Shown here: piece after piece, positions 1-64,000 of the stretch
How the letters are laid out: each line of letters begins with the position of its first letter
How positions within the stretch are numbered: the first letter of the stretch is position 1
From: Limnobaculum allomyrinae
GTDB lineage: Bacteria; Pseudomonadota; Gammaproteobacteria; Enterobacterales; Enterobacteriaceae
DNA: 64,000 nt
Assembly (NCBI RefSeq): GCF_016649425.1
Contig: NZ_JADRCR010000009.1
Span: 153,319 to 217,318, forward strand
Direction: 5' to 3'
Position numbers and translations under genes: made by a program
The notes under the pieces: generated by a model
What the model was told of the DNA's origin: nothing
The model's input: only the letters and a program-made list of their open reading frames with translations
The model's database searches: none

Positions 1-1176
1 CGGGCCAACGCGGCCTTTTTCAACCACTTCATCCGGTTGATAATCCCAGATACCGACTTCGGAGGCGCAGGTAATCAGCTTATCTTTGGTTATCACATAA
101 CGTGCAGGGCGCAGGCCGTTACGATCCAGATTACAGGCGGCATAGCGGCCATCTGACATCACGATACCTGCCGGGCCATCCCACGGTTCCATATGCATGG
201 AGTTAAAGTCGAAGAAGGCGCGCAGCTCTTCATCCATATCCGGATTGTTCTGCCATGCAGGTGGAACCAACAAGCGCATGGCTCGAATCAGATCCATCCC
301 GCCGCTCAGAAACAGTTCCAGCATGTTGTCCAGCGAGCTGGAGTCAGAACCGGTTTCATTAACGAACGGTGCTGCATCCTGTAGGTCAGGAATTAGCGGA
401 GTTTTAAACTTATAGGAGCGGGCTCTGGCCCACTGGCGGTTACCGGTGATGGTATTGATTTCACCATTGTGTGCCAGATAACGGAACGGCTGTGCCAACT
501 GCCAGCGGGGTACGGTATTCGTGGAGAAGCGCTGATGAAACAGACAAATAGAGGATTCCAACCGCAGATCCGCCAGATCGAGATAAAAACGTGGCAGGTC
601 AACGGGCATACACAGCCCTTTATAGATGCTAACCACGTTTGACAAACTACAAACGTAGAAGGTCTCATCTTGCACTCGTTTTTCGATACGGCGACGCGCC
701 ATAAACAGACGGCGTTCCATATCTAATGAGCGCCATCCTGCCGGGGCGTTAACGAAAATCTGCTCAATACGCGGCAGGGAAGAGAGCGCAATTTCCCCCA
801 GCATATCCGGATTGGTTGGCACCACACGCCAGCCAATAATTGAAAGGGTTTCTCGTTGAAGCTCTTCTTCAACAATTTTACGGCTGGCTTCTGCCTCTTC
901 TGCATCCTGACTTAAAAACAGCATGCCGACGGCGTAATTTTTTGCCAGTCTCCAGCCTTGCTCTTCCGCTACCAGACGAAAGAAACGATCAGGTTTTTGT
1001 AGTAATAGTCCACATCCATCGCCGGTTTTACCATCGGATAATATCGCGCCGCGATGCTGCATGCGTGACAGGCCATGAATAGCCGTTCTGACGACTTTAT
1101 GGCTAGGCTCGCCTTCTATATGGGCGATAAGGCCGAAGCCACAGTTGTCACGTTCTTTCGACGCGTCGTATAGCAT
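1..1176 (-). CDS. gltB: Glutamate synthase (NADPH) large subunit, N-terminal part (partial)
   Basis: The reverse strand from 1176 reads without a stop to the window edge, giving about 392 codons of a protein that is normally near 1,500 residues. It begins MLYDASKERDNCGFG. The Cys at residue 12 matches the N-terminal nucleophile of the class II glutaminase domain, exposed after removal of a short propeptide in this family. The last readable residues, around EVGIWDYQPDEVVEKG, match E. coli GltB. GltB with GltD turns glutamine plus 2-oxoglutarate into two glutamates in the cytoplasm. The gene is divergent from yhcC, as in E. coli. The rest of gltB, and gltD if present, lie outside the window. 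Confidence 0.95.
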   Translation of the reverse strand, partial: MLYDASKERDNCGFGLIAHIEGEPSHKVVRTAIHGLSRMQHRGAILSDGKTGDGCGLLLQKPDRFFRLVAEEQGWRLAKNYAVGMLFLSQDAEEAEASRKIVEEELQRETLSIIGWRVVPTNPDMLGEIALSSLPRIEQIFVNAPAGWRSLDMERRLFMARRRIEKRVQDETFYVCSLSNVVSIYKGLCMPVDLPRFYLDLADLRLESSICLFHQRFSTNTVPRWQLAQPFRYLAHNGEINTITGNRQWARARSYKFKTPLIPDLQDAAPFVNETGSDSSSLDNMLELFLSGGMDLIRAMRLLVPPAWQNNPDMDEELRAFFDFNSMHMEPWDGPAGIVMSDGRYAACNLDRNGLRPARYVITKDKLITCASEVGIWDYQPDEVVEKGRVGP

Positions 1177-1895
1177 GATGTTGCTCTCCAGTTACCCCAT
1201 GTGTGTATTTCTGATGTTGTTATAGTTTGCTGTCTATCCGGTAGATAGCGGACACCCCGTTTCCCGTGTTGATAACCACGCTATCTGCTATATCCGTTAA
1301 TTATATTTTTCCAGTCCAGAGAGGGATGTATGGTCAGCGTTATGGGGACACTCCGCATACATAACGCCACTGTTATTGGATAGCAGAATCTATTCCTTAG
1401 ATCCTTAAGAATGGCGCTCAACCAACTTAATATACAAAGAGAATTCAGGTCAAATATGCAGCGTAAAACGCACTATTTTATGCTTTTATGATTATCTAAT
1501 TGAATATAAAAAGATTTATAACCTATTTGAGATAAGGGTTTTGTTTTTTTATCGCAATAAAATGTGAGCTAAGTCACTGTACTATTGGGTGGGAATTATG
1601 TTCATCCTCTCCTGATACAGTATATTCTGGTACTATATGTTGGTTTTTAAATTATCTTTAGTATTTAATTGCGTTGTTTGTTGAGATTATGTTACGGACT
1701 GGTTGAGTATCAGTATAAAAAGAAATCATAAAAAGCTAACGTTCTTCATTTTGGCTTATATCAACATTTATTCTGTGCTCACAGCCCAACTGATTTGATC
1801 TTTATCACTTCGTCACGGGAGAATTAAGCGTACTCTGATGCCCCGTTTTCTCCCGGAGAGATAAGCGAATATTCTTCTAAAACATGTGATTAATC
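1177..1895. promoter_or_regulatory. gltB-yhcC divergent intergenic region
   Basis: This 719-bp stretch without a gene separates two divergent genes and must hold both promoters and the gltB leader. It becomes AT-rich from about 1430 to 1770. In E. coli the gltBDF upstream region binds Lrp and IHF; that is family knowledge and I did not assign individual sites here. I see no convincing small ORF or RNA gene in it. Confidence 0.5.
1795..1808 (+). promoter_or_regulatory. Possible FNR-type box upstream of yhcC
   Basis: TTGATCTTTATCAC differs from the FNR consensus (TTGAT, four bases, ATCAA) at one position. It lies 87 bp before the yhcC start. A single near-match in AT-rich DNA is weak evidence. 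Confidence 0.25.
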
Positions 1896-2822
1896 ATGCA
1901 ACTGAATCAACATATCAATATGTTTGGCGCTGATTTACAGCAACGCTACGGCGAAAAAATTCATAAGCTGACGCTGCATGGCGGGTTCAGTTGTCCTAAC
2001 CGCGACGGTACGGTAGGTCGGGGAGGATGTACTTTCTGTAATGTGGCTTCGTTTTCAGATGAGGCACAGCAGCATCAGAGTATTGCAGAACAGTTGGTTC
2101 GTCAGGCGAAGAAGGCGAATCGGGCCAGCCGTTATCTGGCCTATTTTCAGGCCTATACCAGTACTTATGCAGAGATTTGCCTGCTGCGTGATATGTATCA
2201 ACAGGCGCTGTCACAGGCGGATATTGTTGGGATCTGTGTTGGTACTCGCCCTGATTGTGTATCGGAAGCGGTATTAGATTTACTATCAGGCTATTGTCAA
2301 CAAGGGTATGAAGTGTGGCTGGAACTGGGGCTACAAAGTGCTCACGATAAAACCCTGAAAAAAATTAATCGTGGTCATGATTTTGCCTGTTATCAGACAA
2401 CAACGATTGCCGCCCGGCAGCGGGGAATTAAAGTATGTACTCACCTGATTGCCGGATTGCCAGGGGAAAGCATCAATGACAATTTAGCGACGGTTGCCAG
2501 AGTGGCGGAAACGGGTACCGATGGTTTAAAACTTCATCCTTTACATATTGTCACCGGTAGCACTATGGCAAAAGCCTGGCAGGCCGATCGCCTGACGGCT
2601 CTGGAACTGGAAGAGTACGTACAACGCGCCGGTGAAATGATCCGCCATACGCCGGTTGATATTATTTATCACCGGATTTCGGCTACGGCACGGCGCCCAA
2701 CCCTGCTAGCGCCGCTGTGGTGTGAAAACCGCTGGCTGGCGATGAATGCTATTGAGACGTATCTTATTGAGATGGGGAATCAGGGATCGGCTTTGGGGCA
2801 AAGCTTTATTCCTTGCGGGTAG
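1896..2822 (+). CDS. yhcC: Radical SAM protein YhcC (TIGR01212 family)
   Basis: The 308-residue protein is close to E. coli YhcC in sequence and length. The cysteine cluster near residues 30-47 (FSCPNRDGTVGRGGCTFC) is the family's [4Fe-4S]/SAM site, with a wider spacing than the canonical CX3CX2C. The GTRPDC segment and the run around WLELGLQSAHD are also conserved. The enzyme is a cytoplasmic radical SAM protein whose substrate is not settled as far as I know. It stands alone, divergent from gltB and upstream of arcB, as in E. coli. The start is preceded by no clear Shine-Dalgarno sequence. Confidence 0.93.
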   Translation: MQLNQHINMFGADLQQRYGEKIHKLTLHGGFSCPNRDGTVGRGGCTFCNVASFSDEAQQHQSIAEQLVRQAKKANRASRYLAYFQAYTSTYAEICLLRDMYQQALSQADIVGICVGTRPDCVSEAVLDLLSGYCQQGYEVWLELGLQSAHDKTLKKINRGHDFACYQTTTIAARQRGIKVCTHLIAGLPGESINDNLATVARVAETGTDGLKLHPLHIVTGSTMAKAWQADRLTALELEEYVQRAGEMIRHTPVDIIYHRISATARRPTLLAPLWCENRWLAMNAIETYLIEMGNQGSALGQSFIPCG

Positions 2823-2940
2823 CGGCGGAGTAGTCCGGTAAAGTTTTATGTTGATGTAGAGTGTTATGGCATATGCTTTAAATGTTTATTGCTGAAACTT
2901 GTTGGGTACTGATGAGCTGCAGATAACATCGTTCATTTTA

Positions 2941-2984
2941 ATTTTAGCGGACATTCCGGCCGGAAGAGCATTCGTACTTGAGTT
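2941..2984 (-). repeat. Dispersed intergenic repeat, copy A (short form)
   Basis: On the minus strand this reads AAGTACGAATGCTCTTCCGG followed by CCGGAATGTCCGCT. The same core (AGTAC, about 10 bases, TTCCGGCCGG, then GGAAT and in some copies TCCGCT) occurs at 7217-7320, 45541-45575 and 63581-63655. This copy lacks the insert seen after CCGG in the long copies. It sits between yhcC and arcB in a 313-bp gap that holds no other feature except the arcB promoter. Confidence 0.6.
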
Positions 2985-3135
2985 GGGAAAGCGAGATCGC
3001 TAACAATGGTCTCTTCCTCCGATTAACTTTGTTATCAATATGAAATTAATGCATTATTTGATTTAACTGCATTTTTCGCTATTTATCCCCGGTTTACGGT
3101 ATGATTTCGGCGATAAAAAAATCTTGGGAGTAACA

Positions 3136-5466
3136 ATGAAGCAACTGCGGAAATTAGCCCAGTATTATGTTGATGCCATGGTGAAGTTAGGCCTGGTACG
3201 CTTCTCTCTTATTTTAGCGTCGATCATTATTGTTTTGGCTTTTACCGTGCAGATTTCGGTAACCGCAGCGCTACATGGTGAAATTGAACGTATTGATGTT
3301 ATCCGATCTATTTTCTTTGGGTTGCTGGTTACTCCCTGGGCAGTCTATTTTCTCTCTATCGTAGTGGAACAACTTGAGGATTCTCGCCAGCGATTAGCCA
3401 AACTGGTTGAAACGCTGGAGGACATGCGTGCGCGTGATTTAGAACTCAATCATAAGTTACAGAATAATATTGAGCGTCTGAATCAGGAAATTGGCGAACG
3501 GATAAAAGCAGAAGAGGCCAGAGAGCGGGCAATAGAAGAGTTACAAATTGAGATCGCCCAACGCCAGCAGGCGCAGATTGAGTACGAGCAACAGTCAGTA
3601 TTCTTGCGCTCATTTTTAGATTCGTCTCCCGATCTGGTGTATTACCGGGATGAAGACGGGCGTTTTTCTGGCTGTAACCGGGCAATGGAGCTACTGACGG
3701 GGCGCAGCGAGAAGCAGTTAATTGGCCTCAGTCCGAGTGATATCTATAACAGTGAAGTAGCGGAAAAGGTCATTGAAACCGATGATAAAGTGTTCCGCCA
3801 TAATGTTTCTCTCACTTATGAGCAGTGGCTGGTTTATCCGGATGGTCGCAAAGCTTGCTTTGAAGTGCGTAAAGTCCCTTTCTATGCGCTGGATGGTAAA
3901 CGTCATGGCTTGATGGGTTTTGGCCGGGATATTACTGAACGTAAGCGCTATCAGGATGCGCTGGAAAAAGCCAGTCGGGACAAAACCACCTTTATTTCCA
4001 CCATTAGTCATGAACTAAGAACGCCATTAAATGGTATTGTCGGGCTTAGCCGTATTCTGCTGGATACCGAGTTAAATGCCGAACAGCTTAAATACCTGCG
4101 TACTATCTACGTTAGCGCCACCACGCTCGGGTATATCTTTAACGATGTTATCGAGTTGGATAAAATTGAGCGGCGTAAAACCCAACTGGAAATTGCCCCG
4201 CTGGATTTATTGAATTTCCTCTCAGATTTAGAAAACCTATCCGGACTGTTGGTTGAGCCGAAAGGCCTGAGTTTTACGCTGGAATATGGTGATAACCTGC
4301 CGGCCTTTATTATGACGGACGGAACCCGCCTGAGACAGATTCTGTGGAATTTAATCGGCAATGCGGTGAAGTTTACTTCTCAGGGTGGGGTTACTGTTCG
4401 GGCACGTCGTGAAGGGGAAAATCACTTCTATTTTGAAGTGGAGGATTCCGGTATCGGCATTCCACAGGAAGAGATTGATAAAATTTTTGCCATGTATTAT
4501 CAGGTTGCCAGCAAACACGGTGGTCGTCCGGCTACCGGAACCGGTATTGGTCTGGCGGTCTCCCTACGTTTGGCTCAGGCGATGGGGGGCGATATTTTTG
4601 TTAAAAGTGAAGTGGGTAGAGGCACCATCTTCACCGTGTTTATTAAGGCATCGGTAGCAGAAAAAGAGGCGCCGCAGAAAGAAGAGTTACCTTCTGCCTC
4701 TTTAAGGGTATTATTAGTAGAAGATATTGAGCTGAATGTGATTGTTGCCCGTTCAGTGCTGGAAAAACTTGGGCATACTGTTAGTGTTGCGATGACAGGG
4801 ACGGAAGCGCTGGAGAAGTTTAAACCAGGCGAGTTTGATTTGCTGTTGCTGGATATCCAGTTGCCGGATATGACCGGTTTTGATATTGCCAGACAGATCA
4901 GAAATAATTATGCATCGGAAGAGATTCCACCGTTAGTGGCGTTAACCGCCAACGTATTAAAGGACAAACAAGAATATCTGAACTCAGGGATGGATGATGT
5001 ACTCAGTAAACCGCTTTCGGTGCCGGAGTTAATGGTAGTCATCAAGAAAATCGGAAGTGCCCAACTAAAAATGTTACCTAAACTACAGGAGCAAGGCGCG
5101 ATGAAGCCCAATGAGTCTATACTCGATTTAACCATGTTAGAGCAGTATATGGAGTTAGTTGGTCCACAGCTTATTCTTGACGGTTTGACTATGTATGAAC
5201 AAGTGATGCCAGGCTATCTTGCGGTGCTTGAGTCGAATATGACGGCCAAAGATGAAAAAGGTATCACCGAAGAAGCACACAAAATTAAAGGGGCTTCCGG
5301 TTCCGTTGGCTTGAAACATCTCCAGCAGTTAGCTCGTCAAATTCAAACACCAACGTTGCCTGCATGGTGGGATAATGTGGAAGAGTGGATTGATGAACTG
5401 AAGCTGGAATGGCGTAATGATGTTCAGGTACTACGTGCTTGGGTTGAGGCTCAGGAAAAACGCTAA
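3136..5466 (+). CDS. arcB: Aerobic respiration control sensor kinase ArcB
   Basis: This tripartite hybrid histidine kinase (776 residues) reports quinone redox state and phosphorylates ArcA. Visible parts: two membrane segments near residues 23-47 and 57-77, a coiled-coil linker, a PAS domain with both redox cysteines Cys180 and Cys241, the H-box with His292 (SHELRTPLNG), the ATPase domain (DSGIGIP, GTGIGLAV), a receiver domain with Asp573 (LLLDIQLPD) and a C-terminal HPt domain with His715 (HKIKGASGS). His292 and both cysteines carry exactly the E. coli numbers. I chose ATG 3136, with GGGAG five bases upstream, over the TTG at 3124. It is monocistronic, with a hairpin following. Confidence 0.97.
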   Translation: MKQLRKLAQYYVDAMVKLGLVRFSLILASIIIVLAFTVQISVTAALHGEIERIDVIRSIFFGLLVTPWAVYFLSIVVEQLEDSRQRLAKLVETLEDMRARDLELNHKLQNNIERLNQEIGERIKAEEARERAIEELQIEIAQRQQAQIEYEQQSVFLRSFLDSSPDLVYYRDEDGRFSGCNRAMELLTGRSEKQLIGLSPSDIYNSEVAEKVIETDDKVFRHNVSLTYEQWLVYPDGRKACFEVRKVPFYALDGKRHGLMGFGRDITERKRYQDALEKASRDKTTFISTISHELRTPLNGIVGLSRILLDTELNAEQLKYLRTIYVSATTLGYIFNDVIELDKIERRKTQLEIAPLDLLNFLSDLENLSGLLVEPKGLSFTLEYGDNLPAFIMTDGTRLRQILWNLIGNAVKFTSQGGVTVRARREGENHFYFEVEDSGIGIPQEEIDKIFAMYYQVASKHGGRPATGTGIGLAVSLRLAQAMGGDIFVKSEVGRGTIFTVFIKASVAEKEAPQKEELPSASLRVLLVEDIELNVIVARSVLEKLGHTVSVAMTGTEALEKFKPGEFDLLLLDIQLPDMTGFDIARQIRNNYASEEIPPLVALTANVLKDKQEYLNSGMDDVLSKPLSVPELMVVIKKIGSAQLKMLPKLQEQGAMKPNESILDLTMLEQYMELVGPQLILDGLTMYEQVMPGYLAVLESNMTAKDEKGITEEAHKIKGASGSVGLKHLQQLARQIQTPTLPAWWDNVEEWIDELKLEWRNDVQVLRAWVEAQEKR

Positions 5467-5492
5467 CAGGCCTCAATACTCATGATTTTAAT

Positions 5493-5517
5493 GCGGCGGA
5501 ATCGAAAGATTTGCCGC
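5493..5517 (+). terminator. Stem-loop after arcB
   Basis: An imperfect hairpin (GCGGCGGAATC, loop GAAA, GATTTGCCGC) lies 26 bp after the arcB stop. The downstream T-run is poor, so termination may be weak. Confidence 0.45.
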
Positions 5518-5548
5518 GTTGTTGCTTATGGCTACAGGTAAATTTTCG

Positions 5549-5582
5549 GTACTGAATGTTGTACTGAATGTTGTACTGAATA
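5549..5582 (+). repeat. Short tandem repeat upstream of elbB
   Basis: The 12-mer GTACTGAATGTT occurs twice in direct succession and is followed by GTACTGAATA. It lies about 70 bp before elbB, where promoter elements would be expected. It may be simple slippage. Confidence 0.6.
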
Positions 5583-5650
5583 GAATACCGAATATAGCTC
5601 TGATAATCGGTATATTAATAATCAGGTCGGTTTAACGGGAGGAGTGATTG

Positions 5651-6304
5651 ATGAAACGGGTTGCCGTTGTATTAAGTGGATGCGGTTTTTTAGATGGTGC
5701 AGAAATCAATGAGTCAGTATTAACCCTACTGGCGTTAGACCGTGCCGATGCTGAGGTAACTTGCTTTGCCCCTGACCAGCCTCAGTCCGATGTCATCAAC
5801 CATTTTACTGGTAAACTGGCTACCGAGAGCCGCAATGTACTGACCGAATCAGCACGTATTGCCCGAGGTAAAATTCAGCCCTTGTCTCAGGCTGATGCTG
5901 CGTTATTTGATGCACTGATTGTTCCGGGCGGCTTTGGTGCAGCCAAAAATCTGAGTAACTTTGCCTCTCGTGGTGCCGAGTGTGAAATTAATCCGGATCT
6001 GACTCGCCTGGTGAAAGCAATGCATAAAGCAGGTAAACCCATGGGCTTTATTTGTATTGCTCCGGTATTGTTACCAAAAATGTTAGGGGTTCCGGTTCGG
6101 GTAACCATCGGTAACGATATTGATACCGCAGAAGTGGTGGACGCAATGGGGGGCGAGCACATTACTTGTCCGGTTGATGATATTGTGGTGGATGAAGAAC
6201 AAAAAGTGGTAACTACACCAGCCTATATGCTAGCGCAGCGCATCAGTGAAGCTGCTCAGGGCATCGAAAAACTGGTGGCTCGCGTACTGGTGTTGAGCGA
6301 ATGA
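5651..6304 (+). CDS. elbB: Isoprenoid biosynthesis glyoxalase ElbB (DJ-1/PfpI family)
   Basis: The 217-residue protein matches E. coli ElbB in length and sequence. It shows the N-terminal [14 protein letters not shown] segment, the [16 protein letters not shown] loop and a Cys in [11 protein letters not shown] at the nucleophile-elbow position of this superfamily. In E. coli it has glyoxalase activity, and its older name links it to isoprenoid synthesis. I chose ATG 5651, which has GGGAGG eight bases upstream, over TTG 5648. The stop overlaps the start of mtgA (ATGA), so the two are translationally coupled. Confidence 0.93.
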
Positions 6305-7017
6305 AGAAATTCGCCCCTTCAAAAATGATGGGGCGCCTGCTGTTTTGGTTAAAACGATGCATTAAGGTTGTTTTACTGATTTGGGGTGCCGGGATCATTC
6401 TCTTTGCCTTTTTACCGGTGCCATTCTCTGCCGTCATGGTAGAGAAGCAACTGGGAGCCTGGCTCACGGGTAATTTTTCCTATGTTGCTCATCAAACCTG
6501 GGTATCGATGGATGATATCTCTCCCCATATGGCACTGGCGGTAATTGCAGCGGAAGATCAAAAGTTTCCCGACCACTGGGGCTTTGATATGAATGCTATC
6601 GCTTCAGCATTCAGCCATAACGAACGTAAACCTAATCGTATTCGCGGTGCTTCAACCATTTCTCAGCAAACGGCTAAAAACCTGTTTTTATGGAATGGTC
6701 GCAGTTGGGTACGCAAAGGATTAGAAGCCGGGTTGACCGTTGGGATGGAGCTGGCGTGGACTAAACGCCGTATCCTGACGGTTTACCTGAACGTTGCTGA
6801 ATTTGGAGAGGGCGTGTTTGGTGTTGAAGAAGCCGCCCAGCGTTACTTTAAGAAATCGGCAAAGAATCTGACCCCTTCCGAATCGGCAAGGCTGGCGGCG
6901 GTTTTGCCTAATCCTATTCGTTATAAAGCCAATAAGCCTTCTGGTTATGTTATTCAGCGGCAAAACTGGATATTACGTCAAATGAGGCAGTTGGGAACGG
7001 GAACACTGGATTGGTGA
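6301..7017 (+). CDS. mtgA: Monofunctional biosynthetic peptidoglycan transglycosylase
   Basis: This GT51 glycosyltransferase (238 residues) polymerises lipid II into glycan strands at the inner membrane. It has one N-terminal membrane anchor near residues 18-40. The donor-site motif [14 protein letters not shown] carries the catalytic Glu, and [17 protein letters not shown] and the later [10 protein letters not shown] are the family motifs. It has no transpeptidase domain, as expected for MtgA. It overlaps elbB by four bases, the same arrangement as in E. coli. Confidence 0.96.
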
Positions 7018-7036
7018 TGTGGGGCTCAGAGGTATC

Positions 7037-7349
7037 CGCTGAGACTGCGGACAAAGTTTGATGAGTTTATGTCTGGCAACCAATCGACGGGAGAGGCCGC
7101 CGTTGGGGGCGACGTGGTGTAAGCCAGCAATAAACAGGCAAAGCCTGTTTGAACAGCGCGAGTACTGGTCTGAAGGGCAAAATACCTTCGGTATTTTGTA
7201 ACTGCCTCAGGATGAACCAGGCCCGGAGTTCTCTGGTGCTGAGTACAAACGGTCTTCCGGCCGGGCACAACGTTGATATGAGTAACATCGTTTTTACGGC
7301 CGGAATATTCATTAAAGCCAATTTATCTGGTTTGTCAGCAGTCTGAGCG
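7037..7349 (+). mobile_element. MITE-like repeat element, copy B (longest copy)
   Basis: The gap between mtgA and gspB is bounded by 19-bp imperfect inverted repeats: CGCTGAGACTGCGGACAAA at 7037-7055, and its near complement TTTGTCAGCAGTCTGAGCG at 7331-7349 (17 of 19 match). Inside are two hairpins (7132-7150 and 7178-7198), a segment ending CCAGGCCCGGAG that recurs at 45.5 kb, and the shared core with CTTCCGGCCGGGCAC. No coding potential is visible, so it would be a non-autonomous element. I see no certain target-site duplication. The hairpins may also end transcription from either flanking gene. Confidence 0.55.
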
Positions 7350-7398
7350 CAAAGATCTTCTCTAAGCCCGACGTATCGCTGTCGAAAACACTGCTCAT

Positions 7399-7977
7399 TT
7401 ATTTCTTCTGTGGCTCCGTTGTTACCTGCGGAATATCTGAATTATATTCCCGGCTTTGTTCCTGCAGGGCTTGCGCCAGTCGTTCCCTTAGATTTCGGGT
7501 TGCTTCACTTTCACTGGAGTCATCACTCACAGGCGCTCTGGCCTTATTGTTCATCGGCGCTAATGGAATATCACCTTCAGGTTCACCCCTGATTACATCG
7601 CGATCCACCAGAGGTTGGTTGAGATTATCCATGGTAGTTAATGGCGACGGTGCCTGTGGCTGAGGGAGTGGTTTAGTGGTGTAAAGGTAGTGCATATCAG
7701 ACAGAAATATTTCTGGCTGTTCTTTAGGGGCTACTGGAGCAGGGACTGAGGTTTGTACTTCTATCGGTTTTGGATAGAGATATTGCCAGTACATATGACC
7801 AAAGGTTCCCGCTACGATGAGCAGCGAGGCGCCTATTGAGCCTGCAACAATATACAGACCTAACCGAAAATAACTCATGGGTGCTGCTGTGATACGAACC
7901 CTGTCATTGGTTCGTTGGTTAGTTTGGTTGCGTTGATTACGCTGATTACGATAAGCAGTAAGGGAAATAGCGGACAT
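7399..7977 (-). CDS. gspB: Type II secretion assembly protein GspB
   Basis: The 192-residue protein has a short basic cytoplasmic N-terminus with NQRNQ-type repeats, one membrane segment near residues 35-58, and a Pro-rich periplasmic region. This is the layout of GspB/ExeB proteins, which work with GspA to place the secretin through the peptidoglycan. It follows gspA with two bases between them. Assignment rests on layout and neighbourhood more than on strong motifs. Confidence 0.8.
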   Translation of the reverse strand: MSAISLTAYRNQRNQRNQTNQRTNDRVRITAAPMSYFRLGLYIVAGSIGASLLIVAGTFGHMYWQYLYPKPIEVQTSVPAPVAPKEQPEIFLSDMHYLYTTKPLPQPQAPSPLTTMDNLNQPLVDRDVIRGEPEGDIPLAPMNNKARAPVSDDSSESEATRNLRERLAQALQEQSREYNSDIPQVTTEPQKK

Positions 7978-7979
7978 GA

Positions 7980-9350
7980 TTACTGTATCCTTTGCTTGAT
8001 TACCGACACATCCGGTATATTTTGCTCTTTTATTAACTTCGGTGAATCACCGGAGGCCAACGCCAACTTCATGAGTGTTTCTGAACCGACCAGTCCGTCA
8101 TCTTTTAACCCTTCATTTTTCTGAAACTGTTTAACACTTTCCATCAGCTCAGGAGACCAGGTATTCTTTTTGCTTTTAGGTTTAAGTAAGGTGCGGCTTA
8201 ACATTTTATCCAGCCAGGCAATTTCGCTACTGCTGCTGGTGCCATCGATCTTATCGCGGCCCAACGGTGTTAACCGATAGAAGATAATGTACTGTCCGGT
8301 ACTTTTTTGCTCAAACCAACTGCGGCTGGTTTGCCAGGTACGATTATTAATCAACAGGTCGATATCTGTTTTGCCAACCCGAACCACATTGACATAGCCA
8401 ATATTGTCGTCAACTTTCACCTCAGCGATCCATGGATAACCTACCTTTTCCATCTCCTCCAGCTTTGCCTGGCCTTTTTTGCATTGCAGGTTAGCCCTGC
8501 CAGCTTCTTCGCAAAAAGCATCATCATTCGAAACGTCATAGCCCCATATTTTGTACATTTGCTGCATGGCGGCTATCTGATTACCGATTTCAAGGTCAAC
8601 GACGGGTTCTGCTTTAGGTTCAGGAATCACCATGGGTTCTGGTTCCGGCTGATTCCAGGCGATTGGATGCGGTAAATGTGGGGAGATCACCGGTAACATA
8701 GCCCAGCCAAGAGTCAGACAAACAACCACCGAAGCGAATACGATGGACAGTTGAGTTGGCGTAACCCGGCAGGAGCCGGTGATCTCTTTAGTTGCCATCC
8801 GCAGATGATGCTGAGTGATAACTTCGCTTCGTTCAGCATAGGCACCCAGCAGCGCATAATGAGCAATTCGATTAACCAGTGAAAGCTTGCCTCTGGCTGC
8901 CCGGTAAATCCAGCGTATCTGTTGAGGACTAAACAGGGCTGGATTACCATCATTCCAGGCTAATTGATGTTCAAAATATTCAGCGTACTCACGTATGCTT
9001 GGCATACGAAAGTTCAGATTGGTGTGTAACCATGGCTGGAAAGTTTTGGGTAACAAACGGCCTAATTTATCAGAACCACACAACAGAATGGTGAGTGAAG
9101 CGTTTTGTTCTTCCGCTTGAGCAAGGCGTTTTTTTAATATATCCCAACATCCTTCAGACATACATTGTGCGGATGTAATGATAAGTAGCTGTGAATTGGT
9201 GGTGATAAACCCATGATTTACTGATGAGTGATTGGCCTCAATATTTTCCAGTTTTTTTACTAACTCCTTTTTTGACAAACAAGGAGAAGCATTAATGGTT
9301 AAGCTATGGCCGTGATATTCAGCACCAATTCGTTTAATAACATCATTCAA
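7980..9350 (-). CDS. gspA: GspA-like type II secretion assembly protein, shortened N-terminus
   Basis: 456 residues. The C-terminal half fits GspA/ExeA: a membrane segment near residues 205-225, then a periplasmic part ending in a peptidoglycan-binding domain (SVKQFQKNEGLKDDGLVGSE). The N-terminal half should be an AAA+ ATPase, but no Walker A motif (GxxGxGKT) is visible, whereas E. coli GspA has one. The ORF has no ATG; the first usable start is TTG 9350. The frame stays open for about 22 further codons to a TAA near 9419, again without ATG. Either the ATPase has diverged or the 5' part is lost. The gene lies divergently from gspC, as in E. coli. Confidence 0.75.
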   Translation of the reverse strand: MNDVIKRIGAEYHGHSLTINASPCLSKKELVKKLENIEANHSSVNHGFITTNSQLLIITSAQCMSEGCWDILKKRLAQAEEQNASLTILLCGSDKLGRLLPKTFQPWLHTNLNFRMPSIREYAEYFEHQLAWNDGNPALFSPQQIRWIYRAARGKLSLVNRIAHYALLGAYAERSEVITQHHLRMATKEITGSCRVTPTQLSIVFASVVVCLTLGWAMLPVISPHLPHPIAWNQPEPEPMVIPEPKAEPVVDLEIGNQIAAMQQMYKIWGYDVSNDDAFCEEAGRANLQCKKGQAKLEEMEKVGYPWIAEVKVDDNIGYVNVVRVGKTDIDLLINNRTWQTSRSWFEQKSTGQYIIFYRLTPLGRDKIDGTSSSSEIAWLDKMLSRTLLKPKSKKNTWSPELMESVKQFQKNEGLKDDGLVGSETLMKLALASGDSPKLIKEQNIPDVSVIKQRIQ

Positions 9351-10369
9351 GCTATTTTCATCTTGTGAATAGAATCCAATAACTCCTTTTTTATGACAGG
9401 CATGAGAAATTAATAATTAGATACTATGAAAATATTCAAGGAAAAATCGATTATTATGAAAAATAGTATTTCTAAAGGGTTCACTGCCGAATTTAAAATG
9501 TTCTAAATACATGATTATTATCGCCCTTTACCATATTGATACTGCTATTTATATTCTGTGAGTAAATATTTATTCATTTAAATCAATCAGGTGCTTTTTG
9601 TGGCTGATGGGGAGAAATATGTTTGCTATCAACAAATATTGTTGAACTCGTGATAAAAAGTTGCTTAATTTAAGATGATTAAATAATTGACTTAAATATA
9701 AGATTATCATTGTGATAATGAATTTATAGTTCTCGCATTTCACCCTGTCAAGAAAACACATTTCTTTTAGGTTAAAAATAGATGGAGCTGAAAGGGTTTA
9801 TCCGTATCAGATAAAATAAATTTATTATTTTTTAGGGGAAATCACAAAAAGGGAAAATATGAAAGACTGAACTTGGTGATCAAATGTAACTGACTTTTTT
9901 CAACAGAAGAGAAAATGTACGATTTGCATAGCTCATTATTTTTTTTCTGCCTGTTATATATCAATAATATTTTTATTATTATAAGTGATAGTGAGTTTTA
10001 TGGTTTTTAGCATAAGAAAGTGTTAACCAAAATGGTTTTTTGGGATTGCTTTGTTATTTTTTCAAAATAAATATTCGGATGATTTATTTTATTGTCACAA
10101 ATGTAATGATTTATAAGAGTGTTTATAACAAAAGTAATGCTAAAGTGTTATTTTTATTTTTACATGCTGAACTTTTATTTTCTTAACTTATATGCACTTA
10201 TGAAAAATAAGGTATATCCGTCTTTTTTAGGATAAGAAACGTGTGGATTTAGTAAGCAATTATAGGGAAAATATTCTTAACCCAATAAGTATACGAATAC
10301 GTTAATTATTTCCCTGTTATCCGGGGCGGTAGCTTATTGTCCCTATTTTATCTATAAGGTATTTGAGTT
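9351..10369. promoter_or_regulatory. AT-rich gspA-gspC divergent region
   Basis: This 1,019-bp region has long A/T runs and no credible ORF; the only candidate, 9570-9761 minus, has no family resemblance. It must contain the gspC operon promoter. In E. coli the gsp genes are silenced by H-NS, and DNA of this composition is a typical H-NS target, but that is inference here. Confidence 0.5.
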
Positions 10370-11146
10370 ATGCAGATTAATATTATTAATAAATTCACCG
10401 TTCCGGCACTGATTTTGGGCGTGTTTGGTCTTGGCTCTCTTCAGGCTTACCACACTTATGATAATCATAAAAACTACACATTAAATAGTAATATCAAACA
10501 CTCAGCACACAAAACTAAAAAAGTGGAAGAGATTAAACCAGTGACGCTGGCTTTGTTTAATGCACCACAGAAAGCCGCACCAGGTGCGGCTAAAAAGGCA
10601 CCTTTGGTATTGGATATTAGCGCCATTGTGTATAGCGATAAACCCGGATTATCTATAGCTACAATTAATCAGGCCGGAAAACAGGTTAGCTATCGTGAAG
10701 GTGAAAAATTGCAGGGTTATGAAGATGTTTGGATTGATACTATTGAGAAAAATAGCATTCAGGTTCGTTATAAAGATGACATGGAAACCGTACAATTAAA
10801 GAATCCTGATTATATTAAAGGTGTTGATACAACTCGTGTATTACCAGTAAAAGATACAAAGTTAGTTGAAAATCATTTAGGTGATTATTTTATTTTAGGC
10901 CCGGAATATAAATCATCAGATAAATTAGTGGGTTTGAAAATTACACCGAAGTCTGCTTCTGATATTTTTAAAAAAGCAGGTCTTAACCCTGGGGATATAG
11001 TTGTAAAAATAAACTCCAATGATGTAACAGGAAATAAAGAAATAAAAAGTGTTATTGACCAATGGGCTAAGTTAGATTCTGCCAATATTACGGTTAAGCG
11101 CGGTGGCGAAGACAAAAACATTCATCTAGATTTACAAATACTGTGA
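10370..11146 (+). CDS. gspC: Type II secretion protein GspC
   Basis: 258-residue inner-membrane clamp protein. It has one N-terminal membrane segment (residues 10-27), a linker, the HR domain near 80-150 that contacts the secretin, and a C-terminal PDZ-like domain (LVGLKITPKSASDIFKKAG then LNPGDIVVKINSNDV). GspC links the inner-membrane platform to GspD and takes part in substrate choice. It is the first gene of the operon; gspD follows after 22 bp. Confidence 0.92.
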   Translation: MQINIINKFTVPALILGVFGLGSLQAYHTYDNHKNYTLNSNIKHSAHKTKKVEEIKPVTLALFNAPQKAAPGAAKKAPLVLDISAIVYSDKPGLSIATINQAGKQVSYREGEKLQGYEDVWIDTIEKNSIQVRYKDDMETVQLKNPDYIKGVDTTRVLPVKDTKLVENHLGDYFILGPEYKSSDKLVGLKITPKSASDIFKKAGLNPGDIVVKINSNDVTGNKEIKSVIDQWAKLDSANITVKRGGEDKNIHLDLQIL

Positions 11147-11168
11147 CCCTATATGAATTAAATCTAAT

Positions 11169-13196
11169 ATGAAAAGAAAAATTTGCGCTCGCTCAGTGCT
11201 CGCATTATTGCTTTTATATTCCGGGCATTTAATCGCTGCTGATTTTAGTGCTAATTTTAAAGACACTGATATCAGAGAGTTTATTGATGTTGCCAGTAGA
11301 AATTTAAATAAAACAATTTTAGTTGATCCGGCAGTTCAAGGAAAAGTATCAGTAAGAACCTATGATCTTCTTACTGAAGAGCAATATTATCAGTTTTTTC
11401 TTAGCGTATTAGACTTGTATGGATTTTCGGCTATTCCGATGGATAACGGCATGATTAAAATTGTCCGTTCATCAACAGCGAAAACCGCAGGCGTACCGCT
11501 TGCAGATACTGCAAATCCGGGTAAGGGTGATGAGATCATTACCCGGGTTGTTCAAATGGAAAACGTACCCGTCAGGGACTTAGCACCTTTATTACGCCAA
11601 CTTAATGATGCCTCCGGCGTGGGTAACGTGGTGAATTATGAACCGTCGAACGTTCTGTTATTGACGGGCAAAGCCTCTTCAATTAATCGCCTGGTGGATC
11701 TGGTTCATCGGGTTGATGCTTCAGGTGTACAGCAAAGGGAAACCATTCCTTTGCAATATGGTTCTGCCAAAGAAATTTCAGACATGCTGAATAACTTGAG
11801 CAACGAAGAACAGAAAGGGCAGAGTGCACCACAGTTAACGGCTAAAGTTGTCGCCGATACGCGCACGAATACTTTGGTACTAAGCGGTTCATCTCAGGCG
11901 CGGGAGAAAACTCGCAACCTGATCAAAAAGCTGGATCGTAACGAAAACAGTCAGGGTAATACCCGAGTGTTCTATCTCAAGTATGCTAACGCCGTTAAAA
12001 TTGCCGCGGTGTTAACCGGTATTGGTGACAAAATTCAAACGGATAAAGGAGGTGGTGCTAAGGGCTCGTCTTCATTGTCCAACAAGAATGATTTGAATAT
12101 TACCGCTGACGATCAGACTAACTCTCTGGTTATTACTGCACAGCCTGATGTGATGCAGTCACTGTCACAGGTTATCGGTAAGCTGGATATACGTCGGGCA
12201 CAGGTTTTGGTTGAAGCTATTATTGTTGAAGTTCAGGATGGCGCAGGCCTGAATTTGGGCGTTCAGTGGGCGACCTCTAACGGCATTTCTCAGTTTACCA
12301 ATACCGGTATCCCAATCTTTACCGCCAGACGGGGTAAAGATCAGTTAGATATTGATGGCAGATTTACCGCGACTAACCCGTTAACCGGAGTACTTGGCGG
12401 CTATAACGGTTTAGCTACCGGCTTCTCTAACGGTGATTTTGGCGCGCTGCTGACTGCTTTGGCCTCTGATAATAAGAGCGATATTCTTTCAACCCCAAGT
12501 GTGGTCACTCTGGATAACCGCGAAGCATCCTTTAACGTGGGTCAGGATGTGCCTGTTCTGTCAGGTTCTCAATCGAATACCTCTGGCGATAACGTATTCA
12601 GTACCGTCGAACGTAAAACCGTTGGTACTAAACTGAAAGTGACACCGCTGATCAATGATGACAATTCAGTTCAAATGAAAATTGAACAGGAAGTTTCCAG
12701 CGTCGATCCAACTTCTGCGCAAAGTACTTTAGGGCCAACCTTCAACACCCGAACCATTAATAACGAGGTTTTGGTTAAGAGCGGTCAAACGGTGGTATTA
12801 GGTGGTCTGGTTGAAGACTTCACCACTCAGACCGTATCTAAGGTTCCGTTGCTGGGTGATATTCCATTAATCGGTCAATTATTCCGTAGTACATCCAATA
12901 CCAAAGCGAAACGAAATCTGATGGTCTTCATTCGCCCTACGGTTATTCGTAGTGATGCTGACTATAACTACAGTTCGAAAGTGAAATACAACAAGAGCCG
13001 TGAAGATCAGCAGTATCGAATTGAAGAGAACAAGATAGGTATTGTTCCACCAATCGATCCAAAAGTTCTGCCTGAATATCCGGATCACTTATCACCGGGA
13101 ACTTTAGGCAGCACGGGAACTGACGACACGACTCAACCGATGGTACCGGCAGCGACAACGCCAGCACCGCGTGGACGTAATCCATTTCGCGACTAA
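11169..13196 (+). CDS. gspD: Type II secretion secretin GspD
   Basis: 675-residue outer-membrane secretin. A signal peptide ends near residue 24 (HLIAADFSANF). The N0-N3 domains follow (NLNKTILVDPAVQGKVSVRT, then repeated blocks such as NTLVLSGSS). The C-terminal secretin domain includes VEAIIVEVQDGAGLNLGVQW, SDILSTPSVVTLDN and the signature VPLLGDIPLIGQLF. The last 60 residues are Pro/Thr-rich, where pilotin-binding S domains often lie. No pilotin gene is visible nearby. The channel passes folded periplasmic proteins, here plausibly the chitinases encoded downstream. Confidence 0.97.
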   Translation: MKRKICARSVLALLLLYSGHLIAADFSANFKDTDIREFIDVASRNLNKTILVDPAVQGKVSVRTYDLLTEEQYYQFFLSVLDLYGFSAIPMDNGMIKIVRSSTAKTAGVPLADTANPGKGDEIITRVVQMENVPVRDLAPLLRQLNDASGVGNVVNYEPSNVLLLTGKASSINRLVDLVHRVDASGVQQRETIPLQYGSAKEISDMLNNLSNEEQKGQSAPQLTAKVVADTRTNTLVLSGSSQAREKTRNLIKKLDRNENSQGNTRVFYLKYANAVKIAAVLTGIGDKIQTDKGGGAKGSSSLSNKNDLNITADDQTNSLVITAQPDVMQSLSQVIGKLDIRRAQVLVEAIIVEVQDGAGLNLGVQWATSNGISQFTNTGIPIFTARRGKDQLDIDGRFTATNPLTGVLGGYNGLATGFSNGDFGALLTALASDNKSDILSTPSVVTLDNREASFNVGQDVPVLSGSQSNTSGDNVFSTVERKTVGTKLKVTPLINDDNSVQMKIEQEVSSVDPTSAQSTLGPTFNTRTINNEVLVKSGQTVVLGGLVEDFTTQTVSKVPLLGDIPLIGQLFRSTSNTKAKRNLMVFIRPTVIRSDADYNYSSKVKYNKSREDQQYRIEENKIGIVPPIDPKVLPEYPDHLSPGTLGSTGTDDTTQPMVPAATTPAPRGRNPFRD

Positions 13197-13215
13197 ATAG
13201 TACAAGGTGGATGAT

Positions 13216-14700
13216 ATGGAAACTTCGAGCAAAGACTTCAGTTCCTATAGTTATGCCAAAGAGAATGGAATTCTGTTGGATCAGGGCGAAGTTTACCTGC
13301 GTGAAGATACGCCCTTACAGGCGTTACTGGAAATGCGGCGCATACAGGAACAGGCATTTACTCCCATTACGTTGACGGTTGAAGCGTTTGATGAACGTTT
13401 GTCGCGAGTCTGGCAGCAGGGGAGCGGTGTGTCTCAACAAATGGTCGATGATATGGATGGTGATATCGACTTGATGGCGCTGACAGAAGAGATCCCGGAT
13501 AGCGAAGATTTGCTGGATAGCGATGAAAACTCACCGGTTATTCGCCTGATCAACGCCATATTAAGTGAAGCGGTGAAAGAAGGCGCTTCGGATATTCATA
13601 TCGAAACCTTTGAGCGTACTTTAAGTATTCGTTTTCGGGTGGATGGCCTGTTACATCCTGTTTTACAACCTGCCAGAAAGTTGGCTCCACTCTTGGTTTC
13701 CCGTATCAAGGTTATGGCCAAGCTGGATATTGCCGAAAAACGACTGCCTCAGGATGGCCGTATTTCTCTGCGTATTGGTCGTAAAGCCATTGATGTGCGG
13801 GTATCGACCATCCCTTCACAGTATGGCGAGCGTGTCGTTATGCGTTTATTGGATAAAAACAATATGCGTATGGATCTGGGCCAATTGGGGCTGGCAGATG
13901 ATGACCGGGAACATTTGGAAGGATTGATCGCTAAACCACACGGCATTCTGCTTGTGACCGGGCCAACAGGTTCCGGTAAGAGTACCTCTCTGTATGCGGT
14001 GCTCTCTTCACTCAACAGCTTTGAACGCAACATTCTTACCGTAGAAGATCCTATCGAATATGAACTGGAAGGTGTCGGACAAACTCAGGTGAACCCTCGG
14101 GTCGAGATGACTTTCGCCCGTGGTCTGCGAGCGATTCTGCGTCAGGACCCTGATGTTGTCATGATCGGGGAAATTCGTGATAGCGAAACGGCACAAATTG
14201 CGGTGCAGGCATCGTTAACCGGTCACCTGGTCATGTCGACCCTTCATACCAATAGCGCTTGTGGTGCAGTTACACGTTTACGCGACATGGGATTAGAGTC
14301 ATTTCTGATCGGCTCGTCATTATTAGGGGTTATTGCACAGCGTCTGGTGCGTCGTCTCTGTAAACACTGCCGTACGACTTCTGAGCTGTCTGCCAGAGAA
14401 AAGGCAATGTATAGCTTTTTACCGCAACCGCCAGATGTGATTTACCGTGCCGTTGGCTGTGAACAATGCCGTGACAGTGGCTATCAGGGGCGTGCAGGTA
14501 TTCATGAGTTTTTGGTAATGAATACCGAACTGCGTCGCGCCATTAATGACAATCTGGATGAAATGACGCTGGACGATATATTGCGTAAACATACCCGAAG
14601 CCTGCGGCAGAACGGATTATTAAAAGTTATCAGTGGTGAAACCTCGATTGAAGAGGTAATGCGCGTCACTGCTGAGCAGAATGAATCCGGAGAAGCATAA
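13216..14700 (+). CDS. gspE: Type II secretion ATPase GspE
   Basis: 494-residue cytoplasmic ATPase that powers the pseudopilus. Visible motifs: Walker [10 protein letters not shown] with Lys255, the Asp box ([10 protein letters not shown]), Walker B ([15 protein letters not shown]), the His box ([11 protein letters not shown]) and the zinc-binding CX2C pairs (CKHC, CEQC) near residues 380-420. I chose ATG 13216, which has AAGGTGG five bases upstream; GTG 13207 lies inside that ribosome site. The stop overlaps the gspF ATG by one base. Confidence 0.96.
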
Positions 14701-15908
14701 TGGCACATTACGCATGGCGGGCAACATTGCCAAACGGCAAAACTCAAAAAGGTACCCTACAGGCGGAAACGCCAAAGCAGGCACGCCAGCAGTTGCGTGA
14801 GCAGGGTATGACGCCAATAAGTATCGAAGAGACTAAAGCAGAATCGGGCAGTAAAAAATCATTCTTTGCGCGCAAAATTTCCAGTAACTCACTGGCGCTG
14901 TTTACCCGCCAGCTATCAACGCTGACCAATGCCGCATTGCCATTAGAAAGCGCACTGAAAGTTATCGCTCGCCAAACTGAAGACGAAGTCATGGCAAAAG
15001 CCATTGATGATATTCACGACAAAGTGGTGGAAGGCTACTCCCTTTCTGATGCGCTAAGTAATTATCCGCAGGCATTTGACAATTTATACCGCACGCTGGT
15101 GACCGCCGGGGAAAAGACCGGTCATCTGGGGGAAGTGCTCGACAAACTGGCTGATTACAACGATCAGCGTCAACAGATGAAAAGTAAACTGACTCAGGCA
15201 ATGGTCTATCCCATTACTCTGACGTTAGTGGCAACAACAGTTATCTGTATTTTACTGGTAGCGGTTGTGCCACAAGTGGTTGAACAGTTTACCCATATGA
15301 AACAGCAGTTGCCGGTCACGACGCGAACGCTGATTGCCGTCAGTGACTTCTTACAAAATTATGGATTGTTCATTCTGATAGGAATTATCGCGGCGGTATT
15401 TGGGTTCCGGGCCTGGGTATCCAGAGGAAAGAACCGTCTGCGCTACCATAAATGGCTGGTGCGTTCCGCACCGATCAGCAAACTGGTGCGGGCAATTAAC
15501 AGCGCTCGTTATATTCGAACCCTGAGTATTTTACAGGCCAGTAGCGTTCCATTGTTAGAAGCCATGAATATCTCGGTTGACGGGATAGAGAATCTTTATG
15601 CCAGAGAGGTACTTACCGAAGCTGCCGACAAAGTTCGCCAGGGAGCAACATTGAACTCCTCTCTGGAACAAACCCAGTTATTTCCACCGATGATGCTGTA
15701 TATGGTGGCATCGGGAGAACAAAGTGGTGAGTTAGGGCCGCTGATGGAACGTGCTGCGGATACTCAGGATAAGGCCCTTCAGCATCGCATTACATTAACT
15801 TTAGCCGTTTTCGAACCCGCGTTGGTGATTACCATGGCGACCATTGTACTGTTTATCGTCATGTCAATTTTACAACCAATCCTGCAACTTAATAACATGG
15901 TGAGTTAA
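14700..15908 (+). CDS. gspF: Type II secretion inner-membrane platform protein GspF
   Basis: 402 residues with two T2SSF domains, each ending in a membrane segment (near residues 165-195 and 370-395), plus a third near 215-235. FTRQLSTLTNAALPLESAL and VASGEQSGELGPLMERAAD are family hallmarks. It forms the core of the platform that couples GspE rotation or stroke to pseudopilin addition. The ATG overlaps the gspE stop codon. Confidence 0.96.
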   Translation: MAHYAWRATLPNGKTQKGTLQAETPKQARQQLREQGMTPISIEETKAESGSKKSFFARKISSNSLALFTRQLSTLTNAALPLESALKVIARQTEDEVMAKAIDDIHDKVVEGYSLSDALSNYPQAFDNLYRTLVTAGEKTGHLGEVLDKLADYNDQRQQMKSKLTQAMVYPITLTLVATTVICILLVAVVPQVVEQFTHMKQQLPVTTRTLIAVSDFLQNYGLFILIGIIAAVFGFRAWVSRGKNRLRYHKWLVRSAPISKLVRAINSARYIRTLSILQASSVPLLEAMNISVDGIENLYAREVLTEAADKVRQGATLNSSLEQTQLFPPMMLYMVASGEQSGELGPLMERAADTQDKALQHRITLTLAVFEPALVITMATIVLFIVMSILQPILQLNNMVS

Positions 15909-15915
15909 AAATATC

Positions 15916-16392
15916 ATGAAAAATCAAACTATTAATCAAGATAGCACGCAGAGCCAGTCGGGTTTTACCCTGATGGAAATCATGGTGGTTATCGTTATTT
16001 TAGGTGTTCTGGCCAGTCTGGTTATCCCTAACCTGATGGGAAATAAAGAACGTGCGGATCGTCAGAAGGCGGTGAGCGATATTGTGGCATTGGAAAATAC
16101 CCTCGATATGTACAAGTTGGATAACGGGCGCTATCCAACCACTGACCAGGGTCTTAAAGCGCTGGTGACTAAACCTGAACTTCAGCCAGTACCGAAAAAT
16201 TATCGTTCAGATGGCTATATTCGTCGTCTGCCAACCGACCCATGGAACAATGATTATTTGATTGTTAGCCCTGGTGAACATGGGCCGATTGATGTGTTTT
16301 CCGTAGGCCCGGACGGTGAGGCAAATACTGCCGATGATGTCACCAACTGGGACATTGATAAGAAAGCTGAAGCTGAACCGGGACAAAAATAA
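15916..16392 (+). CDS. gspG: Major pseudopilin GspG
   Basis: 158 residues. The leader is cut by the prepilin peptidase at G/FTLMEIMVVIV, with the Glu5 of the mature protein present. The hydrophobic helix follows, then the typical YKLDNGRYPTTDQGLKALV and PTDPWNNDYLIVSPG blocks with the acidic calcium-site loop (GPDGEANTADDVTNWD). It is the main subunit of the pseudopilus. The leader is 16 residues, somewhat long. The stop overlaps the gspH start. Confidence 0.97.
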   Translation: MKNQTINQDSTQSQSGFTLMEIMVVIVILGVLASLVIPNLMGNKERADRQKAVSDIVALENTLDMYKLDNGRYPTTDQGLKALVTKPELQPVPKNYRSDGYIRRLPTDPWNNDYLIVSPGEHGPIDVFSVGPDGEANTADDVTNWDIDKKAEAEPGQK

Positions 16393-16937
16393 TGTCCAGC
16401 CATCGCTCCCGGGGATTTACGCTGCTTGAAGTCATGCTAACGCTGGTGATTTTTGCCATCAGCGCCACCATTGTGGTGATGACATTGCCTTCAAAAAGCG
16501 GGCCGGGGGTGTTTGGCGAACAGTTTAAGACGCTGGTGGATTATGGCTCAAGCAAGGCTGTCATGGAGGGAAGCATTGTTGGTCTGACGCTGACCTATCA
16601 GGGATATCAATTGATGATCCTGAAAGGGAACGGCGAAGGCGCTCAGGATAGCCTACAGTGGCAGCCGCTTGTTGCAGGCCGTATCACGACCAAAGGCGAG
16701 TTTCCGGAGGATCTGCGAATCACCATAGAGCCGCAGAAAATGGCTCTGAGTTTAAATGATCCTCCACAAGTTATTTTTTTACCGGACGGTGAGATCAGTC
16801 TGTTTCGGCTGACATTCGAGGGAGAGGACAGAAAAGATGTCTATTCTGTGGTCTCTCAGGGAGCATCTCCGGTTGAGGTGGTAAACGGTTACGGTAACGA
16901 AGCGAAAGAGGCACAAGATGCGAAAGAGGCACAATGA
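16392..16937 (+). CDS. gspH: Minor pseudopilin GspH
   Basis: 181 residues, with a class III leader (SRG/FTLLEVMLTLVIFA) and a hydrophobic N-terminal helix. GspH sits near the pseudopilus tip. The C-terminus ends with a small duplicated run (EAKEAQDAKEAQ) encoded by an 18-bp tandem repeat that also contains the start of gspI, so the two genes overlap by 20 bases. Confidence 0.9.
   Translation: MSSHRSRGFTLLEVMLTLVIFAISATIVVMTLPSKSGPGVFGEQFKTLVDYGSSKAVMEGSIVGLTLTYQGYQLMILKGNGEGAQDSLQWQPLVAGRITTKGEFPEDLRITIEPQKMALSLNDPPQVIFLPDGEISLFRLTFEGEDRKDVYSVVSQGASPVEVVNGYGNEAKEAQDAKEAQ
16902..16934 (+). repeat. 18-bp-period tandem repeat at the gspH/gspI junction
   Basis: GCGAAAGAGGCACAA occurs at 16902-16916 and again at 16920-16934. 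The gspI ATG (16918) falls in the join between the copies, and the gspH stop follows the second copy. Confidence 0.8.
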
Positions 16938-17295
16938 GCAAGGCATGACACTGTTGGAAGTCATGGTAGCCATGGCCATCTTCTCTTGTGCGGCGTTGGC
17001 TTTGATGAATACCGTAACCGTTAGTAGTCACTACACCGTACAGTTGGGAGAAACTTTACGGGCCAGTTGGGTGGCGGAAAATCAGATGGCGGAGGCACGA
17101 TTAGCTCGCCGTACCTTTACCGATCAACCCAGTGGTAATGAAGAGATTGGTGGCCAGACCTGGTACTGGCAGGCGCGGCAGGCACAGATGCCGTCTGGCG
17201 TAAAAGTGAATGAAGTGAGCGTCTTTCGCGAAGGTGAAGAGGAACATCCGTTGGTTACATTGCGCGATGCTTCGCTGGTCGGAGGAACAAAATGA
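16918..17295 (+). CDS. gspI: Minor pseudopilin GspI
   Basis: 125 residues. The short leader ends at G/MTLLEVMVAMAIFS, with Met rather than Phe at position 1 of the mature protein, which is common in GspI. GspI forms the tip complex with GspJ and GspK. It overlaps gspH by 20 bases and gspJ by four (ATGA), so translation is coupled. Confidence 0.92.
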   Translation: MRKRHNEQGMTLLEVMVAMAIFSCAALALMNTVTVSSHYTVQLGETLRASWVAENQMAEARLARRTFTDQPSGNEEIGGQTWYWQARQAQMPSGVKVNEVSVFREGEEEHPLVTLRDASLVGGTK

Positions 17296-18023
17296 ATGCC
17301 GTAAAGCGTGCCCGCCAGCAGGGATTTACCATGATGGAAGTCATCATTGCGCTGGTGATATTTGCCATGATCAGCATGATGGCGTGGCAGATATTAAACG
17401 GTTCAATGAGCAATTCCGCTGTGTCGGATGCGCAATCGGCTCGGTTTAACCAGTTGCAAATGACCTATAGTCGATTGGAACGTGATTTTTCACAGGCAAT
17501 GCCTCGTGCCCCGGTTGGCAGCAGCGCAGCGTTTCAATTGAGAGACGGCATATTGGTACTGACCACTCAGGACAGCGTGGTTAGTCTGGGTAATCCACAA
17601 AGTGCAGACTTGATAAGGGTTTCATGGTGGCTGAAGGATAACCAGGTTTATCGTGGTATTGCTTCGGTACTGGATGGCGCCAGTGCCACTGACTGGACCA
17701 AGATCCCGATGATTGATCGTGTAAAAAAAATGGACTGGCGCTTTTTTAATGCTGACTGGCAGCCCCAGTGGGATGAAGCTGAAATGATCCCCAAAGGTAT
17801 CGAGCTAACGTTAACACTGGAAGACGATACGGTATGGCGTTGGGTGTTTATGACTCCGGGCAATTGGCCTAAGGGTGGAACATCAAGCATCCAGGGGCTA
17901 AATGAAAACGATCCCGCTGCTGGTGAGCAAAAACCGGATGCAGATAAACCGGAAGCAGCAGCACCATCAGCAACACCACCAGCACAGGATGGCAGTTCGC
18001 CAGATGCCGGAGGTGCAAAATGA
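17292..18023 (+). CDS. gspJ: Minor pseudopilin GspJ
   Basis: 243 residues. The prepilin cleavage site is G/FTMMEVIIALVIFAM, followed by the helix and the GspJ segment QMTYSRLERDFSQAMPR. The last 45 residues are a Pro/Ala/Asp-rich tail (PDADKPEAAAPSATPP) that most GspJ proteins lack in this length; it is low-complexity and probably disordered. Start and stop each overlap the neighbouring gene by four bases. Confidence 0.92.
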   Translation: MNAVKRARQQGFTMMEVIIALVIFAMISMMAWQILNGSMSNSAVSDAQSARFNQLQMTYSRLERDFSQAMPRAPVGSSAAFQLRDGILVLTTQDSVVSLGNPQSADLIRVSWWLKDNQVYRGIASVLDGASATDWTKIPMIDRVKKMDWRFFNADWQPQWDEAEMIPKGIELTLTLEDDTVWRWVFMTPGNWPKGGTSSIQGLNENDPAAGEQKPDADKPEAAAPSATPPAQDGSSPDAGGAK

Positions 18024-19030
18024 ATCGCGGATCTAAAGGGCGTCAGCGGGGAGTGGCTCTGTTAGTGGTGCTGATTCTGTTGGTATTAATGTCGGTATTG
18101 GCTGCCCGCATTAGTCAACAATTTACGCGGAACTTACAGAAAATTCAGTTCCAACTGGGCCAGCAAACGTTGCGTTGGAACTCTGATGCGGCGGTGCAAC
18201 TGGCGATTATCCGGTTGGGCGATGATTTAGCCGACGGGAAAAAGCCCAGCTCACTGGATCAATCCTGGGCTCAACCGGTAAATGTCAAAACGGAAGATTA
18301 TCAATTAGATAGTCAGGTGTTTGATGCACAAACCTGCTTTAACGTAAACAGCCTGCTGACACCGGATAACAGTGCCACTTCATCGCTTCCCGGTGAAAAG
18401 GCGATGACTCAAAAAGTAGTGGAATACCTGATGACCAGCGCCGGTATTAATTCGGCGACGGCAGAAACGCTGTTTAACGAACTGACGGTATATTTAGGTA
18501 TTGATAGCGGCACTGATAACAGTAAAGCCAGTTCGGCGATGGAAGCCTTTAAAACTCAGCAACCGCCAAGGGTACCTGCAAAGCAGATGATGTACTCCAT
18601 CAGTGAACTGAAGTTACTGCCAGGATTTCCGCTGGAGTCTTATGCCAGACTGAGCAAATTGCTCTGTGCATTACCCAATACGAAAACCAAAGTGAATATT
18701 AATTCACTGACAGAACAGCAGGCTCCTTTGCTTTCAGGGTTATTTTTAGGGGAGCTTACGGTTGATGACGCCAGTCAGTTAATTAGTAAGCGGCCCGAGA
18801 GTGGATGGGAAACCGTTGAGGCATTTCAAGCCCAGTTGGAAAAGCAGTTTCCGGTGAAAGCTAAAGAGACCGCTGCGGATAGTTATATGACAGTGAACAG
18901 TAATTTCTTCACCGTTTATACCACCGGGCGTACGGACAATCTGACACTGCGATTTGTTGATAATTTGTACCTAGATGAAGAGACCAGAGAGGCTAGCCGC
19001 TGGTTACATCGATATCGAACTATTGAGTAG
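18020..19030 (+). CDS. gspK: Minor pseudopilin GspK
   Basis: 336 residues, the largest pseudopilin, placed at the tip. After a short leader (RQR/GVALLVVLILLVLMSVLA) it carries the SAM-like helical repeats and NINSLTEQQAPLLSGL, typical of GspK. The Glu5 that other pseudopilins use for docking is absent, as is usual for GspK. Two cysteines (TCFNVNS, LLCALPN) could form the expected disulphide. Confidence 0.93.
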   Translation: MNRGSKGRQRGVALLVVLILLVLMSVLAARISQQFTRNLQKIQFQLGQQTLRWNSDAAVQLAIIRLGDDLADGKKPSSLDQSWAQPVNVKTEDYQLDSQVFDAQTCFNVNSLLTPDNSATSSLPGEKAMTQKVVEYLMTSAGINSATAETLFNELTVYLGIDSGTDNSKASSAMEAFKTQQPPRVPAKQMMYSISELKLLPGFPLESYARLSKLLCALPNTKTKVNINSLTEQQAPLLSGLFLGELTVDDASQLISKRPESGWETVEAFQAQLEKQFPVKAKETAADSYMTVNSNFFTVYTTGRTDNLTLRFVDNLYLDEETREASRWLHRYRTIE

Positions 19031-19044
19031 TAGGGATATTTATA

Positions 19045-20202
19045 ATGAAACAGGCACTTTTTATCAGATTAGGTTCAACACCGGATTCGCCAGTTTGGTG
19101 GTGTGCTCTGCAGGCTGGAGTGGCATCAACCCCTGAGCGTCTGGATGGCTGGGATCAATTATCTCAACTGAGATCACATCCGCTATCGCATTACGTTTGC
19201 CTGTTACTTCCTACCAGCGATCTGATCTTTCGCCGTTTTAAGTTACCTAAAAAATGGGCTCTGCATCAAACCCCTCAATTTACCTGGATCGCAGAAGACT
19301 CACTGATGGGTGAAATTGATGATTTGCACTGGACGGTTATGCGCCGTTCCGGAGGTGAACTGGATACCGTGGCGGTACGCAGTATCAAATTGCAGCAGTG
19401 GCTGGATGCCTGTGGGAATGCAGGACTTAAAGTGATTCAGGCATTACCGGATGCGCTATTGTTGCCGGAGAACCCTCAAGGTCATACCGTTGTTTCTTTG
19501 GAGGATCAGTGGTGGGTGCGTTATGACACGGGTGCCAGCGTAGTGGAAACACCACTGTTGTCCGATTTGCTGCTTCGTTTACCTCAGGGAACACGGCATA
19601 GCTATGGTGATTTACCGGAAGGGATAACCACTGATGAAGCTAACCCGTGGCAGCACCCGTTACTGTTAATTCAGGATCGCTGGCGAGCGGAGCGGCTAAA
19701 TGTACTGCATGGTGTGTTTAGTCAGACGGATAACCGCGCTGAGATTTTAAAACGCTGGAAAAAACCACTGATTTTTTCTGTGATTTTGGCTTTTTGTTTG
19801 AGTCTGTTTCCTCAGTTTGCCGTGTTGTGGAATGTTAAAAGCCGCCAGAACGATCTGGCTCAGGAAACTCAGCAAGTATATCAACGTTACCTCCCCGGAG
19901 AGGTGCCGCCCAGCAATCTTAAATATCACTTTGAAAAAGGCATCAATAAAGCGAAAAGTGGATTTTTTACTCAATTAGAACAGCTGGATATGATGAAACA
20001 AGCCTATCCGGATATTGAGGTACGATCGGTGAAATATGACGGTAAGAGTGGAGCATTGACGTTGGATGTCAGCTCAATGGAAAAAGATCGGATCTCCGCA
20101 TTTGTTACCCAAACTCAACCGATCTTTGGTTTTACTTTACAGCCGGGTTCGACAAATCCGCCCTATACCGGCGTCCTGACTGGGGGAGATGTCGCAAAAT
20201 GA
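19045..20202 (+). CDS. gspL: Type II secretion platform protein GspL
   Basis: 385 residues: an actin-like cytoplasmic domain (1-235) that binds GspE, one membrane segment near 243-262, and a periplasmic ferredoxin-like domain. The order and size fit GspL. The stop overlaps the gspM ATG by four bases. Confidence 0.9.
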   Translation: MKQALFIRLGSTPDSPVWWCALQAGVASTPERLDGWDQLSQLRSHPLSHYVCLLLPTSDLIFRRFKLPKKWALHQTPQFTWIAEDSLMGEIDDLHWTVMRRSGGELDTVAVRSIKLQQWLDACGNAGLKVIQALPDALLLPENPQGHTVVSLEDQWWVRYDTGASVVETPLLSDLLLRLPQGTRHSYGDLPEGITTDEANPWQHPLLLIQDRWRAERLNVLHGVFSQTDNRAEILKRWKKPLIFSVILAFCLSLFPQFAVLWNVKSRQNDLAQETQQVYQRYLPGEVPPSNLKYHFEKGINKAKSGFFTQLEQLDMMKQAYPDIEVRSVKYDGKSGALTLDVSSMEKDRISAFVTQTQPIFGFTLQPGSTNPPYTGVLTGGDVAK

Positions 20203-20675
20203 AAGAGAAGCTAATAGCCTATTTTAATGCTAAAGCCCCGCGGGAACGGGTATTGATGGTTTTAGGTGTGATAACCCTGCTTTGGGGACTACTGTTTTAT
20301 GGTTTATGGATCCCTCTGCAGAATGCAGTACAGGATGGCTGGCAGGCTATCTCTCGTTCTCAGGATACCATTACCTGGATGCAGGAGCAGGCGGAAGAGC
20401 GTGATTTACCTGCTTATCAACTGATTGCTGACGATCCTAAACAGGCAATTGAACAGAGCGCTGCTCAGGCGAAAGTGACGCTGGCACAAATGCAAATGGC
20501 TGCCAACAGTGCCGATATCATCATTGATAATTTGCCTTTTGCTTCGTTAAAAAGCTGGCTGACAACGTTAAACAGCACCGCGGGTATTCGAATTGAGAAC
20601 ATCACCATGGCACCGGCAGATAATGCTGGGGGGGTGAAAGTTCAATTGAAGTTAGCCTGGGGCCCAAGAGGATGA
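20199..20675 (+). CDS. gspM: Type II secretion platform protein GspM
   Basis: 158 residues. A cytoplasmic stub with APRERVLMVLGVI is followed by a membrane segment (residues 17-38) and a periplasmic domain. GspM pairs with GspL in the inner-membrane platform. It overlaps both neighbours by four bases. No gspN lies between it and gspO. Confidence 0.9.
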   Translation: MKEKLIAYFNAKAPRERVLMVLGVITLLWGLLFYGLWIPLQNAVQDGWQAISRSQDTITWMQEQAEERDLPAYQLIADDPKQAIEQSAAQAKVTLAQMQMAANSADIIIDNLPFASLKSWLTTLNSTAGIRIENITMAPADNAGGVKVQLKLAWGPRG

Positions 20676-21487
20676 ATTCCACTGAGCAGCTATTTTTTCT
20701 ACTGCGAGGGGAATATTTATGGCTGTTTTGTCTGCTAAGTCTGGTGCTGGGTGCCATTGTCGGTAGTTTCTTGGGCGTAGTGATAGAGCGTTTACCCTTG
20801 ATGCTTAACCATCAGGAAGGAGAACCGGAGTTAAACCTGGCTCTGCCTCGCTCCCATTGCGCGCAGTGTTTGCACGTGTTGTGTTGGTGGGAGAATGTTC
20901 CCATCGTTAGCTGGTTGGCATTACGTGGGCGTTGCAGCCAGTGTAATAGTGTCATACCCGCCCGATTATTATGGATAGAGGTAATAACGGCACTGTTATT
21001 TTGTCTGATGGCCATATTAATGCCATCGCCGGAACGATTGCTATCGGCGTGGATACTGGTCAGTTTTTTATTGGCGCTTAGTCTGATTGATTGGTGGCAT
21101 ATGCTATTGCCGGATGCATTAACTCAACCACTGCTTTGGCAGGGGTTGCTGATTAATGCTTGTAGTGGTGCGGTCAATTTGTCTGATGCGGTGTATGGTG
21201 CCGTTGCCGGCTATCTGTGCTTGTGGCTGGTTTACTGGTTGTTTCGGTGGCTGACGGGAAAAGAGGGGCTGGGATATGGTGATTTTAAATTGCTGGCTGC
21301 ATTGGGAGCATGGCTGGGATGGCAGGCTCTACCCTTTTTATGCCTTATTGCTGCCCTGTTGGGCATGGTTATTGGTGGCTGGAAAACCTGGCGGGCAGGA
21401 AAACAGATACCATTCCCCTTTGGCCCCTATTTAAGTATTGCCGGAGCAATATTATTTATATTTTATAATTCGCATATATATCTTTAA
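20672..21487 (+). CDS. gspO: Prepilin peptidase / N-methyltransferase GspO
   Basis: 271-residue inner-membrane aspartic protease that trims and methylates pseudopilins. The cytoplasmic loop holds four cysteines in two CX2C pairs (CAQC, CSQC). The catalytic aspartates lie in SLIDWWHMLLPD and GYGDFKLLAALGAWLG. About eight membrane segments are visible. It ends the gsp operon; no strong terminator follows. Confidence 0.96.
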   Translation: MNSTEQLFFLLRGEYLWLFCLLSLVLGAIVGSFLGVVIERLPLMLNHQEGEPELNLALPRSHCAQCLHVLCWWENVPIVSWLALRGRCSQCNSVIPARLLWIEVITALLFCLMAILMPSPERLLSAWILVSFLLALSLIDWWHMLLPDALTQPLLWQGLLINACSGAVNLSDAVYGAVAGYLCLWLVYWLFRWLTGKEGLGYGDFKLLAALGAWLGWQALPFLCLIAALLGMVIGGWKTWRAGKQIPFPFGPYLSIAGAILFIFYNSHIYL

Positions 21488-21990
21488 CTTAATAAAAATA
21501 ACACTTTTATTTTTTAAGTTTCAGGAATAAACAGATATTCATTGCTATTGTTTTAAGACTGGTGGAATTATTTTTTTATTAATGAATAAGTATGAGGGAA
21601 TTATTATTTGAGATAATTAATGGCATTTTATCTGATAGTTGATTTTCACTATTCTCGCATAATGGTCGGTGCTTTTGTTTAAAAAAAGTACCCTGCAAGA
21701 ATATGTATTTTTTTTCTTCGGGTATTCCCGAGGCGGTTCTGTATTTTTCATGTAGCTGAAAAATAATCGTTTTAATGGTTATTGTGTCTCATAAAAATAA
21801 TGAAGAAAATATATCTGACTATTTATTATGAGGAAATCGATGTTTAATTAATTTCAGAGGAGTCTTTTTAAGTCTTTTTGATTAATTGAGGTCTGCTTTT
21901 TAATGATTTTTTAAGATTTAATGAGTGCTTTTTGTGTTTTTATTTCAGCATAAGGCAAGGTGTTTATTTTACTGATAAAGGTATTCATAA
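21488..21990 (+). promoter_or_regulatory. AT-rich region between gspO and the first chitinase gene
   Basis: Over 500 bp without a gene. It is AT-rich and should hold the chitinase promoter and a long leader. I see no clear operator, hairpin terminator or small ORF. Confidence 0.4.
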
Positions 21991-24699
<2,709 letters not shown>

Positions 24700-24713
24700 T
24701 CGTTGAGTCATCG

Positions 24714-24742
24714 GGCGTGCAGTACCAAAAGTATTGCACGCC
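24714..24742 (+). terminator. Stem-loop between the chitinase genes
   Basis: GGCGTGCAGTAC and GTATTGCACGCC form a 12-bp stem with one mismatch and a five-base loop, just after the first chitinase stop. The T-run is short, so it may attenuate or protect the transcript rather than fully stop it. Confidence 0.5.
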
Positions 24743-24803
24743 ATTTCCCAACCGATCGTTTTTGATGATGGTTAAAGAACCATTCTTAATCGGAGCTTTT
24801 ATT

Positions 24804-27380
24804 ATGAAGATGACGTTGCTATCGAAAACATTCATAGTGTTGGGTTTTTGTAGCATGGCCTCATCGGCCATGGCATTAGAAGCCTGGAGCGGTCAGGAAG
24901 GGAGTGATAACTTTCAGGTCATTTATTCCGGTAATGTTTATGCCAATGCATGGTGGGTCGGAGCAAGTGATTGTCCTGCCAGCTCAATTCAGAATCCTGA
25001 TAGCAATGCGTGGCGTTTCGTTCGGGCAGCTACTGAGCCGGAAATAAAACAGTACGGTAATCCAACGACTTGTGATGTCTCTAATGGTGCGGGTGCCGTT
25101 GTTGCCCCAGGTTTTGATAATACACTAGCTTATACCAAGGACACTGTTGTTGCATCAGCAGGTGCTACCTATAAAGCCGTCGCAGATATTGCCGATCATA
25201 CTTTTGAACCAGGAAAATCTAATCCCTGGAAGGCATATGTAGCAGCTCCGGGATGGGCAGCAGATAAAGTTTATGATGCCGGGGCTATTGTCATAGTTAA
25301 TAGCCAGGGCTATTTGTCATTGTTCTATAACATCGGGGATAACCCCGCCAGCGTTGATAACCAAAGTCCGGATGGTAATAACGGTCGTCCATGGCAGCCA
25401 TTGGGGCCATTAACTAACTTTACCGATCAGGAACTGGCTAAAGCACCAACGTTGAATCTGGAAACCACTTATGCAGCAGGAACCTTGGTTAAATATCAAG
25501 GTGTTCCTTATGTTGCCCAGTCGCAGGTTCATAAGGTGAAACCTGATGATAAAACCCTGTGGGAAATTTTCATTGACTGGAGCGGGACTAAAGAGTGGGT
25601 TGGTAAGCCAAATTCCACATGGCCAAAACATGTTTATGCTCCATACGTGGACTTTACCTTAAACAGTATTCCAGACTTAGCCTCACTGGCGAAGAGTCAA
25701 AATATAACCCACTACACGCTGGCCTTTATCGTGGCTAAAGATGGTAATACCTGTCTGCCAACCTGGGGTACAGCCTATAACATCAACGATTATACTCAAT
25801 ACAGAAAGATTAAAGAGCTGCGCGAAGCTGGCGGTGATGTAATGGTGTCTATTGGTGGGGCAAATAATACCCCGCTGGCAGCGGCCTGTAAAAACGTAGA
25901 TGACCTACAGAAACAATATTATGACATTGTTGATAACCTGAATCTTAACGTTCTGGATTTCGATATTGAAGGTAACTGGGTTGCGGATAATGAGTCAATT
26001 CAACGGCGCAATGAAGCAGTGAAAAAAGTACAGGATCGCTGGCGTCAGGAAAGCCGCAAAGTAGGTATCTGGTATACCTTACCGATTCTGCCAACCGGAT
26101 TAACTCAGGAAGGGATCTATGTACTGAATGATGCGAAAGCCAAAGGTGTGGATTTGGCGGGCATTAACGTAATGACCATGGACTACGGTAATAGCATTTG
26201 TCAGTCAGCCGGCACTGAAGGTCAGAATATTCACGCTAAGTGTGCCACATCAGCGGTGGATAATCTGTTTTCTCAGGTAAAAGCCATTTGGCCAGACAAA
26301 GACGATGCTGCGGTGAATGCCATGTTAGGCACGACACCAATGATCGGCTATAACGACGTTCAGGGTGAAGTATTCTTTATGTCCGATGCGAAAGTCGTTT
26401 ATCAGCAGGCGAAAGATCGCAACATCGGTATGATTGGTATTTGGTCATTGTTCCGGGATCAACCGGGTACTGCCGGATACGTTGGGCCAGAAAATAGTGG
26501 TATGACCGAACAACAGGCGCCGATATATGCTTATAGTAAGGTTTTTGCTCCGTTTACTACTGCCAGTGATGGTCAACCAGTACCTCCGGTTAGCGGAAAT
26601 GTTCCTCCGGTTGTCAATGCCGGAATTAACCAGACGGTGGATGGTGCACAAACTATCACGCTGGATGGTTCTGGTTCTACCGATCAGGATGGGGATGCAT
26701 TAACTTATCAGTGGGAGCAAACCGGTGGGCCTGCGGTGGCTCTGAACGGTGCTGATGCGGCACAAGCAACCTTTAATGTCGAACAACCGGTACAGCACGC
26801 AACCTATAAGTTCCGTCTGACGGTTAAAGATCAAGAGCACAGTGCTTATGCGGATACCAGCGTCTCTGTGGTTAACGCAGCGCAGCCAATTGCACCAACG
26901 TTAACATTGTCACCAAGTTGGCAGGTACAAAGTGGGAGTCAGGTGGTGATTACTGCTACAGCGACCGATCCTGATAGTGTTGGTAATCAGCTAACCTGGA
27001 GTTGGACTATCCCGAGTGAATTAGCTCAGGTTACCGGACAAGGCACCAATACGCTGACGATTACGGCACCATCGGTCACCACAGTGAAGAGCTATCAACT
27101 GACGGCACGGGTTATCGATCAAAATAACCTGAGTGCAACGGCTAATACGGCGCTACAGATAAATCCTGTGGTACAACCAGCGCCAACACCGTCAGGGGAT
27201 TATCAATATGTTTATCCAAAAGCTATCAGTAAATACGCTGCCGGAACTCGTGTATTAGCGAAAGATGGCAGCATTTATGAGTGTAAACCATTCCCATATT
27301 CTGGCTGGTGTAGTCAGGCGGCATGGTCTTACGAACCGGGTAAGGGCGTTAACTGGAAAGATGTCTGGGATAAACGTTAA
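24804..27380 (+). CDS. chiA: Secreted GH18 endochitinase, ChiA (YheB) type
   Basis: 858 residues. The signal peptide ends near SSAMALEAW. Two chitin-binding-like repeats follow (YANAWWVGASDCP), then linker modules and a GH18 barrel with VLDFDIEGNW (Asp385, Asp387, Glu389) and NVMTMDYGN. The first 620 residues follow E. coli ChiA/YheB, the known substrate of the E. coli Gsp system. Beyond that this protein adds two PKD-like domains and a short Trp-rich module, which YheB lacks. I chose ATG 24804, with CGGAGC upstream; the frame runs open to 24717 but has no better start. Confidence 0.93.
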   Translation: MKMTLLSKTFIVLGFCSMASSAMALEAWSGQEGSDNFQVIYSGNVYANAWWVGASDCPASSIQNPDSNAWRFVRAATEPEIKQYGNPTTCDVSNGAGAVVAPGFDNTLAYTKDTVVASAGATYKAVADIADHTFEPGKSNPWKAYVAAPGWAADKVYDAGAIVIVNSQGYLSLFYNIGDNPASVDNQSPDGNNGRPWQPLGPLTNFTDQELAKAPTLNLETTYAAGTLVKYQGVPYVAQSQVHKVKPDDKTLWEIFIDWSGTKEWVGKPNSTWPKHVYAPYVDFTLNSIPDLASLAKSQNITHYTLAFIVAKDGNTCLPTWGTAYNINDYTQYRKIKELREAGGDVMVSIGGANNTPLAAACKNVDDLQKQYYDIVDNLNLNVLDFDIEGNWVADNESIQRRNEAVKKVQDRWRQESRKVGIWYTLPILPTGLTQEGIYVLNDAKAKGVDLAGINVMTMDYGNSICQSAGTEGQNIHAKCATSAVDNLFSQVKAIWPDKDDAAVNAMLGTTPMIGYNDVQGEVFFMSDAKVVYQQAKDRNIGMIGIWSLFRDQPGTAGYVGPENSGMTEQQAPIYAYSKVFAPFTTASDGQPVPPVSGNVPPVVNAGINQTVDGAQTITLDGSGSTDQDGDALTYQWEQTGGPAVALNGADAAQATFNVEQPVQHATYKFRLTVKDQEHSAYADTSVSVVNAAQPIAPTLTLSPSWQVQSGSQVVITATATDPDSVGNQLTWSWTIPSELAQVTGQGTNTLTITAPSVTTVKSYQLTARVIDQNNLSATANTALQINPVVQPAPTPSGDYQYVYPKAISKYAAGTRVLAKDGSIYECKPFPYSGWCSQAAWSYEPGKGVNWKDVWDKR

Positions 27381-27392
27381 CTTTTGATTAAA

Positions 27393-27424
27393 ACCAGTTA
27401 TCGTCAGGGTTGGCGATAACTGGT
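27393..27424 (+). terminator. Stem-loop after chiA
   Basis: ACCAGTTATCG and CGATAACTGGT form a perfect 11-bp stem 12 bp after the chiA stop. No long T-run follows. Confidence 0.5.
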
Positions 27425-27456
27425 AAATAGTAAAGCCCTATACCGGAGAGCCCATT

Positions 27457-27891
27457 ATGAGAATTACAGCTTTCTTTGCATTTATGGCAATCAGCACCAC
27501 AAGCTATGCAACCTGCTGGGATGAAGCCGCCGGGTATTTCAATATCGATCCCCGTCTGTTAAATGCAATAGCGCAAGTTGAGTCCGGTATGAAAGCCGAT
27601 GCCTATAATTCCAATAACAATGGAAGCTATGATGTTGGGCTGATGCAAATTAACAGTTCCCATTTTTCTCGCCTGAAAAAACTGGGTGTGGATGAACATA
27701 TATTGGTAAACGACCCTTGTATTTCTGTGTTGGTCGGCGCTTCCATTTTATCAGAAATGATTGGCCAATATGGCTACACTTGGGAAGCGGTAGGCGCTTA
27801 CAATGCCGGAATGGGTGAAAAACGTCACGATTTGAGAATGAAATATGCTTATCGGGTATGGCAGCGTTACCAAAAGCTGAAAGAAAGATAA
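27457..27891 (+). CDS. Lytic transglycosylase, IagB/VirB1-like
   Basis: 144 residues with a signal peptide (cleavage near SYATCWDE). The SLT domain shows the catalytic Glu in AIAQVESGMKADAYN, then GSYDVGLMQINSSHF and GAYNAGMG. Such small enzymes open peptidoglycan locally for secretion machines and pili. Its place directly after the chitinase genes suggests a role in building the type II channel or in wall turnover; that is inference. Confidence 0.88.
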   Translation: MRITAFFAFMAISTTSYATCWDEAAGYFNIDPRLLNAIAQVESGMKADAYNSNNNGSYDVGLMQINSSHFSRLKKLGVDEHILVNDPCISVLVGASILSEMIGQYGYTWEAVGAYNAGMGEKRHDLRMKYAYRVWQRYQKLKER

Positions 27892-27910
27892 TGGATAATC
27901 CTGATAGTGT

Positions 27911-28564
27911 TTAAAACCGTTCTGGTAACTTGCCAACGTGCTGTAATTTTCCATTTTCAATTTTGATATATCCCCCCTGCTTAAGTGCAGACAAGATATT
28001 CATAATGCGGCTGCGGGAAAAATTGGTTCGCTCCTGAATGTAGGTGTAGGCACTGGTGTTTTGGCGAATCCCCTCCGGTTCATGCATTAGCTGTAACAGG
28101 TGCAGGCATATTGATTCGTAAATAGAGATACCCGGCAGATTGAACTCTCTCTCTCCCAGAACCCGGATATAATAGGCTTGCAAATTAATTAGTTCTAATA
28201 ATAAATCATTCTGGCGGATACTATCCACTGCCAACTCTACCGGTAATGAGCCCAACATAACGTTGGTTTCTGTACGTATAAAAAATTCATCCTCGCGCAT
28301 ATTAAAAGTAGCAATGCCTAGTATTGCGGGAGCATACATATTAGTTAATATCATGCCATCTTTATGTCGACATATAGACGCGCTGCCTTCCGTTAATAAA
28401 AGACAGAGTTGTACGCTTTTATCCGTAAGTTGAATTGTTCGATATTGTTTATAGGATTTAAAGGTGGCAAGTGGTGCTAAGACCTCCATCAACTTATTGA
28501 TATGTTCTGTGGGTTTACCCTCCCGAGCTTGAAGATAGGTTGTTTTATCATTATCGGAATTCAT
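27911..28564 (-). CDS. Crp-fold winged-helix transcription regulator (IprA/YaiV-like)
   Basis: 217 residues. A cNMP-like N-terminal barrel (LCLLLTEGSASICRHKDG) is followed by a C-terminal winged helix with recognition segment NFSRSRIMNILSALKQGGYI. It lacks the cAMP-binding pattern of Crp and the cysteines of Fnr. It resembles the IprA/YaiV group of Enterobacterales, some members of which modulate oxidative stress. It converges with the lytic transglycosylase gene, leaving only 19 bp between the stops. Confidence 0.75.
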   Translation of the reverse strand: MNSDNDKTTYLQAREGKPTEHINKLMEVLAPLATFKSYKQYRTIQLTDKSVQLCLLLTEGSASICRHKDGMILTNMYAPAILGIATFNMREDEFFIRTETNVMLGSLPVELAVDSIRQNDLLLELINLQAYYIRVLGEREFNLPGISIYESICLHLLQLMHEPEGIRQNTSAYTYIQERTNFSRSRIMNILSALKQGGYIKIENGKLQHVGKLPERF

Positions 28565-28750
28565 TTTATGCCTTATATCATTATGTTTATGGGTAAATTA
28601 AGCATAAGCAAGAAACGGTAAATTTCACAGAAAACTGGACCGAAAAGTCTGAAATTTCAGTAATAGTGGGAATTGTTTGCGGTTGAACGCAGTGGCAGTT
28701 GATGGGTTTCGGTTTTCTTATGGATAATTCGACTGATACGCATGATTTAA

Positions 28751-28792
28751 TAAGGCATCACAACGGACATTGATCTCTGCTGTGATGCCTTA
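28751..28792 (-). terminator. Terminator of the dolP transcript
   Basis: TAAGGCATCACA and TGTGATGCCTTA form a perfect 12-bp stem with an 18-base loop, downstream of dolP on the minus strand. Confidence 0.6.
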
Positions 28793-28826
28793 TAAAGACC
28801 GAATTAAATAATTTCAGGCCAGGTAA

Positions 28827-29405
28827 TTACTTAACGTACTGGAATACGGTAATAACCTGTTTTACACCGCTCACTTCGCTGGCAACTTTCGCGGCTTCTT
28901 TACCCTGGGCTTCAGTCACCAGACCTAACAGGAAGACCTCACCATTTTCCGTTACTACTTTCACATTGCTGGATTTCACTTTGTCGCTGGTCAGCAGCTG
29001 TGAACGAATTTTAGTGGTGATCCAGCTATCGCTTGAAGCGGTACCGATTTCAACGGGTTTACCTTCACGGACTGCGTTATGAACTTCCTGAGCGCCATCT
29101 ACACCGACAGCAATATTTTTTGCGCGTTCAGCCAGCTCTGCTTTTGGGGTTTGGCCGGTTAGTAAAACGCTGCCGTGGTAAGCGGTAGTGACGATACGGG
29201 CTTCTTGTTTAATTTCTTGATCTTTCGCAATAGCATTACTGACCCGGGCTTCTAATGTCACATCATCTACCTGTGTGCCTACAGTACGTGGGTCGGTTGC
29301 TGTTTTAGTGGCCACAGCTGCACTACCGGCGACAACAGCCACACAGCCGCTTAGCATAGTGGTACTCAGTAACATAGCCAACACGGTAAGGTTACGGATT
29401 TTCAT
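28827..29405 (-). CDS. dolP: Division and outer-membrane stress lipoprotein DolP (YraP)
   Basis: 192 residues. The lipobox LSGC puts the acylated Cys at position 21. Two BON domains follow (about 47-110 and 124-190). DolP is an outer-membrane lipoprotein that binds anionic phospholipid at division sites and supports envelope integrity. It lies downstream of diaA with 13 bp between, as in E. coli. Confidence 0.95.
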   Translation of the reverse strand: MKIRNLTVLAMLLSTTMLSGCVAVVAGSAAVATKTATDPRTVGTQVDDVTLEARVSNAIAKDQEIKQEARIVTTAYHGSVLLTGQTPKAELAERAKNIAVGVDGAQEVHNAVREGKPVEIGTASSDSWITTKIRSQLLTSDKVKSSNVKVVTENGEVFLLGLVTEAQGKEAAKVASEVSGVKQVITVFQYVK

Positions 29406-29418
29406 TCAAAAAGCTCCT

Positions 29419-30009
29419 TCAGTCATCCTGGTGAGGGAATAGGGTGTAATCAATAAGATCGCAAAGACAGTTGATAATCAGCATATGCATTTCTTGTATT
29501 CGAGCTGTCCGATGCGAGGGAATACGGATTTCAACATCCTGCAGACCCAGTAAACCAGCCAGTTCACCGCCATCAGACCCGGTTAGCGCAACAATAGTCA
29601 TATCCCGGGTTACTGCGGCTTCAACGGCTTTGATGATATCACGGCTGTTACCACGGCTTGAAATCGCCACTAAAATATCACCGGCCTGTCCCAGCGCACG
29701 TACCTGTTTAGCATAACCTTCGTCTTTTATGCCACCATTATTAATGGCGGTGAGGGTGATGGTGTCGGCACTGAGGGCTAAAGCCGGTAAGCTGGGACGT
29801 TCCGTTTCAAAACGATGGATGAGCGTAGCGGCAAAATGCTGAGCATTAGCGGCGGAGGCGCCATTTCCACAGGTCAGCACTTTATTACCATTAAGTAATG
29901 ACTGGACGATGCTCATTGCCGCGCGGGATATGGAGTCTGGCAGGGCTTCTGCTGCTGCAATTTGTGTTTGGATGCTTTCGGTAAAACAGCCTTTAATTCT
30001 TTCTAACAT
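29419..30009 (-). CDS. diaA: DnaA initiator-associating protein DiaA
   Basis: 196-residue SIS-domain protein ([25 protein letters not shown]). DiaA binds DnaA as a tetramer and promotes timely initiation at oriC. Gene order with yraN and lpoA is conserved. Confidence 0.95.
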
Positions 30010-30054
30010 AGTATGAGTTCTGCTTTCGTTTTGCTTGTTAGGCCGAAGAGGGCG

Positions 30055-30456
30055 CTAGGTCTCACCATCGGCATTGAACGCGTTCGGCAACCATTGTAAC
30101 TGATTACCGGTAATGGCTAAAACATCGAACCGACAGTTTGTTGTTTCCAGACATAATTGGTGTTGTGCTAACCAGCGGGAAGCAGCATAAAGCAGACGTT
30201 GTCGTTTATGCCAGGTAATAGAATCGGTGGCGTGACCAAAGTGTGAATTCTGTCGATAGCGCACTTCCACAAAGACCAGAATATCGCCATCCTGCATAAT
30301 CAGATCCAATTCACCACCGCGAAACTTAACGTTGGCGGTGACAAAACATAACCCCGATCGTTCCAGATGGCGACGCGCTATGGCTTCATAGCGCGTACCA
30401 ACCTGATAGTGGGTTATTTTACCGGAACCAGTTGTCCCTGACGGTATTGTATCCAT
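30055..30456 (-). CDS. yraN: UPF0102 family protein YraN
   Basis: 133 residues with the endonuclease-like fold core ([22 protein letters not shown]), including the Glu-Asp and Glu-Val-Arg positions of the restriction-like family. Function is unproven. Its start overlaps lpoA by 43 bases. Confidence 0.93.
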
Positions 30457-32198
30457 GGTAATTGACGGTGAACCACGCAGTTAGTGTCTGCACTGAGTAT
30501 GCCTGTGGAACCCGTAATTTTGAAGTCAGGTAACTGACTAATTTCTGAGAAATGGTTCGCAAGTTCCCAAGCATCAGCTCCCATACCGTAAAGGCGAGCC
30601 AGAGTATAGTCGCTGCTATATTTGCTTGCTGCTTGTGAAATCGCCGGGGAAAGTCCTACCAGCATTGGAATTTCACTGAACTGAAGACCTTCCATTTCGA
30701 AACGGAAATCCGGACCGGCACCCGCCTGATAACTGCGTGAGCTGGCGTACAACCCTGCGGTTTTAGAGGCTTTAGAGATATCTAACATCGGCTTAATCAA
30801 CGCCAGTTCTGGCTGTGTTGCGACAATATAGATAGCATCCACCGGGCCACTGATGGTGCCGGTTACTCCTGACGAAAGGGTAATTGGCTGACCTTCAGCA
30901 CTCATACCGCGACCACCGCTCAGCGCTTCTCTCAAACCAGCCTGATTAGAGAAGAATTGAACGCGAGCCGCGTTACCACCAAACTGACTCCATTGATCGG
31001 CAAAGGCACGTGCGACGCGATCGCCAAGATTTCCACGTGGTGCGATAATCAGCGGAGAGGTTTTACCCTGAGCATTGATATGGCGGGCGGCATCAGCAGC
31101 TTCATCTTCCGGAGACAGGGCGAAATAACAGATGTTCGGGCGATCTGAAATAGTACTTGGTTGGTTCAGCGCCAGCATATTGAGTGTTGACGGTGACTGC
31201 GCCAGTTTTTCTACGTCAGTTTTGATTAATGGACCAACGATAACTGAAGCACCGTCTTGTTCAGCTTGTGCCAGAAGTTCTTCTACAGGTTTACTGCCGG
31301 TATCGTAAACTTTGACCTGGGTAGTGGCACCGGTAGGGCTTTGTGATTTCGCCGTATTAAAACCTTCCTGAATTGCCGGGCTGAACTTACTGCCGGAACC
31401 GGTCAACGGTAGTAATAACGCGATATTAGCGGTGGAAGAGTCTGCTTTTTGGAAACCTAATGCGCGAGCCAGTGGTGCCGGTAACATTTTGGATGCCGGA
31501 TGGCTGCTGTAGCGACCTTGCCAGTCTTTAACCGCAGACTGAAGCATGCTGTTGTCCGCTTTATTGTTCTGGTAGGTTTGCAGTAATTCCAGCCACTCGC
31601 TTAGCGTATTTTCATTAGCATCAACATTTAGCGCGGTGAGCATCGGCATGGTAAACCGGTTTAACAAGTTCCAGGTCTGATCGATAACCTTCTGCTTTTC
31701 ATCTTCGGCTACCAGCGGTTCCAGATTAATATAGGCGCGCAGTTGAGCAACCGGGTCACGACCCTGATTAGCCTGGATCTCTACCCGATAATAGCGGGCT
31801 TTCTGTACGTCAGATAAGCCGTTGAGGTTAATGTTTTTTAGCCACTGGAACATACCTTTGCTATCCTGTTGCTTTGCTGCCAGTTCGGCACGTAACAGGA
31901 GTCGCTCCTGATCCTGATCAACAGTCAGCATCTCGGGTAGTTCTTGTAGTATATTCAGCGCCTGTTTGGTGTCATTTTCCATAATCAGTGCGCGAACGGC
32001 TAACAGCTTCCAGTTTATCTGAGCTTCGCCATTGCTTTCAGCGGCGAGTTGCAAGTAGTGAGCTGATGGTTGAGTCAGTTCACCCTGAATACTGTTTTGT
32101 GAGTTATTTAAACTTAGGCATCCTACCAAAAACAGCGTAGCCAGTACTACTGGCAGAGCCTGGCTTGCCTTAGTACGAAGGTATGTAGTTAAACGCAT
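30414..32198 (-). CDS. lpoA: Penicillin-binding protein activator LpoA
   Basis: 594 residues; E. coli LpoA is near 680, the difference being mostly a shorter linker between the domains. The lipobox LFLVGC places the acylated Cys at 27. A TPR-like N-terminal domain and a periplasmic-binding-protein-like C-terminal domain ([19 protein letters not shown]) follow. LpoA reaches from the outer membrane through the peptidoglycan to activate PBP1A. It is divergent from rsmI. Confidence 0.95.
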
Positions 32199-32261
32199 GC
32201 TGTATCCAATTTATTGATAATCTTGAGATCGTTAATATTAAACGGCCACCCGGATGAAACC

Positions 32262-33143
32262 ATGAGTCAACACAATCAAGTCGCTATTCTACCCTCGACC
32301 CTTTACGTGGTGCCCACTCCCATCGGTAACCTTGGCGATATTACTCAAAGAGCGCTGGATGTACTGGGTAGCGTCTCCCTTATTGCGGCAGAAGATACCC
32401 GACATACTGGTCTGCTATTGCAGCATTTTGCCATTAATGCACAACTTTTTGCACTGCACGATCACAATGAGCAATCTAAGGCAGACATTTTAATCACAAA
32501 ATTGAAAGATGGACACAGTATAGCGCTTGTTTCTGATGCTGGTACTCCATTAATTAACGATCCGGGCTACCATTTAGTGCGTCGTTGTCGGGAAGAGAAT
32601 ATCCGGGTAATCCCTCTGCCAGGGGCTTGCGCCGCGATTACGGCGATGTCGGCAGCGGGTCTTCCTTCCGATCGCTTTTGTTATGAAGGTTTTTTACCGG
32701 CAAAAACAAAAGCACGTTGTGATGTGTTGCGTGATTTAGAAAATGAGCCCAGAACGCTGATTTTTTACGAATCGACACACCGCCTGCTGGATAGCCTGCA
32801 AGACATGATCACCGTTTGGGGGCCGCAGCGCTACGTGGTATTGGCGCGAGAATTAACCAAAACCTGGGAAAATATTAATGGCGCACCGGTGGGTGAGTTA
32901 TTGGCCTGGGTGAAAGAAGATGAAGTGCGCCGTAAAGGCGAAATGGTATTAATTGTTGAAGGCTATAAGGCAGAAAATGAGAATGAGCTTTCTGCGGAAG
33001 CGTTGCGTACGCTGGCGCTGTTACAAAAAGAGTTACCGTTAAAAAAGGCGGCGGCTCTGGCAGCTGAAATTCATGGTGTGAAGAAAAATGCGCTCTATCG
33101 CCACGTGTTGGATCAACAGCAAGGTGAAGAGGAAGACGAGTAG
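32262..33143 (+). CDS. rsmI: 16S rRNA C1402 2'-O-methyltransferase RsmI
   Basis: 293 residues, tetrapyrrole-methylase fold. [49 protein letters not shown] and [16 protein letters not shown] match E. coli RsmI almost exactly. It methylates the 2'-OH of C1402 in the ribosomal P site using SAM. I chose ATG 32262 (MSQHNQ) from homology; the frame is open to 32214. Confidence 0.96.
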
Positions 33144-33229
33144 TTTTGGGGCGTTTCCAGCAGGGTTTAACCAAACCGTGTTGGTTTGTGTTCTGGCTTA
33201 TTGTGGCTATCACGGGTATACTCCGCGCC

Positions 33230-33606
<377 letters not shown>

Positions 33607-33652
33607 TCTTTTAAAACAAGCGGTTGATGTGTTTTCTACCGTATCTCAGATA

Positions 33653-35320
33653 ATGGGATACATGGTGGGATACATCAACCGTTGTTGTTTTAGTCAAAAC
33701 ATTCCTTATACCCTTCAGAGAAATGGGATTTTCTATCTCTATTTTCGCCTGCCTGATAATCGGTTTTTTAAAGCATCATTAGCCTGTGATAGTTTCAGGA
33801 GAGCCAGATTCATAATATCTCGGCTTATATCTTATATTTCATTGGTTAAGCTTGGTAAGATGACCTGTAAACAACTACAGCGGATTGTGGCGGGAATGAG
33901 AAAGCTAACACAACAGGATATTGATGATTATTTGCAGGCGCTTCAGGCAGAGGTCTATGAAAGTGCTGAAGGCATACCAGTAGAAGCCAGAACAACTAAA
34001 TTATCTGGATTAAATCCGCTGACTCTGGATGAAGGTAAAGCTTTTGCTGAGTTTATCAGTGAGCATTTGGAAGCCCCAATCTACAATGGTAGTGAGTCCT
34101 TTACTGAAAATTACCTGACTAAATTTTTCTCTCAGCATTTTGATATTGCAGGTATGGAAAACCAGATTGCATCTGCTGGGATAAAGCATGATATGCAGTT
34201 AATGCAAGTGCAAAAGGCTAGAGTTGCCTTTTTTAATAAGAATCTTGAAGAATATCAGAAGATTGTTGACTCGCTTAAGCCTGCGGTTGTTCCTAATCCG
34301 CTAATTGTGAATTCTCCTGTAAATACTCAGACTGTACCTCAACTTCAAAATAATAATATTCCAACACTGGCTGAGGCTTGGGTTGATTTTGTTAAATACA
34401 AATCTGACTGGACACCGATATATAAAAAAGAGATGGAAGGACAGTTTGTTTTTATTGAGCTGATATTAGGTGCAGATACGCCAGTTACTCAGATCAATAA
34501 ATCTGACATTAAAAATATGCTGGAAGTTGTTGAAAATTTACCTAAAAGAAATAAAAATCCGTACAAAAAAATGAGTGCTCAAGAATGCATTGATTATGAT
34601 GACATTGAAGAGGATGATTTTATAGCGTCAAAGTCTGTTGCAGGGTATTTAAAACTTTGTCAGTCACTATTTTCTACATATTTAACTAATGAAAGAGAGA
34701 TATATACAGTATCACCAACTCATGGTGTGAAATATGACGTTGTTAGTAAGCCTTATGGCGCTTATTCTAAGACCGAAATGAAGAAGTTAGTGACTTACTT
34801 TGTTTCGTTATCTGATTGGAAGAGGTGGGTGTTTCTGTTACTTGCTTATACAGGTGCACGTAGGAAAGAAATAGCTACATTAACCGCCGAAGCTGTTCGT
34901 TTAGATGATGACTCAGGGCGTTATTATTTGATGGTTGAAGATAGTAAGACTGAGGCGGGAACAAGGCAGATTCCACTACATAAAAAGTTAGTTGAACTTG
35001 GATTCTTAGACTTTTCTAAGCCAAAAGACAAAGGATTACTATTTCCTGAAATAACATATAACAATAAAGTTACTAAGGTTTTTCATGATATTAGGGAAAC
35101 ATTAGATATACCTTACCTGAATGATTACAACGAAAGACGAATTGTTCATAGCTTGCGTCATACATTCATTACAGCAGCTCAGGCTAATGTATCTAATACA
35201 GTACTTGTTCAGCAGGTTGTAGGACACGAGCATTCTAATATTGGTCAAACTCAGAGATATACGCATAGATTGACTGTATCTGAATTGTTGTGTGTGGTGG
35301 ATGGGATTGAATGGATTTAA
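33653..35320 (+). CDS. Tyrosine-type site-specific integrase
   Basis: 555 residues from ATG 33653; starts at 33662 or further in are also possible, and the frame is open back into rnpB. The N-terminal part (IPYTLQRNGIFYLYFRLPDN) looks like the DUF6538 domain of island integrases. A SAM-like core-binding region follows (IPTLAEAWVDFVKYKSDW). The catalytic domain has Arg403 (AYTGARRKEIATL), a Lys in DSKTEAGTRQIP, His499 and Arg502 (HSLRHTF), a His in GHEHSN and Tyr536 (QRYTHRL). All key residues are present, so it should be active. It probably recombines the rnpB 3' end. Confidence 0.93.
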   Translation: MGYMVGYINRCCFSQNIPYTLQRNGIFYLYFRLPDNRFFKASLACDSFRRARFIISRLISYISLVKLGKMTCKQLQRIVAGMRKLTQQDIDDYLQALQAEVYESAEGIPVEARTTKLSGLNPLTLDEGKAFAEFISEHLEAPIYNGSESFTENYLTKFFSQHFDIAGMENQIASAGIKHDMQLMQVQKARVAFFNKNLEEYQKIVDSLKPAVVPNPLIVNSPVNTQTVPQLQNNNIPTLAEAWVDFVKYKSDWTPIYKKEMEGQFVFIELILGADTPVTQINKSDIKNMLEVVENLPKRNKNPYKKMSAQECIDYDDIEEDDFIASKSVAGYLKLCQSLFSTYLTNEREIYTVSPTHGVKYDVVSKPYGAYSKTEMKKLVTYFVSLSDWKRWVFLLLAYTGARRKEIATLTAEAVRLDDDSGRYYLMVEDSKTEAGTRQIPLHKKLVELGFLDFSKPKDKGLLFPEITYNNKVTKVFHDIRETLDIPYLNDYNERRIVHSLRHTFITAAQANVSNTVLVQQVVGHEHSNIGQTQRYTHRLTVSELLCVVDGIEWI

Positions 35321-35410
35321 AATCTATATGATTTTAATGAAAAAATTCTTGCCTACGTCCTTTTTTTATAGTTCTATATACTCGCTGAGTAATTTAATTA
35401 GGTGTGACTC

Positions 35411-36016
35411 ATGGTTGATTACGATGATGGAATTAAAAAAGGCATTTCCTCTCAAACACCGCCCACTGAAATTGCTAGAAAAATGTTTTTCTGTTACCCA
35501 ACGCATTTCTTTATTGATAACTTGGAAATGCAATATGAAATACTTAATGATATAAGTTGCTTTTTTGATGTGCCTATATCTTCAGTGCATATCATTGGTT
35601 CGGCTAAGTTTGGAAAAAGCTATTATAAAAAGAGATTGTTTTCTTTGAAACAATCTGATTTGGATGTGGCTATTATAGATAAAGATTTATTTATTAGTTA
35701 TATGGAGTTAGTAAGTAATTTAACTGATAATTATACAAAAAGACAAATTTTTCCTAGAAATAGAAGTGATTTATCTGTTGCTGATTCATATATTTCTTAT
35801 ATTTCAAAAGGAATGTTTAGACCCGATATGATGCCATATTCTGATGAGCGAACTAAATGGAATAAATATTTCGGAAACTTATCTAATAAATATAGAAATT
35901 ACTTTAAAAATATTAATTGTGGGATATATCTATCAGAGTCATTTTTCGAACTAAAACAAGCGAAATTGATTGAGCACTATAATGATAGCATTACAATTCT
36001 TGAGGGCTTGAAATGA
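35411..36016 (+). CDS. Nucleotidyltransferase-fold protein, first gene of a two-gene module
   Basis: 201 residues. HIIGSAKFGKS (Gly63-Ser64) followed by QSDLDVAIID (Asp83 and Asp85) fits the GS...DxD signature of DNA-polymerase-beta-type nucleotidyltransferases. The gap between the two halves is within the usual range. I cannot find the third acidic residue with certainty. The rest is rich in Tyr, Phe and Asn and matches no family I know. AGGTG lies six bases before ATG 35411. The stop overlaps the next gene (ATGA), so the two products are probably made together. The function is unknown; a role in an anti-phage or toxin-antitoxin pair is inference. Confidence 0.7.
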   Translation: MVDYDDGIKKGISSQTPPTEIARKMFFCYPTHFFIDNLEMQYEILNDISCFFDVPISSVHIIGSAKFGKSYYKKRLFSLKQSDLDVAIIDKDLFISYMELVSNLTDNYTKRQIFPRNRSDLSVADSYISYISKGMFRPDMMPYSDERTKWNKYFGNLSNKYRNYFKNINCGIYLSESFFELKQAKLIEHYNDSITILEGLK

Positions 36017-37098
36017 TTAATAATGTTGACTATAAGGTTAGATCAATATCTCTATTGAATCTTATATCTGATATGAGAGCAGGAAAATTAATTCCTGACG
36101 CATATTTTCAGAGAAATTTGGTTTGGCGTGAAATTCATAAAAAGGAATTTATTGAAACTATTCTTTTAGGTTTTCCATTTCCTCAAATTTTTGTTTCAAA
36201 GGGCAAAGTTGATGTTGCTTCTATGAAAACAACATCTTGTATCATTGATGGGCAGCAAAGAACAAATGCAATATTAGATTTTATAGCAAATAAGTTTTCA
36301 GTAAATGGAAAAACTTATAATGATTTAACGGATGATGAAAAAGCTATATTTTTAAAATATGAAATTGCAGTGATAGAGCTAGACTTAGAAAACGATGATC
36401 TACGCGTTGTTGAAATATTCAAAAGAATTAACAGAACATCTAACTCATTATCTACTATTGAAAGATATGCGTCTGAATATTCAACTGTCGAATTTATGTT
36501 AGTTGCAAAATTATTAACAAATCAAATTGATCTTGATTCCATATCAGATAGCGATAATGATAATTGGACAATAGATCCTAATATACCCGAAGACTTCATA
36601 GCTTGGGCAAAAAAACAGAAAGTAAATAACTTTCCTAAGTTGATTATAGAAAAAGGGATCTATTCATCAAGAGATTTAACCCGAAAAGCCCATTTAATGC
36701 ATGTTCTAAATATGATCGCTACTTATATATATTCATTTTTTAATCGAAATGAAAAATCCTCAGATATGCTGAATGATACATCTGTAAGCTTCAATGAAAA
36801 AGATGAAGTTATTCATATTTTTGAAGAGGCTGCTACATTAATTTTGAAAATGAAATTACCCGTTAAGTCTTATTGGTTAAATAAAGCAAACTTTTTTTCA
36901 CTATTTATTGTTATCGCAAATGTTCTTAAAGCAGGAAAAACGATAGATCTAGATAAATTCAAAAGGGATTTAGGTTTATTTTATGACCAATTACCTGATG
37001 ACTATCGTTTATCTGCTAGTGAAGCTGTTAATAATAAGAAGGAAAGATCGATTAGGGACACTTATTTGAATAAAATTGTATCTAATTCAATTATTTAA
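36013..37098 (+). CDS. DUF262 (GmrS/ParB-like) domain protein, second gene of the module
   Basis: 361 residues. The N-terminal region carries the DUF262 motifs: YFQRNLVWRE (residues 31-40), FPFPQIFVS, IDGQQRTNAILDFI (DGQQRT at 79-84) and IFKRINRTSNSLS. In GmrSD type IV restriction, BrxU and SspE this domain binds or hydrolyses nucleotides and drives a nuclease. Here no C-terminal DUF1524 HNH nuclease is visible; the remaining 200 residues are mostly helical. The partner nucleotidyltransferase gene overlaps by four bases, and a strong terminator closes the unit. Confidence 0.8.
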   Translation: MINNVDYKVRSISLLNLISDMRAGKLIPDAYFQRNLVWREIHKKEFIETILLGFPFPQIFVSKGKVDVASMKTTSCIIDGQQRTNAILDFIANKFSVNGKTYNDLTDDEKAIFLKYEIAVIELDLENDDLRVVEIFKRINRTSNSLSTIERYASEYSTVEFMLVAKLLTNQIDLDSISDSDNDNWTIDPNIPEDFIAWAKKQKVNNFPKLIIEKGIYSSRDLTRKAHLMHVLNMIATYIYSFFNRNEKSSDMLNDTSVSFNEKDEVIHIFEEAATLILKMKLPVKSYWLNKANFFSLFIVIANVLKAGKTIDLDKFKRDLGLFYDQLPDDYRLSASEAVNNKKERSIRDTYLNKIVSNSII

Positions 37099-37108
37099 GT
37101 TTCTACTA

Positions 37109-37148
37109 ACCAATAGAACTAATTATATCTTAGTTCTATTGGTTTTTT
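37109..37148. terminator. Bidirectional terminator between the DUF262 gene and the recombinase gene
   Basis: ACCAATAGAACTAA and TTAGTTCTATTGGT form a perfect 14-bp stem with a seven-base loop, followed by six T on the plus strand. The recombinase stop codon lies within the right arm. Confidence 0.85.
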
Positions 37149-37741
37149 AGTTGTTTTTTTATTCTGTAAACTGTTGCAACCCCACATCCTTCAAGTTTAG
37201 CAATATCCTCAACACTAATATTATTCGCAGCTAGCCGTTTTGTAACTCTTTCATGTAATTCTTCGTTAATACCTCTGCCGCCAATACGCTTACCTTGAGC
37301 TTTAGCTCGTTCCTGACCTTGCCTAATTCTCTCAACTCTCTTCTGTTGATCTAACCGAGCCATTGTAGCCATCAAATCAATAAGCATATTATTGATAACA
37401 TACATGATTTCAGATTCGATTCCTTTCTTGGCTATCTGCTGGTGAGTTGTTGGCATATCCAGAACAACAAGTCTCAACTTCTTATCATTGATTTTAGATT
37501 TTAATGTTTCCCAATCATCCAAAGATAGGCGGCTTAATCGGTCTACAGACTCAACTAGCAAAATGTCATTAGGAAGTGCATCTTCGAGTAGTTGATTAAG
37601 GATAGGGCGATTGAGCATCGTTCCTGTATGGTTTTCTATGTACCACTCAGCAGGAGAATCAGAAATAAACTCTTCCAGAATAGTTTTTGCTCTTTCTGCA
37701 TCTTGTTCTGTAGTACTAGCTCTTAAGTAGCAGCGGAACAT
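37136..37741 (-). CDS. Serine recombinase (resolvase/invertase family)
   Basis: 201 residues. MFRCYLRASTTEQDAERA holds the catalytic Ser, with the following Thr-Thr-Glu-Gln typical of resolvases. ESVDRLSRLSLDDW is the conserved DRLSR block, RIRQGQERAKAQGKRIGGRG is the E-helix junction, and a C-terminal helix-turn-helix ends the protein (ISVEDIAKLEGCGVATVYRI). I chose ATG 37741, which has GTGAGG just upstream on the minus strand, over ATG 37771. It probably acts on the inverted-repeat sites directly upstream, resolving dimers or inverting DNA. Confidence 0.9.
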   Translation of the reverse strand: MFRCYLRASTTEQDAERAKTILEEFISDSPAEWYIENHTGTMLNRPILNQLLEDALPNDILLVESVDRLSRLSLDDWETLKSKINDKKLRLVVLDMPTTHQQIAKKGIESEIMYVINNMLIDLMATMARLDQQKRVERIRQGQERAKAQGKRIGGRGINEELHERVTKRLAANNISVEDIAKLEGCGVATVYRIKKQLKNQ

Positions 37742-37752
37742 GTTAACCTCAC

Positions 37753-37884
37753 TATCATTTAGTTTAATCAATCAATAGCTAAATGATAATTTATCAATTA
37801 GTATTTGTAAATAGGTAAATGATAGTGAAAGGGAGTATTCAGGAAGGTAATTATCATTTGTCATTAGCCTATAGGTAATTGATA
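37753..37884. promoter_or_regulatory. Three-subsite res-like recombination or operator region
   Basis: Six 9-bp half-sites alternate in direction and form three inverted repeats. Subsite 1 is 37753-37788 (TATCATTTA / TAAATGATA), subsite 2 is 37791-37824 (TTATCAATTA / TAAATGATA) and subsite 3 is 37851-37884 (TTATCATTT / TAATTGATA). Each spans 34-36 bp, and the set starts 12 bp upstream of the serine recombinase gene. Tn3-type res sites have the same plan of three dyad subsites next to the resolvase gene. Confidence 0.65.
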
Positions 37885-38465
37885 ATTACTTTAGGGGGAA
37901 CTGTCACTAATATTAAAATTCTGGTTCATGATTTTTTATTAATTGCAAGTTTTTTATCTTGAAATATTGACAATTAGGGCTTTTAATGAAAGAATAACTA
38001 AGCACAGATGTAGAGCTTACATAAGAACCACGAACTAAAAATCAGTTCCTAATACCTCCTGCAATTATTATCTCTTCTGAAGATAGATCTATTAATTGGA
38101 ATAGAGCAGCTCATTTCAGCATCTGTGATGCTCAATGCTCTAATCGATTATGATATTTGCAAAAGATAAAATTTAATGTAATGGGGTATGTTAAAAGCGC
38201 TTAATATCTATACTCTAGAAACTTAAGTACCAACATATGTATTCTAATTTTAATTTAGTTATCTACAAAAATATAAATTCAATAATTTAAAATAACTAAA
38301 TTAAGCTACAAGTATAGCTACTCCTGAGTTTCAATAAAAATAACTCCCCAATTTGCTATTATAATGAAGAGAGATGTCTCTATATCTCATCATACAAGAC
38401 TGCTTAAAGATGAATTATTTTTATATTAATAATATGATTTTAACTGTTCTATTAAAAGAGGGATA
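37885..38465 (+). promoter_or_regulatory. AT-rich leader of the polymerase-like gene, with stem-loops
   Basis: No credible ORF is present. A nested stem-loop lies at 38102-38142 (outer arms TAGAGCA / TGCTCTA, inner arms AGCATC / GATGCT). A perfect 12-bp inverted repeat (TAATTTAGTTAT at 38251-38262, ATAACTAAATTA at 38292-38303) follows. The promoter of the 38466 gene must lie here. Confidence 0.45.
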
Positions 38466-39731
38466 ATGTATAAATTTGAAAAAAGTGTTAAGTATTGCCG
38501 TTCTCTAACTAAAATGATTAGTGATGTTGAAATAAAATTCATAGAAAGATATCAAGATAAACAAAGTTATAAAATAAATAAAAAGAAACTAAGGGTAGTA
38601 ATAAATTATATTCTAGCAAATTGTTTTAATCTTTATCTTAATGGTGAGAGTAAAGGAATAATCTCACTTAATAATAAATTATATGATAGCTATATAGAAA
38701 ATGGTAAAAAGACTAAAAGTGCAGTTTCATTCCGATATTTTTCCAAGGTAAAAGACCTGCTTATTGATGAAGGCTATATCGAAATTCAATGCGGTGAGTT
38801 TGTTCCTAATGAATACTGTGAAAGTTATATAAAATTAACTCAATATATTAAAGATAATTTTAAAAATACCACAGGTACTTCAAGACCAGAATTTACAGAT
38901 AATAGTATAATCTTAAGGAAAAATGGTAAAGATAAAGAGTTTCGTTCAAATAAATATGTAAAAGACGTACTTAATAACATGAATAATTTAAATATTTTAT
39001 TTGGAAAGAATACTGTTTATTATCCAATAAAAGATGTGAATTACGCTTTAAAATTTAATCGAATTTATAATGATAGCTTTGAGTATGGTGGTCGATTCTA
39101 CGAACAACATAGTCAAGTTCAAAGTTTACGGTCATGTGAACGATTGAAGTTGCTGATAAATGAAAATAAAGTAACTGAGGTTGATTTTTGTAGCTTGCAC
39201 ATGGCCTTACTATATGATTTGGCAGAAGAAAATATGCTTAATGGATTTGATCCTTATGAGATAGATCCTTGTCAGTTAGGATTAGTCGATAATCTTCAGA
39301 CAAAGAAACAACTAAGATCATTAGCGAAGCTTGCAATATTAATTGTTATTAATTCAGGTAAAAACTCTAAGCCAGCTATAACATTAAAAAGAAAGTTGGA
39401 AGAAGATAAGAATAAAAACTCATCAGAACAACGATATAGTTTAATTCCTAAAGATATAGATTTAACATCAGTTATAGAAGAAATAAAAAAGAGAAATCCT
39501 AAAGTAAAGAAATTCTTTAATAGTGGAATTGGTTTGGTTCTGCAAAGAAAAGATAGTGATATCGCTAATCAGGTAATACAATATTTTGTTAACAGGGGGA
39601 TTGTTATTATCCCTATCCATGATAGTTTTATTGTAGAAAAGCAATATGAAAATGAACTAATTGAAGTTATGAAAAACTCCTATAAAGAAGTTATGGGTAA
39701 TAATTTAAATTGTAGAGTTGAAGTAAAATAG
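38466..39731 (+). CDS. Putative polymerase-like protein with family A / T7-RNAP-type palm motifs
   Basis: 421 residues, Lys/Asn-rich. Three blocks resemble single-subunit polymerases. VTEVDFCSLHMALLYDL (Asp240) resembles motif A. LRSLAKLAILIVINSG (Arg284, Lys288, Leu292, Asn296, Gly298) keeps the R-x3-K-x3-hydrophobic-x3-Y/N-x-G spacing of motif B, with Asn where Tyr is usual. IIPIHDSFIV (Asp386) resembles motif C, HDS being the T7 RNA polymerase form. YGGRFYEQHSQ (207-217) just before motif A recalls a widespread uncharacterised island protein family. The N-terminal 200 residues match nothing I know, but 86-107 could be a winged helix. Not certain to be catalytic. A large hairpin follows the stop. 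Confidence 0.5.
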   Translation: MYKFEKSVKYCRSLTKMISDVEIKFIERYQDKQSYKINKKKLRVVINYILANCFNLYLNGESKGIISLNNKLYDSYIENGKKTKSAVSFRYFSKVKDLLIDEGYIEIQCGEFVPNEYCESYIKLTQYIKDNFKNTTGTSRPEFTDNSIILRKNGKDKEFRSNKYVKDVLNNMNNLNILFGKNTVYYPIKDVNYALKFNRIYNDSFEYGGRFYEQHSQVQSLRSCERLKLLINENKVTEVDFCSLHMALLYDLAEENMLNGFDPYEIDPCQLGLVDNLQTKKQLRSLAKLAILIVINSGKNSKPAITLKRKLEEDKNKNSSEQRYSLIPKDIDLTSVIEEIKKRNPKVKKFFNSGIGLVLQRKDSDIANQVIQYFVNRGIVIIPIHDSFIVEKQYENELIEVMKNSYKEVMGNNLNCRVEVK

Positions 39732-39736
39732 TAATT

Positions 39737-39790
39737 TCAGGAGAAGAATATTGAGTTAATGAAAATGTTTAACCTGATATCTTCTCCTGA
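39737..39790 (+). terminator. Large stem-loop after the polymerase-like gene
   Basis: TCAGGAGAAGAATAT and ATATCTTCTCCTGA form a stem of about 14 bp with one bulge, six bases after the stop codon. There is no clean T-run. Confidence 0.5.
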
Positions 39791-39890
39791 CTTGATTAAT
39801 TATGCTATTATTTTAATTAATTATTCTATTTTTAATTGTTATTCAATAACTAATTGATAATAGAGTTAATTTATAATTCAACACTATAAA

Positions 39891-39902
39891 ATAACTAAAT
39901 TA
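39891..39902 (+). repeat. Third copy of a 12-bp motif flanking the polymerase-like gene
   Basis: ATAACTAAATTA is identical to 38292-38303 and to the reverse of 38251-38262, so the motif is found on both sides of the 38466-39731 gene and, in my reading, not elsewhere in the island. AT-rich 12-mers can recur by chance. Confidence 0.45.
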
Positions 39903-39986
39903 TGTATCAGTTTAATAGTACATTAAATAATCAATAAATACAGAATAATTGCCTTTCTTTTAGGAGTTATTAATTTAATACCTATT

Positions 39987-40019
39987 AAAACTCTCTACAA
40001 TCAATTTTGAGAGGTTTTT
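39987..40019 (+). terminator. Rho-independent terminator-like hairpin
   Basis: AAAACTCTC and GAGAGGTTTTT flank a loop of 14-15 bases. The T-run follows the stem, so it fits a terminator for plus-strand transcription. Confidence 0.55.
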
Positions 40020-40153
40020 AATGATTATTAATACAACTTAGTCAATTAAAATAGAAACACCTTAAAATGGCTTACAAGAAGCTATTCAAATAATATAGAT
40101 TATATGTTTAGGGCAGGAGAGTGTTGTTTTGCCATCTTTAACTCTTGTTTACC

Positions 40154-40393
40154 GTTCCCTCTGAGGGAACTAAGTAATACATATACATCTAATATTATCT
40201 CTCGTTCGTTCCACTCACAACGATTTGAGAGATATTAATTATATTGCTAAAGCAATAACTTTATAGCATCGTCAAGAACTCCGTTCTACCAGACTGCTAT
40301 ATTAATTTATTTTAATTTTATTTATTTTTAACAAAACAAATAACCCCTAATATTATAGCTCAGATATAATATACCAATCGGAACTATAATATT
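40154..40393. other. Non-coding stretch with a series of perfect stem-loops
   Basis: Within 240 bp without any ORF I find: GTTCCCTC-T-GAGGGAAC (40154-40170), ATCTCTC/GAGAGAT (about 40196-40239), ATTGC-TAAA-GCAAT (about 40241-40254), TATAGCA/TGCTATA (about 40261-40305) enclosing AGAAC-TCC-GTTCT, and AATATTATAG (40349-40358) with CTATAATATT (40384-40393). This density of dyads suggests a structured RNA or a replication or recombination site. No known RNA family is recognisable. Confidence 0.45.
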
Positions 40394-40529
40394 GCTTAAT
40401 TTAAAATTAAACTTATTGTATGTTTTATCCTATAAACGCTGTTTTATTTTAAAGTATTTAATAAATGATCAATTAAAGAACAATTTCAAATATAAAGGGC
40501 TATAAGCTGTTCTGAGAGGATTTTAATTA

Positions 40530-40551
40530 AACCTATACTCGTGTATAGGTT
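40530..40551 (-). terminator. Terminator of the small minus-strand operon
   Basis: AACCTATAC, loop TCGT, GTATAGGTT: a perfect 9-bp stem directly after the 40559 stop, with a T-rich tail on the minus strand. Confidence 0.75.
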
Positions 40552-40558
40552 GTATATA

Positions 40559-40792
40559 TTATTCTGTTTTAGCTAGTTCTGGTTTCGATTTTTTAACGTT
40601 TTCAAACTTAGTCCATAAGGTATTAATTGCAATTATAATAATATAGATTTTTAAAACTAATTTAATAGCTAAAGTGCCTACATCATGACCAGCATCTTTT
40701 AATTGCATTACTTCTACGATGCATGTGAGACCCATATTGATAGCTATAAGAATACAGATTACATAGAATATTTTAAGTAAGTAATACATCAT
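40559..40792 (-). CDS. Small two-helix membrane protein
   Basis: 77 residues with two hydrophobic segments (about 4-28 and 42-60) joined by an acidic loop, and a charged C-terminal tail. AAGGAA lies about nine bases before the start on the minus strand. It follows the 73-aa gene at once and both end at one terminator. No family is recognised. Small membrane proteins of islands may be holin-like, toxins or effectors, but nothing here decides. Confidence 0.6.
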   Translation of the reverse strand: MMYYLLKIFYVICILIAINMGLTCIVEVMQLKDAGHDVGTLAIKLVLKIYIIIIAINTLWTKFENVKKSKPELAKTE

Positions 40793-40806
40793 TTGTTGGG
40801 TTCCTT

Positions 40807-41028
40807 CTATTTGTTAAAGATTTCCAGCCTTTCTTTGAGCAAGTTGTCATCAACTTCTAAGTATTGAAAGCTGATCTGGTTATGCTCATTTTGCTTGTAG
40901 AACTCTCTGAGAGTTTCAACGAGTTCTTTAGCTTCTTCTTGTGAATTCCTAACAGCAAGGAGCCTCAGCCCATAATCTTGTCTGTGGATGTAGTTAACTC
41001 TTTCAATTACTACAAATTGCCTTGCCAT
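40807..41028 (-). CDS. Small hypothetical island protein
   Basis: 73 residues, charged and soluble (MARQFVVIERVNYIHRQDYG then ELVETLREFYKQNEHN), predicted mixed alpha/beta. GGAAG precedes the start by about 13 bases. It forms an operon with the membrane protein downstream. No family is recognised. Confidence 0.6.
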   Translation of the reverse strand: MARQFVVIERVNYIHRQDYGLRLLAVRNSQEEAKELVETLREFYKQNEHNQISFQYLEVDDNLLKERLEIFNK

Positions 41029-41115
41029 AAGATCAAATCTTCTTCCTTGCTCATTATGAAATGTAGTTCTACAAGACTACATAAATTGATCTGTTTTATC
41101 TATTAATAATTAAAT

Positions 41116-41179
41116 TATGATCGTTTAAATCGATCAATTCTATCAATAGTTGGTTAATCGATCGGTAAAAGCGATCATA
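41116..41179. repeat. 20-bp imperfect inverted repeat near attR
   Basis: The arm TATGATCGTTTAAATCGATC (41116-41135) pairs with 41160-41179, whose complement reads TATGATCGCTTTTACCGATC. It lies between the small operon and attR and may be an operator or an integrase arm-binding site. Confidence 0.5.
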
Positions 41180-41311
41180 GAAAAGTAGTTATTACTATTT
41201 GATGACGAAGAGTTTTTGTTCTGATAAGGTGGGATACAGATCGAGTTACATTAATAAACACACGAGTGTGGGTACGGTAGAAGCAATAGCCATGCGGTTT
41301 TGATAGAGTCA

Positions 41312-41339
41312 GCTTAACGGCCGACTCCACTATCTTTTA
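41312..41339 (+). repeat. attR: right end of the island
   Basis: GCTTAACGGCCGACTCCA then CTATCTTTTA, matching attL at 33586 except for one base. The sequence continues directly into the former rnpB terminator. Confidence 0.88.
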
Positions 41340-41341
41340 TA

Positions 41342-41378
41342 AAGGCACTTTATTTAAAATAAAGTGCCTTTTTCTTTT
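41342..41378 (+). terminator. Displaced native terminator of rnpB
   Basis: AAGGCACTTTATT and AATAAAGTGCCTT form a perfect 13-bp stem followed by TTTCTTTT. It stands three bases from attR with no gene reading into it, where the rnpB terminator would be without the island. Confidence 0.8.
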
Positions 41379-41521
41379 CAGGTTGTTCTTGATAATAAGT
41401 TAAATAAATTTAATATAGCAGCGCAATTATGTAAAAGTTAATTTGAAACTTATTTAATTAAAACAATAAATTAAATCATTTCAGTGATGTTGTTTATATG
41501 AATGGATATCAAGGAATCATA

Positions 41522-41884
41522 ATGAAAAAATTATCTCTTTTAGCATTGATCGTGCTGGCTATAGCAGGATGTGCATCGAAATACTCAATTCTGACAAAAT
41601 ATCATATGCGATGTGATACCGTGAATCCGAGTGCTGATGCTTTTGTCGGGTATGTTGATTGCATGAATTCACTGGTTGATGCGGATGATAAAGTAAGCCA
41701 GGGTAGTGGAACCATTAATATTATGGCTACAGCTAACAAGTATAAAGTGCAGGTTTTAGAGAAAAAAATGACCAGTAAAGAAGCCAAGCAGGCTTTCCAA
41801 AATCAATATAAAAGATTCACCTTTGCTTCCAATGTTCAACCTGCGCCTGATGCCGTGGCTCCAGTCGCTGAACCAGCTAAATAA
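41522..41884 (+). CDS. Small lipoprotein of unknown function
   Basis: 120 residues. The signal peptide ends in a lipobox (LAIAGC), with the acylated Cys near residue 17. The mature part has two further cysteines (MRCDTV, VDCMNS) and a Pro/Ala-rich tail. AAGGA precedes ATG 41522; an upstream ATG at 41498 is less likely because the signal peptide starts at the second. No known family is recognised. Confidence 0.8.
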   Translation: MKKLSLLALIVLAIAGCASKYSILTKYHMRCDTVNPSADAFVGYVDCMNSLVDADDKVSQGSGTINIMATANKYKVQVLEKKMTSKEAKQAFQNQYKRFTFASNVQPAPDAVAPVAEPAK

Positions 41885-41993
41885 TTATGCGAGATTTGAT
41901 GCCTGACCTGTAATGGATATGGCGATGTGAAGACACATTGCGATTACGTTGGGTTTATCAGCATTATTTTAGTTTGTTATATCATTGAACATG

Positions 41994-42029
41994 CACCCCA
42001 TCAGTTGGAATCAACGATGGGGTGTTTTT
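41994..42029. terminator. Terminator between convergent genes
   Basis: CACCCCATC and GATGGGGTG form a perfect 9-bp stem followed by TTTTT on the plus strand; it serves the lipoprotein gene and lies close to the convergent 42040 gene. Confidence 0.8.
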
Positions 42030-42039
42030 ATATCAGGCG

Positions 42040-42447
42040 TTACCAAAATCGATACCAGGGTTTTTGGGCGGGTTTCTTGAGTGGCAAAACCCGATGTATT
42101 TCGTTGCTTTGAGCATCAGCAACAATGATATTGAGAGCAAGCGCCGTTTCAATGATAAAAGGGACAACCTCCTCAACCCATGAGAATGAAATGGCCAGCA
42201 TTCCCATTTCATGATTGAAATTATTGATCATCGGCCCGTCAGCCCATGGGCAGTCATCAACTTCATCATCACTGCAATCACATAAACAGGGGTAGCGCGC
42301 AGTTAATATTTTATGCAGTTCCAGAAGGACTGGGGCTTTTTCTCTTTTATCATCATAATACTCTTCTCTGAGCTGAAAGATTTTCTCCCAGGCCTGTTTG
42401 TCTGCATCGGGTAGTGGAACGCAGATTAATTCGACGGTATAACTCAA
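42040..42447 (-). CDS. Hypothetical cytoplasmic protein
   Basis: 135 residues with a Cys/Asp-rich segment (YPCLCDCSDDEVDDCPWADG) and a conserved-looking EVVPFIIETALALNIIVADA end. I recall similar small proteins in enterobacteria, some near polymorphic-toxin loci, but I cannot name a family. No signal peptide or membrane segment. Confidence 0.7.
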   Translation of the reverse strand: MSYTVELICVPLPDADKQAWEKIFQLREEYYDDKREKAPVLLELHKILTARYPCLCDCSDDEVDDCPWADGPMINNFNHEMGMLAISFSWVEEVVPFIIETALALNIIVADAQSNEIHRVLPLKKPAQKPWYRFW

Positions 42448-42491
42448 TTTAAATAACCTCCATTGTTTTGATTCGATAGCACCACTCTGAA

Positions 42492-43964
42492 TCAGTGAGT
42501 TGCTCCGATTGGTACATATCCTACATCTTCTGTTAACTTTTGCCCTTGTGGGCTGAGAAACCAGTCCATCAGTTTTTGAGTATTTGCCGTGGGTTGACGG
42601 GCTGTCACCATATAAACATTAACACTAAACGGATAACTGCCATTGCGAATATTTTCCGCCGTTGGAGCAATATTGTTAACCGATAATAGTTGTAACTGGT
42701 CATTATGATTCATCTGGCTGGCGTAATAACGAAATGAATAACCGAGGGCATTACTGGTGTTCTGGTAATTAGCTACCCGACGAATAATACCGCCCATTCC
42801 TTCCGCTATCTCTGATTCCAGCGGTTTACGCATGGCAGTATCTTGCATTACTTTAGCCAGCATGGTGGTTTGACTACCGGAACCTTCAGGGCGCTGGTAG
42901 GGAATGATATTGATATTTTGACCACCGACTGCCTGCCAGTTAGTTATCTGACCAGAATAGATATCGCGTATTTGCTCAACGGATAAATTCTTCACGGGGT
43001 TATCTTTATGAGCGATAAATACGAAAGCTTCCCGCGCAAAAGGGATCATAGTTAGCGTCAGGCCATTATCGGCTGCCAGTTTCTTTTGCTGATCTGACGG
43101 TTGGGCTACAAAAATTAAGTCAGTCTCACCGGCAATCAGGGCGTGGTAAGCTTCCGGAGTTCGGCGGCTGTGGATATAAGGGCTAACAGAGTTCTCATCC
43201 AGCCCTTTATACAACGCCTGAACGGCTGAGGCATATACCGGATAGGCGGCAGTGGCGCCATCAATTCGCGGCCAGTCTTTGTCGATGGATATTGTGGCTG
43301 GTGAAGAGAGAGACGTTAGCCGGTTATCTTCGGTTTTAAAAGGCGCGTAATCCCACAGGCTAATGGTTTCGTTAACGGTCAGTTCGCGATTTTCTGTGAC
43401 TAAATGGGTTTCACGCTGATAGCCCTGAAAGGCGATAATAATCAGCAAAATTCCACTTAAAATCAGAGCGGGTAATCGACCCCGGCAGTTGGTAACGACA
43501 CTCTCCGATCTTTTTGCACCAACGGTAAGGCCCAAAGCAAAGCTGATATAGCAAACCACAGGCGTCAAAAGTAGTATCCATAAGCTTCCGGTGAAAAAAG
43601 CAATAATGTTTGTTGCCATAAAAGGGATAAACAGACCCATCAGATCGCCAAACGATGAATGGGTAAAGTCACCTTTGCTGATAGCCATGACAATAGCCCA
43701 GGCTAATAAACTGTATATTAATGGAGCCAGAACGGGCAGATAGCGAGGTAGAAAGCAGGTTGGTAAGTTTTTTTTCCGTGCCCACCAATATCCTACAGGA
43801 AAGATAACCAGTGAAGCGAGAGCGATAGCAGCCAGAAAATTCGGAATCAGCATACCGATTGCGATACTCGCCACCTGAATCAGAATGGGGAGTCCAATCA
43901 AGGTAAGCAATAAGGTTTCTATGATATAGCGTTTATTACTGATATTTTTTTCCTGACTATTCAT
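42492..43964 (-). CDS. PstS-like substrate-binding domain fused to an N-terminal membrane domain
   Basis: 490 residues. The first 185 hold about six membrane segments (for example 16-37, 43-62, 75-95, 108-150, 165-185). The rest resembles a PstS/PBP-like-2 domain: AGETDLIFVAQPSDQQKK, LSVEQIRDIYSGQITNWQAV, YQRPEGSGSQTTML and PFSVNVYMVT are typical phosphate-binding blocks. The Ser/Gly of EGSGSQT would contact the ligand. There is no pstCAB nearby, so it is more likely a sensor or an orphan than part of a transporter. Confidence 0.8.
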   Translation of the reverse strand: MNSQEKNISNKRYIIETLLLTLIGLPILIQVASIAIGMLIPNFLAAIALASLVIFPVGYWWARKKNLPTCFLPRYLPVLAPLIYSLLAWAIVMAISKGDFTHSSFGDLMGLFIPFMATNIIAFFTGSLWILLLTPVVCYISFALGLTVGAKRSESVVTNCRGRLPALILSGILLIIIAFQGYQRETHLVTENRELTVNETISLWDYAPFKTEDNRLTSLSSPATISIDKDWPRIDGATAAYPVYASAVQALYKGLDENSVSPYIHSRRTPEAYHALIAGETDLIFVAQPSDQQKKLAADNGLTLTMIPFAREAFVFIAHKDNPVKNLSVEQIRDIYSGQITNWQAVGGQNINIIPYQRPEGSGSQTTMLAKVMQDTAMRKPLESEIAEGMGGIIRRVANYQNTSNALGYSFRYYASQMNHNDQLQLLSVNNIAPTAENIRNGSYPFSVNVYMVTARQPTANTQKLMDWFLSPQGQKLTEDVGYVPIGATH

Positions 43965-44491
43965 GGAAGATGTCCGTGTGGTGGTTTTTGAGATATTACC
44001 ATTTAACGATATTTATACATCGTATTATGTTGAAGCTATGTTGTTCATCAGCCAAGCCGGTGCATAGCCAGCTGTATAATGCTAATTTAGTGAACTGAAG
44101 AGAAACAGGTAAAGATGTTATTTTGTGAGTTTGCCGATCTCAGTAAATGGGTGTTTCTATCCGGAATTATAGAAAGTTAATTATTAGGTTTAAATATTTT
44201 TTTTGATGAGTAAAAGTAATCCCCAGCCTCTTCCACTTATTTCTCTATATTTAACATTTTGTTTATCTGACTTTTTCACATGAATTATCATCAGTATCAA
44301 CCGGGGGTTGTACGTATTTTATACTACTAAATATTTCGCTTTTGGGATAACAGAGTATTGAGATGCTAGTGTAAAATTTATCTCTTATTAGATTCACGAG
44401 TGATTTTATTAAATCTACTTAGTTAGCATAATTATTGGGATTGAATTTTAAATACAATCTTATTATTAGCATATTTAATGGAGTAAATATT
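43965..44491. other. Intergenic region without recognised features
   Basis: 527 bp between divergent genes. It is AT-rich in its second half. A 21-codon ORF at 44115 has no good ribosome site. I see no repeat or RNA gene. Confidence 0.4.
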
Positions 44492-45379
44492 ATGTTGAAA
44501 AGAATACGGATTATTATTGTATTTATCATTTTTCTCATTGCTCATTATCAATACAATTTTGTTGATAATGACTGGGCTTTCTATATTGTCGCTGGCGTTT
44601 TATTAATTGGTTCTTTATGGGAAATATCTAAATTCTTTCTGGCGCAGAAGCTTAAACGTACCGAACCTGAATTTGACCTTAGTAAGATGAAAAATGATAC
44701 GGTAAATTTTCAACTTATTACGGAAGGCGAAATTTTTGCAGCACTGGCTGAATCATTTTATATGATCACTGAAACCACCGGGGCAACAGGCGAATGCTAT
44801 ATTAACTCATTGGAAACACTGGATCTTGATAATAAGGATGCAGTAAAAAACTTGAAATATAGCATAGCGGCATCGTGGGACATTGAGAACGCTAAAAGCG
44901 CGGTAAGCCAAATAAAGGCGTTGATTCATTCAGCAGAGGAACAGCCATATTTAACACTTTCGGATATAAAAGAGCCTGCAGAAATTGCGGCTTATAGCGA
45001 CTATTTATCCCGTTATAATCTGAATGTATCCCTGAAGGGGAGTGAATCTATTTCGATATATAACCTTATACGGGCATCCTGGTTAGCAAGATCCTCATTT
45101 TCTTGTGGTTATATTGATGAAAGTCAGGCACGAGAATACCTTATAAAAATAAGTGGCCTTATTCGTCAACAGACTAACTCGTGGGAAGAGCTGGCCAAGT
45201 CTTATTTAGTTATGTATCTGGATTGGAATGGCGGTTTGAGCGGTACTATTGGTCATATAATGAAAGACTATATGGCGAAAGAGCGTATTCTTGGTGCCAA
45301 ACTTCTGCTTGAAAGTATAAATAGCCCAATAAATGGTTATTCATTTCAACCACAAAAAATGAATCAATATAATAATTAA
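44492..45379 (+). CDS. DUF1266 family protein with N-terminal membrane anchor
   Basis: 295 residues. Two hydrophobic segments (about 4-20 and 30-48) precede a cytoplasmic domain with the DUF1266 pattern (ASWDIENAKSA, IYNLIRASWLARSSFSCGYI, NSWEELAKSYL). E. coli YbeU and YbeR belong to this family; function is unknown. GGAG precedes ATG 44492; the frame is open to 44435. Confidence 0.8.
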   Translation: MLKRIRIIIVFIIFLIAHYQYNFVDNDWAFYIVAGVLLIGSLWEISKFFLAQKLKRTEPEFDLSKMKNDTVNFQLITEGEIFAALAESFYMITETTGATGECYINSLETLDLDNKDAVKNLKYSIAASWDIENAKSAVSQIKALIHSAEEQPYLTLSDIKEPAEIAAYSDYLSRYNLNVSLKGSESISIYNLIRASWLARSSFSCGYIDESQAREYLIKISGLIRQQTNSWEELAKSYLVMYLDWNGGLSGTIGHIMKDYMAKERILGAKLLLESINSPINGYSFQPQKMNQYNN

Positions 45380-45398
45380 TTTGATCCTTTTCAGACCG

Positions 45399-45428
45399 AT
45401 CGCCGGATTTTTGCGTAAATCTGGCGAT
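45399..45428 (+). terminator. Stem-loop after the DUF1266 gene
   Basis: ATCGCCGGATTT and AAATCTGGCGAT form a 12-bp stem with one mismatch and a six-base loop, 19 bp after the stop. Confidence 0.6.
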
Positions 45429-45487
45429 ATTATTACTGAGATTTTGTCAGCGACTGTTGTCATATTTTTGTCCGGATTGGACTATGC

Positions 45488-45609
45488 GGTGTAAGCTAAC
45501 GAAGCGCCCCAGGGGAATCCAGGCCCGGAGCGCTCCTTAGTTAAGTACAGATGGTTTTCCGGCCGGAATATGCACTGTTGCTGATTGATTAAGTTTGTTC
45601 GCAGTCTCA
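45488..45609 (+). repeat. Dispersed intergenic repeat, copy C
   Basis: It shares with copy B the starts GGTGTAAGC, the block CCAGG-GGAATCCAGGCCCGGAG, the core AAGTACAGATGGTTTTCCGG then CCGGAATAT, and the end GTTTGTTCGCAGTCT. The segment between CCGGAATAT and GCAGTCT is equally long in B and C. C lacks roughly 60 bp present in the left half of B and the insert after CCGG. Confidence 0.55.
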
Positions 45610-45629
45610 CACCGGGCAAAGCCCGGTGT
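45609..45629 (-). terminator. Terminator-like hairpin after torA
   Basis: ACACCGGGC, loop AAA, GCCCGGTGT: a perfect 9-bp GC-rich stem downstream of torA on the minus strand. It lies at the end of repeat copy C. Confidence 0.55.
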
Positions 45630-45669
45630 TTCCATAGATAAACTCAGTAAATTAGCATCCGACTATCGA

Positions 45670-48189
45670 CTATGCCCCCATCGGCACATCATGAGCAGTA
45701 TTTTTAAGTACCGGCCCGGTATATTTCTCAATTTCCAGTTGTGCCATTTGACCACAGTTACCTTGCGCCAGACTGGATGAACCAATATCAAAAGTCAGGC
45801 AGTTGACGTTACCGTTTTTACACAAGGATTTATCTTCGCCAGGCTCCGCCGGATCGAACCAGGCACCTTCACTGATCCGTACGACGCCACTGCGAATATC
45901 TTCGCTGACGATAGCCCCCACCAGAATTTGCCCACGATCGTTAAATGCCCGAACCAGATCGCCATTTTTGATGCCGCGTTTCTCGGCGTCTTGCGGGTTA
46001 ATCATGATAGCTTCCCGATCGGCTACAGCATGCTTTTCACGCAGTGGGGTGTTGTCTAATTGGGAGTGCAGTCGGTTGGTGGCGTGAGCGGTATTCAGCG
46101 ATAACGGGTACTTTTCCGCAATCTCTGCTTTATACCACTCGTGTGGAGGCATCCAGCTTGGATGGCCTTTGCAGTCCGAATAATTCATTTTGGCGATGGT
46201 ATCAGAGAAGATTTCTATTTTACCCGATGGCGTACCCAGCGGGTTTAATAATGGATTTTCCCTGAAATCGGCAAAACGTACCCATTGGGTATTAGCTTCC
46301 GGCACCGGGAAACGCACATAGTTGTTGGATGCCCAGAACATATCAAACGGCGGCAGAGCCACCCGGGCGTTTCGGGCTTGCAGCTTCATGTCGTCATACA
46401 TGCCTTTTAGCCATTGGGTCTCGTCTTTACCTTCGGTAAAGGCATCATGTACCCCCAGACGATCGGCTAAACCGGCAAAAATATCAAAGTCATTGCGCGA
46501 CTCGAACTGTGGTGGAACGCATTGGTGCATCGGAAACACATACAGTTGGGAGTAGTCACCGCCCATCTCCAGGTCGTTACGCTCGTAGCTGGTGGTGACC
46601 GGCAAGACGATATCAGCATGTTTCGCTGTAGCGGTCCAGTAAGGTTCATTAACCACGACCGTTTCTGCGTGACTGTATGCCTTACGCAGGTTATTGGTAT
46701 CCTGATGCTGGTGGAATGGGTTACCGCCGGAAACATAAATCATTTTTACTTCCGGATAGGTCACTTTATTACCGTTAAAATCAACGGTTTTTCCCGGGCT
46801 GGTTAAGCACTCGGCAATACGCGCTACCGGAATTGGCGTCGGTGAGTTTTTCGGTGCATTACCCGCTGAGATACCTGCGACGATACCGCCTTTAGCGGTT
46901 GGGCTACCACCGGAAGAGTAATGGTAGCTAAAGCCAAAACCGCCGCCCGGTAAGCCAATTTGCCCCAGCATAGAGGCCACGGTTACCAGCATCCAGTGAG
47001 GTTGCTCGCCGTGATGCTGACGCTGAATGCCCCATCCCCCCATAATCATGGTACGGTTTTTGGCCATATCGCGTGCTAACTGACGTAAAGCATCCGCCTT
47101 AATACCACAAATGGCTTCAGCCCACTCGGCGGTTTTTTCTTCACCGTCGGTTTTTCCCATTAAATACTGCTCAAACTTATCGAAACCAACGGTGTAGGTT
47201 TTGATAAAGTCCGGATTGTGCAGCTTTTCTGTCAGCAACGTATGGGCAATACCCAGTAACATGGCGCTATCGGTATAAGGGCGAGGCGCAATCCACTCGG
47301 CGTTAACAAATTTCGCGCTGTCGTTATGTACCGGATCGATACTGATAATGCGGGTGCCTTTCTTTTTCAACGCTTCGAATCCGGTCTGACCGTAGTGATC
47401 CGGCACGTTCCAGCTGTTCTTCAACGTGACCATTGGGTTACAGCCCCACATAATCACTAACTGACTGTTTTCGATGACGTTCGGCCATGCAGTTTGCTGT
47501 TCATACACTTCCATAGAACCCACTACATGAGTCATGATCACCTGCGCTGCACCCGTTGAGTAGTCACCGGCATAACCAAGGAAGCCACCACTCAGGTTCA
47601 TCAGACGCTGTAGTAACGTTCGGGAATTGTGGAGCATGCCGACGCTTTTCCAACCGTAAGAACCGGCATAAATTGACTGCGGGCCAAACTCTTTTTGCAG
47701 GCGGGAAATTTGTCCACTGACTAAATCCAGCGCCTTGTCCCAGCTAACCCGTACCCATTCATCATTGCCCCGCAGTTCAGGATGGCTACCCGGGCCATGT
47801 TCCAGCCAGCTTTTACGCACCATGGGATATTTGATACGGTTTTTAGCATGAACCTGATAAGGCGCCATAGTAATCAATTCATTAGGATAGGGATCGTCAC
47901 TCACTGGCTGGACACCCACCATCTTGCCGTTTTCTACAATCGCTTCAAATGCGCCCCAGTGAGCCGCAGTGAGAATGCCTTTTTGTGCCTGACGCAGAGC
48001 CACAAATTGCGGTAGAGCCTGGCTGATAGCCTCTGCCAATGCTGATTTCGGCCACAGGCCGCTCAGTAGTGGTACCGCCGCCATAGCACTGGTACCCAGT
48101 AAAAAGCGGCGGCGGCTTAGTTTCAGCGGTTGTTGCTCAAATACGGTCAGCTCATCAATGCGGTGATCTTCAGAATCATATTTTTTCAT
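45670..48189 (-). CDS. torA: Molybdopterin-dependent TMAO/DMSO-type reductase, Tat-exported
   Basis: 839 residues. A Tat signal (LSRRRFLLGTSAMAAVP, residues 24-40) sends the folded enzyme to the periplasm. The molybdo-bis-MGD fold follows; GDYSTGAAQVI carries Ser211, the expected Mo ligand of the DMSO/TMAO/BSO reductase group. There is no N-terminal Fe-S cluster. VVGSMEVYEQQTAWP, MLGQIGLPGGGFGFSYHY and NFERNDLE-type blocks match TorA/TorZ. Electrons would come from the cytochrome gene 12 bp upstream. TorZ or a DMSO/biotin-sulphoxide reductase remain possible. No TorD chaperone or TorSTR regulator is in the window. Confidence 0.88.
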   Translation of the reverse strand: MKKYDSEDHRIDELTVFEQQPLKLSRRRFLLGTSAMAAVPLLSGLWPKSALAEAISQALPQFVALRQAQKGILTAAHWGAFEAIVENGKMVGVQPVSDDPYPNELITMAPYQVHAKNRIKYPMVRKSWLEHGPGSHPELRGNDEWVRVSWDKALDLVSGQISRLQKEFGPQSIYAGSYGWKSVGMLHNSRTLLQRLMNLSGGFLGYAGDYSTGAAQVIMTHVVGSMEVYEQQTAWPNVIENSQLVIMWGCNPMVTLKNSWNVPDHYGQTGFEALKKKGTRIISIDPVHNDSAKFVNAEWIAPRPYTDSAMLLGIAHTLLTEKLHNPDFIKTYTVGFDKFEQYLMGKTDGEEKTAEWAEAICGIKADALRQLARDMAKNRTMIMGGWGIQRQHHGEQPHWMLVTVASMLGQIGLPGGGFGFSYHYSSGGSPTAKGGIVAGISAGNAPKNSPTPIPVARIAECLTSPGKTVDFNGNKVTYPEVKMIYVSGGNPFHQHQDTNNLRKAYSHAETVVVNEPYWTATAKHADIVLPVTTSYERNDLEMGGDYSQLYVFPMHQCVPPQFESRNDFDIFAGLADRLGVHDAFTEGKDETQWLKGMYDDMKLQARNARVALPPFDMFWASNNYVRFPVPEANTQWVRFADFRENPLLNPLGTPSGKIEIFSDTIAKMNYSDCKGHPSWMPPHEWYKAEIAEKYPLSLNTAHATNRLHSQLDNTPLREKHAVADREAIMINPQDAEKRGIKNGDLVRAFNDRGQILVGAIVSEDIRSGVVRISEGAWFDPAEPGEDKSLCKNGNVNCLTFDIGSSSLAQGNCGQMAQLEIEKYTGPVLKNTAHDVPMGA

Positions 48190-48201
48190 TGCTTTTATTC
48201 C

Positions 48202-49317
48202 TTAAGATTTAGCCGGTTGAGCGCTTTGCATATCGCTGGCGTGTTTCTGAACGTATTGGGTTAACAGGCGTAGCTGCTCCTCAGTCAGAGAAGTTCTCGG
48301 CGCCATGCCTTTAACCACCCCAATCCACTGGTTGGCGTTGAAGCGGTCGAGAGCAGTTAAGCCGTGACAGCCAGTACAGTTGGTGGACATCATGGTTGAG
48401 GCGTATTGCCAGATTTTTTCCTGATCGTCGATCAGCTGGTTTTTAGCTACCCACACCTGAATGGCCGCCTGATGCCATACCAAACCGGTTTCCGGATCGG
48501 TTACGGTGTTTTGTGTCTTCAGGCTGGTGCGGGCTTCATCTCCCAGTAATACGCTAAGAATACGTTTGCCCTCTGCCGCATACAGTACTTCATTCACTCC
48601 GTCTTGCTGCCAGCCGGTGACGTTAACCAGTACGCGATCCCCATCGCGTTTGACTACCGTTACTTCGGTGGAAGGCATCAGGTTACCGGCATTGTGCTGT
48701 TCACCCGGTTGTAAGTAGAAAGGCTGAGTACCGATGGTATAGAGCTTAGTGGCGCTTTCCGGTGTTTTAGCGGCAGCGTCAGACAGTTCGGAAGCGCCGG
48801 CAGCAGCAAGAGAACTCATATCCGGCAGGATATGGGCAACCCCTTTATGACAGCTGATACAGGTTTGTCCCTCTTTAATGGCGACCGGATGTTGTATCCG
48901 GGCTTCCGGCGTTTGAGCAACAATATCCATGGCGTCAAAGCTATGGCAGGAACGGCAGGTGGCAGAGTTATTGGCTTCAAACTCTTTCCAGACCTTTTGG
49001 GCCATCTCCAGTTTATGAGCGTTGTATTTTTCTGGTGTATCGATCTTTCCGGTCATTTCACCGTAAACATCTTTTAAGGCTGCGACTTTGGTCAGAAGGT
49101 AATCGACCGGTTGATGAGGAACGTGGCAATCAGAACATTCAGCCCGAATACCTTTGGTATTCTGAAAGTGTACGCTGCCCTGATATTCTGCCAGTGGCTG
49201 CTGCATGGTATGACAGGATACACAAAATGCGGTATCGCTGGTTTTATGCATCACATATGCAGAGCCGCCCAATAAAACCGCACCAAGAATAATGCCTATG
49301 ATTAATATCCATAGCAC
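48202..49317 (-). CDS. torC: Pentahaem c-type cytochrome of the NapC/NirT type (TorC/TorY), N-terminus short
   Basis: 371 residues with five CXXCH haem sites at residues 32, 61, 121, 153 and 314 (CVSCH, CSDCH, CRSCH, CISCH, CTGCH), the layout of TorC/TorY: a tetrahaem NapC domain plus a C-terminal monohaem domain. It takes electrons from menaquinol to TorA. The only start is GTG 49317, which leads straight into the membrane anchor; the usual basic cytoplasmic tail is missing. In the same frame upstream lies VVRPG, then TAA, then FLWSVLW, so a family-like tail may have been cut off by one nonsense codon. Confidence 0.88.
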   Translation of the reverse strand: MLWILIIGIILGAVLLGGSAYVMHKTSDTAFCVSCHTMQQPLAEYQGSVHFQNTKGIRAECSDCHVPHQPVDYLLTKVAALKDVYGEMTGKIDTPEKYNAHKLEMAQKVWKEFEANNSATCRSCHSFDAMDIVAQTPEARIQHPVAIKEGQTCISCHKGVAHILPDMSSLAAAGASELSDAAAKTPESATKLYTIGTQPFYLQPGEQHNAGNLMPSTEVTVVKRDGDRVLVNVTGWQQDGVNEVLYAAEGKRILSVLLGDEARTSLKTQNTVTDPETGLVWHQAAIQVWVAKNQLIDDQEKIWQYASTMMSTNCTGCHGLTALDRFNANQWIGVVKGMAPRTSLTEEQLRLLTQYVQKHASDMQSAQPAKS

Positions 49318-49537
49318 ACTCCAGAGGAATTATCCGGGTCTCACCACCTCAGAAATTACGGAAAGGAAACGTAATATCTCTCCGATAAGCTAAAGTGTAG
49401 ACCATAATTTTCGAAGGGAATTGGCATGACAGCCCCATTGTGTGGGGATGGAGAGAAAACAGACAATTTTGATATCAAATGGATAAAAAACCGTCGGATA
49501 ACCAAAGAAAAACAGAGCGTATCGGTAAAAAATAACT

Positions 49538-49572
49538 AAAAAAAAACCGCCATTCTGAAGAGAATGACGGTT
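49538..49572 (-). terminator. Terminator of the MerT/MerP-like operon
   Basis: AACCGCCATTCT and AGAATGACGGTT form a 12-bp stem with one mismatch and loop GAAG. On the minus strand it is followed by a run of T (complement of A at 49538-49546). Confidence 0.8.
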
Positions 49573-49587
49573 GATAATGGAAGAAGA

Positions 49588-49872
49588 TCAGGACTGCTTA
49601 ACGACCTTATTGATGCTGCCTTTGTAACCGGTTTTATCAACGGACTTCAGCAGTTCATCGGTATTAAATCCTTCCGGCACTATGACTTCAGCCTGCTGGG
49701 TTTTCAGCGAAGCTTTAGCCTTAATCACACCGTCAGTCTTACGCAGCGCCTGATTAACCGAGGAGACACAAAGCGGGCAAGTCATGCCTTTCACATCAAT
49801 GGTGACCTGAACATTTTCTGCCCAAATCAAAGGGGAAAACAGAAACAGAGCCAGAAACATTAAGCGTTTCAT
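49588..49872 (-). CDS. MerP-like periplasmic heavy-metal-binding protein
   Basis: 94 residues. A signal peptide (ends near LIWAENVQV) precedes one HMA domain with GMTCPLCVSSV (the CxxC metal site) and a C-terminal TGYKGSI. I chose ATG 49872 with GGAGG eight bases upstream. Its stop-start neighbour is the MerT-like gene (ATGA overlap). Confidence 0.85.
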   Translation of the reverse strand: MKRLMFLALFLFSPLIWAENVQVTIDVKGMTCPLCVSSVNQALRKTDGVIKAKASLKTQQAEVIVPEGFNTDELLKSVDKTGYKGSINKVVKQS

Positions 49873-50231
49873 TCCAATACCTCCAGTAACCACGGCAAAA
49901 CAAAAGGATAAAGCTGAAAAGCCAGTACGATGGGAACAGCAATCCAGTACATACAAAGCATCTGAAAGCGGCTAATGGAGCCACTGCAAAATGGCTTGCG
50001 GGAAAAATAGAGCCGCCAGAAGCCCATGACGATCAGCACGGTGGAAACCGCAATCATCGGGAACTGCAACCAGCCCAATTTTTCAATACCCGACAGTCCG
50101 GCAGCGGAAACGCCAAATACCAGATAAATTAATGGTCCGATACAACACAGGCTTGAGGCCACGGCAGCAGCGATAGCCGCTGCCAGCGTGGCCAGAAAAC
50201 CGTTAGTGTTGCTCTTTTGACTGGTAGTCAT
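49869..50231 (-). CDS. MerT-like inner-membrane metal transporter
   Basis: 120 residues from ATG 50231; ATG 50252 is an equal option, as neither has a clear ribosome site. Three membrane segments; the first holds the vicinal pair in SSLCCIGPLIYLVFGVS, the MerT metal site. The gene overlaps the transglutaminase gene by 29 bases and the MerP-like gene by four. No merA, merR or merB is near, so mercury need not be the substrate. Confidence 0.83.
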   Translation of the reverse strand: MTTSQKSNTNGFLATLAAAIAAAVASSLCCIGPLIYLVFGVSAAGLSGIEKLGWLQFPMIAVSTVLIVMGFWRLYFSRKPFCSGSISRFQMLCMYWIAVPIVLAFQLYPFVLPWLLEVLE

Positions 50232-51345
50232 AAGCAAAGACTTTTGGCTCATAATAGTTTAACGGATCGCCATCGACTTCCGCATACGGATAACCGAAGT
50301 TGTTAATCGGTGCCTGTTCTGCTTCCGGAGACAAATCGAAGTCGCGGCCATAATTAAAGCCGACCCAGTTCATTTCCCAGTTACCAAACAGGTAGTCGTT
50401 GACCGCCTGAACCGCAGCATCGCTATGCTCTTTCTTCTCTGTCAGGCGCATTTTGGTGACGTCTGCCGGATCTGCCGGTAACCAGCCATAGCCCGCCAGA
50501 TAGAACATCGCACGGCAGTGTTGGCCGCCGCTGATTTTAGCAATGCCACTTTCATCTGCGCTGCCAAAGGCGGTTTTGGAATATTTATCCAGCTTGATGG
50601 ATTTACCTAAACGAATACCAAACATTTCGCGGGCGGGGATGCCGGCGGCGCGAGCCAGAGCAACGAATACTGAGTTAATATCGGTACATTTACCGCCCAG
50701 TTTGCCGCTTTCCAGGATGGTTGCCACATCACCGGTACCGCAACCAATTACGCTGTTATCACGGAACATATTGGCGCTAACCCACAGATAAATCAGATGG
50801 GCTTTTTTCAGCGGATCGGTTTCAGAACCAACGATTTTATCGGAAGTTTGCTTAACAATGCCGGTAGTTGGCATATGTTTGGTGGATTTCAGGTAGTGTT
50901 CAACATCCACCGGGTAACGAATATCTTTTGGTGCACGATAGGTTTTCAGATCGCCATTTTTCATCGGCTCCCAGTCGAGGGTTTCAATATCCATCTCGAC
51001 GGTCATCTCCATTTTGCTTTTGGCATCAGGCCAGGTAGCAAACAGGGTTTTAGCACCGTAGCTGTTGTCTGCGGTGATCCACGCGTCTTTGTAGTTGCCT
51101 TTGAAGGTTATCTTACGCAATTGTTGAAAGTGCGTATCTTCCGGAACCGGGATCCAGACTTTTACTACGCCCTCAGACCCTTCTGGTGCAATCACGTTAT
51201 AGGTTTGGGTCATAGTAAAACGGCGACGACCGTCACTGGCACACTGCTCTGCTGACGGAGTGGTGGTGGTAGAGGCCATAACCGGAGTAATTAACCCCGC
51301 GGTAGATAAGATAGCTGCACTTTTAAGAAAATTGCGTCTTTCCAT
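50203..51345 (-). CDS. Tat-exported transglutaminase-like protein
   Basis: 380 residues. A twin-arginine signal (ERRNFLKSAAILSTAGL) ends near residue 25. The C-terminal half is a transglutaminase-core domain with a Cys-His-Asp triad: GGKCTDINSVFVALARAAGI (Cys near 218), GQHCRAMFYL and GWLPADPADV. Such domains act as proteases, cross-linkers or amidases. It leads an operon with MerT- and MerP-like genes, which suggests a link to metal handling in the periplasm; that is inference. Confidence 0.85.
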   Translation of the reverse strand: MERRNFLKSAAILSTAGLITPVMASTTTTPSAEQCASDGRRRFTMTQTYNVIAPEGSEGVVKVWIPVPEDTHFQQLRKITFKGNYKDAWITADNSYGAKTLFATWPDAKSKMEMTVEMDIETLDWEPMKNGDLKTYRAPKDIRYPVDVEHYLKSTKHMPTTGIVKQTSDKIVGSETDPLKKAHLIYLWVSANMFRDNSVIGCGTGDVATILESGKLGGKCTDINSVFVALARAAGIPAREMFGIRLGKSIKLDKYSKTAFGSADESGIAKISGGQHCRAMFYLAGYGWLPADPADVTKMRLTEKKEHSDAAVQAVNDYLFGNWEMNWVGFNYGRDFDLSPEAEQAPINNFGYPYAEVDGDPLNYYEPKVFAYDYQSKEQH

Positions 51346-51584
51346 TATTCGATAACCTTACGTGTATTTGATGTAGTGCCTGAAAGAGATAATGTCGTCA
51401 GACTTGATGCGGTGTTGCATTATGAATTGTAGCAAATCAGTCTACAAGGTTTGTTCTGTAGCAAATTATGAGAAGTTCTGGCTAATATTTCATCATCTAT
51501 TTATAAAGACAACGATTCATTTCCCCATTTTGTTGTCATAATAAACAAAGACGTTTTAGTCATCTATCAGTCGGGAGCCTGTCT

Positions 51585-52244
51585 ATGAACTGGAAAATGG
51601 TTTTTACCCTGTTATTGGTCGGCGTACTTTCTGGCTGTGCCCATACGGAATACGTTCAGGTCAGTGCGATTAAAGCGAAAGATGCGACAACCCAGTATAA
51701 AAAGTTTGCCATTGTCTCCGACCGCTATCAGCCGGTTAATGATGACCTGAACTTTGCAGAATATGCCCGTCAGGTTGCCATCGTGCTGAATCAACAAGGC
51801 TATATACAGGTGAAAAATCAGCAGGATGCTGAAGTGTTGATTTCTCTGAGCTATCGGGTTAGTGAGCCGCAGGTTCATACCGAGATTGTGAATACCCCTG
51901 TTTACCCGCGAGTCGGGCCGTTCTACGGTTCTCGTTTCGGTTATTATCCTTATCCAATGCTGGGGTATCCGGCTTACGAACCCATGGTTTATCAGTCTAT
52001 TGTGTACAGAAAGCTGATCCGTTTACAGTCCATTGATGCTGGCATCTATCGTAAAGATAAAACGGTAAAACCGCTGTGGGATGTGTTGATTGTCAGCAAT
52101 AATGATAATGGCGATTTACGCTACATGTTCCCGTATATGCTGGTGGCAGCCGAACCCTATATTGGTCAGGATTCCCAACACAGCATAACCGTGCCGGTGG
52201 ATGAACAGGATCCGGCAGTGCTTAATTTGAAAGCCATTAAGTAA
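51585..52244 (+). CDS. DUF4136-like lipoprotein
   Basis: 219 residues. The lipobox VLSGC puts the acylated Cys near 18. The mature part has the DUF4136 pattern (a YKKFAIVSD strand, LNFAEYARQVAIVLNQQGY, then ADVLISLSY-like) and a Gly/Tyr-rich middle (GSRFGYYPYPMLGYP). It probably sits on the inner face of the outer membrane. It is divergent from the transglutaminase operon. Confidence 0.8.
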   Translation: MNWKMVFTLLLVGVLSGCAHTEYVQVSAIKAKDATTQYKKFAIVSDRYQPVNDDLNFAEYARQVAIVLNQQGYIQVKNQQDAEVLISLSYRVSEPQVHTEIVNTPVYPRVGPFYGSRFGYYPYPMLGYPAYEPMVYQSIVYRKLIRLQSIDAGIYRKDKTVKPLWDVLIVSNNDNGDLRYMFPYMLVAAEPYIGQDSQHSITVPVDEQDPAVLNLKAIK

Positions 52245-52263
52245 GTTAAGGGTTATGACAAGT

Positions 52264-52297
52264 GACCGCAAAAGTAGAATAGTCAGCTTTTGCGGTC
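52264..52297. terminator. Bidirectional stem-loop between convergent genes
   Basis: GACCGCAAAAG and CTTTTGCGGTC form a perfect 11-bp stem between two convergent stops. Confidence 0.65.
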
Positions 52298-52311
52298 GCT
52301 TCAGGCAGAGA

Positions 52312-53469
52312 TTATGATTTTTTGTGCGAACGATGCCGCATGTGAGTAATGAAACGTCTCAGATGGCCATCTCTCAGCGCCCCTACCAGCCAGCCAAGCG
52401 TGGCATAGCTGGCACCCAGCACCAATAGCATCACGACATCACCCCCCACTTCCGTAATGGAAAGTCCCATCTGGTTTACACTGGCAATGGCATTGGTTGC
52501 CCAGGTTGATGGCAGTAGATGGGTAATAAACCACACCCATTTGGGCATCAACTGCAATGGCCAGATAGTGCCGGAAATATAGAATACAGGTGTAGTCACC
52601 ATGGCTAACGTCAGGTAAATCAGCTCAACGCTACGTAAGCACTCGGTGATCAGTTTGGCAAAGCCTAACGTTGCCAGAATAAACGGGAAGGTAAGCAACA
52701 GGATCTCGGGTATGGTGGCAGTCTGTCGATAACCCAGCAGCATTGGCCAACCGACAAAGAGAATCACGGATAAAAATAGCCAGATAGGGATCAGTGCCGA
52801 CAGGCAGCCTAAATAGACCGGCAGCGGTGGTTTTCCCTGCGGAAGGGTATGCAACACAATGCTGGTACGTGTACCGGCAATAAGCAGCGTATGCTGTAAC
52901 AGCATCACCATCAGACCTGGGAAGGTGATGGCCGCAAAACTGATACCCGGATTAAATAAATCGATACTTTGAGCATTGATCGGCGAAAGAATGCGCTGGA
53001 TCTGAACCGGAGTAAACCCATTGTTCATCAGGATCTCGCTGTTATAAGAGAGAGTCATGGAACGATAGGCGCTGATAACATCCTGCTCTATCTGGCCGTT
53101 AGCCAGCCGGTTGGTGGCATCGCCATAGGCAGGAATAGTGACGTTTTCTCCATGCAGGATACGTTTTTCCATATTGTGGGGCAGCACCACGACAGCAAAC
53201 AGTTTACGGGCGGCTAAATCCCGCTGTGCTTCGTCAATGGTGGTGTAGCTTTGCACCGCAATTTTCGAGCTGGCATCCAGGCTGCGGGTGACCATACGGC
53301 TGGCTGAACTGTGGTCGAGATCGACTACGGCGACCGGTAGATCCCAAACTGAATGGTTAACATAGACCAGGCTCATAATACACAATGAAAAGAGCAGCAG
53401 CATCCACATCGGTTTTTCCAGCATACGGTTCATGATCATCATAAAGCCGCGGAAATAGGCTTTTATCAT
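52312..53469 (-). CDS. ABC-2 type permease (YhhJ-like), second of two
   Basis: 385 residues. One N-terminal membrane segment (about 18-37), a periplasmic domain with WDLPVAVVDLDHSSASRMV, then five membrane segments at the C-terminal end. This is the layout of YhhJ/YbhR-type exporters. The first base of its ATG is shared with the last base of the upstream permease gene. No ATPase domain is fused. Confidence 0.85.
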   Translation of the reverse strand: MIKAYFRGFMMIMNRMLEKPMWMLLLFSLCIMSLVYVNHSVWDLPVAVVDLDHSSASRMVTRSLDASSKIAVQSYTTIDEAQRDLAARKLFAVVVLPHNMEKRILHGENVTIPAYGDATNRLANGQIEQDVISAYRSMTLSYNSEILMNNGFTPVQIQRILSPINAQSIDLFNPGISFAAITFPGLMVMLLQHTLLIAGTRTSIVLHTLPQGKPPLPVYLGCLSALIPIWLFLSVILFVGWPMLLGYRQTATIPEILLLTFPFILATLGFAKLITECLRSVELIYLTLAMVTTPVFYISGTIWPLQLMPKWVWFITHLLPSTWATNAIASVNQMGLSITEVGGDVVMLLVLGASYATLGWLVGALRDGHLRRFITHMRHRSHKKS

Positions 53470-54617
53470 TATCGAATGTCCCCACCCTGAAGGCGCTTAG
53501 GTAAGCGTTTTCTTACCAGAAACGCGGTAATTAGTGGATAAACCAGCAAGAGTACACAGACATACAGCAGTGATGATGTTGGCACCCCACGCAAGAACAC
53601 ATCAAACAAGGCGTACAGGGCATGGGTTAGTGGTTCAATGTTGGCGATGATCTGAGCAATCAGCGGCATGGAGAGTTCCGGCACCGCAGTACCTGAATAG
53701 GTCATAGCAATACCCACCAACAAACCGATCAGTGTGTAGGCGGTAATAATATCTTTGGTGAAGGTAAACAGTAGCAGGCCAATACTTTGAGCCGCCATAA
53801 TATAGAAGAAACCAATAGCCAGCATAAAGAGTGGATTACCATTGATCCTTCCTCCGGAGTAGGTGACCAGAGCGGCAATTTCTACCATCAGTAATATCGT
53901 ATAGATAATGGTATATGGCGCCAGCTTACCTATCAGTGCCAGACTGAAAGGACGGGCATTGAGCAGTACTTTTCGCCGGCTCAAAACATAAATAGTACAG
54001 GTGACTACAAACAGCTGAAGAATATGGATAGTTGCTGCAAATAGTTGATAGTAAATAAAATTACCGCTGGCGTTAAACAGGCTTTCATAAGAAAGACTGA
54101 CCTGAGCTAAAGGCGGTAATGGACGGCCAATCGCCGCCGCAATAATTTGCGAATAGGTTTGATTCAACTCTGCCGTCAGGCCGGGAAAGTCCTGAGTAGA
54201 GTAAAGGCCAGCACCGTAATACAGGCCATTATAATAAAGTGCCGGAGTTGGCTGGCGAGCCGCCAATACGTCCGCTTCAAAATTATGGGGAATGTACAAC
54301 AGCGCGTATATCTTAGCCGAACGCAGTGCCACCAGCGCCTGTTGCAGGTCATTATACTGGGTTATCTGGGCATGAGATCCGGCATCCAGATCGCGAATAA
54401 TGCGTCTGGACAGCGTGCTGTGGTCGTTATCAACCGCAGCAACCGGTAGCTCCAGCATGGTTCCGGCAGAGAAGTTAGCGCTGATAACCGTAAACAGCAG
54501 CAGGGGAAATATCCACGTTAACCAGTGGAGCACAACGCTGCGGGAGCCAGCCTTGGCTTCTACGTTAAATGAGCGGTTAAAGCAGCGCCAGCCGGCTTTT
54601 AATCTTCCCATTTCCAT
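53469..54617 (-). CDS. ABC-2 type permease, first of two
   Basis: 382 residues with the same layout as its neighbour (ELPVAAVDNDHSTLSRRI near residues 55-72, C-terminal membrane block). The two are paralogues and probably form a heterodimer. It overlaps the adaptor gene by 19 bases. Confidence 0.85.
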   Translation of the reverse strand: MEMGRLKAGWRCFNRSFNVEAKAGSRSVVLHWLTWIFPLLLFTVISANFSAGTMLELPVAAVDNDHSTLSRRIIRDLDAGSHAQITQYNDLQQALVALRSAKIYALLYIPHNFEADVLAARQPTPALYYNGLYYGAGLYSTQDFPGLTAELNQTYSQIIAAAIGRPLPPLAQVSLSYESLFNASGNFIYYQLFAATIHILQLFVVTCTIYVLSRRKVLLNARPFSLALIGKLAPYTIIYTILLMVEIAALVTYSGGRINGNPLFMLAIGFFYIMAAQSIGLLLFTFTKDIITAYTLIGLLVGIAMTYSGTAVPELSMPLIAQIIANIEPLTHALYALFDVFLRGVPTSSLLYVCVLLLVYPLITAFLVRKRLPKRLQGGDIR

Positions 54618-55570
54618 AATGCGCTCATCCCCGGACGCAGCCCTTCAATCGGTTTAACCGGATAGAGCCGCACTTCGAAAGTTCTTAAATCAAAATCGCC
54701 GGTCGCGCGGGTAGCCCGTTTGGTTGCGAAATCGCCCATTGGTGAAATAAAGCGTACTTCAGCTTCAATTTGCTGATTTTTTAATGCCGGCACTTGCAGC
54801 ATGATTTTGTCGCCTTTACGCACATTAGCCAGAATGTCTTCACGCAGGTTATAGACAAAATAGGCATCCGGCAGGCGAATAATGGTTAACAAAGGACTGG
54901 CTGCGTTCAGCAACTCCCCTTGTTCTGCGGGAATAGTTCCGATTTCGCCATCTACCGGAGCTTTAACCTGTAAGTCATCTTGCTGAACTTTTATTTGAGC
55001 CAGATTTTCTTCAGCCTGATGGAGGGCTGCAACAAAAGCATCTTTCTGCTCACTGCGATCGCCATGTTGCGCTTCATCCAGCTGTGCCCGAGCGGCATTG
55101 ACTTGATGAAATGCGGTATCCCGGGCTTTGAGTGAGGCATCCAACATAGTGGCAGAAACATAGCCTTTAGGTGCCATGCTCTGATTACGGCGATAGTCTT
55201 TTTCTGCATTCTGGTAGACTGCTTCAGCTTGTGCCAGCGAGGCTTTCAAATTACGAATACTCTCTTCCCGGGTACCGTGCATTGACTCTTCCAGACGGGC
55301 TTTAGCCTGATCTCTGGCGGCTTCCAGCGATTTAACCTGGGCATCCAGCTCCGGGCTGTCCAACTTCATTAACAGTTGACCGGCTTTAACGTCGTCGCCG
55401 CGTTCAAAATAGCGTTCGACCACACGACCTTTGGCTTTAGAGGTGACTAATACCTCCGGAGCATCTACTTCCCCCTGAAGTAGAATATATTGGTTATGTG
55501 CGCGGAATAATATTACCAACGCAATAACAACAATGATAAACATCAGGGTAATAATCGATTGTTTCTTCAT
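54599..55570 (-). CDS. HlyD/EmrA-type membrane fusion protein
   Basis: 323 residues: one N-terminal membrane segment (7-24), a biotinyl-lipoyl-like domain (GEVDAPEVLVTSKAKGRVVE), a long coiled coil (about 75-190), and a beta-barrel end (APVDGEIGTIPAEQGELLN). It would bridge the two permeases to an outer-membrane channel such as TolC. It is the first gene of a three-gene operon, divergent from yhaJ. Confidence 0.88.
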   Translation of the reverse strand: MKKQSIITLMFIIVVIALVILFRAHNQYILLQGEVDAPEVLVTSKAKGRVVERYFERGDDVKAGQLLMKLDSPELDAQVKSLEAARDQAKARLEESMHGTREESIRNLKASLAQAEAVYQNAEKDYRRNQSMAPKGYVSATMLDASLKARDTAFHQVNAARAQLDEAQHGDRSEQKDAFVAALHQAEENLAQIKVQQDDLQVKAPVDGEIGTIPAEQGELLNAASPLLTIIRLPDAYFVYNLREDILANVRKGDKIMLQVPALKNQQIEAEVRFISPMGDFATKRATRATGDFDLRTFEVRLYPVKPIEGLRPGMSALWKWED

Positions 55571-56119
55571 ATCAAATATATCGTTGTAATCATCGTTTAA
55601 TTAATAAAACAGATTAACGCCGGGCATCACAAAAAATAGTCTGAAGAATCAGGCTAATAAAAATGTCATCGGGTCATTGTGCTGCAAAGTGATGCATGAG
55701 GCATCGGTTTGATTCTGGCGCCTGTTCTCGGATGGAGTTGGCATTGATATCGTCTCTGCGCGGACTGTAAATTCTACCTTAATATGGCCTTCAGACATAA
55801 TAATCCCTTAGCATAAAGTGCTAAACAGTCCGCTTAAATTGCCAGATACAACAGCCTTATTGCCGGAAATATTGAAAATGTTAATTATGGCAATCCGTGT
55901 TATTCGTTTTCCGATATTTAATGGCCAGCCACAAAAAGGATAAAGGTAATAATTTTGACAGGCGTTAGTGCCGGATAATTTATTCCGTTTATATTGATGT
56001 GAGGTATGGCATAAAAAACAGGCAGTAACATTGAATGATACTGGACGATTATCGATTCGCGGGTTAGTCTGACACACAATATTGTTATCAACAATCCGGC
56101 CAATCATTCAGCGATTATT
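55571..56119. promoter_or_regulatory. Divergent intergenic region between the exporter operon and yhaJ
   Basis: 549 bp with both promoters. Short minus-strand ORFs here (for example 55808-56107) have Cys-rich, unlikely composition. Regulation of the exporter by the YhaJ protein is possible from position only. Confidence 0.4.
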
Positions 56120-57013
56120 ATGAATAAAGACAGGGCACTAACACTCGAAGCACTAAGAGTCATGGATGCAATTGAACGCCGTCGTAGCTTTGCTGCTGCC
56201 GCAGAAGAGCTTGGCCGGGTTCCTTCAGCATTAAGTTATACCATGCAAAAGCTGGAGGAGGAGCTGGATGTGGTGCTGTTTGACCGCTCCGGTCACCGCA
56301 CTAAATTTACGCCTGTCGGTCGTTTATTGCTGGAACGGGGGCGTATCCTGCTGGAGGCAGCAGATAAACTGACTTCCGATGCAGAGGCGCTTTCCCGCGG
56401 TTGGGAAACCAATATAACGATTGTCACTGAAGTGCTGGTTCCTGCCTGGAGCCTGTTCCCGCTGGTTAACCGTCTGGCTGAAAAGTCGGATACCCAAATC
56501 GCTATTACTACTGAGGTATTGGCTGGTGCCTGGGAGCGTCTGGAACAGGGGAAAGCCGATATAGTGATCGGGCCATCCGATTATCTGAGGCAATCTTCCG
56601 AAATTAACTCGGTTCGTTTGTATAACATCACCAGTTTATATGTAGCTGCGCCGGACCATCCTATCCATCAGGAACAAAACCCGCTGGATGAGAGTACTCG
56701 CCTGAAATATCGTGGTATCGCTATCGCTGATACCGCTAAAGAACGCCCAATTTTGACGGTAAAAGTGCTGGAAAAACAGCATCGCTTAACTGTTAGTTCG
56801 CTGGAAGATAAACATAAAGCACTGTTGGCAGGATTAGGCATCGCCACCATGCCTGTGGATATGATTCAGGATGACCTGAAAAATGGCAAACTGAAGGTCA
56901 TTGGTGACGATCCGGGTAGTGAGGTGGAAATCATTATGGCATGGCGTCGGGATCAAATAGGTAAAGCAAAAGCCTGGTTACTGCGTGAAATACCTAAACT
57001 GTTTTCAGCCTGA
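56120..57013 (+). CDS. yhaJ: LysR-type regulator YhaJ
   Basis: 297 residues. The winged helix (LEALRVMDAIERRRSFAAAA then EELGRVPSALSYTMQKLEEE) and effector domain follow E. coli YhaJ closely, including GWETNITIVTE and IIMAWRRDQIGKAKAW. In E. coli YhaJ responds to aromatic compounds and affects virulence and yqjF expression. Here it lies near yqjF and yqjG but next to a DMT transporter gene. Confidence 0.92.
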   Translation: MNKDRALTLEALRVMDAIERRRSFAAAAEELGRVPSALSYTMQKLEEELDVVLFDRSGHRTKFTPVGRLLLERGRILLEAADKLTSDAEALSRGWETNITIVTEVLVPAWSLFPLVNRLAEKSDTQIAITTEVLAGAWERLEQGKADIVIGPSDYLRQSSEINSVRLYNITSLYVAAPDHPIHQEQNPLDESTRLKYRGIAIADTAKERPILTVKVLEKQHRLTVSSLEDKHKALLAGLGIATMPVDMIQDDLKNGKLKVIGDDPGSEVEIIMAWRRDQIGKAKAWLLREIPKLFSA

Positions 57014-57052
57014 TTTTAGTCATCATCAATTTCTTTTCTCTTCGGTGGCATC

Positions 57053-57907
57053 ATGACCCGTGGTAGTGCTTTGTGGCAAATGCATGCCGCTGCCGTTCTG
57101 TTTGGTATTTCCGGCATTTTTGGTAAGTTAATTATCAGTGGTGTTGCGGTGCTGGTCTTTGGTCGGGCAGTTTTTGCGGTTCTTTCCCTCTCATTATTGT
57201 TGGTGAAATCTCGCCGCCTGCCCTGGCAGGGAATGACTACTCAGCGCATTTTTAACCTGTTGGCGATGGGCTTATTGCTGGTGGCTCACTGGGTGACCTT
57301 CTTTATTGGTATCAAAGTAGGCGGTGTTGCCGTGGCGACACTGGGTTTTGCCTGCTTCCCGGCGTTTGTGGCAATGCTGGAAAGCGTGCTGTATCGGGAA
57401 CAGTTAACCAAAACAGAATATACCCTGATTGGCCTGGTATCTTTAGGATTGATATTAGTTACGCCCGGCTTTGATTTTGCCAATAACGCCACTGAAGGGC
57501 TTATTTGGGGAATATTGTCCGGATTCACCTATGCGTTACTCACCATTGGTAACCGTAGCGTGGCGGCTAAAATGTCAGGGGTGCAGGTAAACTGGTGGGA
57601 AAATCTGTCAGTGATGCTGTGCTTACTGCCTTTTGCCTTTGCAGACATTCCGCAGGTACCCTGGCTGGATTGGGTATGGATAGCTTGTCTTGGTTTATTG
57701 TGTACCGGTCTTTCTTATAGCTTCTTTATTAATGCGTTGAAGGTGATTAACGCCCGAACCGCTGCCATGATTATTGCTCTGGAGCCGGTGTATGCCATTT
57801 TGGTGGCCTGGGTTTTGTTTCATGAACAGCCGGGGCTTCGAATGGTGGCTGGCGGTGCCCTGATTATTTTTGCCGTGGCCTGGTCTACCCGACAAAAGTC
57901 GGGCTAG
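57053..57907 (+). CDS. EamA/DMT-family transporter
   Basis: 284 residues with about ten membrane segments in two EamA halves (VGGVAVATLGFACFPAFVAM and LKVINARTAAMIIALEPVYA). Family members export amino acids or metabolites. GGTGG precedes the ATG, 39 bp after yhaJ, so the two may be co-transcribed. Confidence 0.88.
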   Translation: MTRGSALWQMHAAAVLFGISGIFGKLIISGVAVLVFGRAVFAVLSLSLLLVKSRRLPWQGMTTQRIFNLLAMGLLLVAHWVTFFIGIKVGGVAVATLGFACFPAFVAMLESVLYREQLTKTEYTLIGLVSLGLILVTPGFDFANNATEGLIWGILSGFTYALLTIGNRSVAAKMSGVQVNWWENLSVMLCLLPFAFADIPQVPWLDWVWIACLGLLCTGLSYSFFINALKVINARTAAMIIALEPVYAILVAWVLFHEQPGLRMVAGGALIIFAVAWSTRQKSG

Positions 57908-57963
57908 TTAACAGGGTGAAAGCATCCGTCTGACTTTCACCCCAAAGCCCTTATACAATCTGA

Positions 57964-58821
57964 CTAAGCGGTAAATTTTCCGCTGTTATAGTCATTTATC
58001 GCCTGTTTAATTTCATCGATGCTATTCATTACAAAAGGGCCATACTGCACTACTGGTTCATTCAGTGGTTTACCGGCTAACAGCATGGCTCGTCCACCCA
58101 GAATATCGGCTTTTAAGTGCAGCATATCGCCATCGGTCAGAATAGCCGTCTGGTCAAATTGCAGCGCTTCATTGCCTACCTGAATCTCACCCTCAAACAG
58201 ATAGAGTAGGGCGTTAAGTCCGGCAGGAACCGGAATATGTACTTCACCATTAGGTTCCAGACGAATATCAGCAATCAGCGGTTGAGTGGCATGAGCCTGT
58301 ACCGGACTGGTGTAAGTATCACCGTCCAGCGTCAGGGAACCGGCGATTAAAATGATTTGTCCCTCTTCTAACAGAGAAATATCAGGCAGTTGTTCAGCAT
58401 CAAAGTTTTGATAGCTGGGATCTTTCATTTTGTCGGCTGCTGGCAGGTTAAGCCAAATCTGGAAGCCCCGCATTTCACCATCTACTTGCTGCGGCATTTC
58501 AGAATGAATGATCCCCCGGCCAGCGGTCATCCACTGGATTCCGCCGGTTTTCAGTTCTCCACGATGACCTACATGGTCTTCGTGTAACATATTGCCTTCC
58601 AGCATATAGGTAATGGTTTCAAATCCACGGTGTGGATGGTCAGGAAAACCGGCAATATAGTCTTGCGGATCGTCAGAAAAGAACACATCCATCATCAGAT
58701 AGGGATCCATTCTCTGGCTGTCACTTTGACCTAAGGCGCGTTTGAGGCTCACCCCGGCACCATCCTGAGTTGCCATCGCCGGAAATATCTGGCGAATAGC
58801 TCGATATTGTTGATTGCTCAT
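57964..58821 (-). CDS. Pirin family protein
   Basis: 285 residues. The N-terminal cupin has the pirin metal site blocks DPYLMMDVF, GFPDHPHRGFETITYMLEG and HSEMPQ; the C-terminal cupin is degenerate. Pirins of this type can act as quercetinases or redox regulators. I chose ATG 58821, because AAGGAG is six bases before it and only three before ATG 58824. It converges with the transporter gene. Confidence 0.9.
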   Translation of the reverse strand: MSNQQYRAIRQIFPAMATQDGAGVSLKRALGQSDSQRMDPYLMMDVFFSDDPQDYIAGFPDHPHRGFETITYMLEGNMLHEDHVGHRGELKTGGIQWMTAGRGIIHSEMPQQVDGEMRGFQIWLNLPAADKMKDPSYQNFDAEQLPDISLLEEGQIILIAGSLTLDGDTYTSPVQAHATQPLIADIRLEPNGEVHIPVPAGLNALLYLFEGEIQVGNEALQFDQTAILTDGDMLHLKADILGGRAMLLAGKPLNEPVVQYGPFVMNSIDEIKQAINDYNSGKFTA

Positions 58822-58835
58822 CATTTTCTCCTTAC

Positions 58836-59825
58836 TTATTCACCAAAATGCCGATCGCGATGGTGTGGAGCGTTGAGATCTTGTTTTGGCCCGATAGAGA
58901 TAATTCCGGTCGGGTTAATGGTTTTATGGCTACGATAATAGTGGTTACGTATATGTGGAAAGTTAACCGTCTCATGAATGCCAGGAAGCTGATAAATATC
59001 CCGCAAAAAGCCATATAAGTTCGGATAATCGCTGATCCGCTGGTAATCACACTTAAAATGGGTGACATACACTGGATCGAAGCGAACTAAAGTAGTCCAC
59101 AGCCGCAGGTCGGCTTCGGTTAACTGGCTGCCCGTCAGATAGCGTTGTGAACTGTGAATCTCTTCCAGCTTGTCCAGTGCATTAAAAACATTTGCCACTT
59201 CTTCACTGTAAGCATCCTGTTGGGTGGCAAAACCGGCTTTATAAACACCATTGTTAACATTTGGATAGATCCAATCGTTTAACCGATCGATCTCTTTGCG
59301 CAGTGGCGCCGGGTAATAATCTGCCGGCGTTGCTCCCTGATTATCAAATGCGCTGTTAAACATACGAATAATCTCAGAGGATTCATTGCTGACAATGGTA
59401 TTCTTTTGCGTATCCCACAGTACAGGTACTGTTACCCGACCGGTATAGTCAGGGATTGCTTTCAAATAGAGCTGATACAGGTAATCCAGACCAAAAAGCG
59501 TATCGCCGGTAGCCGCTTCAAAATCAGTGGCAAAAGTCCAGCCATGCTCCAGCATCAAAGGATGTACTACAGAAACTGAAATCATTTGCTCCAGCCCTTT
59601 TAGCTTACGCATCAATAAAGTGCGGTGGGCCCAAGGGCAGGCTAGGGATACATACAAATGATAGCGACCTGCTTCAGCCTTAAAGCCGCCTTCTCCGGTT
59701 GGACCTGGTTGACCATCGGCAGTGACCCAGTGGCGAAACTGAGGCGCGGTTCGTTTAAAATGACCATTACTTGATTTAGTGTCGTACCAAACATCCTGCC
59801 AGATTCCATTAACTAACTGTCCCAT
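58836..59825 (-). CDS. yqjG: Glutathionyl-hydroquinone reductase YqjG
   Basis: 329-residue Xi-class glutathione transferase. SLACPWAHRTLL carries the catalytic Cys63, and the C-terminal helical domain (LTEADLRLWTTLVRFDPVYV) is typical. It reduces glutathionyl-hydroquinones. E. coli keeps yqjG next to yqjF, as here. Confidence 0.95.
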   Translation of the reverse strand: MGQLVNGIWQDVWYDTKSSNGHFKRTAPQFRHWVTADGQPGPTGEGGFKAEAGRYHLYVSLACPWAHRTLLMRKLKGLEQMISVSVVHPLMLEHGWTFATDFEAATGDTLFGLDYLYQLYLKAIPDYTGRVTVPVLWDTQKNTIVSNESSEIIRMFNSAFDNQGATPADYYPAPLRKEIDRLNDWIYPNVNNGVYKAGFATQQDAYSEEVANVFNALDKLEEIHSSQRYLTGSQLTEADLRLWTTLVRFDPVYVTHFKCDYQRISDYPNLYGFLRDIYQLPGIHETVNFPHIRNHYYRSHKTINPTGIISIGPKQDLNAPHHRDRHFGE

Positions 59826-59966
59826 TTTTACCTCCGCAGATAAGTTGGTTATAACAGGTATAGCTCAATTTTGAGCTAAAGGCTTTTCCTATATATTTAA
59901 CTATATGAAAAGATAGAAAAATAAAAAGCTGCGCCTTGAGAGCGCAGCTTTTCAATTATCGATGGA

Positions 59967-60362
59967 TTACCATTTTTTGTTTAACAGTCTATCGATACTG
60001 AACGCGCCAGGGCCGCTCACCGCCAGTAAGATATAACCACCAGCAATGGTCAGATTTTTCATAAACATTAACTGGTTTACGCCTTCAGCAAAGTTGCTGT
60101 GGAAAATAAAGGCGGTTAACAGCGTGAACAGCGCGGTGAAAATTGCTGTGGTACGGGTCAGTAAACCGAATAACACCGCCAGACCACCACCCAGTTCAAG
60201 TAAAATTGTCAGCGGCAACAGGAAGCCAGGGACACCCATGGCTTGCATATATTGTTGTGTTCCGGCGTAAGCATCACCTAACTTACCGTAACCAGCCACA
60301 ATAAACAGAATTGGCATTAAAATACGGGCGATTAGTAATGCGACATTATTTAAATTATTCAT
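59967..60362 (-). CDS. yqjF: DoxX family inner-membrane protein YqjF
   Basis: 131 residues with four membrane segments and the DoxX blocks RILMPILFIVAGYGKL and LTILLELGGGLAVLFG. I chose ATG 60362 (MNNLNNV) by family length; the frame is open to 60425. Function is uncertain; in E. coli its expression reacts to aromatic compounds through YhaJ. Confidence 0.9.
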   Translation of the reverse strand: MNNLNNVALLIARILMPILFIVAGYGKLGDAYAGTQQYMQAMGVPGFLLPLTILLELGGGLAVLFGLLTRTTAIFTALFTLLTAFIFHSNFAEGVNQLMFMKNLTIAGGYILLAVSGPGAFSIDRLLNKKW

Positions 60363-60660
60363 TTCTACTCTAACTCCTGAACACAGTTTGATAATGGTTT
60401 GTTTGTCCGTGATAGTGACGTACAAACATTGTTTCGTTTCGATGTGCTTATCCTAGTTCAGGTGATGAAAACTTGTTAGCGAGAAGAATTGCATAATTAA
60501 TTCAAAAAATCTGAATAACTGAATATGCCTAATGGTTATGATATATAACGAAATTATATATATCATAAAATGTGGTTGTTAATTCTTTAAGCAAAGGCTC
60601 AGAATTATTGTTGAATTAATCAGCAGTATGAAACAGAGGGGAAATCCGAATAGAAAAAGG

Positions 60661-60945
60661 TTATTTCGAGTTTAGACTATTTTTGACGAAATTCACGGTA
60701 CTCCAGACACCGAGAGCACGGCGGCCCCAAAGTATTAGCTTACGAGGATGGCGTAAACCATATACGGCAGCAATACCCAAGCCGGTGGCAGTAATGATGG
60801 GATACTGAGTCAGTGCCAGCCAGCCCCGGTCAAAGGATTGGGTTTGTTCCAGCCAGTCTTGACGAGTTTGTGCTAAATCGGAACGCTGCCGGGCAATATT
60901 TTGCAGCAGCAGGCTCTTTTTTAGTTCCCGTTGCTGCTTATTCAC
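60661..60945 (-). CDS. yqjK: YqjK-like protein
   Basis: 94 residues. A charged N-terminal helix (residues 1-40) is followed by a short hydrophobic stretch near 46-62. It overlaps yqjE by four bases, as in the E. coli yqjDEK order. Confidence 0.85.
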   Translation of the reverse strand: MNKQQRELKKSLLLQNIARQRSDLAQTRQDWLEQTQSFDRGWLALTQYPIITATGLGIAAVYGLRHPRKLILWGRRALGVWSTVNFVKNSLNSK

Positions 60946-61337
60946 TTTTCATCCTCAAGCAGGATGCGATCCAGCTTCAGTTGATGGCGAGTTTCTTTCA
61001 GGAAAGTGGAGCGTTTAACCCGCACCATAGCCCAGATACCCGTGATAACCGCCAACAGAAACAGAATTCCGGTAATCAGGGATAAGGCGAGTACCCGATT
61101 AACAGGGTCGATAGCCAGACAAACCAGAATAAACAGCCCCATCAGGCAGAAGCCAGTAAAAACCAACGTCAGGCCAACCAGCATCAATAATTGAAATAGA
61201 TTGGCCTTCTCTTCTTCCAGCTCTACGGCAATCAGTTCCAGACGGGTTTGCACCATTCGATGCAGTAAAGTAAAGATTCGCTGGATAGTGGCCAGGGCAC
61301 CCTTGCCGGGGCCCTGAGCGGAGGTGCTATTTGACAT
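60942..61337 (-). CDS. yqjE: Inner-membrane protein YqjE
   Basis: 131 residues. Two membrane segments (about 48-72 and 80-100) and the conserved VELEEEKANLFQLL identify it. I chose ATG 61337 (MSNSTSAQGPGKG), three bases after the yqjD stop, by match to E. coli; the frame is open to 61406. Confidence 0.92.
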   Translation of the reverse strand: MSNSTSAQGPGKGALATIQRIFTLLHRMVQTRLELIAVELEEEKANLFQLLMLVGLTLVFTGFCLMGLFILVCLAIDPVNRVLALSLITGILFLLAVITGIWAMVRVKRSTFLKETRHQLKLDRILLEDEK

Positions 61338-61339
61338 AA

Positions 61340-61651
61340 TTAGCGACGAGTTAACAGTACGCCAAGCACCAGACCAACCGCAGCACCGATACCTACACCA
61401 GCCCATGGTTTTTCATGCACATAGGTGTCAGCTTTATCAGCAATCTCTTTGGTTTGGTCAACAATTTTGCCTTTGGTTTCGGTCAGGCGAGTACGAGTAT
61501 CTTTTAACAGACCTTCGGCTTTGGCGCGCATTTTGTCCAGTTCGGCCTTAGGTTTATCGCCAGAGGAGTGTAGGATCTCTTCCAACGTATTTGCCAGTGT
61601 TTCGAGCTCTTCACGAAGTTGTTCTGAAGTACTTTCTTTTTGCTGTGCCAT
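61340..61651 (-). CDS. yqjD: DUF883 ribosome-associated membrane protein YqjD
   Basis: 103 residues: a long amphipathic helix with Lys/Glu repeats and a C-terminal hydrophobic anchor (VGIGAAVGLVLGVLL). In E. coli YqjD and ElaB tie ribosomes to the membrane in stationary phase. It heads the yqjDEK operon. Confidence 0.92.
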   Translation of the reverse strand: MAQQKESTSEQLREELETLANTLEEILHSSGDKPKAELDKMRAKAEGLLKDTRTRLTETKGKIVDQTKEIADKADTYVHEKPWAGVGIGAAVGLVLGVLLTRR

Positions 61652-61799
61652 TGGATCTACTCCTTAATATATGAGCGAAATGCAATATTAACCATAGACC
61701 ATTATTCAATGTTATTAAAGGAGAAATTGTGCTGTTTTGTCAGGAAATGCAAAGGAATCTGGCAAAGGGAAAGATAAATTTCTACCAACGAATCAACAA

Positions 61800-61836
61800 A
61801 ATAAAAGCCGAAATGGCGGGCATTTCGGCTTTTATT
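61800..61836 (-). terminator. Terminator after yqjA
   Basis: AATAAAAGCCGAAAT and ATTTCGGCTTTTATT form a perfect 15-bp stem with a seven-base loop and T-rich ends on both strands. Confidence 0.85.
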
Positions 61837-61862
61837 TAACGGTATTTGGTAAAATTTTGGTG

Positions 61863-62537
61863 TTAAAGGCTCTTATTGGCGTTATGAGCACGCTTTTTGC
61901 GCCAGATAACGATGATCGAACCAATCAAGCCAGCAACCAGCAAAATGATTGGCAATAACACCAAGCCTTTCATCAGTTCATTTTCATAACGGTCGAAAAT
62001 TTTGGTACTACCCAGAGCATAGCCCAGGCTGGTCAGAATAGCCACCCACAGGAAACCGCTCATCCAGCTGAAGAACTGAAAACGCTTGCTGTCCAGGCCA
62101 GAAACCCCTGCCAGAGTAGGTAACAGAGTACGAACAAAAGCCAGAAAACGACCGATAAACAGTGCCGCCAGACCGTGACGATGGAACAGATTGTGGGCAC
62201 GCTGATGATAATGAGGAGGAATATGGGAAAGCCAGTTTTGTACCAATGCGGTATTGCCCAGCCATCGGCCTTGCAGGAAACCAATCCAACTGCCGATGCT
62301 GGCACCGGCGGTAAGGATTACAATGGCCAGCGGATAATTGATGGCTCCTTTAGCGACTAAAACACCCACCAGCAGCAACAGGCTATCACCGGGCAAAAAT
62401 GCCGCGGGAAGAACCCCATTCTCCAACAACAGAATAGTAAAAAGTATGCCGTACAGTGTCCAGGTAAGGGACGGGTTAGTCAGCATTGCTATATCGTGGT
62501 GCCAGAGCGCTTGCCAGAGCGTGTGTATTACATCCAT
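61863..62537 (-). CDS. yqjA: DedA family membrane protein YqjA
   Basis: 224 residues with the DedA blocks LPAAFLPGDSLLLLVG, HGLAALFIGRFLAFVRTLLP and the basic C-terminal end. DedA proteins support proton-motive-force homeostasis and undecaprenyl-phosphate recycling. E. coli has mzrA and yqjC between yqjA and yqjD; both are absent here. Confidence 0.93.
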   Translation of the reverse strand: MDVIHTLWQALWHHDIAMLTNPSLTWTLYGILFTILLLENGVLPAAFLPGDSLLLLVGVLVAKGAINYPLAIVILTAGASIGSWIGFLQGRWLGNTALVQNWLSHIPPHYHQRAHNLFHRHGLAALFIGRFLAFVRTLLPTLAGVSGLDSKRFQFFSWMSGFLWVAILTSLGYALGSTKIFDRYENELMKGLVLLPIILLVAGLIGSIIVIWRKKRAHNANKSL

Positions 62538-62958
62538 TTCGTATTCCTAAACATCGGTGTAACCGGAATATATCCCCGGGGATTCAATGGTTTTGCTAGA
62601 GATCTCTGCTGCTAAAGTAAGGCTGGTATCTGGCGTGTGCCCTGAACATCTACAGACTTCTTTTGACGCTAAGTAATCTACAGCTAAATTGGTGAAACCT
62701 TTGGAAGGTTAAGGCTTCTGATATCAGTTTAGTCAACATGTGTTGGACTATGTGTTGCCGTCGCTGATTAATATCTGTTATCCATAAACAGGGAGCAAAC
62801 AATGTTGTCACTCTAACAAAGTTCACTATGTCGAAACAGTAAAAAATCAGGATTTCCGCTGTTTCTGAGAATTCTTTTAACATCTTTACAGAAAAGCAGG
62901 GCGGAGATTATCACGCCCTGAAAGAATGATTATTGACGAAGACCAAAAACCAGCGAAT
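62538..62958. other. Intergenic region without recognised features
   Basis: 421 bp between the yqjA start and the crcB stop. The minus-strand ORF 62650-62883 has no family resemblance. The yqjA promoter must lie here. Confidence 0.4.
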
Positions 62959-63345
62959 TCACTGCACTTTTATCAATAATTGATAACCGATAGCGACGGC
63001 AAACAGGCATAACAGCACATTAGCGATAATATTTAGTGCGGCTTTTAACCACTCTCCTTGAGTAAATAACATTAACGTATCAAACGAAAAGGTTGAAAAG
63101 GTAGTTAACGCCCCTAAGAATCCAACGCCAATCAGTGGACGCCAGTGGGGAGAGATTAATGTGCCATGGGTCAGAGCCGACATTAAAGCCCCCATGATGA
63201 AAGAGCCACCTACGTTTACGGCAAGGGTTGCGTAGGGGAAACTGGTGCCAAACCACAGAGTAAACCAGTTAGTAATTTGAAAGCGACTGACTGCTCCAAC
63301 GGCTCCACCGAATGCAACAACAAATAGCGTTATGCTATAGCTCAT
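62959..63345 (-). CDS. crcB: Fluoride ion channel CrcB (Fluc)
   Basis: 128 residues, four membrane segments. GGAVGAVSRFQI, PYATLAVNVGGSFIMG (with the pore Asn) and GFLGALTTFSTFSFDT (with the Phe-box and central Na+ site) are family hallmarks. Antiparallel dimers let fluoride leave the cell. A fluoride riboswitch precedes the gene. Confidence 0.96.
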   Translation of the reverse strand: MSYSITLFVVAFGGAVGAVSRFQITNWFTLWFGTSFPYATLAVNVGGSFIMGALMSALTHGTLISPHWRPLIGVGFLGALTTFSTFSFDTLMLFTQGEWLKAALNIIANVLLCLFAVAIGYQLLIKVQ

Positions 63346-63433
63346 TTTCCTCTCCTGCTATGCACGTCAATGGCTGCACAGGTTAAGTTTAATTAATTGG
63401 ATTTAAATGGCTCTCGGCGGTACTGAGTGGGTA

Positions 63434-63550
63434 ACAAAAACACCTGACGCACACAGACCTCCATGACGGAGTCATTTTTGTCAGGTGTCATCAGCCTTTA
63501 ATATCAGGCGGTTTATAACCGAAAGGTTAAAGGTGGAACGCCATCACCGG
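63434..63550 (-). promoter_or_regulatory. Fluoride riboswitch (crcB motif) with transcription terminator
   Basis: On the minus strand, GGTGATGGCGTTCCACC (63548-63532) is followed by TAACC, AAACCGCC and GGCTGATGACACCTGAC (down to 63480), matching the crcB-motif consensus. ACACCTGAC (63488-63480) can instead pair with GTCAGGTGT (63448-63440), followed by TTTTGTT, to form a terminator. Since this arm is part of the aptamer, bound fluoride should prevent termination and turn crcB on. Confidence 0.9.
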
Positions 63551-63580
63551 TTATTAGTATAGCGAGAAATGAAATGACAT

Positions 63581-63655
63581 GTGAGTACTGATTGTCTTCC
63601 GGCCGGGCACGTTAATGATATGGGGATTTGGTTTTGACGGACGGAATATCCGCTG
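63581..63655 (+). repeat. Dispersed intergenic repeat, copy D (long-core form)
   Basis: GTGAGTACTGATTGTCTTCC then GGCCGGGCACG, about 30 bases and GACGGACGGAATATCCGCTG. It shares the insert after CCGG (GTT.ATATG) with copy B and the ATATCCGCT end with copy A. It lies between crcB and tktA. Confidence 0.55.
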
Positions 63656-63683
63656 AGGTATAAATAGATGAGGTTACTGTTTT

Positions 63684-63707
63684 AAGCCCCGGAAATTTCC
63701 GGGGCTT
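63684..63707 (-). terminator. Hairpin after tktA
   Basis: AAGCCCCGGAAA and TTTCCGGGGCTT form a perfect 12-bp palindromic stem 13 bp beyond the tktA stop. There is no T-run on the minus strand. Confidence 0.6.
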
Positions 63708-63720
63708 GCATTATACAAAC

Positions 63721-64000
63721 TTACTTCAACAACTCACGGGCATTCGCCACTACGTTATCAACCGTAAAGCCAAACTCAACAAACAGTTGTTCTGCCGGTG
63801 CAGATTCGCCGAAGCTGCGCATGCCTACAATGCGACCGTTCAGACCGGTGTATTTGAACCAGAAGTCCGCAATACCCGCTTCCACCGCCACACGTGCCGT
63901 TACGCCTGATGGCAGCACCGATTCACGGTAAGCCGCATCCTGACGGTCAAACACTTCGGTACAAGGCATCGATACCACGCGAACTTTACGGCCTTCCGCC
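63721..64000 (-). CDS. tktA: Transketolase, C-terminal part (partial)
   Basis: The reverse strand from the window edge reads to a stop at 63721 without interruption (about 92 codons): [20 protein letters not shown], then [20 protein letters not shown] and [20 protein letters not shown]. It matches the E. coli TktA C-terminal domain. Transketolase moves two-carbon units in the pentose phosphate pathway using thiamine diphosphate. tktA rather than tktB is my choice from sequence recall. Confidence 0.92.

Follow-up and report, generated by a model that had tools for sequence, protein, structure and literature searches.

The TV-Pol family was defined by Iyer, Abhiman and Aravind in 2008, who predicted for it both priming and polymerisation and proposed its members as the minimal core of the family A polymerases (PMC2579912). 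A second group, divPolA2, is found in Caudoviricetes (barbaviruses, Vibrio and Aeromonas phages; phrog_4756), where the phage encodes it in addition to, and next to, a regular DNA polymerase (PMC11348598); the available text of that paper names repair or RNA polymerisation as its possible role and mentions TV-Pol a single time, in the background. The third system is CcPol-MP (the SCC PolA-SSB primases), with a recombinase-borne family A polymerase that has no exonuclease activity and is near housekeeping Pol I, as given in the available part of PMC10061031. The priming of CcPol requires the SSB-like MP and its genes adjoin a helicase and large serine recombinases, while the accessible part of PMC7581432 describes a strong dNTP preference, E710 and F762 being retained. 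Among TV-Pol members, biochemistry was found in the literature for CcPol alone, and in the portions of the literature available no work joining divPolA2 with TV-Pol was found; further related literature, likewise available in part, includes PMC4882331 and PMC9324360.

The polymerase considered here, of 421 aa, is encoded in a window (the whole stretch of 64,000 nucleotides that was analysed) of Limnobaculum allomyrinae, from an assembly of 30 contigs and 4.58 Mb. Its family is already described, as TV-Pol (PMC2579912) and as phage divPolA2 (PMC11348598). The new elements are a likely winged helix, a sugar-site signature and a bridge from the family's phage branch to its recombinase-borne branch: the protein connects phage divPolA2 to recombinase-borne TV-Pol-type genes of bacterial chromosomes.

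The polymerase, its conserved residues and its relatives

The gene opens with ATG, and its product matched none of the Pfam families at E ≤1, DNA_pol_A (PF00476) included; nor was an exonuclease domain found in that search, as the sequence-only reading had anticipated. In both respects it differs from DNA polymerase I (PF00476) and T7-type RNA polymerase, with which it shares the motif order and a predicted palm/fingers core. The predicted models place this core beside those of Pol I and mitochondrial RNA polymerase, and in the profile alignment D240 and D386 coincide with the pair of catalytic Asp in Pol I. The assignment to a family A/T7-RNA-polymerase-like enzyme, made earlier from the letters of the DNA, is supported by this core and by the conservation described below, and we are almost certain that the protein is a family A-type polymerase.

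Conservation was followed in 214 sequences of at least 300 aa, of which 207 are distinct. The hairpin Arg, the two palm Asp and the fingers Asp (D262, 203/207) with RxxxK (R284 and K288) are all features of TV-Pols, and their near-universal conservation (Table 1) argues that the motifs are not due to chance. Since loci of this set were fetched with an HDSF-containing pattern, its count for D386 is biased; in 79 distinct protein-search matches that were not selected by that pattern, D240, R284, K288 and D386 are each present in 79/79 and N296 in 77/79. The motif A-like D240 and the motif C-like H385-D386-S387-F388 are where they had been placed, with catalytic Asp kept in homologues. For motif B, proposed as R284-x3-K288-x3-L292-x3-N296-x-G298, the positions were right and R284, K288 and N296 are kept, but L292 and G298 are not conserved. 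Of the 207 sequences, a single one lacks both catalytic Asp; it comes from a pair of adjacent TV-Pol genes in one locus (L038, 5683-8606), the first of which has G and E at these positions.

The protein search gave 21 proteins at E ≤0.001, the closest of them, from Budviciaceae bacterium CWB-B4, with 95% identity and two further ones, including that of Pragia fontium, with about 40%. A profile search, in which the best 7997 candidates were scored, gave at least 78 matches, and tblastn found 289 phage records with a match (Vibrio 146, Rheinheimera 114, plus Aeromonas and others), those listed holding up to three matching places per record. In PHROGs the protein belongs to phrog_4756 (E 5e-75, residues 15-419), to which no function is assigned there, and the divPolA2 reference protein AUR84708 matches at E 3.2e-24, with 27% over residues 11-418. 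The homology to divPolA2 is therefore near whole-length, and both proteins have a family A palm, no exonuclease and a separate N-terminal domain. The founding TV-Pol phage Ma-LMM01 (AB231700) gave no match, an empty answer that carries no weight.

In a FastTree phylogeny of 141 rows, the window polymerase, three of the proteins found (P0001-P0003) and a copy from the sister genome G003 form one starred group of five, nested in a starred set of 17 (support 98) whose other members are seven phage rows and five viral ones. A careful tree built from 44 of the 141 rows gives the corresponding set of 16 rows values of 91/90, without a star.

According to the predicted models, the protein consists of a likely DNA-binding winged-helix domain and, joined to it, a family A polymerase core of minimal size. 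For TV-Pols, in contrast, the N-terminal domain was predicted to be all-helical (PMC2579912). A single long helix (163-181) immediately precedes the hairpin in the models, and helices 12-29 and 39-58 are more distant; the thumb of TV-Pols is defined by two antiparallel coiled helices ahead of the hairpin.

At the sugar site, the profile alignment places H245, L292 and N296 where Pol I has E710, F762 and Y766, so that Glu, Phe and Tyr become His, Leu and Asn, and both of the Pol I residues retained in CcPol (E710 and F762, in the available part of PMC7581432) are replaced. The change of Tyr to Asn had been called unusual; with N296 in 202/207 sequences, and with the triplets H,N,N in 125/207 and H,L,N in 46/207, it is instead the rule of the family. 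The phage branch is more varied, with E,T,Y in AUR84708 (E and Y as against H245 and N296 here), E,I,N in phage 166E36-1, W,M,N in Barba29S and H,M,Y in J2-1; a relaxed sugar choice is, on this account, a prediction for the window polymerase and not a fact of the family. T7 RNA polymerase has Tyr eight residues past the Lys of motif B, where N296 stands here. That the protein is a small single-subunit DNA-dependent RNA polymerase, transcribing genes of the element or of phages, appears quite improbable.

The island at rnpB and the genes around related polymerases

The polymerase gene lies in an integrated island of 7.7 kb with two recombinase genes (Table 1), and its earlier placement inside an island is borne out by the 31-bp direct repeats and by empty sites in two sister genomes. 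The repeats are identical at 29/31 nt, the left one at the end of rnpB (RF00010, 33230-33606), and in the sister genomes G003 and G002 the matches of the two flanks share exactly 31 bases. The polymerase is accordingly named a chromosomal homologue, and not divPolA2. The hairpin after the right repeat is, we infer, the displaced terminator of rnpB.

Table 1. Features of the island and of its polymerase (positions in the window unless given as residues; counts refer to the 207 distinct sequences)
Feature	Position	Strand	Evidence or remark
Left att repeat, 3' end of rnpB	33586..33616	+	31-bp direct repeat; empty sites
Tyrosine integrase of island	33653..35320	+	PF00589 E 1.5e-12; catalytic motifs seen
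201-aa cargo ORF, nucleotidyltransferase-like GS...SDLD motif read by eye	35411..36016	+	no family match
GmrSD_N (DUF262) cargo protein	36013..37098	+	PF03235 E 4e-19; PADLOC NsnA E 2.6e-22
Serine recombinase, 211 aa, resolvase/invertase type, divergent from polymerase gene	37136..37771	-	PF00239 E 1.2e-20; HTH_7 E 2.5e-5; phrog_125 E 1.3e-40
Cluster of direct and inverted TGATAA/TTATCA motifs before serine recombinase	37775..37892		possible res-like site
28-nt repeat left of polymerase gene	38276..38303	+	25/28 identical to 39875-39902
TV-Pol/divPolA2-type polymerase gene, 421 aa	38466..39731	+	ORF, alignment, predicted models
Polymerase N-terminal domain	residues 1-190		residues 10-140 likely winged helix; predicted model
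Polymerase core	residues about 190-421		predicted model
R210 codon, hairpin Arg of GGR motif	39093..39095	+	207/207; aligned with Pol I TGR
D240 codon, motif A Asp	39183..39185	+	206/207; aligned with Asp of Pol I DYSQIE
Motif B, R284 to N296	39315..39353	+	R 205, K 207, N 202 of 207; aligned with Pol I R...K...F...Y
D386 codon, motif C Asp	39621..39623	+	206/207; 79/79 in pattern-bias-free set
28-nt repeat right of polymerase gene	39875..39902	+	pair with 38276-38303
Small cargo ORF, 77 aa	40559..40792	-	weak matches at most
Small cargo ORF, 73 aa	40807..41028	-	weak matches at most
Right att repeat	41312..41342	+	31-bp direct repeat
Terminator-like hairpin	41341-41371		after right repeat

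Two further genomes were compared at this site. In G001, a third sister genome, the left repeat persists together with a remnant some 420 nt long, the first 94 nt or so of which match the left end of the island, and G004 has a match at rnpB without a match to the right flank. The G001 remnant (L010, reverse strand, about 11183-10762, at rnpB) is joined near a 14-nt exact match to a res-like motif at 37871-37884 of the window, and 9/500 shuffles share any 14-mer with the island; it could be a deletion made at a site of the serine recombinase.

The ORF of the integrase opens at 33563, 5' of the left repeat, and the ATG at 33653, inside the island, is the likelier start. Next to it, the nucleotidyltransferase-like ORF, found in 0/117 other relatives, overlaps the GmrSD_N/DUF262 gene (35411-37098), and the two possibly form a defence module. 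The TGATAA/TTATCA cluster is a possible res-like site. The 28-nt repeats, whose score exceeds those of all 40 shuffles, hint at a nested unit around the polymerase gene, the surroundings of which are AT-rich (26% GC at 38001-40000, as against about 47% beyond the island). Resolvase and integrase genes in a mobile-element context are also known from TV-Pols; from divPolA2 the window polymerase differs in sharing its island with two recombinase genes. Unlike the TV-Pol setting, no D5-like helicase was recognised in the island, and Pfam, at the sequence level, gave no helicase or SSB family among its seven listed ORFs.

Matches to the integrase at E ≤0.001, many of them weak or partial, occur in 31/118 genomes, the source genome included, and the polymerase gene is held by only 2/60 relatives, again with the source. 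Four related integrase loci were read, with a serine recombinase match in three, a TV-Pol match in none and a location at rnpB in two. The polymerase is thus cargo of that integrase family, and the serine recombinase may belong with the integrase itself. Integrases of this family recurrently use the 3' end of rnpB as their site; of the rnpB-adjacent loci, in G025 and G128, one has a flagellin-like gene downstream and the other a DUF262 match. The copy of G003 lies at another chromosomal location (L008, 4551-9825), near PRTase-like, DprA-like and AlpA-like genes.

The gene could also be a phage-derived passenger or a defence gene, held by chance or hindering phages with the same kind of polymerase. 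In favour of this improbable reading, the polymerase group adjoins phage proteins, ICP1 among them, the GmrSD_N cargo has defence-library matches, and the AT-rich flanks with a 28-nt repeat on each side resemble a nested insertion. Against it, each of the five proteins in the group has an intact reading frame with its catalytic residues, and the polymerase had no match in PADLOC; moreover, we know of no defence function for TV-Pols.

The neighbours of related polymerases were surveyed in 79 loci, obtained from the best 80 of 175 genome relatives, in 52 viral and three phage loci and around the G003 copy. Of the genome loci, 59/79 have a recombinase of the tyrosine or serine type within 5 kb of the polymerase (both types in 13, neither in 20); so do 6/52 viral loci, but none of the phage loci, nor the G003 copy. 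Recombinases are concentrated close to the polymerase, making up 44/298 ORFs within 1 kb and 1/111 at 6.5-8 kb in the genome loci, with 5/246 and 0/98, respectively, in the viral ones. Clustering of the neighbours by blastp, which could split divergent helicases, gave no other gene cluster in more than 12/136 loci. One viral-collection contig (L106, 1-11114) has near-identical units of about 3.35 kb, each with a tyrosine recombinase and a TV-Pol gene, joined at repeats of about 95-117 nt; it is possibly a minimal two-gene element in tandem.

Possible functions

There is about an even chance that the protein is a primase-polymerase, starting and extending short strands for mobile DNA. This proposal builds on the gene itself, its homology with phage divPolA2 as well as with TV-Pol-type proteins linked to recombinases, its conserved catalytic residues and its location in the island, and on the predicted fold of both domains; the steps of excision, priming and resolution are put forward conditionally. 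Once the tyrosine integrase had cut the island out at its 31-bp repeats of rnpB, the enzyme would stay on the DNA of the element through its winged-helix part, and two metal ions bound by D240 and D386 would serve the palm in synthesising a primer or a short strand of DNA. As no helicase was recognised in the island, unwinding and bulk copying would fall to host enzymes, and the serine recombinase would resolve multimers or act at the motif cluster before its gene. In the least certain step, H245/L292/N296, in place of E710/F762/Y766 of Pol I, would let ribonucleotides be accepted more easily than by Pol I or CcPol. The primase- or transferase-like character suggested by the sequence-only reading fits this prediction.

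A gap-filling or repair DNA polymerase, extending existing primers (after damage or around integration, for instance) and making none, is an unlikely alternative. Against it, strand exchange by tyrosine and serine recombinases proceeds without DNA synthesis, and the winged-helix-like domain suggests site recognition. In its favour, neither a primase partner nor a helicase was recognised in the island, and it agrees with the available parts of two papers, in which CcPol by itself is inactive without a primer, MP being required for priming (PMC7581432), and repair is proposed for divPolA2 (PMC11348598).

Returning to the primase-polymerase, a bolder version of it, which we regard as rather unlikely, would make the 421 residues a complete initiator-primase, combining a site-picking winged helix, the smallest family A core and a ribonucleotide-accepting His/Asn sugar site in a start-up copying module that recombinase-borne islands would have in common with phages and that would work without a helicase or SSB of its own. 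With the site empty in sister genomes, the island provides a chromosomal copy that is open to experiment and in which a primase can be told from a repair polymerase or an RNA polymerase. If the sugar site admits ribonucleotides, the enzyme would bear on the divergence of RNA and DNA synthesis in the polymerase superfamily.

Elsewhere in the window, a fluoride riboswitch is present at 63475-63557 on the minus strand.
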